NCBI RefSeq assembly: GCF_003315135.1
Contig: NZ_QNRK01000022.1
Span: forward strand, 56,463-120,462
From: Roseiarcus fermentans
Lineage (GTDB): Bacteria > Pseudomonadota > Alphaproteobacteria > Rhizobiales > Beijerinckiaceae
Reading direction: 5' to 3'
DNA length: 64,000 bases
A program made the position numbers and the translations under genes. The stretch's first letter is position 1; each line of letters begins with the position of its first letter. Of this stretch, positions 1 to 64,000 are shown in pieces. The notes under the pieces are model-generated. The model saw only the letters and a list, made by a program, of their open reading frames with translations. It searched no databases and was not told where the DNA came from.

Positions 1-162
1 CTGTCCTCGCTCGACTACCTCGGCGACGTGCAATGGGACGAGGACGAGACGGCGCGGATCTGGTACGCGCGGGTGAAGTCGCGCCCCTCGTTCCGCCCGC
101 TGCTTGCCGACCGCCTGCCCGGCATGGCCCCGAGCGCGACCTACGCCAACCTGGATTTTTGA
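1..162 (+). CDS. Glutathione S-transferase family protein (C-terminal end)
   Basis: Only the last 53 codons are in the window; the reading frame is open from base 1 to the TGA at 160-162. The peptide contains LSSLDYLGDV, then WYARVKSRPSFRPLLADRLPG and ends in YANLDF. This resembles the end of the all-helical C-terminal domain of rhizobial glutathione S-transferases, where the SRPSFRPLLADR segment is well conserved. Such enzymes conjugate or reduce electrophiles with glutathione in the cytosol. The N-terminal thioredoxin-like half lies outside the window, so the subfamily cannot be named. It converges with the sarcosine oxidase gene, 13 bases away. Confidence 0.75.
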   Translation: MSSLDYLGDVQWDEDETARIWYARVKSRPSFRPLLADRLPGMAPSATYANLDF

Positions 163-175
163 GGGGCGGCTCCCC

Positions 176-1429
176 TCAATGCGCGATGCCGGAGCCCGCG
201 GCCTCGTCGATCAGGCGGCCGGTGCGAAAGCGGTCGAGGTCGAACGGGCGGCTGATCGGATGATGGGCGCCGGTCGCCATCAGGTGCGCGAGCAGCGTCC
301 CCCCGGCCGGGATCGCCTTGAAGCCGCCGGTGCCCCAGCCGCAGTTGAGGAAGACGCCGGCGACCGGCGCCGGCCCGATGATCGGCGAGGAGTCGGGGAC
401 GACGTCGACGGTTCCGCCCCATTGCCGCATCAGCTTCAGCTGGCCGAAGGCCGGGATCATCTCCGTCAGGCCCGAGATCACGATCTCCTGCATCGGCGGA
501 TTGCCGCGTTGCCCGTAGGAGGGGACGCGGTCGAGGCCGCCGCCGATCACGAGTTCGCCCTTGTCCGACTGGCTGACGTAGGTTCCCGTGCCGAGGTGCA
601 AAAGCACGATCTCGAGGCAGGGTTTGGTCGGCTCGCTGACCATCGCCTGAAGGGTGTAGGAATGGATCGGCAGTTTCACTCCGGCCTTCGCCATCAAGAG
701 CGAGGAGTTTCCGGCCACCGCCACGCCGACCGCTTCGGCGCGGATCTCTCCGAGAGTCGTCTCGACGCCGACGCAGGCGCCGTTCTTCATGAGGAAGCCC
801 AACACTTCGCAGTTTTCGACGATGTCGACGCCGAGGCCGTCCGCGGCGCGGGCGTAGCCCCAGGCGACCGCGTCGTGGCGCGCCGTCCCGCCGCGCCCGT
901 GCCAGACGCCGCCGTTGGGCAGGTAGCGGGCGTCGAGCGACTGGGCGAGGAGGGGGGCGCGGGCGCGGATCTGGTCGGGACCCCAGAGCTCGGCGTCGAC
1001 GCCGTTGATCTGCATCGCGTTGACGAGGCGCGCGGCGATCTCCATCTGCGCCGGCGTGTGCGCGACGTTGAGGATGCCGCGCTGGCTCAGCATGACGTTG
1101 AAGTTCAGCTCGCGCGACAGCCCCTCGTAGAGTCTGAGGGCGAGATCGTAGAGGGCCACCGATTCGGGGTAGAAGTAGTTCGAGCGGACGGCGGTCGTGT
1201 TTCGGCCGGTGTTGCCGCCGCCGATGTGCGCCTTCTCGATCACCGCGACGCGGCGGCGGCCGTGGGTCTTGGCGAGGTAGTAGGCGGTCGCGAGGCCGTG
1301 GCCGCCGCCGCCGACGACGACGAAGTCGTAGGCTGGCCTGGGGCTCGCCTTGCGCCACGCCTGCGGCCACCCCTCGTGCCCGCGCAACGCCTCGCGAACG
1401 ATCCTGGCTGCGGAATAGCGGACGGTCAT
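176..1429 (-). CDS. soxB: Sarcosine oxidase beta-subunit-like FAD oxidoreductase
   Basis: A 417-residue FAD-dependent oxidoreductase of the DAO superfamily, close in length and sequence to the beta subunit of heterotetrameric sarcosine oxidase, which oxidises sarcosine to glycine and a one-carbon unit. The N-terminal extension resembles the beta-subunit start (MTVRYSAARIVREAL), the dinucleotide-binding GGGGHG is at residues 40-45, and GGGNTGRNTT follows in the flavin region. The start ATG overlaps the stop of the upstream TetR gene by 4 bases (ATGA), so translation is probably coupled. No alpha, gamma or delta subunit genes (soxA, soxG, soxD) follow; the next gene is a convergent GST. The protein may therefore work alone or with subunits encoded elsewhere, and the exact substrate is uncertain. 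Confidence 0.8.
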   Translation of the reverse strand: MTVRYSAARIVREALRGHEGWPQAWRKASPRPAYDFVVVGGGGHGLATAYYLAKTHGRRRVAVIEKAHIGGGNTGRNTTAVRSNYFYPESVALYDLALRLYEGLSRELNFNVMLSQRGILNVAHTPAQMEIAARLVNAMQINGVDAELWGPDQIRARAPLLAQSLDARYLPNGGVWHGRGGTARHDAVAWGYARAADGLGVDIVENCEVLGFLMKNGACVGVETTLGEIRAEAVGVAVAGNSSLLMAKAGVKLPIHSYTLQAMVSEPTKPCLEIVLLHLGTGTYVSQSDKGELVIGGGLDRVPSYGQRGNPPMQEIVISGLTEMIPAFGQLKLMRQWGGTVDVVPDSSPIIGPAPVAGVFLNCGWGTGGFKAIPAGGTLLAHLMATGAHHPISRPFDLDRFRTGRLIDEAAGSGIAH

Positions 1430-2088
1430 GACGGGTCTTCGAAGTCCTGGACGGCGGCGTGGGCGAGGGCGTAGGCGCGCAGGGCGGCGACTTCCTGGTC
1501 CCGCGGCTTCACGCCGGTGAAGGTTTCGAGATAGCGCGGCGCGAGCGCGAGGCGCGCCGCGATCGGCTCCCGCATGTCGAGGGCGTAATAGCCGATCTGC
1601 ATCGTGTAGAGCACCCGCGCCCGGACCATGGCGTCGTCGGGCGCGAAGCCGTGACGCGCGAACATGGCCTCGATCGCCGCCGTGCGCTCGCGATCGGCGG
1701 CGTCGAGCCGGGCGCGGGCGGTGTCCGAAGCGCGCGCCCACGCGCGCACCGCGACGTCGAGCCGCGGGCTGAACAGGGCGGGGTTTACCCAACAGCGGAA
1801 CACGTTGCACACGGACTCGGTGATGGTCGCCGCCTCCGCTTCCGCCTGGCGGACGATCGACCGGGTGTTGCGGGCGTCCCAGCGCTCGAGCAGCGCGTCG
1901 AACAGACCCTCGCGACTGCGGAAATGCCAGTAGAAGCTCGACCGCGACACGCCGAGCCGTTCGCTCAGGGTGAGCACGCTGACGGCGCCGGCGCCGCGCC
2001 GCGCGAGCAGCGCCAGCGCGACGTCGAGCCAGTCTTCCCGGGTCGTCGCCCGCGCGCCGCCGCCGGGCGCCGCCGCGAGCGCCGTCAT
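1426..2088 (-). CDS. TetR/AcrR family transcriptional regulator
   Basis: A 220-residue TetR-family repressor. The N-terminal helix-turn-helix spans about residues 35-70, with LSERLGVSRSSFYWHFRSR containing the typical recognition helix and the F-Y-W/Y-H-F motif. The C-terminal half is the variable ligand-binding and dimerisation domain. The gene sits inside an operon: it overlaps the upstream dehydrogenase and the downstream sarcosine oxidase gene by 4 bases each. It most likely regulates these two methylglycine-oxidising enzymes and itself, perhaps sensing a substrate such as dimethylglycine or sarcosine; the ligand is an inference from context. A candidate operator lies at 4557-4574, upstream of the first gene. 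Confidence 0.88.
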   Translation of the reverse strand: MTALAAAPGGGARATTREDWLDVALALLARRGAGAVSVLTLSERLGVSRSSFYWHFRSREGLFDALLERWDARNTRSIVRQAEAEAATITESVCNVFRCWVNPALFSPRLDVAVRAWARASDTARARLDAADRERTAAIEAMFARHGFAPDDAMVRARVLYTMQIGYYALDMREPIAARLALAPRYLETFTGVKPRDQEVAALRAYALAHAAVQDFEDPS

Positions 2089-4499
2089 GCGCGCATCGCC
2101 CGGCCCTCGGGATCGTAGGGAGAGGGGGCGATCACCCGCGCCCCTCGTTCCGCGCCGACGATGTGGACCGAGAGGCCGGTCCCGACCGCGGCGCAGTCGG
2201 GCGGGACGAGGGCCATGGCGAGGCTCTTGCGGACCGTGTGGCCGTAGCCGCCCGAGGTGACGAAGCCGACCCTCCGCCCGTCGCGCCAGACCGGCTCGTA
2301 GCCGGAGGCGTCGGCGTCGAGCGCGTCGATCTCCAGGGTGACGAGCTGGTGGGCGGGGGGCGGGCCGTCGCGCTCGGCGAGCGCCGCCGCCCGGCCGACG
2401 AAGTCGCCCTTGTCCCAGGCGATCCAGCGGTCCATTCCGGTCATGCGCGGCGTGTAGGCTTGGGTGAACTCCGCGGACCAGATCCCGAAGCTCTTTTCGA
2501 GCCGCAGCGACAGCAGGGCGTTGTAGCCGTATTCCCGGACGCCGAGGTCGCGACCGGCGGCGAGCAGGGTCTTGCGCAGCGTCCCGTGGTCCAGCGCGCG
2601 GCAATTGATCTCGTAGCCGAGTTCGCCCACGACCGAGATGCGCGCCGCACGCGCCCTGACGAGCCCGACGTCCAATACGCCCGCCGCCAGGAACGGCATG
2701 GCGGCGTTGGAGACGTCCTGGTGGGTGACGCGCTCGAGCAGCGCCCGCGCGCGCGGCCCGGAGATCGAGAAGCCGATCACGTCGTCGGAAATGTCTCTGA
2801 CCGTCACGCCCTCGCGCCCGTGGTCGGAGAACCAGCGCATGTGCCAGGCGCGCAGATAGTAGGAGCCTTCGATCCAGAAGGTTCCGTCGCCCCAGTCGAT
2901 GATCGTGAGGTCGCCCTTCAGCCGGCCGGTCTCCGACAGCATCGGCGCGAGCTTCGCCCGCCCGGCCTTCGGCAGGCGCGCCGCGGTCATCGAATCGAGC
3001 CAGCGCTCGGCCTCGGGGCCGGTCACCTCGTAGCGCGAGAACGGCGCGATATCGAGCAGGCCGACGCCCTCGCGCACGGCGCGGCACTCCGCGCCGACGA
3101 GGTCGAAGGCGTTCGAGCGCCGGAGCGTCGGTTTTTCCGAAAAGCCGGCGGGCGCGAAGTAGAGCGGCGTCTCGAGGCCCCAGGAATTGCCCCACCGGCA
3201 GCCGGCCTCCGTCATGGCGTCGTAGGCGGGCGTCGTCTTCAGCGGCCGGCCGGCGGGGAGCTGCTCATTGGGATAGGTCATGACGAACCGGCGGGCGTAG
3301 AACTCGCCGGTCGTCTGCCGGATGTATTCGCGGTTGGATGCGTGAGGCCCGTAGCGGGCGATGTCGAGCGCGAACGAGTCCTCGGCCGGCTCGCCGTGGA
3401 TCATCCATTCCGCCAGCGTCTTGCCGACGCCGCCGCCTTGCAGGAAGCCGGCCATCACCCCGCAGGCGAGCCAGTAGCCGGGCTTGCCGGCGACCGGCCC
3501 GACGAGTGGATTGCCGTCGGGGGAGAAGGTGAAGGCGCCGTTCACCCACTTGCGAATCCCGGCGGTCTGGAGGACGGGATAGCGGCGATAGACCAGCTCG
3601 AGCTCGTCCGAGATGCGCTCGATGTTCTCCTGCAGAAGCTCGATCCCGTAGTCCCACGGCGCGCCGTCCATCGACCAGTGCTGCGGCTTCGTCTCGTAGA
3701 TGCCGACCAGCATGCCCTTCTGCTCCTGGCGCATGTAGGTGTAGCCCTCGAGGTCGACGACCGTCGGCATCTCCTTGCCGAGCGCCGCGACCTCGGGGAT
3801 CGCCTCGGTCACCAGATAGTGGTGCTCGAGCGGCGAGACCGGCAGGTCGAGTCCGACCATTCGGCCGACGCGCTTCGCCCACAGGCCCGCCGCGTTGACC
3901 ACGTGCTCGGCGTTGATCGTCCCCTTGTCGGTGACCACGTCCCAGGTCCGGTCGGGCCGCGGGTTGAGTTCCAGCACCCGGTTGTGCTCGATCACCTCGG
4001 CGCCGCGCCTCCTCGCCGCCCCGGCGTAGGCCCAGACCGTGCCGGTCGGGTCGACGTGGCCCTCGCGCTCGGCGAACATCCCGCCGCGCACCCCGTCGAG
4101 GTCGATGATCGGGCAGGCGGCCTTGATCTCCTCCGGCGTCACGAGGCGTACGTCCTCGATGCCGATCGCCTGGAACCGCCGATAGTTCGCCTGCAGCCAT
4201 TCCCACCGGTCCGGCGAGGAGGCGACATGGATCCCGCCGGTCGTGTGCATGCCGATCGCCTGGCCCGATTCCGCCTCGATCTCCCTGAGAAGATCGATCG
4301 TGTAGGCCTGCAGGATCGCCATGTTCGGATTGGCGTTGAGCGCATGATAGTCGCCCGCCGCGTGCCACGACGACCCGGCGGTCAGGATGGAGCGCTCGAT
4401 CAGGGCGACGTCGGTCCAGCCCAATTTGGTAAGATGGTAAAGAACCGAGGCGCCCACGACCCCGCCTCCGATCACGACGGCGCGATAGTGCGACTTCAT
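2085..4499 (-). CDS. Dimethylglycine/sarcosine dehydrogenase family protein (FAD + GcvT domains)
   Basis: An 804-residue two-domain enzyme of the dimethylglycine/sarcosine dehydrogenase family. The N-terminal half is a DAO-type FAD domain with GGGVVG at residues 11-16 and SSWHAAG around residue 46, where the family has its covalent FAD histidine. The middle carries the FAO_M linker; the C-terminal half from about residue 430 is a GcvT-like folate-binding aminomethyltransferase domain that normally captures the methyl carbon on tetrahydrofolate. ATG 4499 was chosen because GGGGGA precedes it at good spacing; an upstream start 14 codons earlier has no such site and adds residues before the nucleotide-binding fold. 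It is first in a three-gene operon with a TetR regulator and a sarcosine oxidase relative. Dimethylglycine, sarcosine or another N-methyl amino acid is the likely substrate. Confidence 0.85.
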   Translation of the reverse strand: MKSHYRAVVIGGGVVGASVLYHLTKLGWTDVALIERSILTAGSSWHAAGDYHALNANPNMAILQAYTIDLLREIEAESGQAIGMHTTGGIHVASSPDRWEWLQANYRRFQAIGIEDVRLVTPEEIKAACPIIDLDGVRGGMFAEREGHVDPTGTVWAYAGAARRRGAEVIEHNRVLELNPRPDRTWDVVTDKGTINAEHVVNAAGLWAKRVGRMVGLDLPVSPLEHHYLVTEAIPEVAALGKEMPTVVDLEGYTYMRQEQKGMLVGIYETKPQHWSMDGAPWDYGIELLQENIERISDELELVYRRYPVLQTAGIRKWVNGAFTFSPDGNPLVGPVAGKPGYWLACGVMAGFLQGGGVGKTLAEWMIHGEPAEDSFALDIARYGPHASNREYIRQTTGEFYARRFVMTYPNEQLPAGRPLKTTPAYDAMTEAGCRWGNSWGLETPLYFAPAGFSEKPTLRRSNAFDLVGAECRAVREGVGLLDIAPFSRYEVTGPEAERWLDSMTAARLPKAGRAKLAPMLSETGRLKGDLTIIDWGDGTFWIEGSYYLRAWHMRWFSDHGREGVTVRDISDDVIGFSISGPRARALLERVTHQDVSNAAMPFLAAGVLDVGLVRARAARISVVGELGYEINCRALDHGTLRKTLLAAGRDLGVREYGYNALLSLRLEKSFGIWSAEFTQAYTPRMTGMDRWIAWDKGDFVGRAAALAERDGPPPAHQLVTLEIDALDADASGYEPVWRDGRRVGFVTSGGYGHTVRKSLAMALVPPDCAAVGTGLSVHIVGAERGARVIAPSPYDPEGRAMRA

Positions 4500-4950
4500 G
4501 CGAATCCCCCGATGATCGTCCCGTTCCCGAAGGCTAGCCAAGTCCGGGCAGGCCGTCTAGACACCCTTGTCCAGTCCCGCCGTCGACGCGATTTCGTGGG
4601 CGGTGTGGCTTTTGTCACCTTGTGGCCTTGCGGAGATTGTGGGTAAGGAAGCGGTGTCCCCGAGTTGCAACCGGGGTTTGCCGCATGCGGTCCGGGCGAC
4701 GGCCCGGCGAGGCGGGAACGGGAATTACGGAAACCGGAAGGACGCTGGGCGGCGCAAGAAAAAGGCTGGGTTGGGGCGGGGCCGGCCTTTGCCGGCCGAC
4801 GTCGCGCCGCCAAGCGGAATCATGTTAACAATCGGAGGGTTTGACTGAGGGCCGTTCGAACCGGCCTATGAACGCCGGAGACGCTTGGCGCATCGGGATG
4901 CGCCGCCAGGAGAATGGACGGGTGCACGCGCGTCGGAGCAAGGGAGATCG
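4500..4950. other. 451-base divergent intergenic region
   Basis: It separates the methylglycine operon (leftward) from the exopolysaccharide module (rightward), so it must hold both promoters. Apart from the inverted repeat at 4557-4574 and a GC hairpin near 4778-4802 (GGCCGGCCTTTGCCGGCC) I see no gene, riboswitch fold or clear -35/-10 pair. Confidence 0.5.
4557..4574. promoter_or_regulatory. Candidate TetR operator upstream of the methylglycine operon
   Basis: CTAGACA-CCCT-TGTCCAG is an inverted repeat with 7-base arms, one mismatch and a 4-base spacer, 58 bases before the start of the dehydrogenase gene. Size and symmetry fit a TetR dimer site, and a TetR gene lies in the operon. Binding is inferred, not shown. 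Confidence 0.4.
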
Positions 4951-6258
4951 ATGAGTCGGGGCGTTGTTCTGACGCTCGCAGCGACGATGGCGCTTGCCGG
5001 CCTGACGGGCTCGCGGGCGGACGAACTGCCTTTGCTCGGCTGGCCGGCGCTGTGGCCCGCAGCCCCGGCGGTCACGGAAATCTTTCCGCGGATGCCGGAA
5101 AACTGGGGCGATTTGCCGCTGCAGTTTCATCTTTCGGAGCAGGCCGGCTACAACAGCAACATAACGAATACACCGACCGGGCCTGGTGCCAACAGCGGAA
5201 ATTACGGCCGTCCCATCGGCGCCATGGAGTCGATCTCGACCTACGGCGTGTCGTTCAAGAACGAAATCGGGGCGCATCAATTCTTCGGCGACGCCTCCTG
5301 GGGTGTGTATCGCTACCTGGATCACGCCAATTTCAATATCGCTCACAGGGCGGTCGATATCGGGGATAATTTTACCTACGGGTCTAAGTGCAATGGGAGT
5401 TTGAAGTTCTCGGATATCTCCGCTCCGGCGTTGCCGGGCCAGCAAATCGGCTACAATGTCATCAATACGCTGACGACGGTGTCGGCGACTGAAAATCTGA
5501 AATGCCTCATAAACGGCGAATATTCCGGGATTTTCAACAGCGGCCTTTCCAAATCGACGAACTCAGCCACCCTTGACGCGGTCAACAACTATCAATCTGC
5601 CTTCATCGCCGCTGGAATTAGCTACGCTGTGTCAGAGACAAATAGTTTACAGCTCCTTGCGACGATTACTGGCACGGATTATACAGACCGGGGTACCGCA
5701 CTCAACACGGCTGGCCTGAACAACAACATCACGACCGATCAGGTCATGGCGACATATACAAAAAATTTCGGTCCAAATCTGTCGCTAAACGCCCAATTTG
5801 GCGTCGTCGGGGTGACGAATTCGTACTTTGAATTCGGCCTGCCGCGATCGATATTGCCTCAGTACTCCCTTTCGCTGCAGTGGGCGATCACGCCAAAGCT
5901 CGCCCTGACTGTCAGCGCATCCCGGCTGGTGTCGCCGCCCACTTCGCTGCTCAGCAATCTCCAGGTCACGGAAAACGCAACCGCCGGCCTTTCCTATCAG
6001 TGGACGCCGAAGATCACCCTGTCGGGCAATCTGACCGCGGGTTACGCGACCGGCGTCGCGACGCCGATCGTGACCCAGGGACTCTACAGCTATTATACGA
6101 GCAATCAGAAGACTTACGGCGGGACTGCGACCCTGAATTACGCGATCACGCCGTTCCTCGCCGCCAGCCTCAGCTACCAAGTCACCAAGACTGTCCAGGC
6201 CAGCCTGACGACCAACGACAGTTTGGTCTTGATGGCGCTCAACTTCAACCCTTATTGA
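4951..6258 (+). CDS. Outer-membrane beta-barrel protein of an exopolysaccharide module
   Basis: A 435-residue exported protein. ATG 4951 follows AGGGAG at good spacing and gives a signal peptide (hydrophobic core VVLTLAATMALAGL, likely cleavage after SRA). From about residue 55 the chain is rich in alternating, aromatic- and Asn/Thr-containing strands and ends in ALNFNPY, as expected for an outer-membrane barrel with a C-terminal aromatic residue. It is followed after 22 bases by a Wza-type export gene, and barrels of this kind are common next to such genes, so a role in exopolysaccharide passage or anchoring is likely. The middle of the gene is visibly poorer in G+C and uses rarer codons than its neighbours, which suggests acquisition or relaxed selection on surface loops. 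Confidence 0.75.
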   Translation: MSRGVVLTLAATMALAGLTGSRADELPLLGWPALWPAAPAVTEIFPRMPENWGDLPLQFHLSEQAGYNSNITNTPTGPGANSGNYGRPIGAMESISTYGVSFKNEIGAHQFFGDASWGVYRYLDHANFNIAHRAVDIGDNFTYGSKCNGSLKFSDISAPALPGQQIGYNVINTLTTVSATENLKCLINGEYSGIFNSGLSKSTNSATLDAVNNYQSAFIAAGISYAVSETNSLQLLATITGTDYTDRGTALNTAGLNNNITTDQVMATYTKNFGPNLSLNAQFGVVGVTNSYFEFGLPRSILPQYSLSLQWAITPKLALTVSASRLVSPPTSLLSNLQVTENATAGLSYQWTPKITLSGNLTAGYATGVATPIVTQGLYSYYTSNQKTYGGTATLNYAITPFLAASLSYQVTKTVQASLTTNDSLVLMALNFNPY

Positions 6259-6280
6259 GACTCCGGATTTGGAGCAAACC

Positions 6281-7090
6281 ATGCGAACGATATTGCAAGT
6301 GGGTCAGATCCGGGCGCTCTTCTTCGCCGCAGCAGCTTGCGCGGCTGCCGCCGGCAGTTCGGCGTGGGCCGAGGGAGGCCGCGCCCTGACGAGATCCGAC
6401 GTGGTGACGATCAAGGTCGTTAGCCAGCCGGACATGGACACCACCTCGCGCGTCGACCTCGACGGCACGATCCAGTTTCCCTACGTCGGCCGGATCAAGG
6501 CGGCCGGTCTGACCGAAGACGCGCTTGCGCGCGCGATCGAAAAGCGTCTCGCCGCCCGGCAGATCGTCAACGATCCGCATGTCCTGATCGAGATTTCCAA
6601 CTTCGGCGCCGAAGTGAGCGTACAGGGCCAGGTCGGCGCCCCGGGCCTGTATACGATCGACCGGCCGACCACCCTGACCCAGATCCTGGCCCGCGCCGGG
6701 GGCCTCAGGGAGACCGGCGCCACCGTCACCATTCAGCGGAAAGGAGCGGCGGGCGGGACCGTCCGGACTTACAACGGGGCCGACATCGTCTCGGGCAAGG
6801 TCAACGGCGACCGCATCGTTGTTCAGGACAACGACGAAATCTTCGTCGCGCTCGCGCCTTTTTATTATGTTTACGGGTATGTTGGGCATACGGGAGAATT
6901 CCAGCTCACGCGCCCCATCACCGTGCAGCAGGCGATCGCGATCGCCGGCGGACTGAGCCAACTCGGCACGGATTGGCGGCTGAAGATCAAGCGTAGGGCG
7001 GCGAACGGGGAGACCGAGGAGGTGCCGGCTTCGCTGGACGATCAGGTGGAGCCGAACGACACCATCATCGTCAACGAGCGTCTGTTCTGA
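6281..7090 (+). CDS. Polysaccharide export protein (Wza/OPX family, SLBB domains)
   Basis: A 269-residue periplasmic/outer-membrane export protein of the OPX (Wza) family, which forms the channel taking exopolysaccharide across the outer membrane. After a signal peptide (hydrophobic core ALFFAAAACAAAAG) comes the Poly_export domain (residues about 38-115, with LDGTIQFPYVGRIKAAGLT), then two SLBB beta-grasp segments (VQGQVGAPGLYTIDRPTTL and VYGYVGHTGEFQLTRPITV). No lipobox cysteine is visible in the leader, unlike classical Wza, so membrane attachment may differ. ATG 6281 was preferred to an upstream TTG because GGAG lies 6 bases before it. It belongs to a unit with the barrel gene upstream and the kinase-like gene downstream. 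Confidence 0.88.
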   Translation: MRTILQVGQIRALFFAAAACAAAAGSSAWAEGGRALTRSDVVTIKVVSQPDMDTTSRVDLDGTIQFPYVGRIKAAGLTEDALARAIEKRLAARQIVNDPHVLIEISNFGAEVSVQGQVGAPGLYTIDRPTTLTQILARAGGLRETGATVTIQRKGAAGGTVRTYNGADIVSGKVNGDRIVVQDNDEIFVALAPFYYVYGYVGHTGEFQLTRPITVQQAIAIAGGLSQLGTDWRLKIKRRAANGETEEVPASLDDQVEPNDTIIVNERLF

Positions 7091-7203
7091 CCTTGACGCC
7101 GGCCGGGATAGCGTTGCGCAAGCGAACGGTGGTAATTGGGACGGAGCCATCATCCTGTCGTCCGCGCGTCGCCATGGCGGCCGCCTACTGAGAGCGTGAG
7201 TTG

Positions 7204-8094
7204 ATGACCTTGAACACAAACCGCGCGTTGGAATCCGGTGCGGCGCCCATCCATGCGGGAAGCGACCCGATCGAGCAGCAGATCCTCGCCGCCGGCAATC
7301 TGACCGACGCCCAGGTGGAGGCGATACGGGGCTTCCAGCGGCGCAAGGGTCTGACCTTCGGCGAGGCGGCGATCACGCTCGGGCTGGTCCGGCGCGACAG
7401 CCTGTTTCTGGCGCTTTCGAAACGCTACAACTACCCCGTCCTGAGTTTCAGCAGCGACGAAGCGCGGTTCTCGCGTGAACTGGTGGTCGGCTTCCAGCCG
7501 TTCAGCCCGGGCGCCGAGGCCTTTCGATCGGTTCGATCGGGGCTCGCGACCGGGCCGCTTTCCCAGGGCAAGAACGCTTTCGCCGTCATCGGCGCGCACA
7601 GCGGCGTCGGCGCCACCTATTTCGCCGCCAATCTCGCATTGTCCTTCGCCCAGATGGCGGTGCCGACGCTTCTCATCGACGCGAACCTGCGCAAGCCGAG
7701 ACTCGCGTCGCTGTTCGGGGTCGATGCCAAGACCGAGGGTCTGGTCGAGGCGCTGACCCACAGCGACGCGCACGCGCCTCCAGTCGCGGTCGACATCGTC
7801 CCGGGTCTCTCCCTGCTGGTGGCCGGCGCCACCGCGCCGCATCCGCAGGAGCTTCTCAGCTCCAAGGAATTCCTGAACCTTTCCCAGAATGCGCAGCGCA
7901 ATTACGGCGTCGTGATCTACGACACCCCGGCGGCGCTTGAGAACGCGGACGCCTACGTCGTCGCGTCCCGGGTCGGCTCGGCGATTCTGCTCGGGCGGCG
8001 CAACCGGACCCGGGTCGCCGACATCAAGACCGTGGCGCATGCGCTGGAAAGCTTCCAGTGCGACATCGCCGGCACGGTGTTGGCCCGGTTCTAG
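7204..8094 (+). CDS. CpsD/EpsG-like P-loop protein of exopolysaccharide synthesis, atypical Walker A
   Basis: A 296-residue cytoplasmic protein. Residues about 20-80 resemble the MshEN/GspE N-terminal domain (LTDAQVEAIRGFQRRKG), as in EpsG-type autokinases. The rest is the MinD-like fold of bacterial tyrosine kinases that control chain length: Walker A' TLLIDANLRKPRLASLFG and Walker B GVVIYDTPAALENAD. The Walker A is GAHSGVGAT (residues 130-138), with alanine where the nucleotide-binding lysine should be. There is no C-terminal tyrosine cluster, and no membrane-spanning PCP (Wzc N-terminal) partner is encoded nearby. It may be a regulatory pseudokinase or bind nucleotide differently. GTG or TTG starts just upstream are possible; ATG 7204 was preferred. 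Confidence 0.75.
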   Translation: MTLNTNRALESGAAPIHAGSDPIEQQILAAGNLTDAQVEAIRGFQRRKGLTFGEAAITLGLVRRDSLFLALSKRYNYPVLSFSSDEARFSRELVVGFQPFSPGAEAFRSVRSGLATGPLSQGKNAFAVIGAHSGVGATYFAANLALSFAQMAVPTLLIDANLRKPRLASLFGVDAKTEGLVEALTHSDAHAPPVAVDIVPGLSLLVAGATAPHPQELLSSKEFLNLSQNAQRNYGVVIYDTPAALENADAYVVASRVGSAILLGRRNRTRVADIKTVAHALESFQCDIAGTVLARF

Positions 8095-8103
8095 CGCCGC
8101 CGG

Positions 8104-8394
8104 TCAGGCGGGCCCGAGCCGGCGCAGATAGTCCCAGGCGTACAGGCCGGTGCTGTGGCCGTCGTCGAACACGATCCGGATCGCGTAATTGCCGATCGGC
8201 TCGATATCGACGATGCGGACGTTCTCCTTGCCCGTGACCGTGCGCTTCTCGCCGGGGCCATGGCCCTGGACCTCGGCGCTCGGGCTCTCGACCCTCAGGC
8301 GCTCGGCAGTCAGGCTGATCGTCACGCCGTCGTCGAAGGCGATCTCGAGCGTCCGCCCGTGATCCTTCGCCACAATGTCGGTCGGCCAGGCCAT
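8104..8394 (-). CDS. DUF971 (GBBH-like N-terminal) domain protein
   Basis: A 96-residue stand-alone DUF971 domain, related to the N-terminal zinc-binding domain of gamma-butyrobetaine hydroxylase. Conserved features seen are the W-P-T/S-D-I start, AFDDGVTISLTAERLRVESP, PIGNYAIRIVFDDGHSTGLY and the YLRRLG end. Small DUF971 proteins are often encoded next to Mrp/ApbC Fe-S carriers, as here (9 bases downstream of mrp), and a role in Fe-S protein assembly has been suggested for the family. The enzyme activity, if any, is unknown. Confidence 0.85.
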   Translation of the reverse strand: MAWPTDIVAKDHGRTLEIAFDDGVTISLTAERLRVESPSAEVQGHGPGEKRTVTGKENVRIVDIEPIGNYAIRIVFDDGHSTGLYAWDYLRRLGPA

Positions 8395-8403
8395 GGCGCG
8401 CTC

Positions 8404-9537
<1,134 letters not shown>

Positions 9538-9751
9538 GGGTGTCATGTCCTGCTTGCTGGCCGCCGAGGCGACTCGGCCGGACCCTCTCAATAGGCCAAC
9601 GGCCGAGACTCGGGAAGGGGAGCCGTCAGATGTCGCTACGCGGAAACCTCTCATCCGGGGAAACCTCCCCGGCCTGTTTCACGCCGACGCAGAGCGTGTA
9701 GGATGGCGAACGGCTCGACCGCAGCGGTCGGAGCGGAGTGGGAGCGACGCC

Positions 9752-10252
9752 ATGAAGGCCAGTTCTGCTGTTGACGGCAAAGCCAGGGTCAACGCGTCAA
9801 GAGCGAAGGCGGCCGGCTTCGGCGCCGCGGCGCTCGTTCTGAGTTCGGCGCTGGCCTTCGCCGCCGACGATATCCCCGACATCAAGGGGCCGTGGACCGG
9901 CAAGTCGTTCACGATCGTCGCCGGCGCGGCGCCGCACTGGCCGAACAACGCCGGCACGTTCGCAAACCCGGGTCTCGGCGAAAAGGATCTGGTCATCGCC
10001 ATCACCCATCAGGAGGGACGACGGTTCTGGGGGACGACATCGCTGTCGGACGATCACGACCGGTCCGAGGAGCCGTTCATCGGCGAGCTTTATGGGCCCG
10101 GGAACCGCAAGGTGATGATCGCTCATACGGTCGGGGTGATCGAGGGCGAAATCGACGGCGACGTTCTTTCGTTCTGCTTCGCGCAGGCGGACGGTCGCGG
10201 TCCGACCAAGAGCAGCGTCGTCAGTTGCACCGAGGTCCACCGCTCCCGCTGA
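9752..10252 (+). CDS. Exported protein of unknown function
   Basis: A 166-residue protein with a signal peptide (hydrophobic core AAGFGAAALVLSSALAFA, cleavage likely after AFA). The mature part begins DDIPDIKGPWTGKSF and holds NPGLGEKDLVIAITHQEGRRFWG and IEGEIDGDVLSFCF, the pattern of a small beta-sandwich in which a compound or environment is compared. ATG 9752 has GGGAG upstream. Two cysteines near the C terminus (FCFAQ and VSCTE) could form a disulfide. Not recognised as a named family; convergent with the D-amino-acid dehydrogenase gene. Confidence 0.7.
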   Translation: MKASSAVDGKARVNASRAKAAGFGAAALVLSSALAFAADDIPDIKGPWTGKSFTIVAGAAPHWPNNAGTFANPGLGEKDLVIAITHQEGRRFWGTTSLSDDHDRSEEPFIGELYGPGNRKVMIAHTVGVIEGEIDGDVLSFCFAQADGRGPTKSSVVSCTEVHRSR

Positions 10253-10302
10253 GCGCGCGGGCGCGCTTCGAATGGCCGCAGGAGGCCGTCGGACGTCTCG
10301 TG

Positions 10303-11574
10303 TCATCCGAAGCGCTCCGCCCGGAACGGGGCGGGGTCGACGAACGGGGTCGCGCCGGTCACGATTTCGGCGATCAGCCGTCCGGTGATCGGCCCGAGGG
10401 TCAGGCCGAGATGCTGGTGGCCGAAATCGAGCCACAGGCCGGGCTTGCCGGGGAAGGGTCCGACGATCGGGCGCATGTCGGGCAGGCACGGACGGCGGCC
10501 GAGCCAGGGCGCGGCGTCCTTGCGCGCGCCGATCGGGAACATGGCCTTTGCGAACGGCTCGAGCCGGTCGATGTGGGCCGACGACGGCGGGTCGTCGGGC
10601 CGGGCGAACTCGGCGCCGGTCGTGAGCCGGAGGCCGAGCGTCGTCGGCGCGACCAGATAGCCCTTCTCGAGGTCGAGCACTGGACGGCTGAGGAACGCGT
10701 TCCCGCGCGCCTCATAATGCATGTGGTAGCCGCGCTTGACGAAGAACGGCAGTCTCAGCCCGAATTTTTTCGCCAGATCGTTCGCCCAGGGCCCGAGCGC
10801 GACGACCACGTCGGGCGCGGCGACGCGTCCCTTTGCGGTCGTGACCATCCATCCGCCCGCCGCGGACGCGAGCGTCATCGCGTCGCCGGTCTCGAACCGT
10901 CCCCCCCGCTCGACGAACAGCGCGGCGTAGGCGCGGGTGAGACCCCCGGGGTCGGGCGTGCTCAAGGGATCAGGGAACTGCGCCGCGCCGCGCCCGGCCT
11001 CGCCGACGTGCGGCTCGAGCGCCAGAAGCCCGTCGCGGTCGAGAAAATTTGCCACGACGCCGTAAGCCCTCAGCGCCTCGACGTCGCGGCGCGCGCCGTC
11101 CTCGCCCTGCGAGGTGCGCCACACCTTGATCCATCCGGTCGGCCGCAAGAGGTCGCCGCAGCCTGCGGCCTCAGCGAGCTTCCGGTGCGCGTCGGCCGCG
11201 CCGAACACGAGCGGCTTCATCGCCGCGGCGGTCTCGGCCACCCGCGACGAATGCGAGAACTGGAAATACTGCCAGAGGGCGGGGGCGCTCGCCGGCAGCG
11301 CGCGGTAACGGACGTGGGCGCGGGGGTCGCGGTTGAGCGCGGCGGCGGCGATCTCGGCCGGGTCGCTCGGCAGCGTGTAGGGGATCACCGCCTCGCTCTG
11401 GACCAGCCCCGCGTTGCCGAAACTCGTCTCGTCCCCCGCCTCGCCCCGGCGATCGACGAGCGTGACGTCGAGGCCGCGCGCCTGCAGCGCGAGCGCGGCC
11501 GACACCCCGACCATGCCGGCGCCCAGAACGATGGCGTCGACGCTGCGTGACGGCATGGGAAGATCCTCGATCAT
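10303..11574 (-). CDS. dadA: D-amino-acid dehydrogenase-like FAD oxidoreductase
   Basis: A 423-residue flavoprotein of the DadA type, which deaminates D-amino acids to keto acids and passes electrons to the respiratory chain. It shows the FAD fingerprint LGAGMVGVSAALALQARG at residues 16-33, ETSFGNAGLVQSEAVIPY after it as in DadA proteins, and near the end the GHQHLGLTLGPITGRLIAE flavin motif. It is a single gene; no alanine racemase (dadX) is adjacent, so the substrate may be another D-amino acid or a related amine. The downstream neighbour is convergent, the upstream one a TetR gene on the same strand, 110 bases away. Confidence 0.82.
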   Translation of the reverse strand: MIEDLPMPSRSVDAIVLGAGMVGVSAALALQARGLDVTLVDRRGEAGDETSFGNAGLVQSEAVIPYTLPSDPAEIAAAALNRDPRAHVRYRALPASAPALWQYFQFSHSSRVAETAAAMKPLVFGAADAHRKLAEAAGCGDLLRPTGWIKVWRTSQGEDGARRDVEALRAYGVVANFLDRDGLLALEPHVGEAGRGAAQFPDPLSTPDPGGLTRAYAALFVERGGRFETGDAMTLASAAGGWMVTTAKGRVAAPDVVVALGPWANDLAKKFGLRLPFFVKRGYHMHYEARGNAFLSRPVLDLEKGYLVAPTTLGLRLTTGAEFARPDDPPSSAHIDRLEPFAKAMFPIGARKDAAPWLGRRPCLPDMRPIVGPFPGKPGLWLDFGHQHLGLTLGPITGRLIAEIVTGATPFVDPAPFRAERFG

Positions 11575-11684
11575 GGTGAGGCGCGTCGCTCGCGCCTCGA
11601 TGTCCTGCGTCTTCCTAATCGATCGGACGCGTCGACGTCGATACGGCGAGGTCGGCGCTAGCGCGCAAGCGGCAGGTCCGGCTG

Positions 11685-12332
11685 TTACGACTCCAGCGGC
11701 GGCAACTCGCGTTGCAACGCCTCGTCGATGAGCGCCGGGTCCGCTCCCAGACCGGCGAGGATGGCGCGAACGACCTGAAGAGCGCGCTCCTTCCCGCCGC
11801 TTTCGACATGGGATGATCGAAGAGCGAACACCATCACCCCGTATGCGACAGCTTCGGCCAGTTCGATTTCGGAAACCCTGATCATACCCTTCGCGATCGC
11901 CTCTTCCAGATCGGCCCGCGCACGCCGCGGAGCGACCGTGCCGACGCCGGAAACGGAGCCCAGAAAGGCGCGGAAGACCGGATTTAGAGCCGCCTTGCGG
12001 TAGAACAGGCGCGCCGCGGTCGCGAAGCGGATGACGGGGTTCGGTTCCTCTTCGACGACGGGAACGATGGACGCGATGAATGCGTCCGAGAGCGTCGCCA
12101 GGGTGGCGTCGAGCAGATCCCGAGTCGTATCGAAATAATTGTAGAAGGTGCCGCGGGAGACGCCGGCGGCTTTGACGAAATCGTCGATGACCGGGCTGTC
12201 AGGGCCGTACTTCGCGAAAATCGGCACGGCGGTCTCGATGATCAGCGCCCGGGTCCGCGCCCGCTGCGCTTCACCGGCCGCCGCGCGCGGATTGGCCGGG
12301 CGCTTGCGCCTGGACTTCAGTTCGTAGCTCAT
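11685..12332 (-). CDS. TetR/AcrR family regulator of the aromatic operon (probable)
   Basis: A 215-residue TetR-family regulator with a basic N-terminal arm (KSRRKRPANPR) and a helix-turn-helix at about residues 45-70 (FVKAAGVSRGTFYNYFDTTRDLL). It lies 132 bases downstream of the flavin hydroxylase gene of the meta-cleavage operon and on the same strand, and has its own short promoter region containing a perfect inverted repeat (12359-12379). The position suggests that it controls the aromatic operon and itself; control of the dadA-like gene downstream is also possible. The inducer is unknown. Confidence 0.85.
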   Translation of the reverse strand: MSYELKSRRKRPANPRAAAGEAQRARTRALIIETAVPIFAKYGPDSPVIDDFVKAAGVSRGTFYNYFDTTRDLLDATLATLSDAFIASIVPVVEEEPNPVIRFATAARLFYRKAALNPVFRAFLGSVSGVGTVAPRRARADLEEAIAKGMIRVSEIELAEAVAYGVMVFALRSSHVESGGKERALQVVRAILAGLGADPALIDEALQRELPPLES

Positions 12333-12358
12333 GCCGACGCTTATAGCGAAAGCAAAGC

Positions 12359-12379
12359 GGATCGTCCGCGATACGATCC
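12359..12379. promoter_or_regulatory. Candidate operator upstream of the TetR gene
   Basis: GGATCGT-CCGCGAT-ACGATCC is a perfect inverted repeat with 7-base arms and 7-base spacer, 27 bases before the TetR start codon. A TATAAG box sits between it and the ATG. The layout fits autoregulation by the TetR protein; it does not resemble the palindrome at 15995-16008. Confidence 0.45.
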
Positions 12380-12464
12380 TGGACTTTCCGGGCCCGACGG
12401 CGAACGTCCTGGCTGGGCGCGCGGCTGGCGCCCGCGCATCGTTTAGCCCGCCGGTCGACTGCGG

Positions 12465-14066
12465 TTATGCAGCCGGAGGGAGCGCGGCGAAGGCCGCCCG
12501 CGCGGCGCCCTCCCGGATCTCCGGCGCCGGGACCGCGAGGCCGAAGACGTCGGACGCGGCGACGAAGCGGTCGGGTCGAAGCGCCACGACGCGGACGCCG
12601 AAACCGCGCATCCACTGTTGCAATATGCCGTTGAGGTCGACGATGTTGTCCGGGCCGTCGCCGCGATCGTTGGCGCCAAGCGCTTTCGCGTAGCGCGCGC
12701 CGAGCGCGTCCCATTCGGCTTTCTCGCCCGGCGAAAGAAGATCCCTGGGGTCGACGCCGTCTCCGAGCAGGGTGAAGCCATCGCCAAGCAACTCGTCGAG
12801 AAGGCAGAGTTTGCCGGCCGAGTTTGCGACCCGCGGTTGCGGAATCGTCTTGCCGACGGCGCTGTCGGCAGAGACGCTCCCTCGCACCCAGCCGCTTTCG
12901 AGGAACGGCGGACGAAGAAGCGGCGGCTCCTCAGGCGGCGCGTCGGGCGAGGGGGCAAGCGCCGCCATTTCCTCGTCCGTAAGCTGCTGCTTGATGATGC
13001 GCCCCATCTGGACCGCGACGGCCGTCATCATGGCGACGGTCGGCGCCCGTTCGACCTCGTAGGTGTCGAGTAGGCGATCGGGCAGGCGACCCTTCAGAAC
13101 CTCGCGCAGCTTCCAGCTCAGATTGAACGCGTCGCGGATGCCCGACTGCATGCCCTGGCCCGCCCAGGGCGGCATGAGGTGCGCGGCGTCGCCGAGAAGG
13201 AAGATTCGACCCTCCCGCCATCTTTCCGCGTGCCGGACGTGATGCTTGTAGAAGGCGTGTTGGTGAATCTCGATCAGGTCGTCGGTCACGCCCAGCGAGT
13301 TGAGCAGGGGCCAAAGCTGCTCCTGGGTGGCGAAGTCCTTTTCCGACTCGTGCGCCTCGAGCGGGAACTCCCAGCGATGATTGCCGAGCGCCAGCGCGAT
13401 ATCGACGACCGGTCGCTGCTTGTCCGACCAGAAGGTCAGGATATTGCGGTTCGGCCACCATCGCTTGACGCGAGCGTCGACCACGACCCATAGCTTCTCG
13501 ACCGTTTCGCCCAGCATCTTCACGCCGAGTCGGTCGCGGGTCTTGCTGGAGCCGCCGTCGCAGGCGAGCGCGTAGCGCGTACGCACCGTGGTCTCCGCGC
13601 CGTTCCTCACGTCGCGGCTGGTGACCGTAACGCCATCGGCGTCCTGATCGACGGCTACGACTTCGACTCCGAACCGCACATCCACGACATCGGCGTAGTC
13701 GGGCATTCGGGCGCGCATGACCTCCTCCATCCTCGGCTGATAGATGGCGTAGGAGCGCGGGTGTACGCCGAGGGCCGAGGGCGGAAAGGTCAGATGGGTG
13801 ATTTCATGACCGCTGTAGGTTATCCAGCGCAAGGCGACAGTCTCGTCCATCACCTCGGCCAGATCCCGATCCAGTCCGAGCGATTGGAAGCAACGCATCG
13901 TCGAGTCGCAGACCGTCACCGCGCGGGCGCGTGGGTAGATCGCGGGCTCGCGCTCGAGAGCGATCGTCTTGATCCCGTACTGTCCAAGACACAGCGCCGC
14001 GGTCAGTCCCGTCGGCCCATAGCCGATAATCGCGACGTCCGCGTCGAACGCCTTGCCGTTGCTCAT
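12465..14066 (-). CDS. FAD-dependent aromatic hydroxylase (MhpA-like)
   Basis: A 533-residue class A flavoprotein monooxygenase of the 3-(3-hydroxyphenyl)propionate hydroxylase (MhpA) type. It has GYGPTG at residues 15-20 for FAD, a DGGSSKTR segment in the middle as the family's DG motif, and GDAAHLMPPWAGQGMQSGIR for FAD ribityl and pyrophosphate contacts. The enzyme would use NAD(P)H and O2 to add an ortho hydroxyl to a phenolic acid, giving a catechol for the dioxygenase encoded just upstream. It is the third gene of the operon hydrolase-dioxygenase-hydroxylase, 34 bases after the dioxygenase. The exact aromatic substrate cannot be read from the sequence. Confidence 0.85.
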   Translation of the reverse strand: MSNGKAFDADVAIIGYGPTGLTAALCLGQYGIKTIALEREPAIYPRARAVTVCDSTMRCFQSLGLDRDLAEVMDETVALRWITYSGHEITHLTFPPSALGVHPRSYAIYQPRMEEVMRARMPDYADVVDVRFGVEVVAVDQDADGVTVTSRDVRNGAETTVRTRYALACDGGSSKTRDRLGVKMLGETVEKLWVVVDARVKRWWPNRNILTFWSDKQRPVVDIALALGNHRWEFPLEAHESEKDFATQEQLWPLLNSLGVTDDLIEIHQHAFYKHHVRHAERWREGRIFLLGDAAHLMPPWAGQGMQSGIRDAFNLSWKLREVLKGRLPDRLLDTYEVERAPTVAMMTAVAVQMGRIIKQQLTDEEMAALAPSPDAPPEEPPLLRPPFLESGWVRGSVSADSAVGKTIPQPRVANSAGKLCLLDELLGDGFTLLGDGVDPRDLLSPGEKAEWDALGARYAKALGANDRGDGPDNIVDLNGILQQWMRGFGVRVVALRPDRFVAASDVFGLAVPAPEIREGAARAAFAALPPAA

Positions 14067-14100
14067 CGATTCCTCCCTGGATGCGGATTGTGTTTCGTTG

Positions 14101-15009
14101 TCAGGCGGTCGGCGAAGCGGCGCCCTTGTGGCCCCACTCGCTCATCTGGCTGAAACGGCCGACCGTCCAGGCGGAGTCGTCGACCAGCAGGCCGCCGCAT
14201 CCGAATTCGACGAGAACGCCCGAGGGCGTCCGGCCGTAGAACGACACCATTTTGTCGTTGGGGTGCTGGCCGATATCCATGGCGATCGGATAGCCGGCGG
14301 CCCGGCAACGGTCGCGCGCGAGGCCAACGTCCGTGATCGACCGCGTCTCGAGCATGAAGTGGTGCAGGCGCTTGACCGGGCCGGGGATCGGCGGTCGCGG
14401 CGCGACGGCATAGGAGTGGTGCCGCTCGTTGGCGTGAAAGAACGCGACTTCGAACGTCACGCCCGGCGCAACCGTAATGTCGATGTAGTCGCTGATCTTC
14501 AGGCCAAGGACCTTTTGCGCGAAGTCGACGGCCGCCGGATAATCGGCCGCCTGATAGACGGCGTGCCCCAGGCCGCCGTCGCCGGTGACGAAGCCCGATG
14601 CAACCTTGTCGGACACAAACGGTTTTGAAGCCTTCTTCTGTCCGCTGAACGCCTCGTGCCGGTTGCCGTCCGGGTCGCGGAAATGCAGCATGGCCTCGAC
14701 GCCTCGCAAAGCGAGTTCCGGCGCTGAAGCGTTCGACCATTCCAAGCCGAGCGCGTCGAGCTTTCTGGCGAATTCGGCGACGTCGTCGACGCCCCACCCG
14801 GCAAAGGCGCAGTCGTCGGCCGGGCCCTCGACGAGAACGAAGCGTTGCGCCGCGTCGTCCATTCGCAGCAGGCGCCTGGCCTTCCCGTCGCCGCTCTCGG
14901 GCGGGTCGAGGACCTCGAGGCCGAGGACCCCGGAGGCGAAGCGCTCCCACGCGGGCAGATCGCCAACTTCAAAGCCAAGATAGCCGAGTTCGTGCACGCT
15001 GACGCTCAT
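14101..15009 (-). CDS. Extradiol ring-cleavage dioxygenase (VOC superfamily, BphC-like)
   Basis: A 302-residue type I extradiol dioxygenase made of two VOC modules. The C-terminal module holds the expected Fe(II) triad: H149 in GGLGHAVYQ, H216 in KRLHHFMLE and E268 in GVLVEFG. It would open the ring of a catechol next to the hydroxyls (meta cleavage) to a coloured keto-acid. ATG 15009 was chosen because GGAG lies 6 bases upstream; ATG 15021 has no ribosome site. It stands between the hydrolase (41 bases upstream) and the hydroxylase (34 bases downstream), so the three genes are likely one transcript and one pathway. Confidence 0.9.
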   Translation of the reverse strand: MSVSVHELGYLGFEVGDLPAWERFASGVLGLEVLDPPESGDGKARRLLRMDDAAQRFVLVEGPADDCAFAGWGVDDVAEFARKLDALGLEWSNASAPELALRGVEAMLHFRDPDGNRHEAFSGQKKASKPFVSDKVASGFVTGDGGLGHAVYQAADYPAAVDFAQKVLGLKISDYIDITVAPGVTFEVAFFHANERHHSYAVAPRPPIPGPVKRLHHFMLETRSITDVGLARDRCRAAGYPIAMDIGQHPNDKMVSFYGRTPSGVLVEFGCGGLLVDDSAWTVGRFSQMSEWGHKGAASPTA

Positions 15010-15050
15010 CGCCGTCTCCATGGTGAAAGCCGAAGTTGAATCTCAAAGGG

Positions 15051-15905
15051 TCACGGATTGCTGAGGAAGCTGTCCACCAGATCGTTGAAGCGATCGGGAT
15101 GCTCCCATTGCGCCCAGTGGCCACAATGGGTCAGCAGGACGAAATCCGCGTTGGGCATGACGCGGAACGGCTCCATGCCGGCCGCCGGATTGACCTCGTC
15201 CTGAATGCCCCAGACGAACAGCGCACGGTGCGGAAGGGTCGCAAGGCGCGGGTCCAGACTGATGAAGGTCTCCTTGCCCGGACCGCCGGGCGGCGGAAGG
15301 AGCGGCGGGTTGGCGCGGATCTCCGGATCGTTGCTGGCGTCGAAGCGCGCTTTCAGGATCTCCGGCGTGATCAGGCTGCGATCGAAGACGAGAAGCTCGA
15401 CGAAGGCCGTGAGCTTCTCGATCGTCGGGCCGTCATCGAGATAATAGGCGAGGAGCCGCTTGACGCCATCGGTCGGCGCCTTGGCCCCGGCGACCACGCC
15501 TCCGCCCGGTCCCATCAGGACGAGCCTGTCGACGCGGTCCGGGTCATCCATCGCCAGGCACAGCGCCGCCGAACCGCCGAACGAATTGCCGACCAGATGC
15601 GCCTTTGCCAGCCCGACGGCGTCCATGAACGCCTTGACCGCCAGCCCGCCGTTCTGAAACGGGCCGGCGGCGCCGAAGGCGTTCAAATTCTTCGAGCTCT
15701 CGCCCCAACCCGGAAAGTCGATGACCCACAGGCGATGACGCTCGGAGAGCGCGCCGACGTTCTTGCCGTAGTTGCTTGCGCCCGTCGCGCCCGGACCGCC
15801 GCCGTGCAGCATGACGACATCCGGACCCGCTCCATGAACCTGGTACGAGATGCGCCACGGCTGCCCGATGTCCGTGCAGCCCTCTACAGTCCGCTTGTCC
15901 GGCAT
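15051..15905 (-). CDS. Meta-cleavage product hydrolase (alpha/beta hydrolase, MhpC/BphD-like)
   Basis: A 284-residue alpha/beta hydrolase. The oxyanion segment LHGGGPGATG, the nucleophile elbow GNSFGG with S108, D236 in GIQDEVNP and H263 in CGHWAQWEHP form the catalytic set of C-C hydrolases that split the 2-hydroxy-6-oxo-dienoate made by extradiol dioxygenases. ATG 15905 has GGGAGGA 4 bases upstream; longer forms starting before it lack such a site. It is the first gene of the aromatic operon and is preceded by a palindromic promoter region at 15995-16008. Confidence 0.88.
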   Translation of the reverse strand: MPDKRTVEGCTDIGQPWRISYQVHGAGPDVVMLHGGGPGATGASNYGKNVGALSERHRLWVIDFPGWGESSKNLNAFGAAGPFQNGGLAVKAFMDAVGLAKAHLVGNSFGGSAALCLAMDDPDRVDRLVLMGPGGGVVAGAKAPTDGVKRLLAYYLDDGPTIEKLTAFVELLVFDRSLITPEILKARFDASNDPEIRANPPLLPPPGGPGKETFISLDPRLATLPHRALFVWGIQDEVNPAAGMEPFRVMPNADFVLLTHCGHWAQWEHPDRFNDLVDSFLSNP

Positions 15906-16276
15906 CCGTTCCTCCCGCATGTCCGCGATTTTTCGAAGCGCGGCTTCCAAATCGCGCCACAAACCGACGTCCGCGTGGGGACCGTCTCATACGATGACAT
16001 TTATGTCAATAACATGTGTGTCAGCGTCGGAGAGCAATGAGCGCCGATCGCAAGCCCGCGCGCCGCCATGCGCTCCGGATCGCTCGCTTTGGCACGATCG
16101 GCGGCATTCGGACCCTTCTCCGGGGACGCCCGGTGCCGGCGCATCGGCTCGCGCCGCCGGCTCGGGTGCTGATCGGCGTCGGGCGGCTGGCGCCGCGAGG
16201 GGTTCGGCCCTCTCGACCCGACATCCGCGCTCCTGTAGACCGCGCCGGAACCCGAACATGACGCGAGCCTAAAGAC
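15906..16276. other. 371-base divergent intergenic region between the aromatic operon and purB
   Basis: The left part (to about 16030) is AT-rich with the palindrome at 15995-16008. The right part is GC-rich and shows no recognisable gene or RNA; open frames there have no ribosome site or family resemblance. Confidence 0.5.
15995..16008. promoter_or_regulatory. Palindromic operator upstream of the aromatic operon
   Basis: TGACAT-TT-ATGTCA is a perfect inverted repeat, followed at once by AATAACATGTGTGTCA, which adds further TGTCA/ATGT half-sites. It lies 90 bases before the hydrolase start in the only AT-rich patch of the intergenic region. It is a likely binding site for the TetR regulator at 11685-12332 or another regulator. 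Confidence 0.5.
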
Positions 16277-17584
<1,308 letters not shown>

Positions 17585-17591
17585 GGTCCGC

Positions 17592-17675
17592 TGTCATCTC
17601 TGCGAAAGCGCATTCGCGGGGATGACAAGCGTGGGATCCGAGTCGCCCCCGCGAAAGCGTGCGAAAGCGGGGGCG
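17592..17675 (+). terminator. Paired inverted repeats after purB (terminator/dispersed repeat)
   Basis: Two stem-loops follow the purB stop: TGTCATC...GATGACA (17592-17627) and CGCCCCCGC...GCGGGGGCG (17644-17675), both with GCGAAAGC-type cores. The GATGACA/CCCCGCGAAAGC words are those of a dispersed palindromic repeat common in alphaproteobacteria. It probably also ends purB transcription and separates it from the convergent esterase gene. Confidence 0.5.
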
Positions 17676-17710
17676 AGACCCAGGCCACGGGGCGCCCGCT
17701 TCCGCCAGCG

Positions 17711-19216
17711 TCAATGTGCAGCCTTCTCCAAAAAGAACCGCAGCATCTCGCGCGAGGCGTCGGGGCCCTTGGCGTCGGTGAACGATCCTTCGGGCCTGCC
17801 GCCCGACCAGGCGTGGCCGAGCCCGTCGACGGACCAGAACTCGGCGTGGGCGGCGCCGCGTCCGTTCGTGACGACGGTGCGGGTGTAGGCGCGGCCGCCG
17901 GCGGTCCCGTCCTGAATCAGCTCCTGCGCGCCGCCGGGAAGGGCGGCGCGGGCGTCGGCGAGAATGGCGGCGGCGTTGGACGGATTGACGACCCTGTCGC
18001 CGGCGCCGTGGAACACGATGGTGCGGACCTGCCCGGTCGCGCGGCTCGTCCGCGCCCCGTTCATGCCGCCGCGCATCGCCATCAGCCCGGACGGCAGGTC
18101 CGACGCTGCGCCGTGCGGCAGTCCCGAGTGGACGCCGGCCGCGGCGTAGAGGTCGGGGTAGGTCGCGCCCATGATCGCGGCCATCGCGCCGCCGGCCGAG
18201 AGGCCGGCGACATAGATCCGCGCGGGATCGACGGCGAACTCGGCCATGACCGCGCGGGTGAGGCCCGCCAGGATCGCCGGCTCGCCCTCGCCGCGCGTCT
18301 GGTGGGCGAGGTCGAACCAGTTCCAGCACGCCGACATGTTGGCGCTCGAAGGCTGCCTCGGATAGGCGACGAGGAAGCCCATCTCTTCGGCGAGCGCATT
18401 CATGCCCGTGCCGACGGCGAAATCGTCCGGGTTTTGGCTGCAGCCGTGCAGCATGACGACCAGCGGCAGCGCGCGCCCTTGCGCCCGGCTCGGGACGTAG
18501 AGCTTGTAGTCGCGCGACCCCGTCGCGCAGGAAAAACTGCGCGTGTGGAAGGCCGAGCCCTCCGGAACCGCGACGGCGGGCGGCGTGCGCAAGCCCAGGA
18601 CCTGCGCGGCGCCGCGACCGACGCCGGGAAGATTGGCCTGCCTGAGGAGGTCGACGACCTCGCCCAGCGGGCGCCGCTTGCGCCCGGACGATTGTCGCGG
18701 GGTCGGGGCGTCTTCCGCCCTCGCCGTCCGCTCCGGCGCCGGCTGCGCTGCCGTTTCGGCCGTCCCGAAGACCGGAAACGGCCGGCCCGCGCGCGGCGCT
18801 TCGGGGGGAGAGGCGTCACGCGTCCGGTCGAGGAGCGCGCGCTGGATGACCCGGGTCGCCTCCATGACTTCCTGCGCGCGAACCAGTTGCACGGCCTGCC
18901 GCACGGCGGCGCCGAGGTCGGTTTTCAAGGGTTCTATCCTCGTGACGACGGGGTTCGCCGAAAGCGCTCGGCGAGCGCCGACCTCCGCCTCTCCCCCGCT
19001 CGCCGTCCGTTCCGGCGCCGGCTGCGCCGCCGCCTCGAGCGTCGCCGCGGACCCAAGGGCCGGAAACGGCCGGCTCTCGCGCGCGGCTTCAGGGGGAGAG
19101 GCGTCATTCGTCCGGTCGAGGAGCGCGCGCTGGATGACCCGCGTCGCCTCCATGACGTCCTGCGAGCGAACCAGTTGCAGGGCCTGCCGCATGGCTGCGC
19201 TGAAATCGGTCTTCAT
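17711..19216 (-). CDS. PHB depolymerase family esterase with duplicated N-terminal segment
   Basis: A 501-residue esterase of the LpqC/PHB depolymerase family. The catalytic domain fills the second half: VVMLHGCSQNPDDFA (oxyanion region), GLSAGGAMAA with the nucleophile serine near residue 338, FHGAGDRVVNPSNA with the acid, and GLGHAWSGG with the histidine. The first 170 residues are unusual: MKTDFSAAMRQALQLVRS... recurs as KTDLGAAVRQAVQLVRA... from residue 98, each copy followed by VMEATRVIQRALLDRT and a Pro/Ala linker. A single copy of such an amphipathic segment is usual at the start of rhizobial relatives. No secretion signal is seen, so an intracellular polyester or feruloyl-ester substrate is possible. 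It follows a CopG-like gene by 24 bases. Confidence 0.83.
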   Translation of the reverse strand: MKTDFSAAMRQALQLVRSQDVMEATRVIQRALLDRTNDASPPEAARESRPFPALGSAATLEAAAQPAPERTASGGEAEVGARRALSANPVVTRIEPLKTDLGAAVRQAVQLVRAQEVMEATRVIQRALLDRTRDASPPEAPRAGRPFPVFGTAETAAQPAPERTARAEDAPTPRQSSGRKRRPLGEVVDLLRQANLPGVGRGAAQVLGLRTPPAVAVPEGSAFHTRSFSCATGSRDYKLYVPSRAQGRALPLVVMLHGCSQNPDDFAVGTGMNALAEEMGFLVAYPRQPSSANMSACWNWFDLAHQTRGEGEPAILAGLTRAVMAEFAVDPARIYVAGLSAGGAMAAIMGATYPDLYAAAGVHSGLPHGAASDLPSGLMAMRGGMNGARTSRATGQVRTIVFHGAGDRVVNPSNAAAILADARAALPGGAQELIQDGTAGGRAYTRTVVTNGRGAAHAEFWSVDGLGHAWSGGRPEGSFTDAKGPDASREMLRFFLEKAAH

Positions 19217-19240
19217 GGGTCGGATTCCTTTTGGAAGGGG

Positions 19241-19657
19241 TTAGCGAATGCGGTCGGCGAGCGCCGCCTTGACGTCCCGGCTGGCGTGAAGAGCGCCGAG
19301 AACGGTGATGGTCTCGATCGTCTCGCGCGCCAGATCCGGCGTGACGTCGTCGTCGATGGCGGCGAGGCCGACGACCTGGATTTGCAGCCGGACGCCCTTC
19401 GCCTTCGCGTCTTCCAGCTCCCGCCGGCTCACGCGGCGGAGCCCGAGCTCGAGCGTGTTGCGCACGATCGACTGCTTGACCGCATCGGCATGGGACGCGA
19501 GCTGGTTGCGGATCGCGGTGCGGATGAAGTCGGTGCGGTTCGAGTAGAATCCCTCGCGCACCAGAAGGTCGATGTGGCCGAGGTCGACGAAGCCGAGGTT
19601 GATCGTGATCTTCTCGCTGTCGCCCTGGCGGTCGCGCAGGGTGTGTATGTCAGCCAT
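19241..19657 (-). CDS. CopG/ribbon-helix-helix type regulator
   Basis: A 138-residue protein with an N-terminal ribbon-helix-helix: the strand ITINLGFVDLGHIDLLV, then REGFYSNRTDFIRTAIRNQL. The C-terminal part (DIETITVLGALHASRDV-like strand pattern in its last third) may sense or oligomerise. Such proteins are often encoded with PHB-depolymerase-family esterases, as here. The start codon lies 13 bases from a triple half-site operator (19670-19698), so autoregulation of the regulator-esterase pair is very likely. GGAG precedes the ATG at 9 bases. Confidence 0.82.
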   Translation of the reverse strand: MADIHTLRDRQGDSEKITINLGFVDLGHIDLLVREGFYSNRTDFIRTAIRNQLASHADAVKQSIVRNTLELGLRRVSRRELEDAKAKGVRLQIQVVGLAAIDDDVTPDLARETIETITVLGALHASRDVKAALADRIR

Positions 19658-19669
19658 TTTTTCGTCTCC

Positions 19670-19698
19670 ACCATCCTTCTGGATGGTATATGGATGGT
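19670..19698. promoter_or_regulatory. Triple half-site operator for the CopG-type regulator
   Basis: ACCATCC (19670-19676), GGATGGT (19681-19687) and GGATGGT (19692-19698) recur exactly every 11 bases, the first inverted relative to the other two. One-turn spacing of short half-sites is what cooperative ribbon-helix-helix dimers need. The array overlaps the leader or promoter of the CopG gene. Confidence 0.7.
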
Positions 19699-19912
19699 AA
19701 GAGACGGCTTACAAGGGGGGCGCCGGCATTTCGGCGGGGGGTTCGTCAGACGCTCGGCGGCGCGGCCCCGCAATGGCGCATGAAAGTGGCGGGACGGCGT
19801 CTCCGCGTCCCTCGGTCCGGGCCGCTGGACGCACGATGGGTCGCAGCGTAAGGCGTCGCCGACGGCGCGGCGCCCTCTTCGACGGGTTCTGCCGCCGGTC
19901 AGGGGGGAGTTC

Positions 19913-20347
19913 TTGTCCCAATCGACACGCTCGAAACCGGTCGGAGAAACCCGAGCCATGGTTGCGGGCATGCGGCCGGTCCTCGAAGCCGGCGACGTCG
20001 TCTTCTGCACGACGCGCGACGACGCCCTGGTCGCGGCGGCCGCCCCGGCGGCGCTGGCCCTCTTCCGCGAGGCGGAGGGCGTGTCGCTGATCCTGCCGCA
20101 CGCGACGGCCGAGCGCCTCGGCTTCGCGGTCGACCTGCCGATGCGGCGGATCGTGCTGTCCGTCGCTTCCGCGCTCGACGGCGTCGGCCTGACGGCGGCG
20201 GTCGCGGGCGCGCTGGCGCGGGAAGGCATCCCCTGCAACGTCGTCGCCGCCTTCCACCACGACCACGTCTTCGCGCCGTCCGCAATGGCGGAGCGGGCGC
20301 TGGCGGCGCTCGAGGCGCTGCAGGCGGCGGCGCAAGCGGAGTCATGA
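19913..20347 (+). CDS. ACT domain-containing protein (DUF2241-like)
   Basis: A 144-residue protein (129 residues if ATG 19958 is the start). TTG 19913 is close behind a very strong AGGGGGGAG; ATG 19958 has only a distant GGAG. Sequence features are RPVLEAGDVVFCTT, LPHATAERLGF, RRIVLSVASALDGVGLTAAVAGALA and GIPCNVVAAFHHDHVF, matching small two-module ACT proteins with a putative amino-acid-binding, regulatory role. No enzymatic partner is adjacent. The divergent CopG-type operon shares its upstream region. Confidence 0.75.
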   Translation: MSQSTRSKPVGETRAMVAGMRPVLEAGDVVFCTTRDDALVAAAAPAALALFREAEGVSLILPHATAERLGFAVDLPMRRIVLSVASALDGVGLTAAVAGALAREGIPCNVVAAFHHDHVFAPSAMAERALAALEALQAAAQAES

Positions 20348-20425
20348 TGCGCATCGCGTTTTGCCGCACGGTCCTGCCGAGCGTATGATGCATGATGTCC
20401 GATGACCAACCGGCTGAGGCATGGG

Positions 20426-20638
20426 ATGCGCACCACCCTGACCATCGACGATGACGTGTTGACGGCTGCGAAAGCGATCGCCCGTCAGAGCGTGGGCGAG
20501 GTCGTGTCCGAACTGGCGCGGCGCGCCTTGCGGAGACCTGCGACTGCGCGGGAGCGGAACGGCGTGCCGCTCCTGCAACGGGGCCCCGACGACGCGCCGG
20601 TGACGCTCGAGATCGTCAACGCGCTGCGCGACGAATAG
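20426..20638 (+). CDS. vapB: VapB-type antitoxin
   Basis: A 70-residue antitoxin-like protein: MRTTLTIDDDVLTAAKAIA is the ribbon-helix-helix start of the VapB/CopG group, and VPLLQRGPDDAPVTLEIVNALRDE is the tail that wraps the toxin. ATG 20426 has GAGG at 6-base spacing; an upstream ATG (20402) would add 8 residues. The partner toxin gene starts 2 bases after its stop but is broken, so this antitoxin is now an orphan unless it silences a related toxin elsewhere. Confidence 0.8.
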   Translation: MRTTLTIDDDVLTAAKAIARQSVGEVVSELARRALRRPATARERNGVPLLQRGPDDAPVTLEIVNALRDE

Positions 20639-20640
20639 CC

Positions 20641-21076
20641 TTGACGGTCTTGCCGGACGTCAACGTTCTCATCGCGCTCATCGATCCCGCCCACGTCGGC
20701 CACGATGCGGCGCACCTCTGGTTCGAATCGGAGGGGAGCAAGGCGTAGGCGACCTGCCCGCTGACCGAAAACGGCGTGATCGGCATCGTCGGTCATCCGC
20801 GATATGCCGGAGGCCCGGGATCGCCTGCCGAAGTCGCCGCGATCGTCGACAGGCTGAGGCGGCTTTCCGGCCATGTCTTCTGGCCCGACGACATCAGCCT
20901 GACCGGGGCGCGCCCCATGTCGAGGTTCGGCAGATCCTGACCTCGGCGCAGGTCACGGACAACTATCTGCTCGTGCTCGCCGTGGCGCATGACGGCCGGC
21001 TGGCGACGTTCGACCGTCGCCTGTCGACACGGGCGGTGGTTGGCGGAAGAGGCGCGCTCTGTCTGATTCCGGGCTA
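20641..21076 (+). pseudogene. vapC: Broken VapC toxin gene (PIN domain)
   Basis: The first frame reads MTVLPDVNVLIALIDPAHVG, the start of a PIN ribonuclease with its first acidic residue, continues to FESEGSKA, then meets TAG (20746-20748) where relatives have tryptophan (WATCPLTENG). After the stop the same frame continues through TCPLTENGVIGIVGHPRY to FWPDDISL; near 20905-20915 the frame slips and the end, TDNYLLVLAVAHDGRLATFD and RRLSTRAVVGG to the stop at 21074-21076, lies in another frame. One nonsense change and one indel inactivate it, while the order and all motif blocks are still readable, so the loss is recent. Confidence 0.85.
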
Positions 21077-21097
21077 GCTGGCGCAGGATGACTTGAG

Positions 21098-21182
21098 GTC
21101 TGTCCTTGCGAGCCGAAGGCGAAGCCATCCACGGCGCCGCAGCGTCCCCGGGCGTGGATTGCTTCGCTTCGCTCGCAATGAC
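21098..21182. repeat. Dispersed palindromic repeat
   Basis: Words CTTGCGAG, GAAGCCATCC, then GGATTGCTTCGCTTCGCTCG and CAATGACGG form an imperfect inverted repeat. This is the TCATTGCGAG/GAAGCAATCC family widespread in alphaproteobacterial intergenic DNA. The same family recurs at 21216-21253 and near 57250 and 63665. Confidence 0.6.
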
Positions 21183-21244
21183 GGCGGTGTTTCCACCTGA
21201 TTTGTAACTCCCAACCCCGTCATTGCGAGGAGCAAAGCGACGAA

Positions 21245-21408
21245 GCAATCCATGCCGCCGCTTGCTTCCTGCGGAAAAAATCGCGCCGTCTTCTGCTCGC
21301 AACGAAGGGCGGCTGGACGACCAGAGGGCGCGACAGCGGCCCAGCGGCCCTGGATCGCTTCGCTTCGCTCGCGATGACGGCGCTATCCGCTGCCGGCTTG
21401 GGAGTTAC
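21245..21408. repeat. 164-base dispersed repeat, copy 1
   Basis: Read on the minus strand, the segment from GTAACTCCCAAGCCGGCAGC to ATGGATTGC is closely similar to 63631-63815 read on the plus strand, apart from an extra hairpin in that copy. It contains the GATGACGG and GCGATCC palindromic words. It occupies part of the otherwise gene-free 21077-21678 interval. Confidence 0.75.
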
Positions 21409-21678
21409 GCTGATTTCATCATGCTCTGGCTGAAAGTTCGACGCGCCTTCAGTCTTCCGCGTTCGCCTTCGGCGGGCGCGACACGGGTCTTGGCGATCGC
21501 CCAGCGGCCGGCGAACCCAATCGGCATCGCGCCGAGCAACACCGGCGCCAGCCGAGAACCTGCCACAGCGCGGGCAAAGCGCCTCGCCGCACCACCCCGG
21601 CACAGGCCCGCGGCGGCGCCGAGGGCCCAAGGCAAGTGGCGTCGGTCGCCGTGGCGGATCGGAAAGGGCTGCTTCGGT

Positions 21679-21909
21679 TCAAGGTCTCGCCTGGTTCGGC
21701 TGGTCGTCAATGGTCAAATCAGGGTAAAACTTTTCAATCGGGAATATGAGGTCGCGCGCTATCGTTCCCATCAGATCGCCGACAGCCTTGTCGAACTGCG
21801 CTTTCAGGTTCTTGTCGACGATTCTTTCAATTTCCGTGTACAATTTTCCGATAATATCGTCCGTCGATTTCGCCAGCGACAAAATCGCAATTGCGACATC
21901 CTTGTCCAT
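21679..21909 (-). CDS. Small hypothetical protein
   Basis: A 76-residue protein beginning MDKDVAIAILSLAKSTDDII. ATG 21909 has GGAG 6 bases upstream. It is mostly helical with an even mix of acidic, basic and hydrophobic residues and a proline-bearing end (FPIEKFYPDLTIDDQP). Base composition is poorer in G+C than the surroundings. No family is recognised, no partner is adjacent, and a recent arrival next to repeats is possible. Confidence 0.5.
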   Translation of the reverse strand: MDKDVAIAILSLAKSTDDIIGKLYTEIERIVDKNLKAQFDKAVGDLMGTIARDLIFPIEKFYPDLTIDDQPNQARP

Positions 21910-22200
21910 TTCCGTCTCCACGAGAGATCGACCGCCCCGGCAGCGGCGGTGAACCGACCCTTGTCGTCGCGATTCCCTTTGTTCTGGCCGAGATCCGCTT
22001 CGGCTGGGGCGAACAACGACTCGGCGGGTCGCTCGCATGGTTTCAAATTCAGCGCCCGTTCCGCCGCATCGGCGCGTTTTCCCTGCCCGACCGCCAACAC
22101 GGTGCGGCCGCTGCAGCGGCCGCCACGCGTCTGGGCGGAGGGTGTCCGGCCCGGGCGCCCGGGCGGCGTCTCGCCGCCTCTCCCATTTGTCCGCGAAGTC

Positions 22201-22695
22201 CTACCCCCGCTTCATCGCCACGCCCGCGCCGGCTTCGGGCGGCGTCGGCAGGCTCGCGTGCAGCTTGCGCAGCGCGTCGAGCGCGGCCTGCGTCTCGTGC
22301 GTCCAGGGCGTGGCGCGGGCGCCATCGCCGAGCGCCACCGACAGCAGCAGCTGCTCGGACGCGGCCCGCCGCTCGCCTTTTTCGTCGAACAGTTCAAGCC
22401 ACACCCGCATCCGCTTGTCGTCGTGCTCGAGCAGCCGGCAGGCGACGGCGAGCGCTTCGCCCTCGCGCGCCTCGCGGACATAGTGCAGCATCATCTTCAG
22501 GGTGACCAGACTCTGGCCGGTGCGCTTGCGCGCCGCGGCGTCCAGTCCGATCCGGTCCATCAGCGCGTCGACCGAGCGGCTGAACACCAGCGCGTAGGCC
22601 GCGTCGTTCATGTGGCCGTTGTAGTCGATCCAGTCGCGCGCGACCGTGGTTGCGTAGACGTCGAGCGGCGCGTGCGGCTTGGCGTGCGCGATCAT
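22201..22695 (-). CDS. Hot-dog fold thioesterase family protein
   Basis: A 164-residue acyl-CoA thioesterase-like protein. ARDWIDYNGHMNDAAYALVF carries the D-x-N-x-H-hydrophobic motif of the 4HBT hot-dog family (aspartate and asparagine/histidine near residues 24-28), followed by VTLKMMLHYVREAREGEALAV. It resembles carnitine-metabolism-associated (betainyl-CoA type) thioesterases, but no carnitine genes are nearby, so the acyl substrate is open. The gene stands alone, 80 bases downstream of the Spy-like gene on the same strand. Confidence 0.8.
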   Translation of the reverse strand: MIAHAKPHAPLDVYATTVARDWIDYNGHMNDAAYALVFSRSVDALMDRIGLDAAARKRTGQSLVTLKMMLHYVREAREGEALAVACRLLEHDDKRMRVWLELFDEKGERRAASEQLLLSVALGDGARATPWTHETQAALDALRKLHASLPTPPEAGAGVAMKRG

Positions 22696-22775
22696 GCTCT
22701 CCTCCCCTTGCGAGGCGATCGGCGCCAGGCAGCCGGCAGTCGGATGTCTCCCGCCGGCGGCCTTGCGCCCGCTGC

Positions 22776-23354
22776 CTATTGCTCTTCGTCAGACCAGTCC
22801 TGGTCCTCGTGATGGCGGTGGGGCGGCCCCATCATCTCCCCCATGTCGTCGTGTCCGCGGCCCATCTTCATCATCTCGCGCGACAGGAAGCCGAACATGT
22901 GCTTCTGCTCGTCGCTGAGGCTGGCGTAGAGCGGCTTGCCGGCGTCCGCGATCTTGCGCAGCGCGGCGCCGAGGTCGGAAAGCCGCGTCGCCATGCGATC
23001 GAGCCGGTCGACCGGCGAGGGAGGCGGGCCGGCCTGGTCCTCGTCGCTCTCCATGCGCTCCATCATGTGCTGCATGCGGTCCATGCGCGCCTGCGCGAAT
23101 TCGCGGACGGCCGCCTCGAACGGGCCCCACAGCTTGTCCTGGTCGGGCGTCAGCTTCAGGCCCGCCTTGAGCCCCGCGAGCCGGGCGTCGAGCATCGCCT
23201 CGCGGTTGTCCGCCCAGCGCTGCATCCATTTCTGCGCCTCGGCCGCGGGACCCGTCGCCGGGGCCGCCGTCTGGGCGCCGGCGCTCGCGACGCAGGCGGC
23301 AAACGCCGCCGACGCGACGAGCGTCAGCAACGGCGCACGAATGATGGCTCTCAT
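22776..23354 (-). CDS. Spy/CpxP family periplasmic protein (LTxxQ)
   Basis: A 192-residue exported protein: signal peptide with core APLLTLVASAAFAACVASAGA, then an all-helical region with two LTxxQ-type motifs (LTPDQDKLWGPFE and LSDEQKHMF). These are the hallmark of Spy/CpxP chaperones that protect envelope proteins and respond to stress or metals. The C terminus is rich in Met, His and Asp (HDDMGEMMGPPHRHHEDQD), which may bind metal ions. ATG 23354 has GGAGGA upstream. Confidence 0.83.
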   Translation of the reverse strand: MRAIIRAPLLTLVASAAFAACVASAGAQTAAPATGPAAEAQKWMQRWADNREAMLDARLAGLKAGLKLTPDQDKLWGPFEAAVREFAQARMDRMQHMMERMESDEDQAGPPPSPVDRLDRMATRLSDLGAALRKIADAGKPLYASLSDEQKHMFGFLSREMMKMGRGHDDMGEMMGPPHRHHEDQDWSDEEQ

Positions 23355-23490
23355 GGTGGTTCCTCCACGAACATGATCCGGACGGGGCCGAATCGCGCGG
23401 AGATGGAAACCCCGCAGCATGGAAAGTTGATGACGAATCCGTCCGGCGCAATGCCGTCGCCCAAAAATGTCGCTCAGGCGCCCAAAATGA

Positions 23491-23582
23491 GAAGACGCGG
23501 CCGAGGGGGGCGGCCGCGTCTTCGTTGTCCGGGGCCAGGGGTTGAGCCCGCGGAAGTCCGAAGCCAGGGGTGGAGCTTCGGA
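23491..23582 (-). ncRNA. Candidate small RNA: two like-looped hairpins plus terminator-like stem
   Basis: Read on the minus strand: an 8-base-pair hairpin (arms 23575-23582/23557-23564, loop TCCACCCCTG), a 4-pair hairpin (arms 23546-23549/23532-23535, loop TCAACCCCTG), then a perfect 13-base-pair hairpin (23511-23523/23491-23503, loop CCCCCCT) followed by TCATTTTG. The two small hairpins have loops differing at one base while their stems differ. The last hairpin looks like a Rho-independent terminator. No promoter match was convincing. It lies in the divergent region between the Spy-like gene and hpcH, where a terminator has no obvious protein gene to end. The plus strand is an alternative. 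Confidence 0.4.
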
Positions 23583-23738
23583 TGTTCGATTTTGCTGCTT
23601 TCGACTGCGCTGTTGGCTTGCGTTCGATTTGTGCCGCTGTTGACGCATGAACATTCGTCCAAGCCCGGATGAAATTCAAATGAACTCGCCGTAATGATCG
23701 TCGCTCCCGGCGGGCCGCCGGACGAGAAGGAGCGTAAG

Positions 23739-24554
23739 ATGACCGAGACCGTGGTCGGAAAATTGATTGAGACCCTCGCAGGCGGCGCGCCGGTCTTCTC
23801 CGCGTGGGTGGGAATGAACGAGCCGGCGGTCGCCGAGGCGCTGGCGCGGGAGGCGTTCGACGCCGTCATCCTGGACATGCAGCACGGGGCGCTCGACTTC
23901 GCCGGCGCCTGCCAATCGATCCTCGCCGTCGCGCTCGCCGGCCTGCCCGCCATCGTGCGGACGCCGGTCGGCGAATTCGCGACCGCGAGCCGGCTGATCG
24001 ACGCCGGCGCCGCGGGCGTCATCGCGCCGATGATCAACAGCCGCGCCGACGCCGAGGCCTTCGCCGCTTTCGCCAAGTTTCCCCCGCTCGGCGAGCGGTC
24101 GTGGGGCCCGCGCGCCGCCCTGCCGCTCAGCGGCCTCGACACGCAGGCCTATCTCGCCGGCGCCAACCGCCTGACCCAGGCGATCGCCATGATCGAGACG
24201 CGGGAGGCGCTCGCGGCGCTCGACGACATTCTCGCCGTCGACGGCGTCGACGGCGTGTTCATCGGCCCGGCCGACCTGTCGATTGCGCTCAGCGACGGCG
24301 CGAAATGGGACCCGCGCGGGGCCGCGGTGATCGAGGCGGCGGGCCATGTCGTCGCGCGCGCCCGCGCCCACGGAAAATACGCCGGGATGTTCTGCTACGA
24401 CGGCGCCGACGCCCACGCCATGGCGGCGCTCGGCTTCCGGCTCTGCTCGATCGGCTCGGACGGCGCGATGCTTCGGGCGGCCGCCCGCGGCGAACTGGCG
24501 GCGGCCCGCGGCACGCCCGCCGGCGGACCCGCCGGAGGCCCGAAAACATACTAG
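23739..24554 (+). CDS. HpcH/HpaI family class II aldolase
   Basis: A 271-residue metal-dependent aldolase of the 2-keto-3-deoxy acid (HpcH/HpaI) family, which splits 4-hydroxy-2-oxo acids into pyruvate and an aldehyde. Seen: FDAVILDMQHG early in the barrel, GAAGVIAPMINSRADAEAF, ERSWGPRAAL, MIETREALAALDDI with the metal-binding glutamate, and DGVFIGPADLSIAL with the metal-binding aspartate. ATG 23739 has AAGGAG 6 bases upstream. It is single; the aromatic operon lies 8 kb away, so a link to it is speculative. Confidence 0.85.
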   Translation: MTETVVGKLIETLAGGAPVFSAWVGMNEPAVAEALAREAFDAVILDMQHGALDFAGACQSILAVALAGLPAIVRTPVGEFATASRLIDAGAAGVIAPMINSRADAEAFAAFAKFPPLGERSWGPRAALPLSGLDTQAYLAGANRLTQAIAMIETREALAALDDILAVDGVDGVFIGPADLSIALSDGAKWDPRGAAVIEAAGHVVARARAHGKYAGMFCYDGADAHAMAALGFRLCSIGSDGAMLRAAARGELAAARGTPAGGPAGGPKTY

Positions 24555-24563
24555 ATTTCATGA

Positions 24564-27167
<2,604 letters not shown>

Positions 27168-27175
27168 TTATGAGA

Positions 27176-27230
27176 ACCCATCTCCCGGCGGGAGAGGAGC
27201 CGGGTGAGGGAACCCGCTCGGGCGGGGGCG
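27176..27230. repeat. Short palindromic (REP-like) element after gyrB
   Basis: TCTCCC-GGC-GGGAGA then AGCCGGGTGAGGG. The same CTCTCCC/GGTGAGGG words, in another version, occur at 44640-44786. It may double as a gyrB terminator. Confidence 0.5.
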
Positions 27231-27822
27231 ATGATATGCTCTTCTTAACTCATGCAAGTTGAGAAGATTGGCCTTTTGGCGCCCCGGCGGGGAACCTTGA
27301 TCGACACCTATCTCTACCGAACATGAATATCGCAATAAGATCAAGAATGTGCAGGCCAAGAGGAAACGATCCAGTTAACGCGCGGTTTAAGATGAGATGC
27401 GCGATCCGATAGCAAGTTTTTCAATGTTTTCAAGTCATTATATCGATACGGCGGGCGCGAGTCCCGATGAACCGGAGGTCCAACTTGCCAAGTCGCGAGC
27501 AGCGGTAGCAATGGATGACCGCAAGCGGCGCCGGGGCGTTCGGAGAAGCGACCACATGTCCGATAGCTCGAACACACAAAATAAGGGCCGGCTTTTGAGC
27601 GCCGCGCCTCGAGCATCGAGGAAGCCGGAGAGCGTTTGGCCTGTCGCGCGCCGCGCTGCGCCGACTGCTCGATGACGAAAACCCGAGGACGATCAAGTCG
27701 GCGCTCGCCGCCTTGTTCCGGTCGCCGTGATCGACGCCCTTGATCGGCGTGCGCCATGACAGCTCAAAAAAATCCGGCCCCAAGACTTTCCTGCTCGCGC
27801 TCATTCTTGAAGATGTCGTCCA
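27231..27822. other. About 590 bases without a clear gene
   Basis: Partly AT-rich (27240-27430). A short frame at 27623-27730 reads FGLSRAALRRLLDDENPR then TIKSALAALFRSP and stops; it resembles the recognition-helix end of an HTH addiction-module antitoxin, with no start codon or upstream half. This is a weak candidate for a remnant. Nothing else is recognised. Confidence 0.35.
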
Positions 27823-28212
27823 ATGGCGTATAAATGCCCTCGGTGGAGTCAGCGAGATATCGAGATACACCTCGTCGATGAAGTCAGCGAGGGCAGTGGC
27901 GTCACAATTCGGGTGTCGGTCGGAAACGTCGCCGTGCTGATCATGGGCGAAGTCCGAGAAGAGGGGACGCGGTTGGTCACAAGCCGCGTCCACGTCTCGT
28001 CGGAAGGGATAAGTCCAAACGAAATCGGCGTTTCCAACCTGAGGCGGATCGCTCGCGCCGTCATGGAGGTCGGTGGGTATGACGAGATCGTCGTTGAGGG
28101 AGCGGTTCGAACGACTGGGGCGCGTCCGGGGCATCGACCCGGTTCGCTCCGGTTCTCGCGCGATCGTCTCGCTGCGTCTGAGCGGAAGCCTGGACGGGAC
28201 GAAGTCGGTTGA
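27823..28212 (+). CDS. Hypothetical protein paired with an HTH regulator
   Basis: A 129-residue protein. Its central block, SSEGISPNEIGVSNLRRIARAVME, followed by VGGYDEIVVEGAVRTTGARP and GHRPGSLRFSR, has the regular strand-helix-strand look of a conserved small domain. I recognise the GYDxIVxxGxxRTTGAxPGH pattern as belonging to a recurring small rhizobial protein, but cannot name a function. The start is uncertain: ATG 27823 lacks a good ribosome site. Its last 134 bases overlap the downstream HTH gene in another frame. A toxin role is possible from the pairing but unproven. Confidence 0.5.
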   Translation: MAYKCPRWSQRDIEIHLVDEVSEGSGVTIRVSVGNVAVLIMGEVREEGTRLVTSRVHVSSEGISPNEIGVSNLRRIARAVMEVGGYDEIVVEGAVRTTGARPGHRPGSLRFSRDRLAASERKPGRDEVG

Positions 28213-28588
28213 GGCGGTCATCGCCCTGCGCCGGCGCGGCGCGCCGACGCTGAAGGCCAAGCGCGCGGTCGAAGCGGCCATGGAAGGCGCCGCCAACGTC
28301 CTCGAACTCTCCACGGTGGAAGACCCGCACGCGCTCGCCGGTGATTTGCGCCGCTCGGGGTTCGTCCTGTCCGTGGTGACGCCGCTTTCCATCGACGTCC
28401 GCAAGTTGCGCGACCGTCTCGGCCTGACCCAGGAGCAGTTCGCGCTGCGGTTCGGTCTCGAACTGGACGCGGTGCGGAACTGGGAGTACGGCCGGCGCGA
28501 ACCTGACGCGGCGGCCAGGAGCTACCTGACGATCATCGAAAAGGCCGCCGACGTGGTGCAGGACGTTCTGGCCGTTCCTGTCGAGTGA
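28079..28588 (+). CDS. XRE-type helix-turn-helix protein
   Basis: A 169-residue protein with an N-terminal segment of unknown fold (residues 1-105) and a C-terminal XRE helix-turn-helix: VRKLRDRLGLTQEQFALRFG, then LELDAVRNWEYGRREPDAAARS. The order, with DNA-binding domain at the end, is that of MqsA/HigA-like antitoxins. ATG 28079 has GGAGG 9 bases upstream; GTG 28073 is an alternative. It overlaps the preceding small gene by 134 bases out of frame. It is likely a regulator or antitoxin of the pair. Confidence 0.72.
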   Translation: MTRSSLRERFERLGRVRGIDPVRSGSRAIVSLRLSGSLDGTKSVEAVIALRRRGAPTLKAKRAVEAAMEGAANVLELSTVEDPHALAGDLRRSGFVLSVVTPLSIDVRKLRDRLGLTQEQFALRFGLELDAVRNWEYGRREPDAAARSYLTIIEKAADVVQDVLAVPVE

Positions 28589-28837
28589 TTCCGGAAAGAG
28601 CGTTGCCCGCTCGGCCGCCGCCGCATCCGCCGCCGTAGCGCCGGCGCGGCGCCCGCCTTCACCTCGATGCGGCCGGGAGCTCGCGTGTGGCCTGACGGCC
28701 GCGCCCTGCGCGGTTGAGCCGGCCCGCCGCTCGCGTCGTCGTCCTGCCATGTTCACGTGTGACGAGCAGGAGCGCCCGCCCGGCGCGGCGCGGACGTTTC
28801 GCGCCCGGCGCGGACGGCTCGGCCGAAGGGGGAGTTC

Positions 28838-30238
28838 ATGGCTCTCAGTTACAAGGGCGACGTTCGCGAGTCGCTCGCCGACTCGATCTTCACTCGCGGC
28901 GCGCTGTCGAAGCCGCTGCCCAAATACAAGTTCCCCGAGACCGAAAGCCTGGCGGCGGACGTCTTCCAGGTGGTTCAGGACGAACTCTTCCTCGACGGCA
29001 ACGCGCGCCAGAACCTGGCGACGTTCTGCCAGACCTGGGAGGAGCCCGAGGTCCACAAGATCATGGACCTCGCCATCGACAAGAACATGGTCGACAAGGA
29101 CGAGTATCCCCAGACGGCCGAACTCGAGTCGCGCTGTGTCCACATGCTCGCCGACCTCTGGAACAGCCCCCACGCCGACAACACGCTCGGCACGTCGGCG
29201 GTCGGATCGAGCGAAGCCTGCATGCTCGGCGGCATGGCGATGAAGTGGCGCTGGCGCGCCCAGCGCAAGGCCGCGGGCAAGCCGGCCGACCGGCCCAACA
29301 TCGTCTGCGGTCCGGTGCAGATCTGCTGGCACAAGTTCGCCCGCTACTTCGACGTCGAGATGCGCGAGGTCGCGATGGAGCCCGGCCGCCTGTTCATGAC
29401 CCCGGAGGACATGCTGGCGCGGGTCGACGAGAACACGATCGGAGTGGCGGCGACCCTCGGCGTCACGCACACCGGCGCCTATGAGCCGGTCCAGCCGCTG
29501 TCGGAGGCGCTCGACCGGCTTCAGGCCGAGACCGGCCTCGACATCGCCATCCATGTCGACGGCGCGTCGGGCGCGTTCCTCGCGCCGTTCTGCGCGCCCA
29601 ACCTCGTGTGGGACTTCCGCCTGCCGCGGGTCAAGTCGATCTCGACCTCGGGCCACAAGTTCGGCCTCGCGCCGCTCGGCGCGGGCTGGGTGATCTGGCG
29701 CGACGCGGCGGATCTGCCGGAGGACCTGATCTTCAAGGTCAACTACCTCGGCGGCGAGATGCCGACCTTCGCCATCAACTTCTCCCGGCCGGCCGGGCAG
29801 ATCGTGGCGCAATACTACAATTTCCTGCGCCTCGGCCGCGAAGGCTATCGCAAGGTGCATATGGCCTGCTACCAGACGGCGCAATATCTGGCGCGGGAGA
29901 TCGTCAAGCTCGGGCCGTTCGAGATGATCGCCGCGGGCGACCCGGACGCGGGCATACCCGCCGTCACCTGGAAGCTCGCGGACGGCGCCGATCCCGGCTA
30001 CACTTTGTTCGATGTCGCCGACCGGCTGCGCATCCGCGGATGGCTGGTGCCGGCCTATACCTTGCCCGCCAATCTCGCCGACGTCGCGGTGCAGCGCATC
30101 CTGGTCCGGCAGGGACTGACTCGCGACCTCGCAGCGCTGCTCGTCGACGATTTCGCCCGGGCGATCGCCCATTTCGACCGGCATCCGGTGCAAGCGCCGA
30201 TGACCGAGGCGGAATCGGGCGGTTTCAAGCACAGCTGA
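28838..30238 (+). CDS. gadB: Glutamate decarboxylase
   Basis: A 466-residue PLP enzyme, the exact length of E. coli GadA/GadB. It converts glutamate to GABA and CO2, consuming a proton, in acid resistance. Seen: the N-terminal [73 protein letters not shown] with the cofactor aspartate, and STSGHKFGL with the Schiff-base lysine K274. GGGGGAG precedes the ATG. No gadC antiporter is adjacent, so GABA export, if any, is encoded elsewhere. Confidence 0.95.
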
Positions 30239-30367
30239 GGGGTGCCCGGGGCTCCGCGCCGCGGCGAAACGGGCTTCGACACGAGGGCGTCGGATCGGCC
30301 TCGCGCCTGCGTTCTGGCCGCCGCCGGCGGTTTCCGGGCCCAACGCGACGCCTCCCGGCAGGGGCCG

Positions 30368-30886
30368 TCACCGACCTCCCGAGACCCTGCCCCCGAGGCC
30401 CTCTCCGCCATCGCCGTCGCCAGTCATCGTCTCTCGAAATCTCTTGATCGCGTCCTGGATTCCAGTCGAAATCATTCTGGCGGCGTCGACCGCGGCCCCA
30501 ATTTTCGCCAAGTCGAAATCGTCGTAGCCCTTTCGAACCACGTGGCGGAATCGTCTCGCTTCGTCGACGGCGTGTAACAGGGTCCCGGTCAGAATCGCCG
30601 GGCGATCGTCCCGTATGGCCCTCCCGATCCTGCGGACGACCTGCGCGTGATAGTCGCCGCCGCTCGTTGGTTTTTCCTCCCCCAGGATCTCCAGTATCCG
30701 CTCGAATGAGCCTTCGAGGGACGTGTATCCGGCCTGCATTGCCTGCATGAACGCCATGCGGCCTTTGTAACTGGGAAGGTCATCGGCTGCGGACAGGCCT
30801 TCGTCGAAGAGAGCGGCGGCGTTGCGGAAGTGTTTGGCCGAAGACTCGATGTCGTCGTCGACCTCGAGCCAGCGTGCGTCCGTCAT
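30368..30886 (-). CDS. hepT: HEPN-domain toxin (HepT-like)
   Basis: A 172-residue helical protein of the HepT-like HEPN group. The catalytic RNase region of HEPN toxins (R-x4-6-H) is represented by RRFRHVVRKGY at residues 111-121, the form seen in HepT-like proteins paired with nucleotidyltransferases. The preceding helices (LPSYKGRMAFMQAMQAGYTSLEG) fit the four-helix bundle. The ATG overlaps the stop of the upstream nucleotidyltransferase gene by 4 bases. In known MNT/HEPN pairs the HEPN protein is an RNA-targeting toxin neutralised by AMPylation near this motif; that mechanism is inferred here. Confidence 0.8.
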   Translation of the reverse strand: MTDARWLEVDDDIESSAKHFRNAAALFDEGLSAADDLPSYKGRMAFMQAMQAGYTSLEGSFERILEILGEEKPTSGGDYHAQVVRRIGRAIRDDRPAILTGTLLHAVDEARRFRHVVRKGYDDFDLAKIGAAVDAARMISTGIQDAIKRFRETMTGDGDGGEGLGGRVSGGR

Positions 30887-31209
30887 GCGATGATCCTCGA
30901 TTCTGCAAGAACTCTCCTTTGGAAGGGTTCGGTACACCACGCCATGGGCTTTATGTCGGATTCGATCTTCATCTCCGCACAGAGCGCCTCGGCCAGACGC
31001 CAGGCTTCGGCCTCGAACGCCTCGGGGAAGTCTATGAGCAGATCGACATCGCTGTCGTAGCGGGCTTCGCCTTTGGCCAGCGATCCATAGAGGACGTACC
31101 GCCCGCCGTGCGTGCGCGCGAAATCGCGCAACCGCGATTCGAGCTTGGCGGCGATGCCGGCGCGTCTCAGTGCTTCATCGTATTTTCTGCGCTCGATAGA
31201 CCTGAACAT
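30883..31209 (-). CDS. mntA: MNT-type nucleotidyltransferase antitoxin (MntA-like)
   Basis: A 108-residue minimal nucleotidyltransferase. The hallmark GS-x10-DxD is complete: YGSLAKGEARYDSDVDLLID with G42-S43 and D54/D56. In MNT/HEPN systems this protein AMPylates the toxin and blocks it. A short upstream AAAGGA at 5 bases supports ATG 31209. The gene is first in the two-gene unit and translationally coupled to the HEPN gene. Position next to gadB and 470 gene-free bases suggests an accessory insertion. Confidence 0.85.
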   Translation of the reverse strand: MFRSIERRKYDEALRRAGIAAKLESRLRDFARTHGGRYVLYGSLAKGEARYDSDVDLLIDFPEAFEAEAWRLAEALCAEMKIESDIKPMAWCTEPFQRRVLAESRIIA

Positions 31210-31678
31210 GCCGTCCTTTCGGCATTCCGCCTCGACCGTCCCTGTGGAAGGAATGACCCGGCCGACAAACTCCGAGGCAAGCTTCGCCTGCAGCGAATAT
31301 CACAATAGTCAGTCAGACCGAATGCGAGCTGGGCGTCCGGATCGGTGTCGGGCGCATGGGTCTCTTCGGCTTCGGCCGAGCCGCCGCGCGCGCCTCGGGC
31401 GCGCTCGCGAGGATCCGCCGCCAAGGCGCCGACCGCCGGTTGACCCATGGTCCCGCCGGCATGAGCCGGGGGCCGGACGGCGGCGCCGAAACACAGGCGT
31501 TGGAGAACCGGTCACCGCCACGGCCTTATCCCTTTTTTGCTCATCGGCCGGAATAAAACGGCGTTCGGTATGGTCTCCTAAGCAGACGCTCACAAACACA
31601 GCGGAGCGCCGAAGTTGGGATCGGCCTCGTCAACGCTGCGGGGGCGCGTATCCACCAACGTGACCTTTGGAGAACACG
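31210..31678. other. 469-base gene-free region
   Basis: Contains the promoter side of the MNT/HEPN pair and of the small exported protein gene. No gene, hairpin or repeat stood out on either strand. Confidence 0.45.
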
Positions 31679-31930
31679 ATGAACACCCTCTCGAATAGCA
31701 CGCTTGCGCTCGGATTGAGCCTCGTTTTCGCTTCCCCTCACGCGGCCTTCGCCGCCGGCGCCCCGGACCCCGCCCCGCAGCCAAGCCATCATCGCCTGGA
31801 CCCCTTCGCCAAGGCCCGGGCGCTTGTTCCGCCCGCGCCCCGCGTGGCCGCGCCCGCCGGGCGCGTTCCGGAGACCGACGGCCTCAGCCGCAACACCGAG
31901 GAGTGCAATTACGGCTGCATCGACGATTGA
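31679..31930 (+). CDS. Small exported proline-rich protein
   Basis: An 83-residue protein: signal peptide with core LALGLSLVFASPHAAFA, then a Pro/Ala-rich mature part that ends NTEECNYGCIDD with two cysteines four residues apart. ATG 31679 has GGAG 6 bases upstream. Not recognised. The 3' end faces the amidase gene, read from the other strand 88 bases later. Confidence 0.65.
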   Translation: MNTLSNSTLALGLSLVFASPHAAFAAGAPDPAPQPSHHRLDPFAKARALVPPAPRVAAPAGRVPETDGLSRNTEECNYGCIDD

Positions 31931-32018
31931 GGCTGCGCGTCCGACGACCCTTTCCCAGCGGCGCGGCTGCGTCGCCGCCCTGCCGCCGCCCGCCGCAATC
32001 CTCTTGCCGCGCGAGGTC

Positions 32019-33488
32019 TCAGGCGAACGCCGGCGGCGGGACGAAACCGCCGAACGCGCGCTCGATCAGCCGCGCCAGTTCGAGCGTCGTGCGGTCCTCG
32101 AGCCGGGGGCCGACGATCTGGACCCCGATCGGCAGACCGTCCGGCGTGCGTCCGACCGGGATCGCGGTGGCCGGCAGCCCGGGCAGGGTGGCGACGCCCG
32201 GCCACAGGAGTTGGTCGACATAGGGGCTCGGTTCGCCGTTGACGATCAGCCGGCGCCGCTCCTGGTCGGGGCCGTGGTCGTGCGGGAAGGCGGCGGTCGG
32301 CATGACCGGGCAGATCAGCGCATCGAAATCGCGGAAGAAAGCGCGCCAGGCCGCGCGCAGGCCGGCGCGGCGATCGCCGTCGGCGGTCCAGGCGCGAAAC
32401 GTCTGGTTGACCCCGCGCAGGCGCTCGGCCGCGAGGCTGGCGTCGGCCGGATCGAGGCTTTGCGCCGCCGCAGCGGCCTGCGCAAAGGGTTCGTCCGGCA
32501 TGCGCGCGGCGAGCGTCGCCAGCAGCGCGCGCATGTAGAGCCGCGCCGCCGCTTCGAGATCGGGCACGCGCGCGCTGTCGCGGGAGACGCGCGCGCCGGC
32601 CTTTTCCAGCCCGGCCGCGAGATCTTCGATCGCCGCGGCGATCGGCGCGTCCGTCGGGCCGAGGGGATGCTGCGTCAGCGCCAGCACGCGGGCGCCGGCG
32701 AGACTCGTGACGCGCGGCGGCGGCAACGCGAGGCGATAGCCGACGCCGTCCTCGAGTTCGTCCGGTCCGGCGATCGCGTCGAACAGAGTGGCGAGATCGT
32801 CGGCCGTGCGCGCCATCGGCCCGACGACCGCCAGGTCGACCGAGCCCGGCAGGTCCGGGACGAAGGGCGGCGCATGGCCGCGCGACGGCACGAGGCCGTG
32901 GGTCGGCTTGTGCGCGAACACGCCGCAGAAATGGGCGGGCGCGCGCAGCGAGCCGCCGATATCGGACCCCAGCGACAGAGGGCCGAAGCCGGCGGCGAGC
33001 GCGGCGGCCGAGCCGCCCGACGAGCCGCCCGGCGTGCGCGCCGGATCGTACGGGTTGTTGGTGACCCCGTAGAGGTCGTTGTAGCTCTGCCAGTCGCCGA
33101 GCGCGACGGGCACGTTGGTCTTGCCGAGAACGACCGCGCCGGCCGCCTTGACCCGGGCGACGATCAGCGCGTCCTCGGATGGCCGGTATTCGCGCGCTTG
33201 CGGAAAGCCCCAGGTGGTCGGGGTTCCGGCGAGATTGTAGCTTTCCTTGATCGTCATCGGCACGCCGAGCAGGGGCCCGCGCTCGCCCTGCGCCAACCGC
33301 TGATCGGCCTCGGCGGCCGCGGCGAGCGCGGCGTCGAAGCTTCTCACGCACATGGCGTTGAGCGCGGAGTCGGCGGCCTCGATGCGCGCGATCGCGTCGC
33401 GCGCCAGTTCCACGGCGGACACCCGCCGCGCTCCCAGCGCCGCGGCGAGGTCCGCGGCGCTTGCGTAAGTCCATGGCGACCTGTGCAT
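32019..33488 (-). CDS. Amidase (amidase signature family)
   Basis: A 489-residue amidase-signature hydrolase. The Ser-cisSer-Lys triad is visible: lysine in VPMTIKESYNLAG, and TPGGSSGGSAAALAAGFGPL with both serines, followed by SLGSDIGGSLRAPAHFCGVF. It resembles the non-GatA amidases that hydrolyse linear amides; the substrate is unknown. ATG 33488 begins MHRSPWTYASAADLAAAL, as in relatives. No gatB or gatC is near, which argues against a Glu-tRNA amidotransferase role. Confidence 0.9.
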   Translation of the reverse strand: MHRSPWTYASAADLAAALGARRVSAVELARDAIARIEAADSALNAMCVRSFDAALAAAAEADQRLAQGERGPLLGVPMTIKESYNLAGTPTTWGFPQAREYRPSEDALIVARVKAAGAVVLGKTNVPVALGDWQSYNDLYGVTNNPYDPARTPGGSSGGSAAALAAGFGPLSLGSDIGGSLRAPAHFCGVFAHKPTHGLVPSRGHAPPFVPDLPGSVDLAVVGPMARTADDLATLFDAIAGPDELEDGVGYRLALPPPRVTSLAGARVLALTQHPLGPTDAPIAAAIEDLAAGLEKAGARVSRDSARVPDLEAAARLYMRALLATLAARMPDEPFAQAAAAAQSLDPADASLAAERLRGVNQTFRAWTADGDRRAGLRAAWRAFFRDFDALICPVMPTAAFPHDHGPDQERRRLIVNGEPSPYVDQLLWPGVATLPGLPATAIPVGRTPDGLPIGVQIVGPRLEDRTTLELARLIERAFGGFVPPPAFA

Positions 33489-33785
33489 GACCGTTTCCCC
33501 CGGGTTTCGACCCCGCCGAAGGAACTGCGAAAGCCGCGCCGGGTCAAGCCGCGGTCGGCCAGGCGCGCGTCGGCGCAGGCCTATGACGGCCGCCGCCGGC
33601 AGCGCCGAAAGGCGTATTGACGGCGCCCGATCGTCAGGATGGCCTCCGGCCGGCGCAGCGCGTAAGCTTTCGACGCTGTTCGGCGAAGACGATCGTGGCG
33701 AGACAGGCGCGATCCTGTTCGCCTGGGATTGGTTCATTGCCGACGTCAATTTCCTTCGACTGACCGATCTTAGCGGAGACCCGTG

Positions 33786-34040
33786 ATGAGAGGCATTCTT
33801 GTCTTGGCAGGCTGTCTGATTGTGTCGCTCCCAACCTCCCTTTCTCTCGCCGACGCCGCCTCGTCCGACGGCGCCCTCGCGGGCGTCATCGTCGAGAGGC
33901 CGATCTCCCCTGTCCCGCCCGCGCCGGTCGGGCCGCCGGGCTGGATCAACCCCGGCGGCCCGATGCGCCCGGCGCCGCCGGTGATCCACTGCATGTGCCT
34001 GCGGCTGGTCGGCGGCCGTGCCGTGCCCTGCTGCCCCTGA
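33786..34040 (+). CDS. Small exported cysteine-containing protein
   Basis: An 84-residue protein. ATG 33786 has GGAG 7 bases upstream; GTG 33783 is an alternative. A signal peptide (LVLAGCLIVSLPTSLSLADA) precedes a Pro/Gly-rich mature part, VPPAPVGPPGWINPGGPMRP, that ends HCMCLRLVGGRAVPCCP with four cysteines. The cysteine cluster suggests metal binding or disulfides in the periplasm. No family recognised. Confidence 0.6.
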   Translation: MRGILVLAGCLIVSLPTSLSLADAASSDGALAGVIVERPISPVPPAPVGPPGWINPGGPMRPAPPVIHCMCLRLVGGRAVPCCP

Positions 34041-34059
34041 GCCCTCGGCCGCGGACCTC

Positions 34060-35454
34060 TCAGGCCGCAGGCGACCCGGCCATCGCCAGCCGGCCCGACT
34101 CGGCGAAGCGCCGCCCCGCCAGCAGCGCCGCGGCGAATCCGAGGCCGAGCAGGAGGACCACGCTCGGCTCGGGAACCACAGCGGCGCCGTCGATGACGAA
34201 GGTCGGCGTCAGGGCCGACAGCGAGACGTCCAGGCCGACGAGTTCGGCGACCGGCGGGTCCTGGCCCGCGGCGGTGAAGTCAAGGATGGTGGCGCCGCCG
34301 ACGTGGGTGACGCTGAGCCACTGGCCGAGCGTCGACGGGTCGCCGTTCCATGACGTTCCGGTCATGAGGTAGCCCAGGTCGAGGCGGTCGCCGCCGCTGA
34401 TCGAGAACCCGGAAATCACGTCGTAGCCGGTCGTGTGAAGGACGATGGTGTCGTTCGTCGATCCGTGGCCGAGGTCGATGGCGTTCTTCCAGCCGCCGGC
34501 CGCGATCACCGAGTCCTTGACGGCGGAGCCGGAGATCCAGCTGACGCCGCCGCCGGTGACGACCGTGTTGTCGTCGCCTCCGATCGTGATGACGTTCACG
34601 CCCTTGCCGGCGACGATCGTGCTGGCGCCGGCGGCCGCATCGATATGGTTGACGCCGTTTCCAACCACCACGGTGTCGAATCCGCCGGTCAGGGTGGCGT
34701 GGGCGCTGGACGGCGTGAACGTCGGCCCGAGGCCGTTGCCGTTGGAATTGCCGTTGCCGAACCCGATGTTGTCGGCGCCGTTGCCGGAACCGGACGAACC
34801 GCCGACGGCGAGGTTGCCGTTGTCGTTGCCGTTCAGCAGCCCGACGTTGCCGCTGCCGTTGTGATCGCCGGAGCCCGGGCTCGAGCCGAGCCCGTTCAGG
34901 TTGCCGTTGAGGGCGCCGATGTTGTTGTTTCCGTTGGAGGCGCCGCCGTTCACGTCGCCGTTGAAGACGCCGATGTTGCCGTTGCCGCTGCTGGCGGAGG
35001 CGTTGGCGAGGCCGTTGAACGCGCCGATGTTGCCGGAGCCGGCGTTGAACGCGCCGATGTTCCATTGCGGCGGGTTGGTCGCGCCGGCGAGCTCGGCCTG
35101 GGTCGGTTGCGGCCAGTCCGCCGCCGCGAGCGTCGCGGAGAAGGCGTTTCCGTAGGAGGCGGTCAGCGTGTGCGCGCCGAACCCGACGCTGCCCGTCGCC
35201 CCGCCGGCGTAGACCGTGTTCACGCCATTGCCGAGAACGACCGTGTTGAAGGCGCCGCCGAGGCTGATCGTGTTGAGACCGTTGCCGAGGTCGACGGTCG
35301 AGAGCCCGTCGCCGCCGGACACCGATCCCGCCGATCCGACGACGACGCTGGCGAAGCCCGTCAGGTGGACCGGGTCGCCGACGCTGGTGACCACGCCGCC
35401 GATCGGTCCGTTCAGGCTGAACGAAAAGTAGGGAAGGGTTGAAGAAGATGTCAT
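34060..35454 (-). CDS. Repeat-rich PEP-CTERM sorting domain protein
   Basis: A 464-residue surface-type protein. Residues 50-95 and 260-310 carry GNGVNTV-type strands like RTX/bacterial adhesin repeats. Residues 132-243 hold NIGxxNG repeats (NIGAFNAG, NIGAFNGLAN, NIGVFNGDVN, NIGALNGNLNG) that look like mycobacterial MPTR repeats. Residues 346-362 (DVISGFSISGGDRLDLG) resemble the type I secretion C-terminal motif. The end has the PEP-CTERM signal: VPEP at 427-430, a hydrophobic stretch (431-447) and RR. Surprisingly, no N-terminal signal peptide is visible after ATG 35454 (GGAG at 6 bases). Confidence 0.8.
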   Translation of the reverse strand: MTSSSTLPYFSFSLNGPIGGVVTSVGDPVHLTGFASVVVGSAGSVSGGDGLSTVDLGNGLNTISLGGAFNTVVLGNGVNTVYAGGATGSVGFGAHTLTASYGNAFSATLAAADWPQPTQAELAGATNPPQWNIGAFNAGSGNIGAFNGLANASASSGNGNIGVFNGDVNGGASNGNNNIGALNGNLNGLGSSPGSGDHNGSGNVGLLNGNDNGNLAVGGSSGSGNGADNIGFGNGNSNGNGLGPTFTPSSAHATLTGGFDTVVVGNGVNHIDAAAGASTIVAGKGVNVITIGGDDNTVVTGGGVSWISGSAVKDSVIAAGGWKNAIDLGHGSTNDTIVLHTTGYDVISGFSISGGDRLDLGYLMTGTSWNGDPSTLGQWLSVTHVGGATILDFTAAGQDPPVAELVGLDVSLSALTPTFVIDGAAVVPEPSVVLLLGLGFAAALLAGRRFAESGRLAMAGSPAA

Positions 35455-35830
35455 CACGAGCTCCATGCGAATTGGCTTCGCGCAAGCAACGTCAGTGGAC
35501 GCGCGGCTTTCGAAAGGAGCATGATGGAAGCGTCCCCGTAGAAAGTCGTCCCGCGCGCCAGGAGAGCAGCGCAGAGTCGGAGCTCGAGCAGAAGAGAATC
35601 TTGCTCATCGTCCGACAGAGGTGATGATCTACGGATCAGAAGGAAAAGCGTTTAAGCGAGAACGTAAAATTATGTTACCGTAGCGGCAGGCAATACGGCT
35701 CGCGGGAGGCGGGCGGGATCAGCCCGCGCCGCCTGGGCGGCGGCGGAACGGACGGCGGGGAGGGAGCAGCGGCGCGTTCGCCCTGCGGTCGAGCGACGAA
35801 AAGGGCGGCGCCGGGGTCAGGCTCGGCCGG
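35455..35830. other. Intergenic region upstream of the PEP-CTERM gene
   Basis: The part up to 35700 holds the leftward promoter region. AAAATTATGTTACCG at about 35664-35680 is the only AT-rich stretch. Nothing recognisable is coded. Confidence 0.4.
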
Positions 35831-35945
35831 TCAATCCGCGGCCTTCGCCTCGACCGGGCCGGACTCCTTGCCCTTGGCGCCGGCGTCGCGGTCGACGGAT
35901 ACGATCACCGCGATCCCGGCGGCGTCGCCAGGATCGGATCTGCCG
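35831..35945 (-). pseudogene. rplQ: Duplicate fragment of the rplQ 3' end
   Basis: On the minus strand this reads PGDAAGIAVIVSVDRDAG then [15 protein letters not shown] and stop, against [18 protein letters not shown] then [15 protein letters not shown] in rplQ at 37399. Over the 93 bases 35821-35913 I count about 8 differences. Similarity extends past the stop into GCTCGGCCGGTCA and part of the terminator region. The 5' three quarters of the gene is absent, so it cannot encode L17. Confidence 0.85.
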
Positions 35946-36183
35946 TCGCCCACGGCGTCAAGTCGGCGGGCCTGTTCGCTTCGGCATGCAGCGCGTGATC
36001 GACGGGGATGAGCGCGGCGGCGAGGCTGATCGCGCGCCCTCCGCCCTTAGCCCCTGGATAGGGAAGTCCCGACCAGCGCGGCGCCGAGGAAGGCCGAACG
36101 GCGAGTCCGACTGCGTCGTCATCCGCCGGGTCGCCGGCGCGCCCCGCGCACGGGCAGGGCGGCGTCGGCGAGCCGGCGGCCGC

Positions 36184-37095
36184 TCAGAAGGCCCTGTTGA
36201 TTGTGAGGCTTACGACCTGCGTCGACGGCCTCCAAGCGGAACTGCCGACCAATGTTCCCAAACTCGTCGTGCTGCCGTTCGGATTGGTGAACGGGCTGGC
36301 AAAATTTGCGGTGTGCCTCGACGTCACGGCGTAGCTGTAATTGACGTCGATGAACCACCCCGAGCCAAGGAAGTAGGTGGCGCCGACCATGGCCGCGCCG
36401 CCGATGACCCAGCTGTAGTTGGAAAAATTCTGAGGCGCGCCGGATTGATCGACGATGCTTCCGCCGATGTCCGCCAGACCGACCAGACCATTCAGTTGCG
36501 TGCGCGTTTGCGAGAGCGTCGGGCCCAAGCCCGCATAGACCATGGTTCTGCCGAAGGAATGGCCGAGAAACGGAATGAGGTCGATTTCCTGAACGATTGT
36601 CGTCTGGGCGGCGCGCACATAGGCAGGCCCCGAGAACGGCACAGATACGCCGTTGCTGACGTTGGTGAACGAACCGAATTGAGGGATAATGGAATTGTTG
36701 TTTGTCGACGTCGCTCCCAGATAATTGTATGTAAGCTTCGCTCCCCACAGCCAATCGCTGGCGCCGAAGCGCTGGTAGTAGCCAGCCTGAAGAGACGGCG
36801 CGAACGCAAACTTGCTGTTCATCGAAATTTTCGCCGGCCCTTGCGCGCTGCCATAGTCAACCAAAACGCCGTTCTGGTAAACGTTGGATGTTCCGATGGC
36901 ATAGACGTCCTGGCTGCCGAAATGGACGGCGTTGGCGCTTGCTCCCAAGCCGGCGAAGAACGCGCTGTTCGGCATGGACCATGGATTCGGCGTCACAAGA
37001 ACAGGCGCCGCGGCTGGCTGTGACAGATCCGCGGCCTCTGCGGAGCCGGCGACGAGAGCGGTCACGGCCGCAACGGCGAGACACAGGTCTCTCAT
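36184..37095 (-). CDS. Outer-membrane beta-barrel protein
   Basis: A 303-residue exported protein: signal peptide with core LAVAAVTALVAGSAEA, then ADLSQPAAAPVLVTPNPW and alternating barrel strands with many aromatics. It ends VVSLTINRAF, with the terminal phenylalanine typical of outer-membrane proteins. YYQRFGASDWLWGAKLTYNY and WVIGGAAMVGATYFLGSGWF are representative strands. ATG 37095 has GGCGGA upstream and an AT-rich promoter region behind it. The gene lies between rplQ and a partial rplQ copy and is lower in G+C than the neighbours, so it may have been inserted here. Confidence 0.8.
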   Translation of the reverse strand: MRDLCLAVAAVTALVAGSAEAADLSQPAAAPVLVTPNPWSMPNSAFFAGLGASANAVHFGSQDVYAIGTSNVYQNGVLVDYGSAQGPAKISMNSKFAFAPSLQAGYYQRFGASDWLWGAKLTYNYLGATSTNNNSIIPQFGSFTNVSNGVSVPFSGPAYVRAAQTTIVQEIDLIPFLGHSFGRTMVYAGLGPTLSQTRTQLNGLVGLADIGGSIVDQSGAPQNFSNYSWVIGGAAMVGATYFLGSGWFIDVNYSYAVTSRHTANFASPFTNPNGSTTSLGTLVGSSAWRPSTQVVSLTINRAF

Positions 37096-37340
37096 GAGTT
37101 TTCCGCCTTCTGTTGCTAACTTCGCTATGACGTTTTTATATTGCCGCATTTTGCTCCAAAGTGAAATATTATTTTGCCGTCTATCTAAAATGTACAGTCG
37201 CAACATAAGCTGTCGAGGGTGAGATGCTGGCGCACGCAGCGCGGGTCCGTGATGTTTCGCCCCTTCGGTCGGGAGACTCCAATCGAAAATCATTGCCGGC
37301 TTAGCGAGCTCGCCTGCGTCGACGCCGCCGTCGGACGAGC

Positions 37341-37368
37341 AAAAAAAAGGCGGAGCCGGGGCTCCGCC
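37341..37368 (-). terminator. Rho-independent terminator of the rpsM-rplQ operon
   Basis: On the minus strand: GGCGGAGC-CCCG-GCTCCGCC followed by eight T. It is the textbook intrinsic terminator, 30 bases after the rplQ stop. Confidence 0.9.
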
Positions 37369-37398
37369 TGAACAAATTCCGTCATCCGGCTCGGCCGG

Positions 37399-37809
37399 TC
37401 AGTCTGCGGCCTTCGCCTCGACCGGGCCGGAATCCTTGCCCTTGGCGTCGACGTCGCGGTCGACGAATTCGATCACCGCCATCGCGGCGTTGTCGCCGGG
37501 GCGGAAGCCGGCCTTCATGATGCGCAGGTAGCCGCCGTTGCGGTCCTTGTAGCGCGGGCCGATGACGTCGATCAGCTTGCCGACGAGGGCGGCGTCGCGC
37601 AGCCGCGAAATCGCGATGCGGCGGGCGTGCAGGTCGCCGCGCTTGCCGAGCGTGACCAGCTTCTCCACCACCGGGCGAAGGTCCTTGGCCTTCGGCAGGG
37701 TGGTCGTGATCTGCTCGTGCTTGATCAGCGCCTGCGCCATGTTGGCGAACATCGCCTGACGGTGCTCGGCGGTGCGGTTGAAACGGCGCTTCGCGCGTCC
37801 GTGATACAT
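37399..37809 (-). CDS. rplQ: 50S ribosomal protein L17
   Basis: A 136-residue L17 starting [20 protein letters not shown], with YTGRL-type core replaced as in alphaproteobacteria by [17 protein letters not shown] and the tail [18 protein letters not shown]. Part of the large ribosomal subunit near the exit tunnel. Last gene of the S13-S11-alpha-L17 operon; a strong terminator follows. A heptamer repeat array fills the spacer to rpoA. Its 3' end has a second, decayed copy 1.5 kb away at 35831-35945. Confidence 0.97.
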
Positions 37810-37869
37810 TGGCTGTCTCCTTCATCGGGTCTGCGGCCGCCGTGCCAAGGAACGGCCGCTTGTTTTAGG

Positions 37870-37928
37870 CAGTCGGCAGTCGGCAGTCGGCAGTCGGCAG
37901 TCGGAAATCACCCGACTGCCGACTGCCG
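37870..37928. repeat. Heptamer tandem repeat and hairpin between rpoA and rplQ
   Basis: Five AGTCGGC units (37871-37904, the last one base short) followed by CGACTGCCGACTGCC (37913-37927), which is the inverse complement of the last two units. The pair can fold to a perfect 15-base-pair stem with a 9-base loop in the intercistronic mRNA. Confidence 0.85.
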
Positions 37929-37942
37929 AAGCCCGACCGCCG

Positions 37943-38974
37943 TCAATAATGCTCTTCGAACCTCTTCGCCAGGTCCTCGATGTTCTCCGGCGGCCAGCCC
38001 TGGACCTCCATGCCGAGGTGCAGGCCCATCTGCGCCAGCACTTCCTTGATCTCGTTGAGCGACTTGCGGCCGAAGTTCGGCGTGCGCAGCATCTCGCCCT
38101 CGGTCTTCTGGATCAGATCGCCGATGTAGGTGATGTTGTCGTTCTTGAGACAGTTGGCCGAGCGGACGGACAGTTCGAGCTCGTCCACCTTCTTGAGCAG
38201 CGCCGGATTGAAGGCGAGCTCGGGGATGGCGTGCTGGGCTTCCTCGCGCCGCGGCTCCTCGAAGGTGACGAACACCGCGAGCTGGTCCTGGAGGATGCGG
38301 GCGGCGTAGGCGAGCGCGTCCTCGGGCGAGATCGCGCCGTTGGTCTCGATCGTCATCGTCAGCTTGTCCTTGTCGAGGTCCTGACCCTCGCGGGTCGCCT
38401 CGACCCGGTAGCTCACCTTCTTCACCGGCGAGAACATGCTGTCGATCGGCAGGAGGCCGATCGGCGAATCCTCGGCCCGGTTGCGCTCGGCCGGGACGTA
38501 GCCCTTGCCGGTCGTGACCGTGAACTCGATGCGCAGGTCCGCGCCCTCGTCGAGGTTGCAGATGACGAGGCCCGGATTGAGGATCTGGATGTCGCCGGTG
38601 GTCTGGATGTCGCCCGCGACGACCGGGCCCGGCCCGCGGCGTTTGAGGACGAGGCGCTTGACGCCGTCGCCCTGCATCTTGACCGCGATGTCCTTGACAT
38701 TGAGCACGATGTCGACGACGTCCTCGCGGACGCCGGGAATCGACGAGAATTCGTGCAGCACGCCGTCGATGTGGACCGACGTGATCGCGGCGCCCTGCAG
38801 CGAGGACAGCAGCACCCGCCTGAGCGAGTTGCCGAGCGTCTGGCCGAAGCCGCGCTCGAGGGGCTCGGCGACCACGGTCGCGGTGCGGCGATTGTCGTCG
38901 CCCGGCATCACCTCGAGCTTCTTCGGCTTGATGAGTTCTTGCCAGTTCTTCTGGATCACGGGACGGCCTTCCAT
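37943..38974 (-). CDS. rpoA: DNA-directed RNA polymerase subunit alpha
   Basis: A 343-residue RNA polymerase alpha. The N-terminal domain has [21 protein letters not shown] and [19 protein letters not shown] for assembly with beta and beta'. The C-terminal domain (from about residue 260) has [41 protein letters not shown], which contacts UP elements and activators. Third gene of the operon. Confidence 0.98.
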
Positions 38975-39064
38975 GTGAAGGAAACGCGGGCCGCCGGGCG
39001 CGCGGACGCGCCACAGGGCCGAATGGGCGCGCCGTTCAGGGGAACGATCGGCGCGCCGACAGGA

Positions 39065-39454
39065 TCAAACGCGCCGGCGCTTGCGCGGGCGGCAGCCGTT
39101 GTGCGGGATCGGGGTCACGTCGCGGATCGAGGTGACGGTGAAGCCCGCCGCCTGGATGGCGCGCAGCGCCGACTCGCGGCCCGAGCCCGGGCCGGAGACC
39201 TCGACCTCGAGCGTGCGCATCCCGTGCTCGGACGCCTTGCGAACCGCGTCTTCGGCGGCGATCTGGGCGGCGAACGGGGTCGACTTGCGCGAGCCCTTGA
39301 AGCCCATGGTGCCGGCCGACGACCACGAGATGGTGTTGCCCTGGGCGTCGGTGATGGTGATCATCGTGTTGTTGAACGTCGAGTTGACGTGTGCGACGCC
39401 CGACACGATGTTCTTGCGTTCGCGGCGACGGACGCGGGTAGCCTCTTTTGCCAT
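39065..39454 (-). CDS. rpsK: 30S ribosomal protein S11
   Basis: A 129-residue S11 with [40 protein letters not shown] and the C-terminal [19 protein letters not shown]. It forms part of the 30S platform. ATG 39454 starts [17 protein letters not shown]; an upstream start would add five residues. Second gene of the operon. Confidence 0.98.
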
Positions 39455-39509
39455 GGTTGGGTCCTTCAAGCGCGCTCAAAGCGCGGCAAATCCTGGAAAC
39501 GAAAAGCGA

Positions 39510-39878
39510 TCACTTCTTCTTGCCGGCGATCGGCTTGGCCTTGCCCTTGCGGGTGCGCGCGTTGGTGTGCGTGCGCTGGCCGCGAACCGGGAGCTGCTTG
39601 CGGTGACGCAGCCCGCGGTAGGCGCCGAGGTCCATCAGGCGCTTGATGTTGATCGCCACCTCGCGGCGGAGGTCGCCCTCGACCATGTAGTCGCGGTCGA
39701 TCGTTTCGCGGATCTGCAGCACTTCCGCGTCCGAAAGCTGCGCCACCCGGCGCTCGGCGGGGATGTGAACCTTTTCGCAAATCTCTTCGGCCTTCTTGGG
39801 TCCGATGCCGTGAATGTACTGGAGCGCGATCACGACGCGCTTGTTGGTCGGAATATTGACGCCTGCGATACGAGCCAT
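39510..39878 (-). CDS. rpsM: 30S ribosomal protein S13
   Basis: A 122-residue S13: [34 protein letters not shown] and the RNA-binding tail [16 protein letters not shown]. It contacts the P-site tRNA and the central protuberance. First gene of the operon, with its own promoter upstream (40044-40072). In related genomes secY and adk usually come before it; here they are absent and a divergent gene follows 525 bases away. Confidence 0.98.
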
Positions 39879-40403
39879 AAGCTCAAATCTCCATTTCGGC
39901 GGCGCTTTTTGAAAACGCGCCCGCGGGACAGGGATCTCGACGTCCGGTGGAGGCCGGCCCTTGACGAGAATCTCGAAAACGCAAAAAGTCCCACGCGCTC
40001 GCAAAAACGGCGCCGGGACCCTGAACGCATTCGGGATTGGCGACATATAGAGCGCATCCGCCCAAACGTCAACACCGGGCGTGCGCCAGCTGCGCGCAAG
40101 GCTCGGCGGCCTCGGCGCGAAGTCTCGCCGGTCGGGAACGGACCCGTCTTCCTCCCGCGCCCGCACAACTTCGCTGCCGGCCGAGCGCCGGTAGCGAACC
40201 AAGGCGCCGTCTCGGCGACGCCTGCGTCGAGACGGTCGGCGGAACCGGGCCCCGCCCGGGACCCGCGCGCGGGTCCCGGCTCGCTGGCGCGTCCGCCGCG
40301 CGGATTGCCGGCTTCCCCCCTCGCAAATTCGCCGGAATGCCTCTATAGCGCCCTCCGCCGCGTCGCCGGCCCGGCCGACACGCGACGCCCTTAAGGAGCC
40401 CCG
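39879..40403. other. 525-base divergent intergenic region with the rpsM promoter
   Basis: Carries the rpsM promoter at 40044-40072 and a 165-base 5' leader for rpsM. The right part (40100-40400) is GC-rich; I see no gene or RNA there. Confidence 0.5.
40044..40072 (-). promoter_or_regulatory. Sigma-70 type promoter of the rpsM operon
   Basis: On the minus strand TTGACG (40067-40072), a spacer of exactly 17 bases, then TATATG (40044-40049). It lies 166 bases before rpsM. The consensus fit and spacing are good. Confidence 0.75.
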
Positions 40404-41315
40404 ATGACACGACAGATTTCCGCGCGCCTCCGTTCGACCGCCGCCGCCCTGGCGATCGGCGCGGGCGCCGCTTTCGCCTTCGCCGGCGCAGCCTCGGCCG
40501 AACCGCAGGTGCTCGCCACCGTCGACGGCCAGCCGATCACCCAGGACGATCTCGCCACCGCCATGGCCGACATCGGCCCCGGCCTGCCGCAGAAGCTCGA
40601 GGGCGCGCAGCGTCAGAAATACGTGCTCGACTACCTGATCGACCTCAAGCTCGCCGCCCGGAAGGCCGAGGCGGAGAAGCTCGACCAGTCGCCCGAGTTC
40701 GCGAAAAAGCTCGCCTATTATCGCGACAAGCTCTCGATGGAGGAGCTGCTCGGCGCGGTCGCCAAGGCCGCCACCACCGAGGAGGCCGAGCGCAAGGCCT
40801 ATGACGAGGCGGCCAAGGCCGAGCCGCCGCAGGAGGAGGTCCACGCCCGCCACATCCTGCTGCCGACCGAGGACGAGGCCAAGAAGGCGCTGGCGCGGGT
40901 CAAGGGCGGCGAAGATTTCGCCAAGGTCGCCAACGAACTGTCGAAGGACACTGGCGGCGACGGCGGCGATCTCGGCTGGTTCACCAAGGACCGCATGGTG
41001 CCGGAATTCTCGGAGGCGGCCTTCAAGCTGAAGAAGGGCGAGATCTCCGATCCGGTGAAGACCCAGTTCGGCTGGCACGTCATCCAGGTCGAGGACACCC
41101 GCACCAAGACCTTCCCGCCCTTCGAGCAGCTCAAGGACCAGGCGGCCCGCTACGTCGCCCAGAAGGCCGAGAGCGATCAGGTGGCGGCGCTGCACGCGGC
41201 GGCCAAGATCCAGTATTTCGACGCCGACGGCAAGCCGGCGGCTCCGGACGCCCCGGCCGCCGCCCCCGCGCCCGCGCCGACGGCGCCGGCCGGCGCCGCT
41301 CAGCCGAAGAACTGA
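40404..41315 (+). CDS. Periplasmic peptidyl-prolyl cis-trans isomerase (PpiC/SurA type)
   Basis: A 303-residue exported parvulin-type foldase. Signal peptide ([20 protein letters not shown]), then the chaperone-like N domain with [19 protein letters not shown], and the rotamase domain at about residues 145-240 with [40 protein letters not shown] and [13 protein letters not shown]. The tail is a Pro/Ala-rich linker. It helps envelope proteins fold. It shares the 525-base upstream region with rpsM. Confidence 0.92.
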
Positions 41316-41332
41316 CGCGCGCCTCCTTATTC

Positions 41333-41357
41333 GGAGCGGGCGCTCGAGGCCCGCTCC
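41333..41357 (+). terminator. Hairpin between the isomerase gene and argJ
   Basis: GGAGCGGGC-GCTCGAG-GCCCGCTCC is a perfect 9-base-pair stem with 7-base loop, 17 bases after the isomerase stop and 29 before argJ. A CTCTCTTC run follows, so termination is possible but not strong. Confidence 0.55.
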
Positions 41358-41386
41358 CTCTCTTCAACCAGGACGGAAACGCTGAC

Positions 41387-42628
41387 ATGGCCGCCCCCGC
41401 TGCGCTCTCTCCGCTCGCGCCGAAAAAATACCCGCCCCTCCCGCCGATCGCCGGGGTCCGCTTCGCCACCGCGGCCGCGGGCGTGCGCTATGCGGGCCGC
41501 ACCGACGTGATGATGGCCGTGTTCGACCAGCCGGCCGAGGTCGCCGGCGTCTTCACCCGCTCGAAATGTCCCTCGGCGCCGGTCGACTGGTGCCGCGAGC
41601 AACTCGCGGGCGGCGCGGCGCGGGCGCTCGTCGTCAATTCCGGCAACGCGAACGCCTTCACCGGCCACAGGGGCGTCGAAGCGGTGCGCCTCGTCGCCGA
41701 CGCCGTGGCGAAGACGATCGGCTGCGCCCCGGGCGAAGTGTTCATGGCCTCGACCGGCGTGATCGGCGAGCCGCTCGACGGGACGCGGATCGCGCGCGTC
41801 CTCGCCGATCTCGCGAAAAGCGCCAACGAGAACGGTCTCATGGACGCCGCGCGGGCGATCATGACCACCGACACCTATCCCAAGGTCGCCACCGCCTTCG
41901 CCCCGCTCGGCGATTCGATCGTGACCATCAACGGCATCGCCAAGGGCGCCGGCATGATCGCGCCCGATATGGCGACGATGCTCTCCTATGTGTTCACCGA
42001 CGCGCCGATCGGCTCGGCGGCGCTGCAGGCGATGTTGTCGAAGTCGGTCGAGAAGTCGTTCAACGCCATCACCGTCGACAGCGACACCTCGACCTCCGAC
42101 ACACTGATGCTGTTCGCGACCGGGGCGCAGAAAGCCGCGCCGCGGATCGACGATCCCGCCGACGAGCGCCTCGGGCCGTTCCGGCGCGCGCTCGACAAGC
42201 TCTTGCGCTCGCTCGCTCATCAGGTCGTCAGGGACGGCGAGGGGGCGCGGAAATTCATCGAGGTCAACGTCGAGGGCGCGGCGACCCGCAAGGCCGCCAA
42301 ACGCATCGCGTTCTCGATCGCCAACTCGCCGCTGGTCAAGACCGCGGTCGGCGGCGAGGACGCCAACTGGGGCCGCGTGGTGGCGGCGGTCGGCAAGGCG
42401 GGCGAGAAGGCCGAGCGCGACAAGCTCGACATCTGGTTCGGCAAGATCCGCGTCGCCCACCAGGGTCTGCGTGATCCGGCCTACGACGAGGCGGAGGCCT
42501 CGGCCTACATGAAGAAGCCGGAGATCAAGATCACCGCCGACCTCGGCATCGGCGGCGGCCGGGCGACGGTGTGGACCTGCGACCTGACCAAGGAATACGT
42601 GGCGATCAACGGCGACTACCGCTCGTGA
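41387..42628 (+). CDS. argJ: Bifunctional glutamate N-acetyltransferase/ornithine acetyltransferase
   Basis: A 413-residue ArgJ. It moves the acetyl group between N-acetylornithine and glutamate in cyclic arginine synthesis. The autocleavage nucleophile is T197 in [20 protein letters not shown]; also seen are [26 protein letters not shown] and [12 protein letters not shown] near the active site. The protein is cut into two chains at the A-T bond. Its stop overlaps the GTG of mutT by 4 bases (GTGA). Confidence 0.96.
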
Positions 42629-43026
42629 GGCTGCTGCTCGTGGTCGCGGCGGCGCTGGTCGACGTCGACAACCGCGTGCTTCTCGCCCAGCGGCCCGAGG
42701 GCAAGCAGCTCGCGGGCCTGTGGGAATTCCCGGGCGGCAAGATCGACGCCGGCGAGCGGCCGGAGGAGGCGCTGATCCGCGAGCTGAAGGAAGAGCTGGG
42801 CATTGCGGTCAAGCCGCCCTGCCTCGCGCCCCTCACCTTCGCCAGCCACGCCTACGACGATTTCCACCTCTTGATGCCGCTCTACGTCTGCCGCCGCTGG
42901 GAGGGTTTTGTGCAGCCGCTCGACGGGCAGGCGCTGAAGTGGGTGCGGCCGAACGACCTGCGCAGCTATCCGATGCCGCCGGCCGACGCGCCGCTGATCC
43001 CGGCGCTGCAGGATCTGCTGGGGTAG
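42625..43026 (+). CDS. mutT: 8-oxo-dGTP diphosphatase (MutT, Nudix)
   Basis: A 133-residue Nudix hydrolase that removes oxidised dGTP from the pool. The Nudix box [23 protein letters not shown] is complete at residues 38-59. [20 protein letters not shown] before it and [20 protein letters not shown] after it are typical for MutT. GTG 42625 overlaps the argJ stop, so the two are translationally coupled. argJ-mutT is a common alphaproteobacterial order. Confidence 0.93.
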
Positions 43027-43216
43027 GGGCTCAGGTCGGGCGATTGGCGCGAGGCGCGATGGCGGAAACGGGCGGGTTGATGGCGGAATGGCCGCAACTG
43101 GCTGGATAGCTAGCCCAGCGCGTGAGCCCGAGCCGGCAACCGGAACACCAGCCGATGGCGCTTTAGGAAATAAGTGTTCGTTATCGATTAAGTTAGTTGT
43201 GAGCTGAATACGTACG

Positions 43217-43978
43217 CTAAGCGAACGGATTCCATTCAGCTTTTCCACTCTTTATGTCGACGCGTACAATGCCTGGTTCTTCAAATTGTTGTGGGTTCGA
43301 CTCTCCGGGGAGGAAAAGTCCGCTACCGCCGCCGCCATAGTAGTGCATCTTGCCATCGCCGCCGTCTCTTTTGTGGTATTTGTACTGACCCAGCCAGCCA
43401 GCAATGTTACAAATTACAACAGGTGCCTTGCATTTATTAGCAAAATGAAATAACGATTCCCTCCAGCCGGGATCTCTGATCCCAGCGCCATACGAACACA
43501 CGACTATCGGGACAGTAGGACCCACTCCAATAGCATTTATTTTGTCAATAACACGATGCATAAACTCGGAATCAATGCCCGGATAAGCATCAGCGCAGAT
43601 CAGTGGAATGCACTTATTTCCATTCCATTGAAAAGATTTGATGTCTAGACCCGGCTGAATGTCTTCCTTTTGAAACGGTATTTGCTTGTCGTAATGTTCA
43701 ATCACGCTTCCTTGATACATTAAATACGCTCTATTTCTTATGTGTTTTTCCTTATCTTTGATATACCCTCCCGCGATAAAAGCCTGTTTGGGGAACGCAG
43801 AGGAATATTCCCGCAATATCTTAATAGCAGCGGCATGGAGAATTGGCTTATCAAGATTATCGAGCGGGAAGCATTCCGGAAAAACTGTCAGGTCAGCTTT
43901 TATTTGCATCCTCATATACTTAGCAAAGTGCTCCGGATCCCACTCAGCGCCGTCAATCTGTATCAGATTAATCTTCAT
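43217..43978 (-). CDS. Nitrilase-superfamily carbon-nitrogen hydrolase
   Basis: A 253-residue protein of the CN-hydrolase superfamily. The Glu-Lys-Cys triad is in place: FPECFPLDN (glutamate), HYDKQIPFQKED (lysine) and IPLICADAYPG (cysteine). It begins MKINLIQIDGAEW and ends with the strand GIVRVDIKSGKAEW. Amide or nitrile hydrolysis is expected, but the substrate is unknown. The gene is markedly AT-rich against its neighbours (TTT, AAT and ATA codons are common), pointing to recent horizontal acquisition from a lower-G+C donor. No partner gene is adjacent. Confidence 0.75.
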   Translation of the reverse strand: MKINLIQIDGAEWDPEHFAKYMRMQIKADLTVFPECFPLDNLDKPILHAAAIKILREYSSAFPKQAFIAGGYIKDKEKHIRNRAYLMYQGSVIEHYDKQIPFQKEDIQPGLDIKSFQWNGNKCIPLICADAYPGIDSEFMHRVIDKINAIGVGPTVPIVVCSYGAGIRDPGWRESLFHFANKCKAPVVICNIAGWLGQYKYHKRDGGDGKMHYYGGGGSGLFLPGESNPQQFEEPGIVRVDIKSGKAEWNPFA

Positions 43979-44257
43979 AATTACCCTAAAACATTTGCGA
44001 CGGGCCTGACTTTTTCACATTCGGATCGCTTCTTCCGAAGGTGTGCTCTCCAATCTTATCGACACTCCAGAATTCGTGTCGTATTGGGTCGTGGTAATCG
44101 TCGCATAGCGGTTCAGTGCCGATTACGGAAGGGCCGCCTGCCCGCTACAGAAGTCTTCTGCATGTTATCGCATATATCTGGACAATCGGCAGATGGCAAC
44201 TCAGCCTGACAGGCAAGCGAACGACCCAGACCGCCAGTCCCGTCTCGCGTGAAACCG
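43979..44257. other. AT-richer tail of the acquired segment
   Basis: Continues the lower-G+C composition of the nitrilase-like gene for about 100 bases, then turns mixed. It may hold the nitrilase promoter. No gene recognised. Confidence 0.4.
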
Positions 44258-44524
44258 TCAATACCTGTGCCCCTCGTGGCGGCTGGCGAGGATCTCGTCG
44301 CGAGGAGCCTTGCCGACCTCTTCGCGCAGCGCCTTCAACCCCCTGATCGCCTCGGCCGCGTCCGAACAGCGCGCAGCGCTCTCGGGCAGGATCCGGGCGA
44401 TCGTCTCGCCGTGGCGCGGGATGGGCGCCGTCTCGCCGCGCTCGACCCGATCGAGGAGCGCCTCGAAGTTCGCTTCGGCCTCCGAAGCCTCGCAATCGAA
44501 CCAGTCAGCCGTGATCGTGATCGC
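44258..44524 (-). pseudogene. Phd/YefM-type antitoxin remnant without start codon
   Basis: Minus-strand reading from 44524: AITITADWFDCEASEAEANF, then EALLDRVERGETAPIPRHGE and TIARILPE, ending GLKALREEVGKAPRDEILAS with RHEGHRY before TGA. This is a complete Phd/YefM-like antitoxin with the typical LLDRVERGE...RHG core. The triplet before the first codon is TGA where an ATG is expected, and no start is open upstream. There is no toxin reading frame after it. Initiation at an ATC is conceivable but unlikely. Confidence 0.7.
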
Positions 44525-44639
44525 TCAGTTTGAGGGAATTTGGCTTCGCCGCGTTCGTAGTACGCAGCGCGTTCCTCACTTCAATGATACATTCTTGCGA
44601 GAGCGGTTTCGTCAATTCCGCAGCCGAGCCCCGCCATTC

Positions 44640-44786
44640 CGTCTCCCTCCCCTTCTCCCCTTGCGGGAGAAGGTGGCGCGAAGCGCCGGATGAGGGGTCC
44701 GGCGCCGTCAGGCGCCTCTGCAACACGCGCCTCACGGCGCCCACCCCCCAACCCCTCTCCCGCAAGGGGAGAGGGGAGTATCGTGC
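44640..44786. repeat. Inverted REP-like repeat
   Basis: CTCCCCTTCTCCCCTTGCGG...GGATGAGGGG at the left and CCTCTCCCGCAAGGGGAGAG at the right, with TCCGGCGCCGTCAGGCGCC between. It is a member of the CTCTCCCGCAAGGGGAGAGG family common in intergenic DNA of this group. The right end abuts the DUF559 pseudogene. Confidence 0.65.
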
Positions 44787-44792
44787 GCCGCT

Positions 44793-45102
44793 TCACCATG
44801 GGAGGCCGCAACGCGCGAGAATGGTGTTCGGCACGCTCTCTGGTTCTCGCAAGACCTCGTGGTTCCTGAACCGGGCGACCAAAAAGCCCCTGCTCATGGA
44901 GCCAATCGTCCCGCGCACGGTCGTGGCGATCGTCCGCATGCTGAGAACCGTCGCATTCGACAACGACGCGATGCTCGAAGCACACGAAGTCGACGATCTA
45001 TGCGCCGATTGGAACTCGTCGTCGCCACTTGATCCCTTGCAGTCGTCGATCCCGCAATACGCGCCACAATGCCCTTTCCGCGTCCGTAGGCTCGGAGCGC
45101 AT
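44793..45102 (-). pseudogene. DUF559 endonuclease-like domain pseudogene
   Basis: Minus-strand frame MRSEPTDAERALWRVLRDRR then LQGIKWRRRVPIGA reaches TAG (44998-45000) where relatives have the tyrosine codon; it continues IVDFVCFEHRVVVECDGSQHAD and then RARDDWLHEQG. At about 44900 the frame shifts by one, and the end FLVARFRNHEVLREPESVPN with TILARCGLPW and stop is in the second frame. This is the full length of the Vsr-like DUF559 family, with one nonsense and one indel mutation. Upstream codons extend the frame slightly, so the true start is uncertain. Confidence 0.85.
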
Positions 45103-45180
45103 TGCTCGCGCGCGGCCCTTGGCGCCCCAAAGGACTGTGCGGCGATGATCGGCCACGATCGCCGCGCGCCTTCGTCTCGT

Positions 45181-45699
45181 CTACGGCGTCGCGGTCCAGG
45201 CCTTGTAGTCGGCGTCCGACATGGCCGGCAGGTTCTTGACGAAGGCGACGATCGACCAGATCTGGTCGTCCGACGCGCCGGCGAGGCCGAAGCTCGGCAT
45301 GCCGGTGAATTTGACGCCGCTGCGGATCGCCCAGAAGAGCTCCGCCGGCGTCCGCGTCTTGGCCATGACCTTGAGATCGGCCGGGATCGGCATCAGCCCT
45401 TCCGAGAACTTCGACCAGTCGGCGTCTGGCGGCCCGCCGTGGCAGTGGACGCAGCCGATGGTCGCGTAGGCGCGCGCGCCCGCCTTGACCGTCGCCGGAT
45501 CGGACAGGTTCGCCGGCGCCGGCGGCGCTTCGGCGGCGTGGCGGGCGACGGAGGCGGCGCGCACGGTCGCGAGCGCCCAGTCGATCGGCGCCGGGTTGGC
45601 GACGTTCTCCGCGACGTCGAAGAAGCCGCCGAAGAAGAACACCGCTGCGCCGACGCCGATGAGGATGGCGAGGGCGCCGACGATCGCCAACAGCCTCAT
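45181..45699 (-). CDS. Membrane-anchored class I cytochrome c
   Basis: A 172-residue c-type cytochrome. The N-terminal hydrophobic segment (LLAIVGALAILIGVGAAVFF) is an uncleaved anchor or signal. A single heme site CVHCH is at residues 83-87, and the distal methionine probably lies in GMPSFGL near 133, followed by DDQIWSIVAFVKNLP, the last helix of monoheme cytochromes c. It would transfer electrons on the periplasmic face; the partner is not encoded nearby. Confidence 0.88.
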   Translation of the reverse strand: MRLLAIVGALAILIGVGAAVFFFGGFFDVAENVANPAPIDWALATVRAASVARHAAEAPPAPANLSDPATVKAGARAYATIGCVHCHGGPPDADWSKFSEGLMPIPADLKVMAKTRTPAELFWAIRSGVKFTGMPSFGLAGASDDQIWSIVAFVKNLPAMSDADYKAWTATP

Positions 45700-45860
45700 G
45701 CTCAGGGTCTCCCCGGTCTCGCGCTCGTTGCGACACGCGCAGTGTTCGTGCGCGGGCGGCGCTTGTCAACGGCGGGCGTCGCCGAGTGGAGTCCACGTTC
45801 CTGCTTCGAGGGGATCGTCTCCTCCGGCGGCCGGTTGAAATCGATCGGTCCGACGCTTCG

Positions 45861-46352
45861 TCAGAGCGGCGCGCGTCGAAAGACGTCCTCGATCCAGTCG
45901 AGAAACACCCGCAGGCGCAACGCGAGCTGGCGGTTCTGCGGATAGAGCGCCGAGAGCGGCGTCGGCGACGGCCGATCGTCTTTCAGGATCTCCACCAGCG
46001 CGCCGGAGGCGAGATCGGCGGCGAAGCGGTAGCGCGGCGCCTGCATGATCCCGAGGCCGAGCCGCGCCAGATCCGCGAGGGTGTCGGAATTGTTGGCTGT
46101 CACCCGGCCCGGCAGAACGACGTGGCGAACGCCGGTCGCAGTCAGGAATTCGAGCGGCAGAACTTCGCCGGTTCGCGACGAGATGAAGCCGACCATGGCG
46201 TGCCCGTCGAGCGCGTCCGGCGTCTCGGGGACGCCGCGTTTGGCGAGATAATCCGGGCTTGCCACGGTGATCTCCTCGATCGCGCCGATGCGGCGGCGGA
46301 TCAGCCCGCTGTCGTCGAGATCGCCGGCGCGGATCGCGCAGTCGACGCCCTC
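45861..46352 (-). pseudogene. LysR regulator, C-terminal half only
   Basis: 164 codons of the LysR effector-binding domain: EGVDCAIRAGDLDDSGLIRR, RVTANNSDTLADLARLGLGI, GALVEILKDDRPSPTPLSAL and LRVFLDWIEDVFRRAPL to the stop. The frame is intact from 46352 to 45861, but the DNA-binding half is missing: upstream of 46352 the sequence becomes the tail of an SDR gene read from the other strand. No start codon is available, so this is a truncated gene. Confidence 0.88.
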
Positions 46353-46599
46353 CCACATCGCCGCCAAGGAGCTCGCCGCGCGCGGCGTGACGGTCAACGT
46401 CGTCGCGCCGGGGCCGGTTCGCACCGACATGTTCCTCGGCGGCAAGAGCGACGAGCAGGTCCGGGCGATCATGGCCGCCAATCCGTTCGGGAGGCTCGGC
46501 GAGCCGGACGAAATCGCCAGGGCCGTCGCCTTTCTGGTCGGACCCGACGGCGGCTGGATCAACGGACAGGTGCTGCGCGCCAACGGCGGCGTCGTGTGA
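46353..46599 (+). pseudogene. Short-chain dehydrogenase, C-terminal third only
   Basis: In frame from about 46354: HIAAKELAARGVTVNVVAPG then PVRTDMFLGGKSDEQ, NPFGRLGEPDEIARAVAFLV and GPDGGWINGQVLRANGGVV with stop. These are the post-catalytic helix, the PG motif and the C-terminal loop of a classical SDR (3-oxoacyl-ACP reductase type). The Rossmann half and the catalytic Tyr-Lys are gone. It meets the lysR remnant within one to three bases. Confidence 0.88.
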
Positions 46600-46710
46600 G
46601 GCGACGGCGCCATGGCCCCGGGTCGCCGCAACTCCGCGCGATCCATCGCAGCCGCGGATCGGCGCCGCCGACCCGGGCCGCATGTCCAGCCTTGATCGAG
46701 GAGCAATCCC

Positions 46711-46923
46711 ATGCCTTTCGCCAATATCAAGATCCCCGAGGCCGCGCTGACCGGGGCGCAGAAGGCGGAGATCGTCCATCGCGTGACCGCGATGTTCGTC
46801 GACGATTTCGGCGAGGCGGCCCGCCCGCACGCCATGGTCCTGATCGAGGAGGTTGCGGACGGCGGTTATGGACGCGCCGACGAAGTGTTCGTCGTCCCGG
46901 AAGCCTACCGGGCGAAGACCTGA
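46711..46923 (+). CDS. Tautomerase family protein
   Basis: A 70-residue member of the 4-oxalocrotonate tautomerase superfamily. Processing of the initiator Met would expose the catalytic Pro1 (MPFANIKIPEAALTGAQKAE). The helix KAEIVHRVTAMFVDDFGEAARPH and strand AMVLIEEVADGGYGRAD fit the beta-alpha-beta fold. GAGGAG precedes the ATG. It may have belonged with the SDR gene whose remnant is just upstream; that is inference. Confidence 0.82.
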   Translation: MPFANIKIPEAALTGAQKAEIVHRVTAMFVDDFGEAARPHAMVLIEEVADGGYGRADEVFVVPEAYRAKT

Positions 46924-47022
46924 CGCCGAGCCGGGGCGGCGGCGTTTCTCCGCCCGAAAGCGCGCTGAGAAGGGCTGAATTGGAAACTTGACCTTAACGC
47001 GGCGCGGCGCATCCTGAACGCC

Positions 47023-47979
<957 letters not shown>

Positions 47980-48155
47980 GGCGACGGGACGTCCGGCAGG
48001 AGCGCCGCCGGCCAACGCCGGCGGACCACCCGAAAATCCACGTTGATAACAGACGCCGGCTCCGAGCGACGCGTTGTGCTGGCCACGTTAATGAAATATA
48101 CATAATCGCCAGCACGGGGGCGTTGTGTGCTGAGTTTGCCAGGGGAGTTTTTTCG

Positions 48156-49628
48156 ATGTCGGCAGTTTGGGACAAACTGTTTGGAAATTTCCAGCCGCCC
48201 GCCAATGACGCCCTCGACGAGTCGGGCGACGACCAAGGGGTAGGGGCGCAGGGCCCGTCCGCCGCTTCGGCGCCGGCTCCGGACAGCGCGCCGAAGTCTC
48301 AGACGGTGGCGCGCACGTTCGACTCGATCGGGCGCCGCAACGAGGCGTTGCGCGCCCATCTGTTCGCCGTCGAGGCGTCGTTCCGCGACATCGAAGCCAT
48401 CCGGGCCCAGTTTCACGAGAGCCTGATTCCGATCGATCAGACGCTGAGCGAGATCGAACGCACCAAGGTCGCCCACGTCGAGGCCGAACGAAAGTTCGAG
48501 ACGCTGACGGCCGCGCACGACAAGCTGAAGAACAGTCACGCCGGGCTGACGCTCGAGCGCAACGCGATGCTGGCCAAGCAGGACGAGCTTTCCGGGCGCC
48601 TCGCGGATCTGGAGCGAGGGATAAGCTCGGCCGAAGCCGCGTCGTCCGAAGCGCGCGCCGCGCTCGCCGACCGGTCGGCGAAGCTCGAGCGCGTCGAGCG
48701 GGAGCTCGAGGACAACCGCCGTCGCCTTCAGACCGTCACCGAACAGCTGCCGGCGCTTCGCACCGAGTTCGCGGCGAAGGAAAAGAAGCTTCAGGAGGTC
48801 GAGCAGCACCGCGCGAGCCTCCACGACCAGACCGACCTCCTGACCCAGGAAAACCGGGCCCTGAAAGCCCGGATCGAGGAGTTCGTCGCCAACGTTTCGA
48901 AGCTCGGGCGGAAGCTGAGCGAGCTGGAAAGCCGGCGGGACGATCTGAGCCGTCGCGTCGACGAACTGGAGACGGCGCTGGCGCACGAAACCGCGGCGCA
49001 CGCCAAGTCGAAGTCCGCGCAGCTCGATGCGGCGGAAGCCCAGCGGCTCGCCCAGACCAGCCTTCGTGAAGAGCTGAGCGCGCTTCACGCCCGGCACGAG
49101 GCGGCGGAAAAGCTCCTGTCCGAGGCCCGCACGACTCTGCGCGATCGCGAGGCCTCGATCCGCAATTTCGAGCAGCGCGCGCTCGAGCACTCGCTCGCGA
49201 CCAAATCCAAGGACGCCACGCTCGCCGATCTCGACAAGGATCTGGCCGCGCTGCGCGTCGCGCACGCCGAGGTCGACACGGCGCGGATCACCGCCACCGA
49301 GCGATCGTCCGCTCTCGCCAAGGCGCTCGAAGACCGTGAAATCGCTCTCCAGCGGGCCGAGCAACGGATCGAGGTTCTCGAAGCCAGAGTGGCCGAGCAG
49401 AACCGCATCATGCTGGTGGAGCGCGAGGCTTTCGAGCAGAGGGCGGCGAAGCTGAAGGACCAGCTCGAGGCGGAGTCGGCCTCGCGCGCCTTCGCGGAGG
49501 GCGCGTTGCAGTCGGCGAGGCAGGATCGCGGCGGACGCCGTCCGGAGGCGGACCCGCCGGCGGCCGAGGCGAACGTCGTCAAGCCGGACGCGCCGGCGCA
49601 GGAGCGGGTTGCGCGCTTCCGCGGATGA
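48156..49628 (+). CDS. Long coiled-coil protein, first of two tandem paralogues
   Basis: A 490-residue protein with no membrane segment. Residues 1-45 are a variable Pro/Ala/Asp-rich head beginning MSAVWDKLFGNF; from about residue 50 the chain is a nearly unbroken heptad coiled coil (FDSIGRRNEALRAHL, RAQFHESLIPIDQTLSEIER, ELEDNRRRLQTVTEQLPALR, REEFVANVSK-like blocks). It ends in a Pro/Ala tail and VARFRG. ATG 48156 has AGGGGAG upstream. A filament, scaffold or cell-pole role, as for crescentin-like proteins, is possible, but no function is established by sequence. About four fifths of residues match the next gene. Confidence 0.75.
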   Translation: MSAVWDKLFGNFQPPANDALDESGDDQGVGAQGPSAASAPAPDSAPKSQTVARTFDSIGRRNEALRAHLFAVEASFRDIEAIRAQFHESLIPIDQTLSEIERTKVAHVEAERKFETLTAAHDKLKNSHAGLTLERNAMLAKQDELSGRLADLERGISSAEAASSEARAALADRSAKLERVERELEDNRRRLQTVTEQLPALRTEFAAKEKKLQEVEQHRASLHDQTDLLTQENRALKARIEEFVANVSKLGRKLSELESRRDDLSRRVDELETALAHETAAHAKSKSAQLDAAEAQRLAQTSLREELSALHARHEAAEKLLSEARTTLRDREASIRNFEQRALEHSLATKSKDATLADLDKDLAALRVAHAEVDTARITATERSSALAKALEDREIALQRAEQRIEVLEARVAEQNRIMLVEREAFEQRAAKLKDQLEAESASRAFAEGALQSARQDRGGRRPEADPPAAEANVVKPDAPAQERVARFRG

Positions 49629-49791
49629 GGCGTCGGACGGGTTGGCGAGGCCGGCCTCTGGACGAGCCGACGCAAGAGAGGCGCCTTACCAAGCAGGCCA
49701 AGCGTAATTGCTCTCTTGCGTCATCGGGCTGAAACCGGCATGTGTTCAACTCTCCGCGCCCGCCCTGCGCGACCATTGGGAAATAGAAGAG

Positions 49792-51252
49792 ATGTCAACG
49801 GTCTGGACAAAAATGTTCGGAAACGCCCCGCCGCCCGCGCATGATGTTTCCGAGCATTCCGCCCAGACCAACGCGCCGGAGGCCGTGAAGAGCCGGCCCG
49901 CCGAACGGACCGGCGCCGACCCTGCGCCGAAATCGCAGGCGGTGGCGCGCACGTTCGATTCCATCGGCCGCCGTAACGAGGCGCTGCGCGCGCATCTCGA
50001 CGCCGTCGAACTTTCTTTTCGCAACATCGAACTGATCCGGGCGCAGTTCCACGAAAGCCTGATCCCGATCGACCAGACGCTGACGGAGATCGAGCGCACC
50101 AAGGTCGCCTATGTCGAGGCGGAACGGAAACTCGAGGCGCTGCTCGCCGCGCACGATCGCTTGAAGAGCGATCATGCCGTCGTGACGGTCGAACGCAACG
50201 CGATGGTGGTCAAGCAGGAGGATCTTTCCGCGCGGGTCACGGATCTCGAGCGCGGCATCGGCTCGGCCGAAGCCGCTTCGTCGGAAGCGCGCGCCGCGCT
50301 CGCCGATCGGTCGGCGAGGCTCGAGCGCGCCGAGCGCGAACTCGAGGACAACCGGCGCCGCCTCCAGGCGGTGAGCGAACAGCTGCCGGCCCTGCGGGCC
50401 GAATTCGTCGCCAAGGAGAAGAAGCTCCAGGACGTCGAGCAGCAGCGCGCGAGCCTCAACGACCAGCACCAGCTCATGACGCAGGAGAACCGCGCCCTGC
50501 GCGCCCGCGTCGAGGAATTCGTCGCCAACGTGTCGAGACTGAACCGACAGGTCAACGAGCTCGAGAGCCGGCGCGAGGACCTGAACCGCCGGATCGAGGA
50601 GCTGGAGTCCGCCGTTGCGCACGAAGCCGCGGCGCATGCGAAATTCAAGGCGGCGCAACTGGACGCCGCCGAGGCGCATCGCCTGGCGCAAACCACATTG
50701 CGCGAGGAGCTCACCGCGCTGACGGCGCGCCACGAGGCGGCGGAAAAGCTCCTGTCGGAGGCGCGCGGCAATCTGCGCGACCGCGAGGCGTCGATCCGCA
50801 ATTATGAGCAGCGGGCTCTCGAGCATTCGCTCGCCACCAAGTCGAAGGACGCGACCCTCTCCGACCTCGAGAAGGACCTCGCCGCGCTCAGACACGCCCA
50901 TGCGGAGGTGGACGCGGCGCGGACCACCGCCACGGAGCGGTCGAACAGCCTCGCCAAGGCCCTCGAGGACCGCGAGATCGCTCTGCAGCGGGCCGAACAG
51001 AGGGTCGAAGTCCTCGAAGCCAAGGTCGCCGAGCAGAACCGCATGATGCAGAGCGACCGCGACGCGTTCGAGGAACGGACGACGAAGCTGCGGGACCAGC
51101 TCGAAGCGGAGTCGGCCGCGCGCGCCTTCGCCGAAGGGGCGCTGCACTCGGCGCGACAGGATCGCAACGGGCGCCGGCCGGAGGGCGAGGCCGCGAAGGA
51201 CTCGTCCCAGGACGAGACGGCGCGGGACAAGATCGCGAAATTTCGCGGCTGA
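49792..51252 (+). CDS. Long coiled-coil protein, second tandem paralogue
   Basis: A 486-residue copy of the preceding protein. The head differs (MSTVWTKMFGNAPPPAHDVS), but from VARTFDSIGRRNEALRAHLD onward the two align without gaps for most of the length, sharing IRAQFHESLIPIDQTL, RSARLERAERELEDNRRRLQ and ASIRNYEQRALEHSLATKSK. The end IAKFRG parallels VARFRG. The head of each protein and short stretches of the coil carry most of the differences. ATG 49792 has a weaker ribosome site (AGAAGAG). Its own 163-base upstream region suggests separate transcription. Confidence 0.75.
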   Translation: MSTVWTKMFGNAPPPAHDVSEHSAQTNAPEAVKSRPAERTGADPAPKSQAVARTFDSIGRRNEALRAHLDAVELSFRNIELIRAQFHESLIPIDQTLTEIERTKVAYVEAERKLEALLAAHDRLKSDHAVVTVERNAMVVKQEDLSARVTDLERGIGSAEAASSEARAALADRSARLERAERELEDNRRRLQAVSEQLPALRAEFVAKEKKLQDVEQQRASLNDQHQLMTQENRALRARVEEFVANVSRLNRQVNELESRREDLNRRIEELESAVAHEAAAHAKFKAAQLDAAEAHRLAQTTLREELTALTARHEAAEKLLSEARGNLRDREASIRNYEQRALEHSLATKSKDATLSDLEKDLAALRHAHAEVDAARTTATERSNSLAKALEDREIALQRAEQRVEVLEAKVAEQNRMMQSDRDAFEERTTKLRDQLEAESAARAFAEGALHSARQDRNGRRPEGEAAKDSSQDETARDKIAKFRG

Positions 51253-51303
51253 CCTGCAGGGCGCGGTCTCGCGCGCCCCGGCCGCGAGACGCCGCCGCTC
51301 CCG

Positions 51304-53817
51304 TTACGTTCCCCTTGGCTTGGCGCGGGTCGTCGGAGCCGCGCCGGCCGGATCCTCCGGCCAGAAGTGGCGCGGGTAGCGGCCGCGCAGGTCCGATCGC
51401 ACCGCCGCCCACGAGCCGCGCCAGAAACCCGGCAGATCGCGGGTGATCTGGATCGGACGGTGCGCGGGCGAGAGGAGATGCAGCGTCAGCGGGATCGTTC
51501 CGCCGGCGACCGACGGGTGCTCGGCGAGGCCGAACAGTTCCTGCACGCGCAGCGCGATCGCCGGGCCGCCTTCGGCTTCGTAGTCGATCGCCGCCGCGGT
51601 GCCGGTCGGCGCGACGAAATGGGTCGGCGCGTCGTCGTCGAGTTTTCGCGCGAGGCCCCAGGGGACGAGGGCGTGGAGCGCGTTCGATACGTCGTCGGCG
51701 CCGATCTCGTCGAGCCGCGTCTTGCCGAGAAGGAACGGCGCCAGCCAGTCGGGATCGTTCGCCAGCCGCTCGTCGGAGACGTCCGGCCAGCTCTCGCCGT
51801 CCACCCTGTCGCCCCCGGCCCGGCGCAGGAACAGGAGCCTGCCGCGCCATTGCGCGAGCGCCTTGCTCCACGGCAGCCGGGCGAGGCCGAGCGCGAGGAC
51901 GCCGCGGGCCAGCGCCGTCGCGCTCGCCGCGTCCGCAGGCACGGCGAGGGTCTGCTCGGCGAGCGTCAGCGCGCCGAGCCGGCGCCGCCTGCGCGCCCGC
52001 AGCGACGCGGAGGCGCGGTCGAAGGCGATCTCCTCGGCGGTTTCGATCGCGGCCCCGGCGACCGCCTCGACCTCGGCAAGGCCGAGAGGGGCCGCGAGCA
52101 GAATCCGCGCCGCGGCCGCGCGGCCGGCGACTTCGCCGATGGCGAGATAGGGCTCGCCGGCGAGCGGGTCATGGGCTTCGAGCGAAGCCGCCCGCCCGTT
52201 GGCCATCAGGAACGCGCCACGCCTGCCGCGCGCCATGGCGATGCGGTCGGGGTAGGCGGACGCCAGCAGCGCGCCGGGCAGGCCGCGGGTCGAGCCCGGG
52301 GGCCCGGCGCCTCCTCCCGAGGGCGAGGGGAGGGCCTCCGCCGCCCGCTGCGCCAGTCCCCGCGCCAGCCGGCGCGCGTCCTCGGCCCGTTGCGAGCGGT
52401 CGCGGCGAAACGCTTCGAGCCGCGTCGTGAGATCGACCGCGTCGCCGCCGAGCCCGCGCTCGGTGATGAGGACGGCGACTTCGGCGGCCGTCCGAGCGTC
52501 GCCTGTCCGCGCCGCGTCGACCACCATGCGCGCGAGCCGAGGCGGCAGCGCGAGGCGGGCGATCGATCGACCCTCGTCGGCGATCCGGCCGGAGGAGTCG
52601 ACGGCGCCGATCGAGATCAGCAGGGCGCGCGCTTCCGCGAGCGCGGCGCGCGGCGGCGGATCGAGGAAGGCGAGCCTCGACGGATCGGTCTCGCCCCAGA
52701 GCGCGCAGTCGAGCAGGAAGCCGGAGAGATCCGCTGACAGGATTTCCGGCGCCGCATAGGGCGCGAGGCCGCCGGTCGCCGCCTCTTCCCACAGCCGGTA
52801 GCAGACGCCCGGCTCGACGCGCCCCGCGCGACCGCGGCGCTGGTCGGCGTTGGCCTTGCTGACGCGAACGGTGTCGAGCCGGGTCAGTCCGATGTCCGGC
52901 TCGTAGACCGGCACGCGCATGAGCCCGCTGTCGATCACCACGCGAACCCCCTCGATCGTCAGCGAGGTCTCGGCGATCGAGGTCGCGAGCACGACCTTGC
53001 GCCGGCCCGGCGGCGCGGGCGCGACGGCGCGGTCCTGGGCGCGAAAGTCCAGCGCGCCGTAGAGGGGCGCAATGTCCACGTCCGGCCGCCGGATACGCGC
53101 TGCGAGCGTCTCCGCGACCCGGCGGATCTCGCCTTGTCCCGGCAGGAAGACGAGGATCGAGCCGGTCTCGCGCTCGAGCGCCTCGAGCGTCGCCCGCGCG
53201 ACCTCGTCTTCGATCCGCGCATGGCGGTCGTGGCCGAGGTAGCGGGTGACGACGGGAAAGGCTCGGCCGAAACTCTCGATCAGCGGGGCGTCGCCGAGCA
53301 GGCGCCTGACCCGCGCGCCGTCGAGCGTCGCCGACATGACGAGCAGCCTCAGGTCCGCGCGCAGCGCGCCCTGCGCGTCGAGCGCCAGGGCGAGGCCGAG
53401 GTCGGCGTCGAGCGAGCGCTCGTGGAACTCGTCGAACAACACCGCCGCGACGCCGTCCAGCGCCGGATCGTCGAGGATCATGCGCACGAACACGCCCTCG
53501 GTCACCACTTCGATGCGCGTGCGCTTCGACACCAGGCTTTGCAGGCGGACGCGCAGGCCGACCGTCTCGCCGACCGTCTCGCCCAGGGTGGCGGCCATGC
53601 GGGCGGCCGCGGCGCGGGCGGCGAGGCGGCGCGGCTCGAGCACGATGAGCCGGCCGCCCTGCGTGAAAGGTTCGTCGAGCAGCGCGAGCGGAACGCCGGT
53701 GGTCTTGCCGGCGCCGGGCGGGGCGACCAGCACCGCGCGGGCATGCGCCGCGAGCGCCGCCCGCAGCGCGGGCAGGGCTTCGTCGATCGGAAGACGGAAG
53801 CGCGGATCGAGCGTCAT
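51304..53817 (-). CDS. hrpB: ATP-dependent helicase HrpB (DEAH/DEFH box)
   Basis: An 837-residue superfamily 2 helicase of the HrpB type. Motif I APPGAGKTTGVPLALLDE near residue 33, motif II DEFHERSLDADLGLAL (the bacterial DEFH form of DEAH), motif III SATLDG, motif VI QRRGRAGRVEPGVCYRLW. The HrpB-specific end RYPRHFWPEDPAGAAPTTRA and the HLLSPAHRPIQITRDLPGFW block are conserved. The cellular role of HrpB is not established; RNA metabolism is likely. ATG 53817 gives MTLDPRFRLPIDEALPAL, without a strong ribosome site. Confidence 0.93.
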   Translation of the reverse strand: MTLDPRFRLPIDEALPALRAALAAHARAVLVAPPGAGKTTGVPLALLDEPFTQGGRLIVLEPRRLAARAAAARMAATLGETVGETVGLRVRLQSLVSKRTRIEVVTEGVFVRMILDDPALDGVAAVLFDEFHERSLDADLGLALALDAQGALRADLRLLVMSATLDGARVRRLLGDAPLIESFGRAFPVVTRYLGHDRHARIEDEVARATLEALERETGSILVFLPGQGEIRRVAETLAARIRRPDVDIAPLYGALDFRAQDRAVAPAPPGRRKVVLATSIAETSLTIEGVRVVIDSGLMRVPVYEPDIGLTRLDTVRVSKANADQRRGRAGRVEPGVCYRLWEEAATGGLAPYAAPEILSADLSGFLLDCALWGETDPSRLAFLDPPPRAALAEARALLISIGAVDSSGRIADEGRSIARLALPPRLARMVVDAARTGDARTAAEVAVLITERGLGGDAVDLTTRLEAFRRDRSQRAEDARRLARGLAQRAAEALPSPSGGGAGPPGSTRGLPGALLASAYPDRIAMARGRRGAFLMANGRAASLEAHDPLAGEPYLAIGEVAGRAAAARILLAAPLGLAEVEAVAGAAIETAEEIAFDRASASLRARRRRRLGALTLAEQTLAVPADAASATALARGVLALGLARLPWSKALAQWRGRLLFLRRAGGDRVDGESWPDVSDERLANDPDWLAPFLLGKTRLDEIGADDVSNALHALVPWGLARKLDDDAPTHFVAPTGTAAAIDYEAEGGPAIALRVQELFGLAEHPSVAGGTIPLTLHLLSPAHRPIQITRDLPGFWRGSWAAVRSDLRGRYPRHFWPEDPAGAAPTTRAKPRGT

Positions 53818-53920
53818 AATCTGGACCAGAGTGTAGGAAATCGTGAGTGGTCGCGCCCGCACTCGACGACCCGTGGTCCCTCGTCAAGTGCGCGCGCGCC
53901 AGCAACACGAGGAGCGCGCC

Positions 53921-54280
53921 ATGGAGCAGCGGCTGATTGCGATTTTGCCCTGCAAAGACATCGACGCCGCGCAAGCGTTCTTCGAGCGTCTCGGCTTCCA
54001 GCTCGAGCCGGGCAGTCTTCCCGATTACCGGATGCTCGCCGACGGCCTGGGCGGCGAACTCCATCTCAGCCCGGCGGTCGAGGGGTGGCTCGATCCGGAT
54101 CGCAATCCCTTCGCCCTCTATCTGTGCCGCAGGGACGTCGACGCCGCCGCGGCGGCGTTCGCCGGCGAGACGCTGGGACCGCCCGAGGACAAGCCCTGGG
54201 GGACGTACGAGTTCGCGCTCGACGGGCCGGACGGCGCCCTCGTCCGGGTCGGCTGGCCGAGCCGCCTGCGGCGCAAATGA
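53921..54280 (+). CDS. VOC family (glyoxalase/bleomycin-resistance fold) protein
   Basis: A 119-residue single VOC module: ILPCKDIDAAQAFFERLGFQ, then GELHLSPAVEGWLDPDRNPF and WGTYEFALDGPDGALVRVGW, where YEF-x-DPDG-like spacing is that of the bleomycin-resistance/glyoxalase group. ATG 53921 has GAGGAG 7 bases upstream. Substrate or ligand unknown. It converges with rplA; a hairpin between them serves both. Confidence 0.82.
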   Translation: MEQRLIAILPCKDIDAAQAFFERLGFQLEPGSLPDYRMLADGLGGELHLSPAVEGWLDPDRNPFALYLCRRDVDAAAAAFAGETLGPPEDKPWGTYEFALDGPDGALVRVGWPSRLRRK

Positions 54281-54283
54281 AAT

Positions 54284-54306
54284 CGGCGGGCCCTTAAAGC
54301 CCGCCG
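54284..54306. terminator. Bidirectional hairpin between the VOC gene and rplA
   Basis: CGGCGGGC-CCTTAAA-GCCCGCCG, a perfect 8-base-pair stem, 3 bases after the VOC stop and 15 before the rplA stop, with TTGT on one side and ATTTCATTT (minus strand) on the other. Confidence 0.75.
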
Positions 54307-54321
54307 TTGTCCCGGGTCGAC

Positions 54322-55035
54322 TTACGTCCCGACCGAAACCGCCGTGTGCAGCGTCGCGAGGTCGACCCGCACGCCCGGGCCCATGGTCGAGGAGACCGCG
54401 GCGCGGAGCAGGTAGTGGCCCTTGGCGCCGGCGGGCTTGGCGCGATTCACCGCGTCGACGAAGGCGCGGATGTTTTCCGCGATCTTGTCGTCGCCGAACG
54501 AGGCCTTGCCGACCGAGCCCTGGACGATGCCGGCCTTCTCGGCGCGGAACTCGACTGCGCCGCCCTTGGAGGCGACGACCGCCGACTTGACGTCCATCGT
54601 CACCGTGCCGACCTTCGGGTTCGGCATCAGGCCGCGCGGGCCGAGAACCTTGCCGAGACGGCCGACGAGCGGCATCATGTCGGGCGTGGCGATGCAGCGG
54701 TCGAAGTCGATCGTGCCGCCCTGGACGGCGGCGACCAGGTCCTCGGCGCCGACGACGTCGGCCCCGGCTTCCCGGGCTTCGTCCGCCTTGGCGCCGCGGG
54801 CGAACACCGCGACGCGCAGGGTGCGGCCGGTGCCGTTGGGCAGGTTGACGACGCCGCGGACCATCTGGTCGGCGTGCTTGGGATCGACGCCGAGGCCGAG
54901 CGCGAGCTCGACGGTCTCGTCGAACTTGGCCTTGGCGTTGGCCTTGACCAGCTTGACCGCCTCGTCGAGCGGGTAGAGCTTGGTGCGCTCGATCGCCTTG
55001 CGGGCGTCCTGGATGCGTTTGCCGTGATGCGCCAT
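54322..55035 (-). CDS. rplA: 50S ribosomal protein L1
   Basis: A 237-residue L1: [80 protein letters not shown] and [12 protein letters not shown]. It forms the mobile L1 stalk and can repress its own mRNA. It follows rplK after 4 bases. rplJ, rplL and rpoB do not come after it, so this operon ends here. Confidence 0.98.
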
Positions 55036-55039
55036 GGTC

Positions 55040-55486
55040 TTACCCCACCACCTGCACGCCCATTGCGCGGGCCGAGCCTTCGATCATCCTCATCGCCGCC
55101 TCGACCGAGTCGCAGTTGAGGTCGGGCATCTTCTTCTCGGCGATCTCGCGCACCTGCTCGCGCGTCACCTTGCCGACGATCTGCTTGCCCGTCGTCTTGG
55201 CGCCGGAGGCGGGCTTCTTGCCGATCTTGAGGTTGGCCGCCTTCTTGAGGAAGAAGGTCACCGGCGGCTGGCGCATCTCGAAGGTGAAGGAGCGGTCCTG
55301 GAAGGCGGTGATCACCACCGGGATCGGCGTGCCCTTCTCGATCTGCGCGGTGCGCGCGTTGAAGGCCTTGCAGAATTCCATGATGTTGAGGCCGCGCTGG
55401 CCGAGCGCGGGACCGATCGGGGGCGACGGATTGGCCGCGCCCGCCGGCACTTGCAGTTTGATGTAGCCGGCGATTTTCTTCGCCAT
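55040..55486 (-). CDS. rplK: 50S ribosomal protein L11
   Basis: A 148-residue L11: [40 protein letters not shown], and the tail [20 protein letters not shown] with RAMGVQVVG. It builds the base of the GTPase stalk. ATG 55486 is the standard start. nusG and secE are not upstream (434 gene-free bases, then a DUF29 gene on the other strand), so rplK-rplA has its own promoter, not identified. Confidence 0.98.
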
Positions 55487-55920
55487 GATGCTGCTCCATG
55501 AGGAGACGCCGCCGCTTGGCGCTCTTGCGGAAGAGGGGGCGGACGGTCGGGCGCGCCTGTAGGGCGCGGTCGCTGACCGCGCCGGCCGCGCTCCCAAACG
55601 TGTCCGTGAGGACACCCGCCTCTCGACGGCCTTTGGAGCGCGAACGCGGTCGACGACCGCGCCTACAGAAAACGTCCGGCGAATGCCCCGTTCTGGCCGC
55701 AAGGCCCCGAGCGGATGCGCCAGGTTGCAGGTTCGTGGTGCGAACGGCATCCCCGACTGGCGAGACGGGCGTTCTTCCACGGCTGTGGGACGGCTCGTTA
55801 GCAGGTTTGCCGGCGGAGGGCAAATTTTCGAAACGGAGCGTGCCGGGGTCGCGCCCACCGCGGTTTGCGGGCTTTCGGCGACTGCGGCATAGTGCGGGAG
55901 GTTGGTCGAGGACCCCCGGC
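55487..55920. other. 434-base divergent intergenic region upstream of rplK
   Basis: Holds the repeat at 55558-55667. The rest has no recognisable gene; a promoter for rplK-rplA is expected but no good consensus pair was found. Confidence 0.45.
55558..55667. repeat. GCGCGGTCG inverted repeat pair with internal hairpin
   Basis: TGTAGGGCGCGGTCGCTGAC near 55558 and GGTCGACGACCGCGCCTACA near 55648 are inverse complements, typical of a dispersed palindromic family. Between them TGTCC-GTGA-GGACA makes a separate hairpin. Located upstream of rplK. Confidence 0.55.
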
Positions 55921-56412
55921 ATGAGCAAGGCGAAAGCAGCAGACCCGCTTGCGTCTCCGCCAGGGCGGCGGAATGCAGCGACGGATTACGACAAGGACGT
56001 TCTCCTCTGGTCGCAGGAGCAGGCGAAACTCCTGCGCGCCGGCCGGTTCGCCGAACTGGACGTCGATCATCTGGCGGACGAGATCGAGGACGTGGGCAAG
56101 AGCGAAAAACGCGAACTCGCGAGCCGCATGGCCGTCCTGCTGGCGCATCTCCTCAAATGGAGCCGGCAGCCGGAGAGAAGAGGCGCCAGCTGGCGAGCGA
56201 CGATCAACGACCAGCGCAAGCGGATCGCGCTCGCGCTCAAGGCGACTCCGAGCCTGAAGGCCGCGATGCGCGATCCGGATTGGCAGACCGACGCCTGGCT
56301 CGACGCCCGGTCGCAGGCCCGCAAGGAGACCGGACTGCCGGAAAGCGATTTGCCGGATTCCTCTCCGTGGTCGATGGAGCAGGCGGCGGACCCAGACTTC
56401 TGGCCGGAGTGA
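55921..56412 (+). CDS. DUF29 family protein
   Basis: A 163-residue DUF29 protein: [60 protein letters not shown] and the ending [17 protein letters not shown]. The family is common in cyanobacteria and alphaproteobacteria, and its function is unknown; some members sit with toxin-antitoxin or mobile genes. A decayed relative lies 26 bases downstream, on the opposite strand. Confidence 0.88.
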
Positions 56413-56437
56413 ACGCCGTCAGAGGACGCTGACAGTC

Positions 56438-56745
56438 CTACTCAGGCCAGAACGCCTCGTCCATCGCCTGCGCAAGAGCCCACGGGATCGCGCCGGAAAC
56501 GCCTCTTCCCTCATCTCCGTCTCGACCGCCGCCTTGCGGCGGGCGTATCGGTAGGCGGAGGCCGTGACCTCGTCGAGAACCGACTTCAGGCTCGGGTTAT
56601 CGGCCAGAATGTCGGCCAGAATGTCGGCGATCTCGTCCCGGGCGTTGGCGATCGACAACCTCCACGAGGGACCGCGCTTCGCCGGCTGTGCCATATCGAG
56701 GGCGCCTGCCAAGCGCGTGCTGCTCCGGGAAATAATTGACATCAA
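56438..56745 (-). pseudogene. DUF29 pseudogene (3' half, frameshifted)
   Basis: Minus-strand frame reads RGPSWRLSIANARDEIADIL, NPSLKSVLDEVTASAYRYAR and TEMREEAFPA, then loses the frame; the proper end PWALAQAMDEAFWPE with TAG (56438-56440) continues in the next frame. The first half of the family (up to the LLKW region) is missing. A 12-base tandem duplication (GCCAGAATGTCG, near 56603) adds ADIL to the protein. The intact DUF29 gene next to it is a relative, not the parent, since they face each other. Confidence 0.82.
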
Positions 56746-57343
56746 GATATGGATTCTGATAAACTGAATTTATGGAGTCGATGTCCAACTCAACCGTCGC
56801 CTCGCCGGGCGACCCGCCAGCCAGACCGGCGGCTTGCCGCCCGCAGCGCCGTGTCGGCGGGCGTCGCAGCCCGTTCGAGAGTCGATGGCGACACGTCTTT
56901 CGCGGGCTCCTGGGGACGTGGACGCAGATGGGGCGACTCCCGCCCGGGCGCGGAGCTCTATCGGGCAGCCGGGTGCAGATGTCGGGGCGTCGATGGAGAG
57001 GCGGCCGCTGGCCGCGCACCGCGCTCACCGAGCGCGGCTACAAGGGCGCGGGCGCGCGGCCTTGGTGAACCTTGGGGTTGACGCGCAGTTGTCGACGCCG
57101 AGGAGGGGGCGATGACGCTTCCCGCCGTCCTCGCGAGGAGCCCGAAGGGCGACGTGGCGATCCAGGGGCCGTCTGCGCCGGGGTTGGGCGGGGCGTCAGG
57201 CGTTGGCTTCGGCCCGGCGGCTCTGGCTCGCCACGTCGCTTCGCTCCTCGCGATGACGGCGGCTTGGGAGTTACAAAGTGACAGGTTTTGGCGCCCAAGC
57301 TCCTGATATCGCGCGATCGGCGCCAAAACCGCGCACTGCGGGC
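56746..57343. other. 598-base gene-free region with repeats before cobT
   Basis: 56760-57115 has no supportable gene. 57120-57276 carries dispersed-repeat words (GGCGATCCAGGGGCC, CTCGCGATGACGGCGGC, TTGGGAGTTAC) shared with 21245-21408. The 47-base inverted repeat 57284-57330 follows. Confidence 0.5.
57284..57330 (-). terminator. 12-base perfect inverted repeat downstream of cobT
   Basis: GGTTTTGGCGCC (57284-57295) and GGCGCCAAAACC (57319-57330) flank 23 bases with a second small palindrome (GATATCGCGCGATC). It ends 13 bases after the cobT stop. It may terminate cobT, or be the ends of a miniature element. Confidence 0.5.
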
Positions 57344-59296
57344 CTACGGTGTGACGCTGAGCCCGAAGTCGAGCTTGCGGCGCCTCGGCGTCGTCTGGCG
57401 GGCGACCGTCTTCGGCGCCGCCTTCTCGTCGAACAGTTCGGCGAGCTTGTCGGTCATCGCGCCGCCGAGTTCCTCGGCGTCGACGATGGTGACGGCGCGG
57501 CGGTAGTAGCGGGTCACGTCGTGGCCGATGCCGATGGCGATCAGCTCCACCGGCGAGCGGGTCTCGATCTCCTCGATCACGTGGCGCAGGTGCCGCTCGA
57601 GGTAGTTGCCCGGGTTGACCGAGAGGGTCGAGTCGTCGACCGGCGCGCCGTCCGAGATCATCATCAGGATCTTGCGCTGCTCCGGCCGTCCGAGCAGGCG
57701 CTCGTGCGCCCAGGCCAGCGCCTCGCCGTCGATGTTCTCCTTGAGCAGCCCCTCGCGCATCATCAGCCCGAGGTTTTTGCGCGCGCGCCGCCAGGGCGCG
57801 TCGGCGGCCTTGTAGACGAGGTGGCGCAGGTCGTTGAGCCGGCCGGGATTGGGCGGCTTGCCGGCCTGCAGCCACGCTTCGCGCGACTGCCCGCCCTTCC
57901 AGGCGCGGGTGGTGAAGCCGAGAATCTCGACCTTGACCCCGCAGCGCTCGAGGGTGCGGGCGAGGATGTCGGCGCAGGTCGCCGCGACCGTAATGGGACG
58001 GCCGCGCATAGAACCGGAATTGTCGATCAGCAGCGACACGACCGTGTCGCGGAAATCCATGTCCTTCTCCTGCTTGAAGGACAGCGGCTGCTGCGGGTCG
58101 ATGATGATGCGCGTCAGGCGCGCGCTGTCGAGCACGCCCTCCTCGAGGTCGAAATCCCAGGAGCGGTTCTGCTGCGCCATCAGCCGGCGCTGCAGGCGGT
58201 TGGCGAGCCGCGACACCACCGCGCCCAGGTTCTGCAACTGCTTGTCGAGATATTCGCGCAGGCGCTGCAACTCGTCCGGGTCGCACAGCTCGTCGGCGCC
58301 GACGGTCTCGTCGAATTTCTGCGTATAGGCCTTGTATTCCGACGTCCGGCGCTCGGGCGACTGGGACGGCGGCGGGCGGTTCTCGGCCGCTTCGTCGGCG
58401 TCGCCTGCTTCGCCCTCGTCGTCGAGCTCGCTCGAGGGCGCCTCGACCGTGTCCATCGCGCCCTCGTCGGCGTCGTCGGTCGCGTCGTCGGCGGCCTCGC
58501 GCTGCATCGAATCCTGCGACTGGCTTTCGTCGCCCTCGCCTTCGGCCTCGTCCGGCTCCTCGGGCGGCGGACTCTGCTCTTCGTCGTTCTTGTCGTCGGC
58601 GTCGGCGTCCGCATCGCTCGTGAGGCCGAGCGAGGCGAGCAGCTTCTGGACGAGCCGCGCGTAGGCGCGCTGGTCGAGGATGGCGTCGCCGAGCCGGTCG
58701 AGGTCCGCCCCGGCCTTCTCCTCGACGAAGTCGCGCCAGAGCTCGGTCAGCCGCTCGGCCCCCGCGGGCGGCTTCAGGCCGGTCAGGCGCTCGCGCGCCA
58801 GCATCGCGACCGCCTCTTCCAGCGGCGCCTCGTCGCGCGAGCGCGCCTCGGCGAACGGGCTCTTGGCGTAGCGTTCGTCGAGCATCGCGCTCAGGTTCGC
58901 CGCCACCCCCTCCATGCGGCGCGCGCCGATCGCCTCGACACGCGCCTGCTCGACCGCGTCGAACAGCGCGCGCGCCGCGGGGCTCTGCGGCGCGAGGCGA
59001 CGGTGGACCGCCTCGCTGTGGCAGGCGAGCCGGAGCGCGAACGAATCGGCGACGCCGCGCAGGATCGCGGCCTCGCGCGCGCTGGGCTTGCGCGGCGGCT
59101 CGGGAAGGCGCGCCTTGGCGCCCTCCGGCCCGGTGACCAAAGCGGGCTTGTCGGACGAGAAGGCGACCTCGAGCTCGGGATTGCGGGCGAGCGCGCGCGT
59201 GCAGGACGCGACCGCCCGCTTGAACGGTTCGCTCGCCGCCTCGGACCTGGACCCGGGTTTGCGATTGCTGGTCGGTTTGACGTCGAGGGCGGACAT
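57344..59296 (-). CDS. cobT: Aerobic cobaltochelatase subunit CobT
   Basis: A 650-residue CobT of the CobNST complex that inserts cobalt into hydrogenobyrinic acid a,c-diamide in aerobic B12 synthesis. The N-terminal helical part starts [15 protein letters not shown] with [20 protein letters not shown]; a long acidic Asp/Glu linker (about residues 215-310) follows; the VWA domain has the MIDAS site [28 protein letters not shown] and [18 protein letters not shown]. cobS is not adjacent: the upstream neighbour is divergent. ATG 59296 lacks a strong ribosome site; an ATG farther up is open. Confidence 0.92.
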
Positions 59297-59517
59297 GACG
59301 GCTTTATGCCTCTCGCGGCCGCGGGCCGCAAGGAAAGGCGCGCGCCGTCGCGCCGGTTTCGCGAGGAAGCGGGGGCCTGCGCCCGCAGCGAAGGGCGCAC
59401 GATCCTTTATCGCAGGGCGCAAATGCGCATTGACGGGAGCGACGGACGCCCTAAATCCCGGTTGAGGCGCGACCCGAACCCCGCGCGGGTTCGCGCCGAA
59501 CCCGAAGGCAGAATCCC

Positions 59518-60963
59518 ATGAACGCGCCGTTTCCCCCCGCCGAGCTCGCGATCCCCGCTGCGTTCCAGACCGTGTTCGACGCCCAGCGAGCGGCGTTCCT
59601 GAAGTCGCCGCCGCCGACCGCGGCCGAGCGCCTCGCCGACCTGAAGGCGCTTTCCCGCATGGTGCGGGACAACGAACAGGCGATCGTCGCCGCGATCAGC
59701 GCCGACTACGGCAATCGCAGCGCGTTCGAGACCAAATTCGCGGAAATCTTCTACGTCGTCGACGCGGCGCACGACGCGGCGAAGCGCCTGAAAGGCTGGA
59801 TGCGGCCGCAGCGCCGCGGCGTCGACCTCATGGCCTTCGCCGGGGCGCGCAATCGGCTGATCCCGCAGCCGCTCGGCGTGGTCGGCGTCATCGTCCCCTG
59901 GAATTATCCGCTGATGCTGAGCTTCGGCCCGCTCGTCAGCATCTTTGCCGCGGGCAACCGGGCGATGGTGAAGATGTCGGAAAACTCGCAGCGGCTTGCG
60001 GAACTCCTGAGGGAGATCGCGCCGAAGTATTTCCCGGTCGAAAAGCTCGCGTTCTTCGACGACGGCGGCGGCCGCGGGCCGGCGTTCTCCTCGCTTCCCT
60101 TCGATCACCTGATCTTCACCGGATCGGGCGCGACCGGCCGCGCGGTGATGGCGAACGCGGCGAAGAACCTTACGCCGGTCACGCTCGAACTCGGCGGCAA
60201 GTCGCCCGCGATCGTCGCCCCCGACTTCCCGATCAAGACCGCGGCCGAACGGATCCTGTGGGCCAAGACCCTCAACGCCGGCCAGACCTGCCTCGCCGTC
60301 GACTACGTCTTCCTGCCGCGCGGCAGGGAAACGGAGTTCGTCGACGCCTGCAAGCGCCTGTTCGCCAAGCGCTATCCCGACATCAACGGGCCGGACTTCA
60401 CCTCGATCATCGACCAGCGCAGCTTCGACCGGCTGACGGCCGCCCTCGAGGACGCGCGCGCCAGGGGCGCGACGCTGGTGAACCTCGCGGAAGGGCAGAG
60501 CCCCGACGCGGCCAGGCGCAAATTCGCGCCGCACATCGTGCTGAACCCGACCCCCGACATGGAGGTGATGCGGCGCGAGATTTTTGGGCCGATCCTGCCG
60601 ATCCTGCCCTACGACACGCGCGAGGAGGTCGCGGCCGCGATCAACGCTGGCGACCGGCCGCTCGGCCTCTACCCGTTCACCAACGATTCCGGCACGCGGG
60701 ACTTCTATGTCGACCGCGTCCTGTCCGGCGGCGTTTCGGTCAACGAGGCGGTCCTGCACGTCGCGCAGCACGACCTGCCGTTCGGCGGCGTCGGCGCGAG
60801 CGGCATGGGGCACTATCACGGCCGCGAGGGCTTCGAGACGTTTTCGAAGATGCGGCCGGTGTTCCAGCAGGGCCCGGTGTCTTCGGTGCAGCTGATGATG
60901 CAGCCGCCCCACGGCGGGCTCGGCAGGCGGATGGTGGATTTCATGACGCGCCTTCGCGGCTAG
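59518..60963 (+). CDS. calB: Coniferyl aldehyde dehydrogenase
   Basis: A 481-residue NAD(P) aldehyde dehydrogenase of the coniferyl-aldehyde type. Seen: [20 protein letters not shown] (cofactor region), [34 protein letters not shown] with the general base glutamate, and [15 protein letters not shown] with the catalytic cysteine. The ending [20 protein letters not shown] is conserved in this group. It would oxidise aromatic or long-chain aldehydes and could feed phenolic acids to the aromatic operon at 12-16 kb, though they are 44 kb apart. It is a single gene, divergent from cobT. Confidence 0.88.
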
Positions 60964-60977
60964 CGGCGCGCCGATTG

Positions 60978-61011
60978 CGGAAGCGTCCGCGAGCGCGGGC
61001 GCTTCCGGTTT
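60978..61011 (+). terminator. Hairpin between the aldehyde dehydrogenase and DUF1236 genes
   Basis: CGGAAGCG(T)CCGCG-AG-CGCGG(G)CGCTTCCG forms a 13-base-pair stem with one internal mismatch, followed by GTTT. It lies between two converging stops and likely ends both transcripts. Confidence 0.75.
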
Positions 61012-61018
61012 GGCGCCG

Positions 61019-61384
61019 CTACGGTATGACCCGAACGATGCGGTGGGTCTTGCGGTCCACGATGACCCGCTGATTGTTCACCACGATGTATCTGTAGCCC
61101 GGATACTGCGGAACGTCATAGTAGGTGTAAGTGTCCGGCAGCGCCTCCCCGACCGCGACCGGGCCCTGGTAGACGACCGACGGCTGCGGCGCCAGCGAAG
61201 AGCCGACCAGCGCGCCGACGCCGGCGCCGACGACGGTCCCGACCGGGCCGCCGACCACCGTGCCGACCGCCGCGCCGCCGACGGCGCCGCCGACCACCGC
61301 GGGGGTGCGGTCATCGGCCTGGGCCGCAGCGACCGGAATGGAAAGGGCCGCAGCGGTTGCGGCGAAGACGATCATTGCTCTCAT
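61019..61384 (-). CDS. Exported DUF1236 protein
   Basis: A 121-residue protein with signal peptide (VFAATAAALSIPVAAAQA), then a Gly/Val-rich glycine-zipper-like stretch (GGAVGGAAVGTVVGGPVG), and the C-terminal DUF1236-like strands YTYYDVPQYPGYRYIVVNNQ and RVIVDRKTHRIVRVIP. Such proteins are abundant in rhizobial envelopes; their function is not known. GGAG is 7 bases before the ATG. Confidence 0.82.
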   Translation of the reverse strand: MRAMIVFAATAAALSIPVAAAQADDRTPAVVGGAVGGAAVGTVVGGPVGTVVGAGVGALVGSSLAPQPSVVYQGPVAVGEALPDTYTYYDVPQYPGYRYIVVNNQRVIVDRKTHRIVRVIP

Positions 61385-61631
61385 TCTTGCTCTCCGGGTT
61401 GTTCGCTACGATCACAGGTAGCTTGTTGACAAACATCCGGCGCCCGGGAAGGTTCCGAGACCGCGGCGCCTGGCCAGCGCGCCCGCCGGAGCTGCAGGCG
61501 GGCATGCCGGAAATCCGGCGGCCGCCCGCTCGCCGCCCAGATTTGGCCTTAGCTTGAAGAAACGGGTTCGGTAGGCTCGCGCGCGCGACGGGCGACCGTT
61601 CCGGTGAGCGCGACGACGGCGGGAGGCGGGC

Positions 61632-62204
61632 ATGAATCGCACGGAGTGGTCCTTGCTCGCGGCCTGCGCCGCGATGGGCGTGGTGTCGGCCGGCCTCGCC
61701 GTGGCGGCGACGACCTGGCGCATCGACCCGGCGCGCACGCGCATCGCCTTCGCGATCGATGCGGTCGGCTATCCGCAGACGCAGGGACGGTTCGACAGAT
61801 TCGACGGCCGCATCGCGATCGACCTCGCCCGCCCGGAGCGGAGCAGCGTCGTCTTTCATGTCCAGTCGGCCTCGGTCGACGTCGGCTCGGCCTCCTTCGG
61901 CGACTACCTGCGCTCGCCGGCCTTCCTCGACGCGGACAAGCATCCCAGCATCGATTTCGTCTCGACGTCGGTGGAAAAGCTCAGCGACCGCTCGGTCCGG
62001 GTGTCGGGCGAGCTGACGCTGCTCGGCGTGACCCGGCCGCTGACGGTCGACGTCGCGGTGGAACGGCCGGCGGGCGCGGCGCAGACGCTCGCATTCTCGG
62101 CCCGGACCCATATCGACCGGCTGGCGTTCGGGATGAATTCCGGCTTTCCGCTGGTGTCGCGCGACGTCGACCTGACGATCACGAGCGCGGCCGCCCAACT
62201 GTGA
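61632..62204 (+). CDS. YceI family periplasmic protein
   Basis: A 190-residue YceI/lipocalin-like protein: signal or anchor (LLAACAAMGVVSAGLAVAA), then TTWRIDPARTRIAFAIDAVG, FGDYLRSPAFLDADKHPSID and GELTLLGVTRPLTVDVAVER. The family binds isoprenoid quinone-like lipids in a barrel. Its stop overlaps the GTG of the cytochrome b561 gene by 4 bases, the standard YceI-cytochrome b pairing, so the two probably work together. Confidence 0.92.
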   Translation: MNRTEWSLLAACAAMGVVSAGLAVAATTWRIDPARTRIAFAIDAVGYPQTQGRFDRFDGRIAIDLARPERSSVVFHVQSASVDVGSASFGDYLRSPAFLDADKHPSIDFVSTSVEKLSDRSVRVSGELTLLGVTRPLTVDVAVERPAGAAQTLAFSARTHIDRLAFGMNSGFPLVSRDVDLTITSAAAQL

Positions 62205-62788
62205 CCGAACGGCCGCTGCGCTGGAGCCCGGCCGTCGTCGTCCTGCACTGGATCAACGCGGCGCTGATCGTCTTTCTCCTCGCGCTCGGCTGGGCGATGA
62301 CGCATTCGGTTTTCGACGCGGGAACGACCTTCGATCTCTACCAGCGGCACAAGTCGCTCGGCTTCGCCGCGCTCGCGCTCACCCTGCTGCGCATGGCCGC
62401 GCGGCTGCGCTATCCCGCGCGCCCCTGCGTCGCAGGCCGGGACGGGCTTTTGGCGCGAATTGTCCAGGCGGCGTTGTACCTGCTGACGCTCGCGGCGATC
62501 GCGGCCGGCTGGCTGGTCGTCTCGACCTCGCCGCTGCCGGTGCCGACGCAGGTCTTCGGCCTATTCGTCATGCCGACCATCGCCGCGCCCGACGCCGCGC
62601 TGTTCGCCGCGGCGAGGCTCGCCCATCAGATCGCGGCCTACGCCGTCGCCGCCCTCGTCGCGCTGCACGTCGCCGGGGCGCTCAAGCACCTTGCCGTCGA
62701 TCGCGACGACGTGGTGAGGAGGATGCTGCCGTGGGCGACCGACTCCGACTCCCCGCCGAGCGCGCCGGGGAACCCCGAGTCTTCGTGA
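62201..62788 (+). CDS. Cytochrome b561 family membrane protein
   Basis: A 195-residue four-helix membrane cytochrome b. Transmembrane segments are near VVVLHWINAALIVFLLALGW, KSLGFAALALTLLRMAARL, ALYLLTLAAIAAGWLVVSTS and AHQIAAYAVAALVALHVAGAL; the histidines in HWINA, RHKSLG, AHQIAAY and LHVAGALKH fit two heme ligand pairs. GTG 62201 overlaps the YceI stop (GTGA), so translation is coupled. It would pass electrons between membrane quinol and the periplasm. The C terminus is a short Pro/Ser tail. Confidence 0.9.
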   Translation: MTERPLRWSPAVVVLHWINAALIVFLLALGWAMTHSVFDAGTTFDLYQRHKSLGFAALALTLLRMAARLRYPARPCVAGRDGLLARIVQAALYLLTLAAIAAGWLVVSTSPLPVPTQVFGLFVMPTIAAPDAALFAAARLAHQIAAYAVAALVALHVAGALKHLAVDRDDVVRRMLPWATDSDSPPSAPGNPESS

Positions 62789-62969
62789 CCGGGCGCTAGC
62801 CGCGAAGGCGAACCGGGAGCGCCGCCGACGGCCGTTTCCGGGCGGCGGCCTCGGCAGAACGGCTGAGACGGTTTGCGATCGCCCGCCGATCTTTTCCCTT
62901 GTCAGATCCGCCCGATCGTCGCAATCTGGGCTCAGAGCGGGGGCATCCGCCAACTGACAACGGTCCGAC

Positions 62970-63227
62970 ATGTCCGAGGACGTAGACCATCTCCTGAAGT
63001 GTCGGATGAAAATCCTGATGCTGGATGTCGAGACGATCGGACGCGAGTTTCCCGAGATTTTCAGCAGGGTCAAGACGAACTGCCCGCTGTGCGAGGACCG
63101 GCCGGCCTGCGTGCTGGACCTGAACTGCGATCCGAACGACGTGGCCTGGGAGGCCTATTGTCCGAATGCGGACGTCCTCGGGACGCTGGTCGCGCTGACC
63201 GGACTGAACGGGTCGGCGCCTCGTTAG
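62970..63227 (+). CDS. Small cysteine-rich protein (DUF6455-like)
   Basis: An 85-residue protein with VKTNCPLCEDRPACVLDLNC and EAYCPNADVLGTLV. The CxxC...C...CPN pattern matches the DUF6455-type small proteins found in alphaproteobacteria. The cysteines suggest metal or redox binding. ATG 62970 lacks a strong ribosome site. No functional partner is adjacent, unless the upstream cytochrome pair counts. Confidence 0.65.
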   Translation: MSEDVDHLLKCRMKILMLDVETIGREFPEIFSRVKTNCPLCEDRPACVLDLNCDPNDVAWEAYCPNADVLGTLVALTGLNGSAPR

Positions 63228-63359
63228 GCGCTCGCCCGGCGACCGCGCCGTGTAGCCGCGCGCGCCCGGCGCCCCCGTTCAAAAGAACGCCCGGAAGCCG
63301 GGGCCAGCCGGGACGGTTGCGCCAGCATGACGACGTTGCTGTTTACGTCCACGGTGAGA

Positions 63360-63530
63360 GCGCGGCGCCGTTCCGGCTCCCGGATCGAGATTTTGCAGAG
63401 GTTTGCGGCCCGCTTCGATTCCGCAACGGCCGGGGCCGGCGCCGCGTCGATCGTCATCGCGGGCGAAGCGGGGCGATCCAGTGGCCACGAGGGTCGGGCG
63501 TCGGTCCTGAGCGGGCGCCTTCGGTCCCGC
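63360..63530. repeat. Diverged copy of the terminal repeat unit
   Basis: GGCTCCCGGATCGAGATTTT then GCAGAGGTTTGCGGCCCGCT resembles 63580-63620 (GGCTCCGGAAACGAGACTTT, then CAGCAGCTTGCGGCGCGATT), and both continue into GTCATCGCG and GCGATCCA. The two units lie in tandem about 210 bases apart and are roughly 70% alike by eye. Confidence 0.5.
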
Positions 63531-63630
63531 CGGCTGCTCCCGCAACCCCGGCCGGCGAGGCGAGGGGCCCGTCGTGTCGGCTCCGGAAACGAGACTTTTC
63601 AGCAGCTTGCGGCGCGATTCGGTTCCGCCG

Positions 63631-63815
63631 GTAACACCCAAGCCGGCAGCGAACAGCGCCGTCATCGCGAGCGACCCCCGGGTCGAAGAGCCCGGGGGGA
63701 AGCGATCCACGGCCGCTGGGCCGCTGTCGCGCCCTCTGGTCGTCCCGCCGCCCTTCGTTGCGAGCAGAAGACGGAGCAATTTCTTCCGCAGGAGGCAAGC
63801 GGCGGCATGGATTGC
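63631..63815. repeat. Dispersed repeat, copy 2, with inserted hairpin
   Basis: GTAACACCCAAGCCGGCAGC to ATGGATTGC matches the minus strand of 21245-21408 almost base for base. Where copy 1 has GCGAAGCGAAGCG, this copy holds CCCCCGGG-TCGAAGAG-CCCGGGGG, an extra perfect 8-base-pair stem. Confidence 0.75.
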
Positions 63816-64000
63816 TCTTATGTCCTTCGTCAAGAGGTCGGACACGCGATCTCGTCTCCGCTCCTTGTTGGGAGGAAGGATGGCCTCGGATGATTGCGCA
63901 GGGGTGGGGGCGAAGCCTGTTGGACGTCGGTGATCAAACTCTAATACGCGGGTTTGTTCCGCATGTCCGAGTTGCGTCCGGGGCTGCTCCGCGTCTTCGT

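Follow-up and report, generated by a model that had tools for sequence, protein, structure and literature searches.

Two adjacent genes in Roseiarcus fermentans encode crescentin-family proteins: creS has been duplicated and both copies have been kept, in a cell in which MreB, MreC and bactofilin are not detectable. This combination is what is new here, as the crescentin family and its presence in Roseiarcus are already known. The genes, which we call creS-A and creS-B, lie on the + strand 163 bp apart and are flanked by xerC and hrpB, within a window of 64,000 nucleotides (the whole stretch of DNA that was analysed). Their products almost certainly belong to the crescentin family, and the pair is likely to have a role in cell curvature.

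The creS-A and creS-B locus

The locus is made up of the following features.

47023..47979, + strand: xerC, tyrosine recombinase (PF00589/PF02899; TIGR02224); context, a neighbour by position only
47980..48155, + strand: creS-A upstream region, 176 bp
48156..49628, + strand: creS-A, crescentin-family coiled-coil protein, 490 aa, ATG start (PF19220, 362.8 bits, profile 1-359/359)
48156..48188, + strand: CreS-A N-terminal motif MSAVWDKLFGN, predicted membrane-attachment peptide (motif conserved; function putative)
48306..48464, + strand: CreS-A residues 51-103, aligned to the crescentin N-N (head-to-head) joint; putative joint
48453..49529, + strand: CreS-A rod (PF19220)
49431..49463, + strand: CreS-A stutter region, residues about 426-436 (register shift in homologues)
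49629..49791, + strand: intergenic region 5' of creS-B, 163 bp
49792..51252, + strand: creS-B, crescentin-family coiled-coil protein, 486 aa, ATG start (PF19220, 311.3 bits; PDB crescentin, E 3.1e-14)
49792..49824, + strand: CreS-B N-terminal motif MSTVWTKMFGN, conserved, predicted short helix (function putative)
49942..50100, + strand: CreS-B residues 51-103, aligned to the crescentin N-N joint; putative joint
50089..51165, + strand: CreS-B rod (PF19220)
51304..53862, - strand: hrpB helicase (TIGR01970, 1021.6 bits); context, marking the xerC-creS-hrpB site common to the congeners G009 and G010

A preliminary description of the window had picked out two open reading frames of 490 and 486 residues beside xerC, and both are confirmed at these positions by the ORF list and the profile matches. 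Alternative longer ORF starts (GTG at 47088 and TTG at 49708) are mechanical extensions, and the ATG starts are favoured for both genes because the MS-VW-K-LF start is common to their relatives. Each gene has its own upstream region, as had also been described, and no similarity between the two regions was found (a local score of 14, equalled in 291 of 300 shuffles); a promoter scan of both found no sigma-70-like site. Terminator-like sites numbered 6, against 3.4 expected. The XerC match to TIGR02224 (E 8.4e-88, 294.6 bits) is under the cut-off of 335.15. Between a cytochrome c gene and xerC, the frame at 45861-46835 (- strand) encodes the LysR substrate-binding half (PF03466), with the DNA-binding domain absent from its Pfam matches, and shares its frame with the antisense of 46267-46599 (+ strand), resembling the C-terminal part of a short-chain dehydrogenase; this stretch probably consists of decayed, fused gene remnants.

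Both proteins match the crescentin rod family PF19220 (Rod_CreS) over the full length of the profile, and both scores are more than three times the Pfam cut-off of 100. In a PDB sequence search with CreS-B as the sole query, the solved crescentin chains were the best matches (8afl, E 3.1e-14, residues 56-460). With CreS-A as query, a protein search that scored 7996 candidates gave 233 hits at E <= 1e-20. PF19220 is present in all 120 of the 233 that were listed, and most of the names supplied by the sources are crescentin or 'chromosome segregation ATPase'. Neither the protein search nor the PF19220 model found a third creS copy in the genome. The resemblance to crescentin, first proposed from architecture, is thereby borne out by homology as well, and in the surveys the homologues are mostly single genes with a crescentin role rather than an enzymatic or SMC-like one.

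Anatomy and divergence of the two proteins

The pair shares with Caulobacter crescentus crescentin (CreS, PF19220, PDB 8afl/8afe) the full rod model, a constant rod length, conserved rod ends, a net register shift near the known stutter and a block that aligns with the N-N joint, and differs from it in being present as two copies. The AlphaFold2 model of CreS-B (mean pLDDT 74.6, pTM 0.26; input alignment of 42 listed proteins and the two window proteins) has a short helix at residues 4-8, low confidence at 14-48, long helices at 52-238 and 248-448, and a disordered linker and tail, in keeping with the long coiled-coil architecture first read from the sequence. The rod is split at 239-247, probably as a fold-back artefact of monomer prediction, and a Foldseek search of this low-pTM monomer model against the PDB gave no match. 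Rod length is fixed across the family: in a 134-row alignment (all 120 listed proteins and 14 loci), no position from 55 to 458 has more than 5% gaps, and there are 15 insertion columns, each in one or two rows. Of the first 60 listed proteins, 52 have VW[DETK][KR][LM]F within their first 12 residues; of the first 40, 35 have [KRQ][IV][AT][RK][LF]R within their last 12.

A phase-tracking script found a skip of three positions, placed at residue 429 for 14 distant homologues (one of them, L045, from the same genus) and at residue 415 for 40 close relatives, each in 4 of 4 settings. For the five rows of the pair lineage, two of the four settings put the skip at 429 and the other two at 415 and 419. 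With A and B alone, 7 of 8 runs showed a net shift of three somewhere in 415-436, accompanied by many other breaks, and the stutter is less sharply placed in them than in the homologue sets. The published crescentin stutter is at residues 406-409 (PMC10873595). With an offset of 20, taken from a CreS-B/PDB crescentin alignment that has compensating internal gaps, these residues correspond to 426-429, and residue 429 to crescentin 409.

Crescentin residues ~31-83 make the N-N longitudinal (type 2) contact of the filament (PMC10873595). The block FDSIGRRNE..IDQTL, which the preliminary description had singled out as the most conserved and a possible partner-binding part, spans residues 55-97 and lies inside the segment 51-103 that aligns with crescentin 31-83, so that a partner-binding role fits, with the partner predicted to be another crescentin dimer. 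The CreS tail aligns with the crescentin C-C contact (443-457). Caulobacter crescentin requires its positively charged N27 (PMC10873595), whereas the Roseiarcus proteins are acidic to near neutral over residues 1-27 (net charge -5 in CreS-A and -1 in CreS-B; -2 to +2 in 14 distant homologues); the basic membrane-attachment N-terminus is absent from both, with the hydrophobic VW.K[LM]F motif in its place. A basic N-terminus is known for C. crescentus and is not general across the crescentin family. We file the pair as crescentin-like and not as a proven equivalent of Caulobacter CreS.

CreS-A and CreS-B are identical at 363 of 490 aligned positions (BLASTP; 74%, with 85% positives and 4 gaps), and this identity is unevenly spread. 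It reaches 48/53 (91%) in block 51-103 and 285/359 (79%) in residues 104-462, a rod value that agrees with the earlier estimate of about four fifths, and drops to 9/32 in the linker (19-50) and 8/24 in the tail (463-486). The heads had been called different: this holds for the linker, and the tail differs as well, but the first 18 residues are 12/18 identical and have MS[AT]VW.K[LM]FGN in common. Pairwise dN/dS is low both between A and B (0.23) and between the single genes of G009 and G010 (0.24). In residues 301-400, A and B are identical at 87 of 100 positions, exceeding the 77 of 100 between B and its relative P0005. Gene conversion between the copies is not supported, since the best 60-codon DNA window was equalled in 89 of 1000 permutations.

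Fixed differences between the A lineage (3 rows) and the B lineage (2 rows) occur at 19 sites, of which 11 are within the predicted helix 52-448 and none of these at core a/d positions (about 0.025 by chance); A and B agree at 101 of the 118 core positions. A mid-rod cluster (237, 249, 251 and 253, within residues 237-253) makes up four of the 11 helical differences and lies at the break in the AlphaFold2 model. The g-e' charge score over 92 pairs was 16 for A-A, 14 for B-B and 15 for A-B, and P0002 and P0005 gave the same. Since core sites are conserved and the A-B score is intermediate, mixed dimers or filaments should be able to form, and we think it fairly probable that A and B would physically co-assemble if both are expressed. 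The hetero-filament suggested in the preliminary description is therefore permitted by the charges, which give mixing no preference. Keratin-type filaments are obligate heteropolymers, also built from two paralogous subunits per cell. In the Roseiarcus pair, by contrast, charge does not favour the A-B dimer over the two homodimers, and we reject an obligate, keratin-like A-B heterodimer.

History and distribution of the pair

Two congeners, G009 and G010, have a single creS between xerC and hrpB. The same interval in a third, G003, holds another gene and no creS; from its sequence we take this gene to be of the NAD-dependent epimerase/dehydrogenase type. PF19220 matches above the cut-off were found in 4 of the 11 genomes of the genus. 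The match in G002 is 29-30% identical and sits on a different contig from the xerC of that genome, and G004 gave three flagellin matches and none to crescentin. One comparison of homologue loci covered 16 of 20 (without L048, L052, L055 and L059), with start codons chosen by hand. The single creS of G009 (L044:3219-3266) ends before the conserved C-terminal motif, and tblastn similarity runs about 15 codons past its stop.

A tree was built from 44 rows, namely two loci and 42 of the 120 listed proteins, with CreS-A and CreS-B counted among the latter. In it, CreS-A groups with P0002 and P0004 (support 100/98) and CreS-B with P0005 (100/99), while A and B are sisters with just 80/90 support. 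P0002 is 84.9% identical to A and P0005 76.4% identical to B. P0002 and P0005 are each listed on one contig of 155,034 bases, and judged by this length a second genome very probably holds both copies. If so, the duplication predates that split and both copies were retained. The comparisons thus show the family assignment, one creS at this site in each of two congeners, and separate A and B lineages with members in other genomes.

Seventy of 298 genomes sampled from the family pass the PF19220 cut-off and two have two passing matches, but only in this genome are the two adjacent, those of G172 being on two contigs. In a sample of 397 genomes from the order, 6 pass and the adjacent pair is again found only here. 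The survey of how often homologues are tandem, which the preliminary description had proposed, gave this one adjacent pair in both samples; the family, MreB and order surveys scored the best few candidates per genome, so that further pairs could hide, as they could on short contigs in the family and order samples. In G172, the two crescentin-like genes (contigs C83 and C3; L061 and L062) are unlinked and both less than 30% identical to those of the window.

A cell without detectable MreB and explanations of the pair

Matches to the MreB model (TIGR00904) at E <= 1e-40 were found in 0 of the 298 family genomes, with 8 of 14 controls positive. The R. fermentans genome gave weak matches of 22-44 bits alone (cut-off 365.75), two of which sit in frames that we judge to be of DnaK length. 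MreC was found in 0 of the 11 genus genomes (controls positive in 8 of 14), and bactofilin likewise in 0 of 11 (controls positive in 4 of 14). Hyphomicrobiales have been described as lacking MreB and its elongasome and as growing at a pole (PMC10259793). Crescentin, which curves Caulobacter cells, probably works together with MreB, a guide of wall building, and in Caulobacter it leaves its membrane position upon inhibition of MreB or of wall synthesis; the structural study proposes that it slows passing elongasomes, while treating its bending mode (elongasome slowing or mechanical) and its route to the membrane as unsettled (PMC10873595). As MreB was not found in the 298 genomes nor MreC in the genus, the elongasome-slowing model cannot apply unchanged here.

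R. fermentans is described as pink and non-motile, a thick curved rod that contains bacteriochlorophyll (PMC11936349), and its genome gave two photosynthetic reaction-centre matches (Photo_RC). Hallgren et al. 2025 (PMC12700997) likewise describe the species as curved, and report that it encodes a crescentin-like protein and lacks genes for flagella and pili. The same study, which shares both protein family and order with our pair, found that the homologue of Chelatococcus reniformis restores curvature to a Caulobacter creS deletion, a complementation done in a host that has MreB. The words 'MreB', 'tandem' and 'two copies' do not occur in its main text, and among the matches listed from open-licence PMC literature, no title or abstract start covers the MreB conflict or a tandem pair. 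In the same order, bactofilins of Rhodomicrobium vannielii are a parallel case of an accessory cytoskeleton whose interacting paralogues shape an MreB-less cell (PMC10259793), although they belong to another protein family, one without a match in the 11 Roseiarcus genomes. A flagellin match was not found in the R. fermentans genome. Flagellin is absent exactly from the three genus genomes with xerC-linked creS (this genome, G009 and G010) and present in the other 8. A tie between crescentin and the loss of flagella was considered and rejected: across the family, flagellin is lacking in 14 of 70 crescentin genomes and in 70 of 298 overall, so there is no general link.

These observations suggest a mechanism in which the short N-terminal helix MS.VW.K[LM]FGN would anchor each dimer to the membrane. 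Parallel coiled-coil dimers, each made of A, of B or of both, would meet head to head at block 51-103, which hardly differs between the paralogues, and tail to tail at ends that do differ. Both subunits could thus enter one filament, whose spacing, length or attachment would be tuned by the tails and linkers. The filament would form a band along one side of the cell. With no MreB-MreC elongasome to slow, we propose that this band either serves as a mechanical strut or biases wall growth in its polar or septal zone, giving asymmetric new wall and a curved cell. Filament assembly, membrane attachment and curvature by A and B are all things that we infer. As a whole, the explanation that A and B co-assemble into a band at the membrane and so bend a cell growing at its pole has in our judgement an even chance of being right. 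The heads, which are not basic as the N27 of Caulobacter crescentin is, count against it, as do the neutral A-B charge score, the blurred stutter of A and B, the 80/90 support for A and B as sisters and the lack of a Foldseek match.

Dosage by itself could keep both copies, which also counts against co-assembly: both genes would yield the same homopolymeric crescentin, with more protein, or two promoters, being useful. Unrelated upstream regions, low pairwise dN/dS and the lack of any core site among the 11 fixed helical differences speak for such a duplicate. However, the A and B lineages stay distinct at 19 fixed sites, and copies kept solely for dosage would often show gene conversion, which is not clear here (89/1000 permutations); we regard dosage as unlikely, though the strongest of the rivals. 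A regulatory role is less probable again: one paralogue, for which B as the faster-changing of the two is the better candidate, would cap or limit the filaments of the other and thereby set length or curvature. The lower identity of B orthologues (76.4% versus 84.9% for A) and the strongly different linkers and tails, the latter aligned with the C-C contact, would suit such a regulator, yet B retains the rod length, the joint block and both end motifs, with no truncation.

By far the least probable is an SMC-like, chromosome-segregation coiled coil working with XerC. It would account for the weak similarity of the coils to SMC proteins (E 1.4e-11 and 3e-11), for the JGI database name 'chromosome segregation ATPase' of homologues and for xerC adjoining creS-A. 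The SMC matches, however, score 42.9 and 41.8 bits where 567.35 are required, and they cover nothing but internal coil of the SMC model; no ATPase family is among the Pfam matches of either protein, and both lack an ABC ATPase head and a full-length SMC match. creS has xerC and hrpB as neighbours in the congeners G009 and G010 and in none of the other 18 homologue loci, several of the 20 being short contigs. For that reason a functional creS-xerC link is unsupported and was rejected, and the position beside xerC seems to be without functional meaning.

To return to co-assembly, its boldest form, in which two subunits with interchangeable heads but unlike tails make up one filament and this filament bends a pole-growing bacterium without MreB, MreC or bactofilin, is one that we hold tentatively and at rather less than even odds. 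If it is true, intermediate-filament-like curvature would be a mechanical, MreB-independent device in which filament length or bend depends on the tail that is used. Elongasome slowing and mechanical bending can be told apart in a lineage such as this one, where crescentin has been retained, and here doubled, while MreB is not detectable, and the pair offers a natural test of mixed filaments among bacterial intermediate-filament-like proteins.
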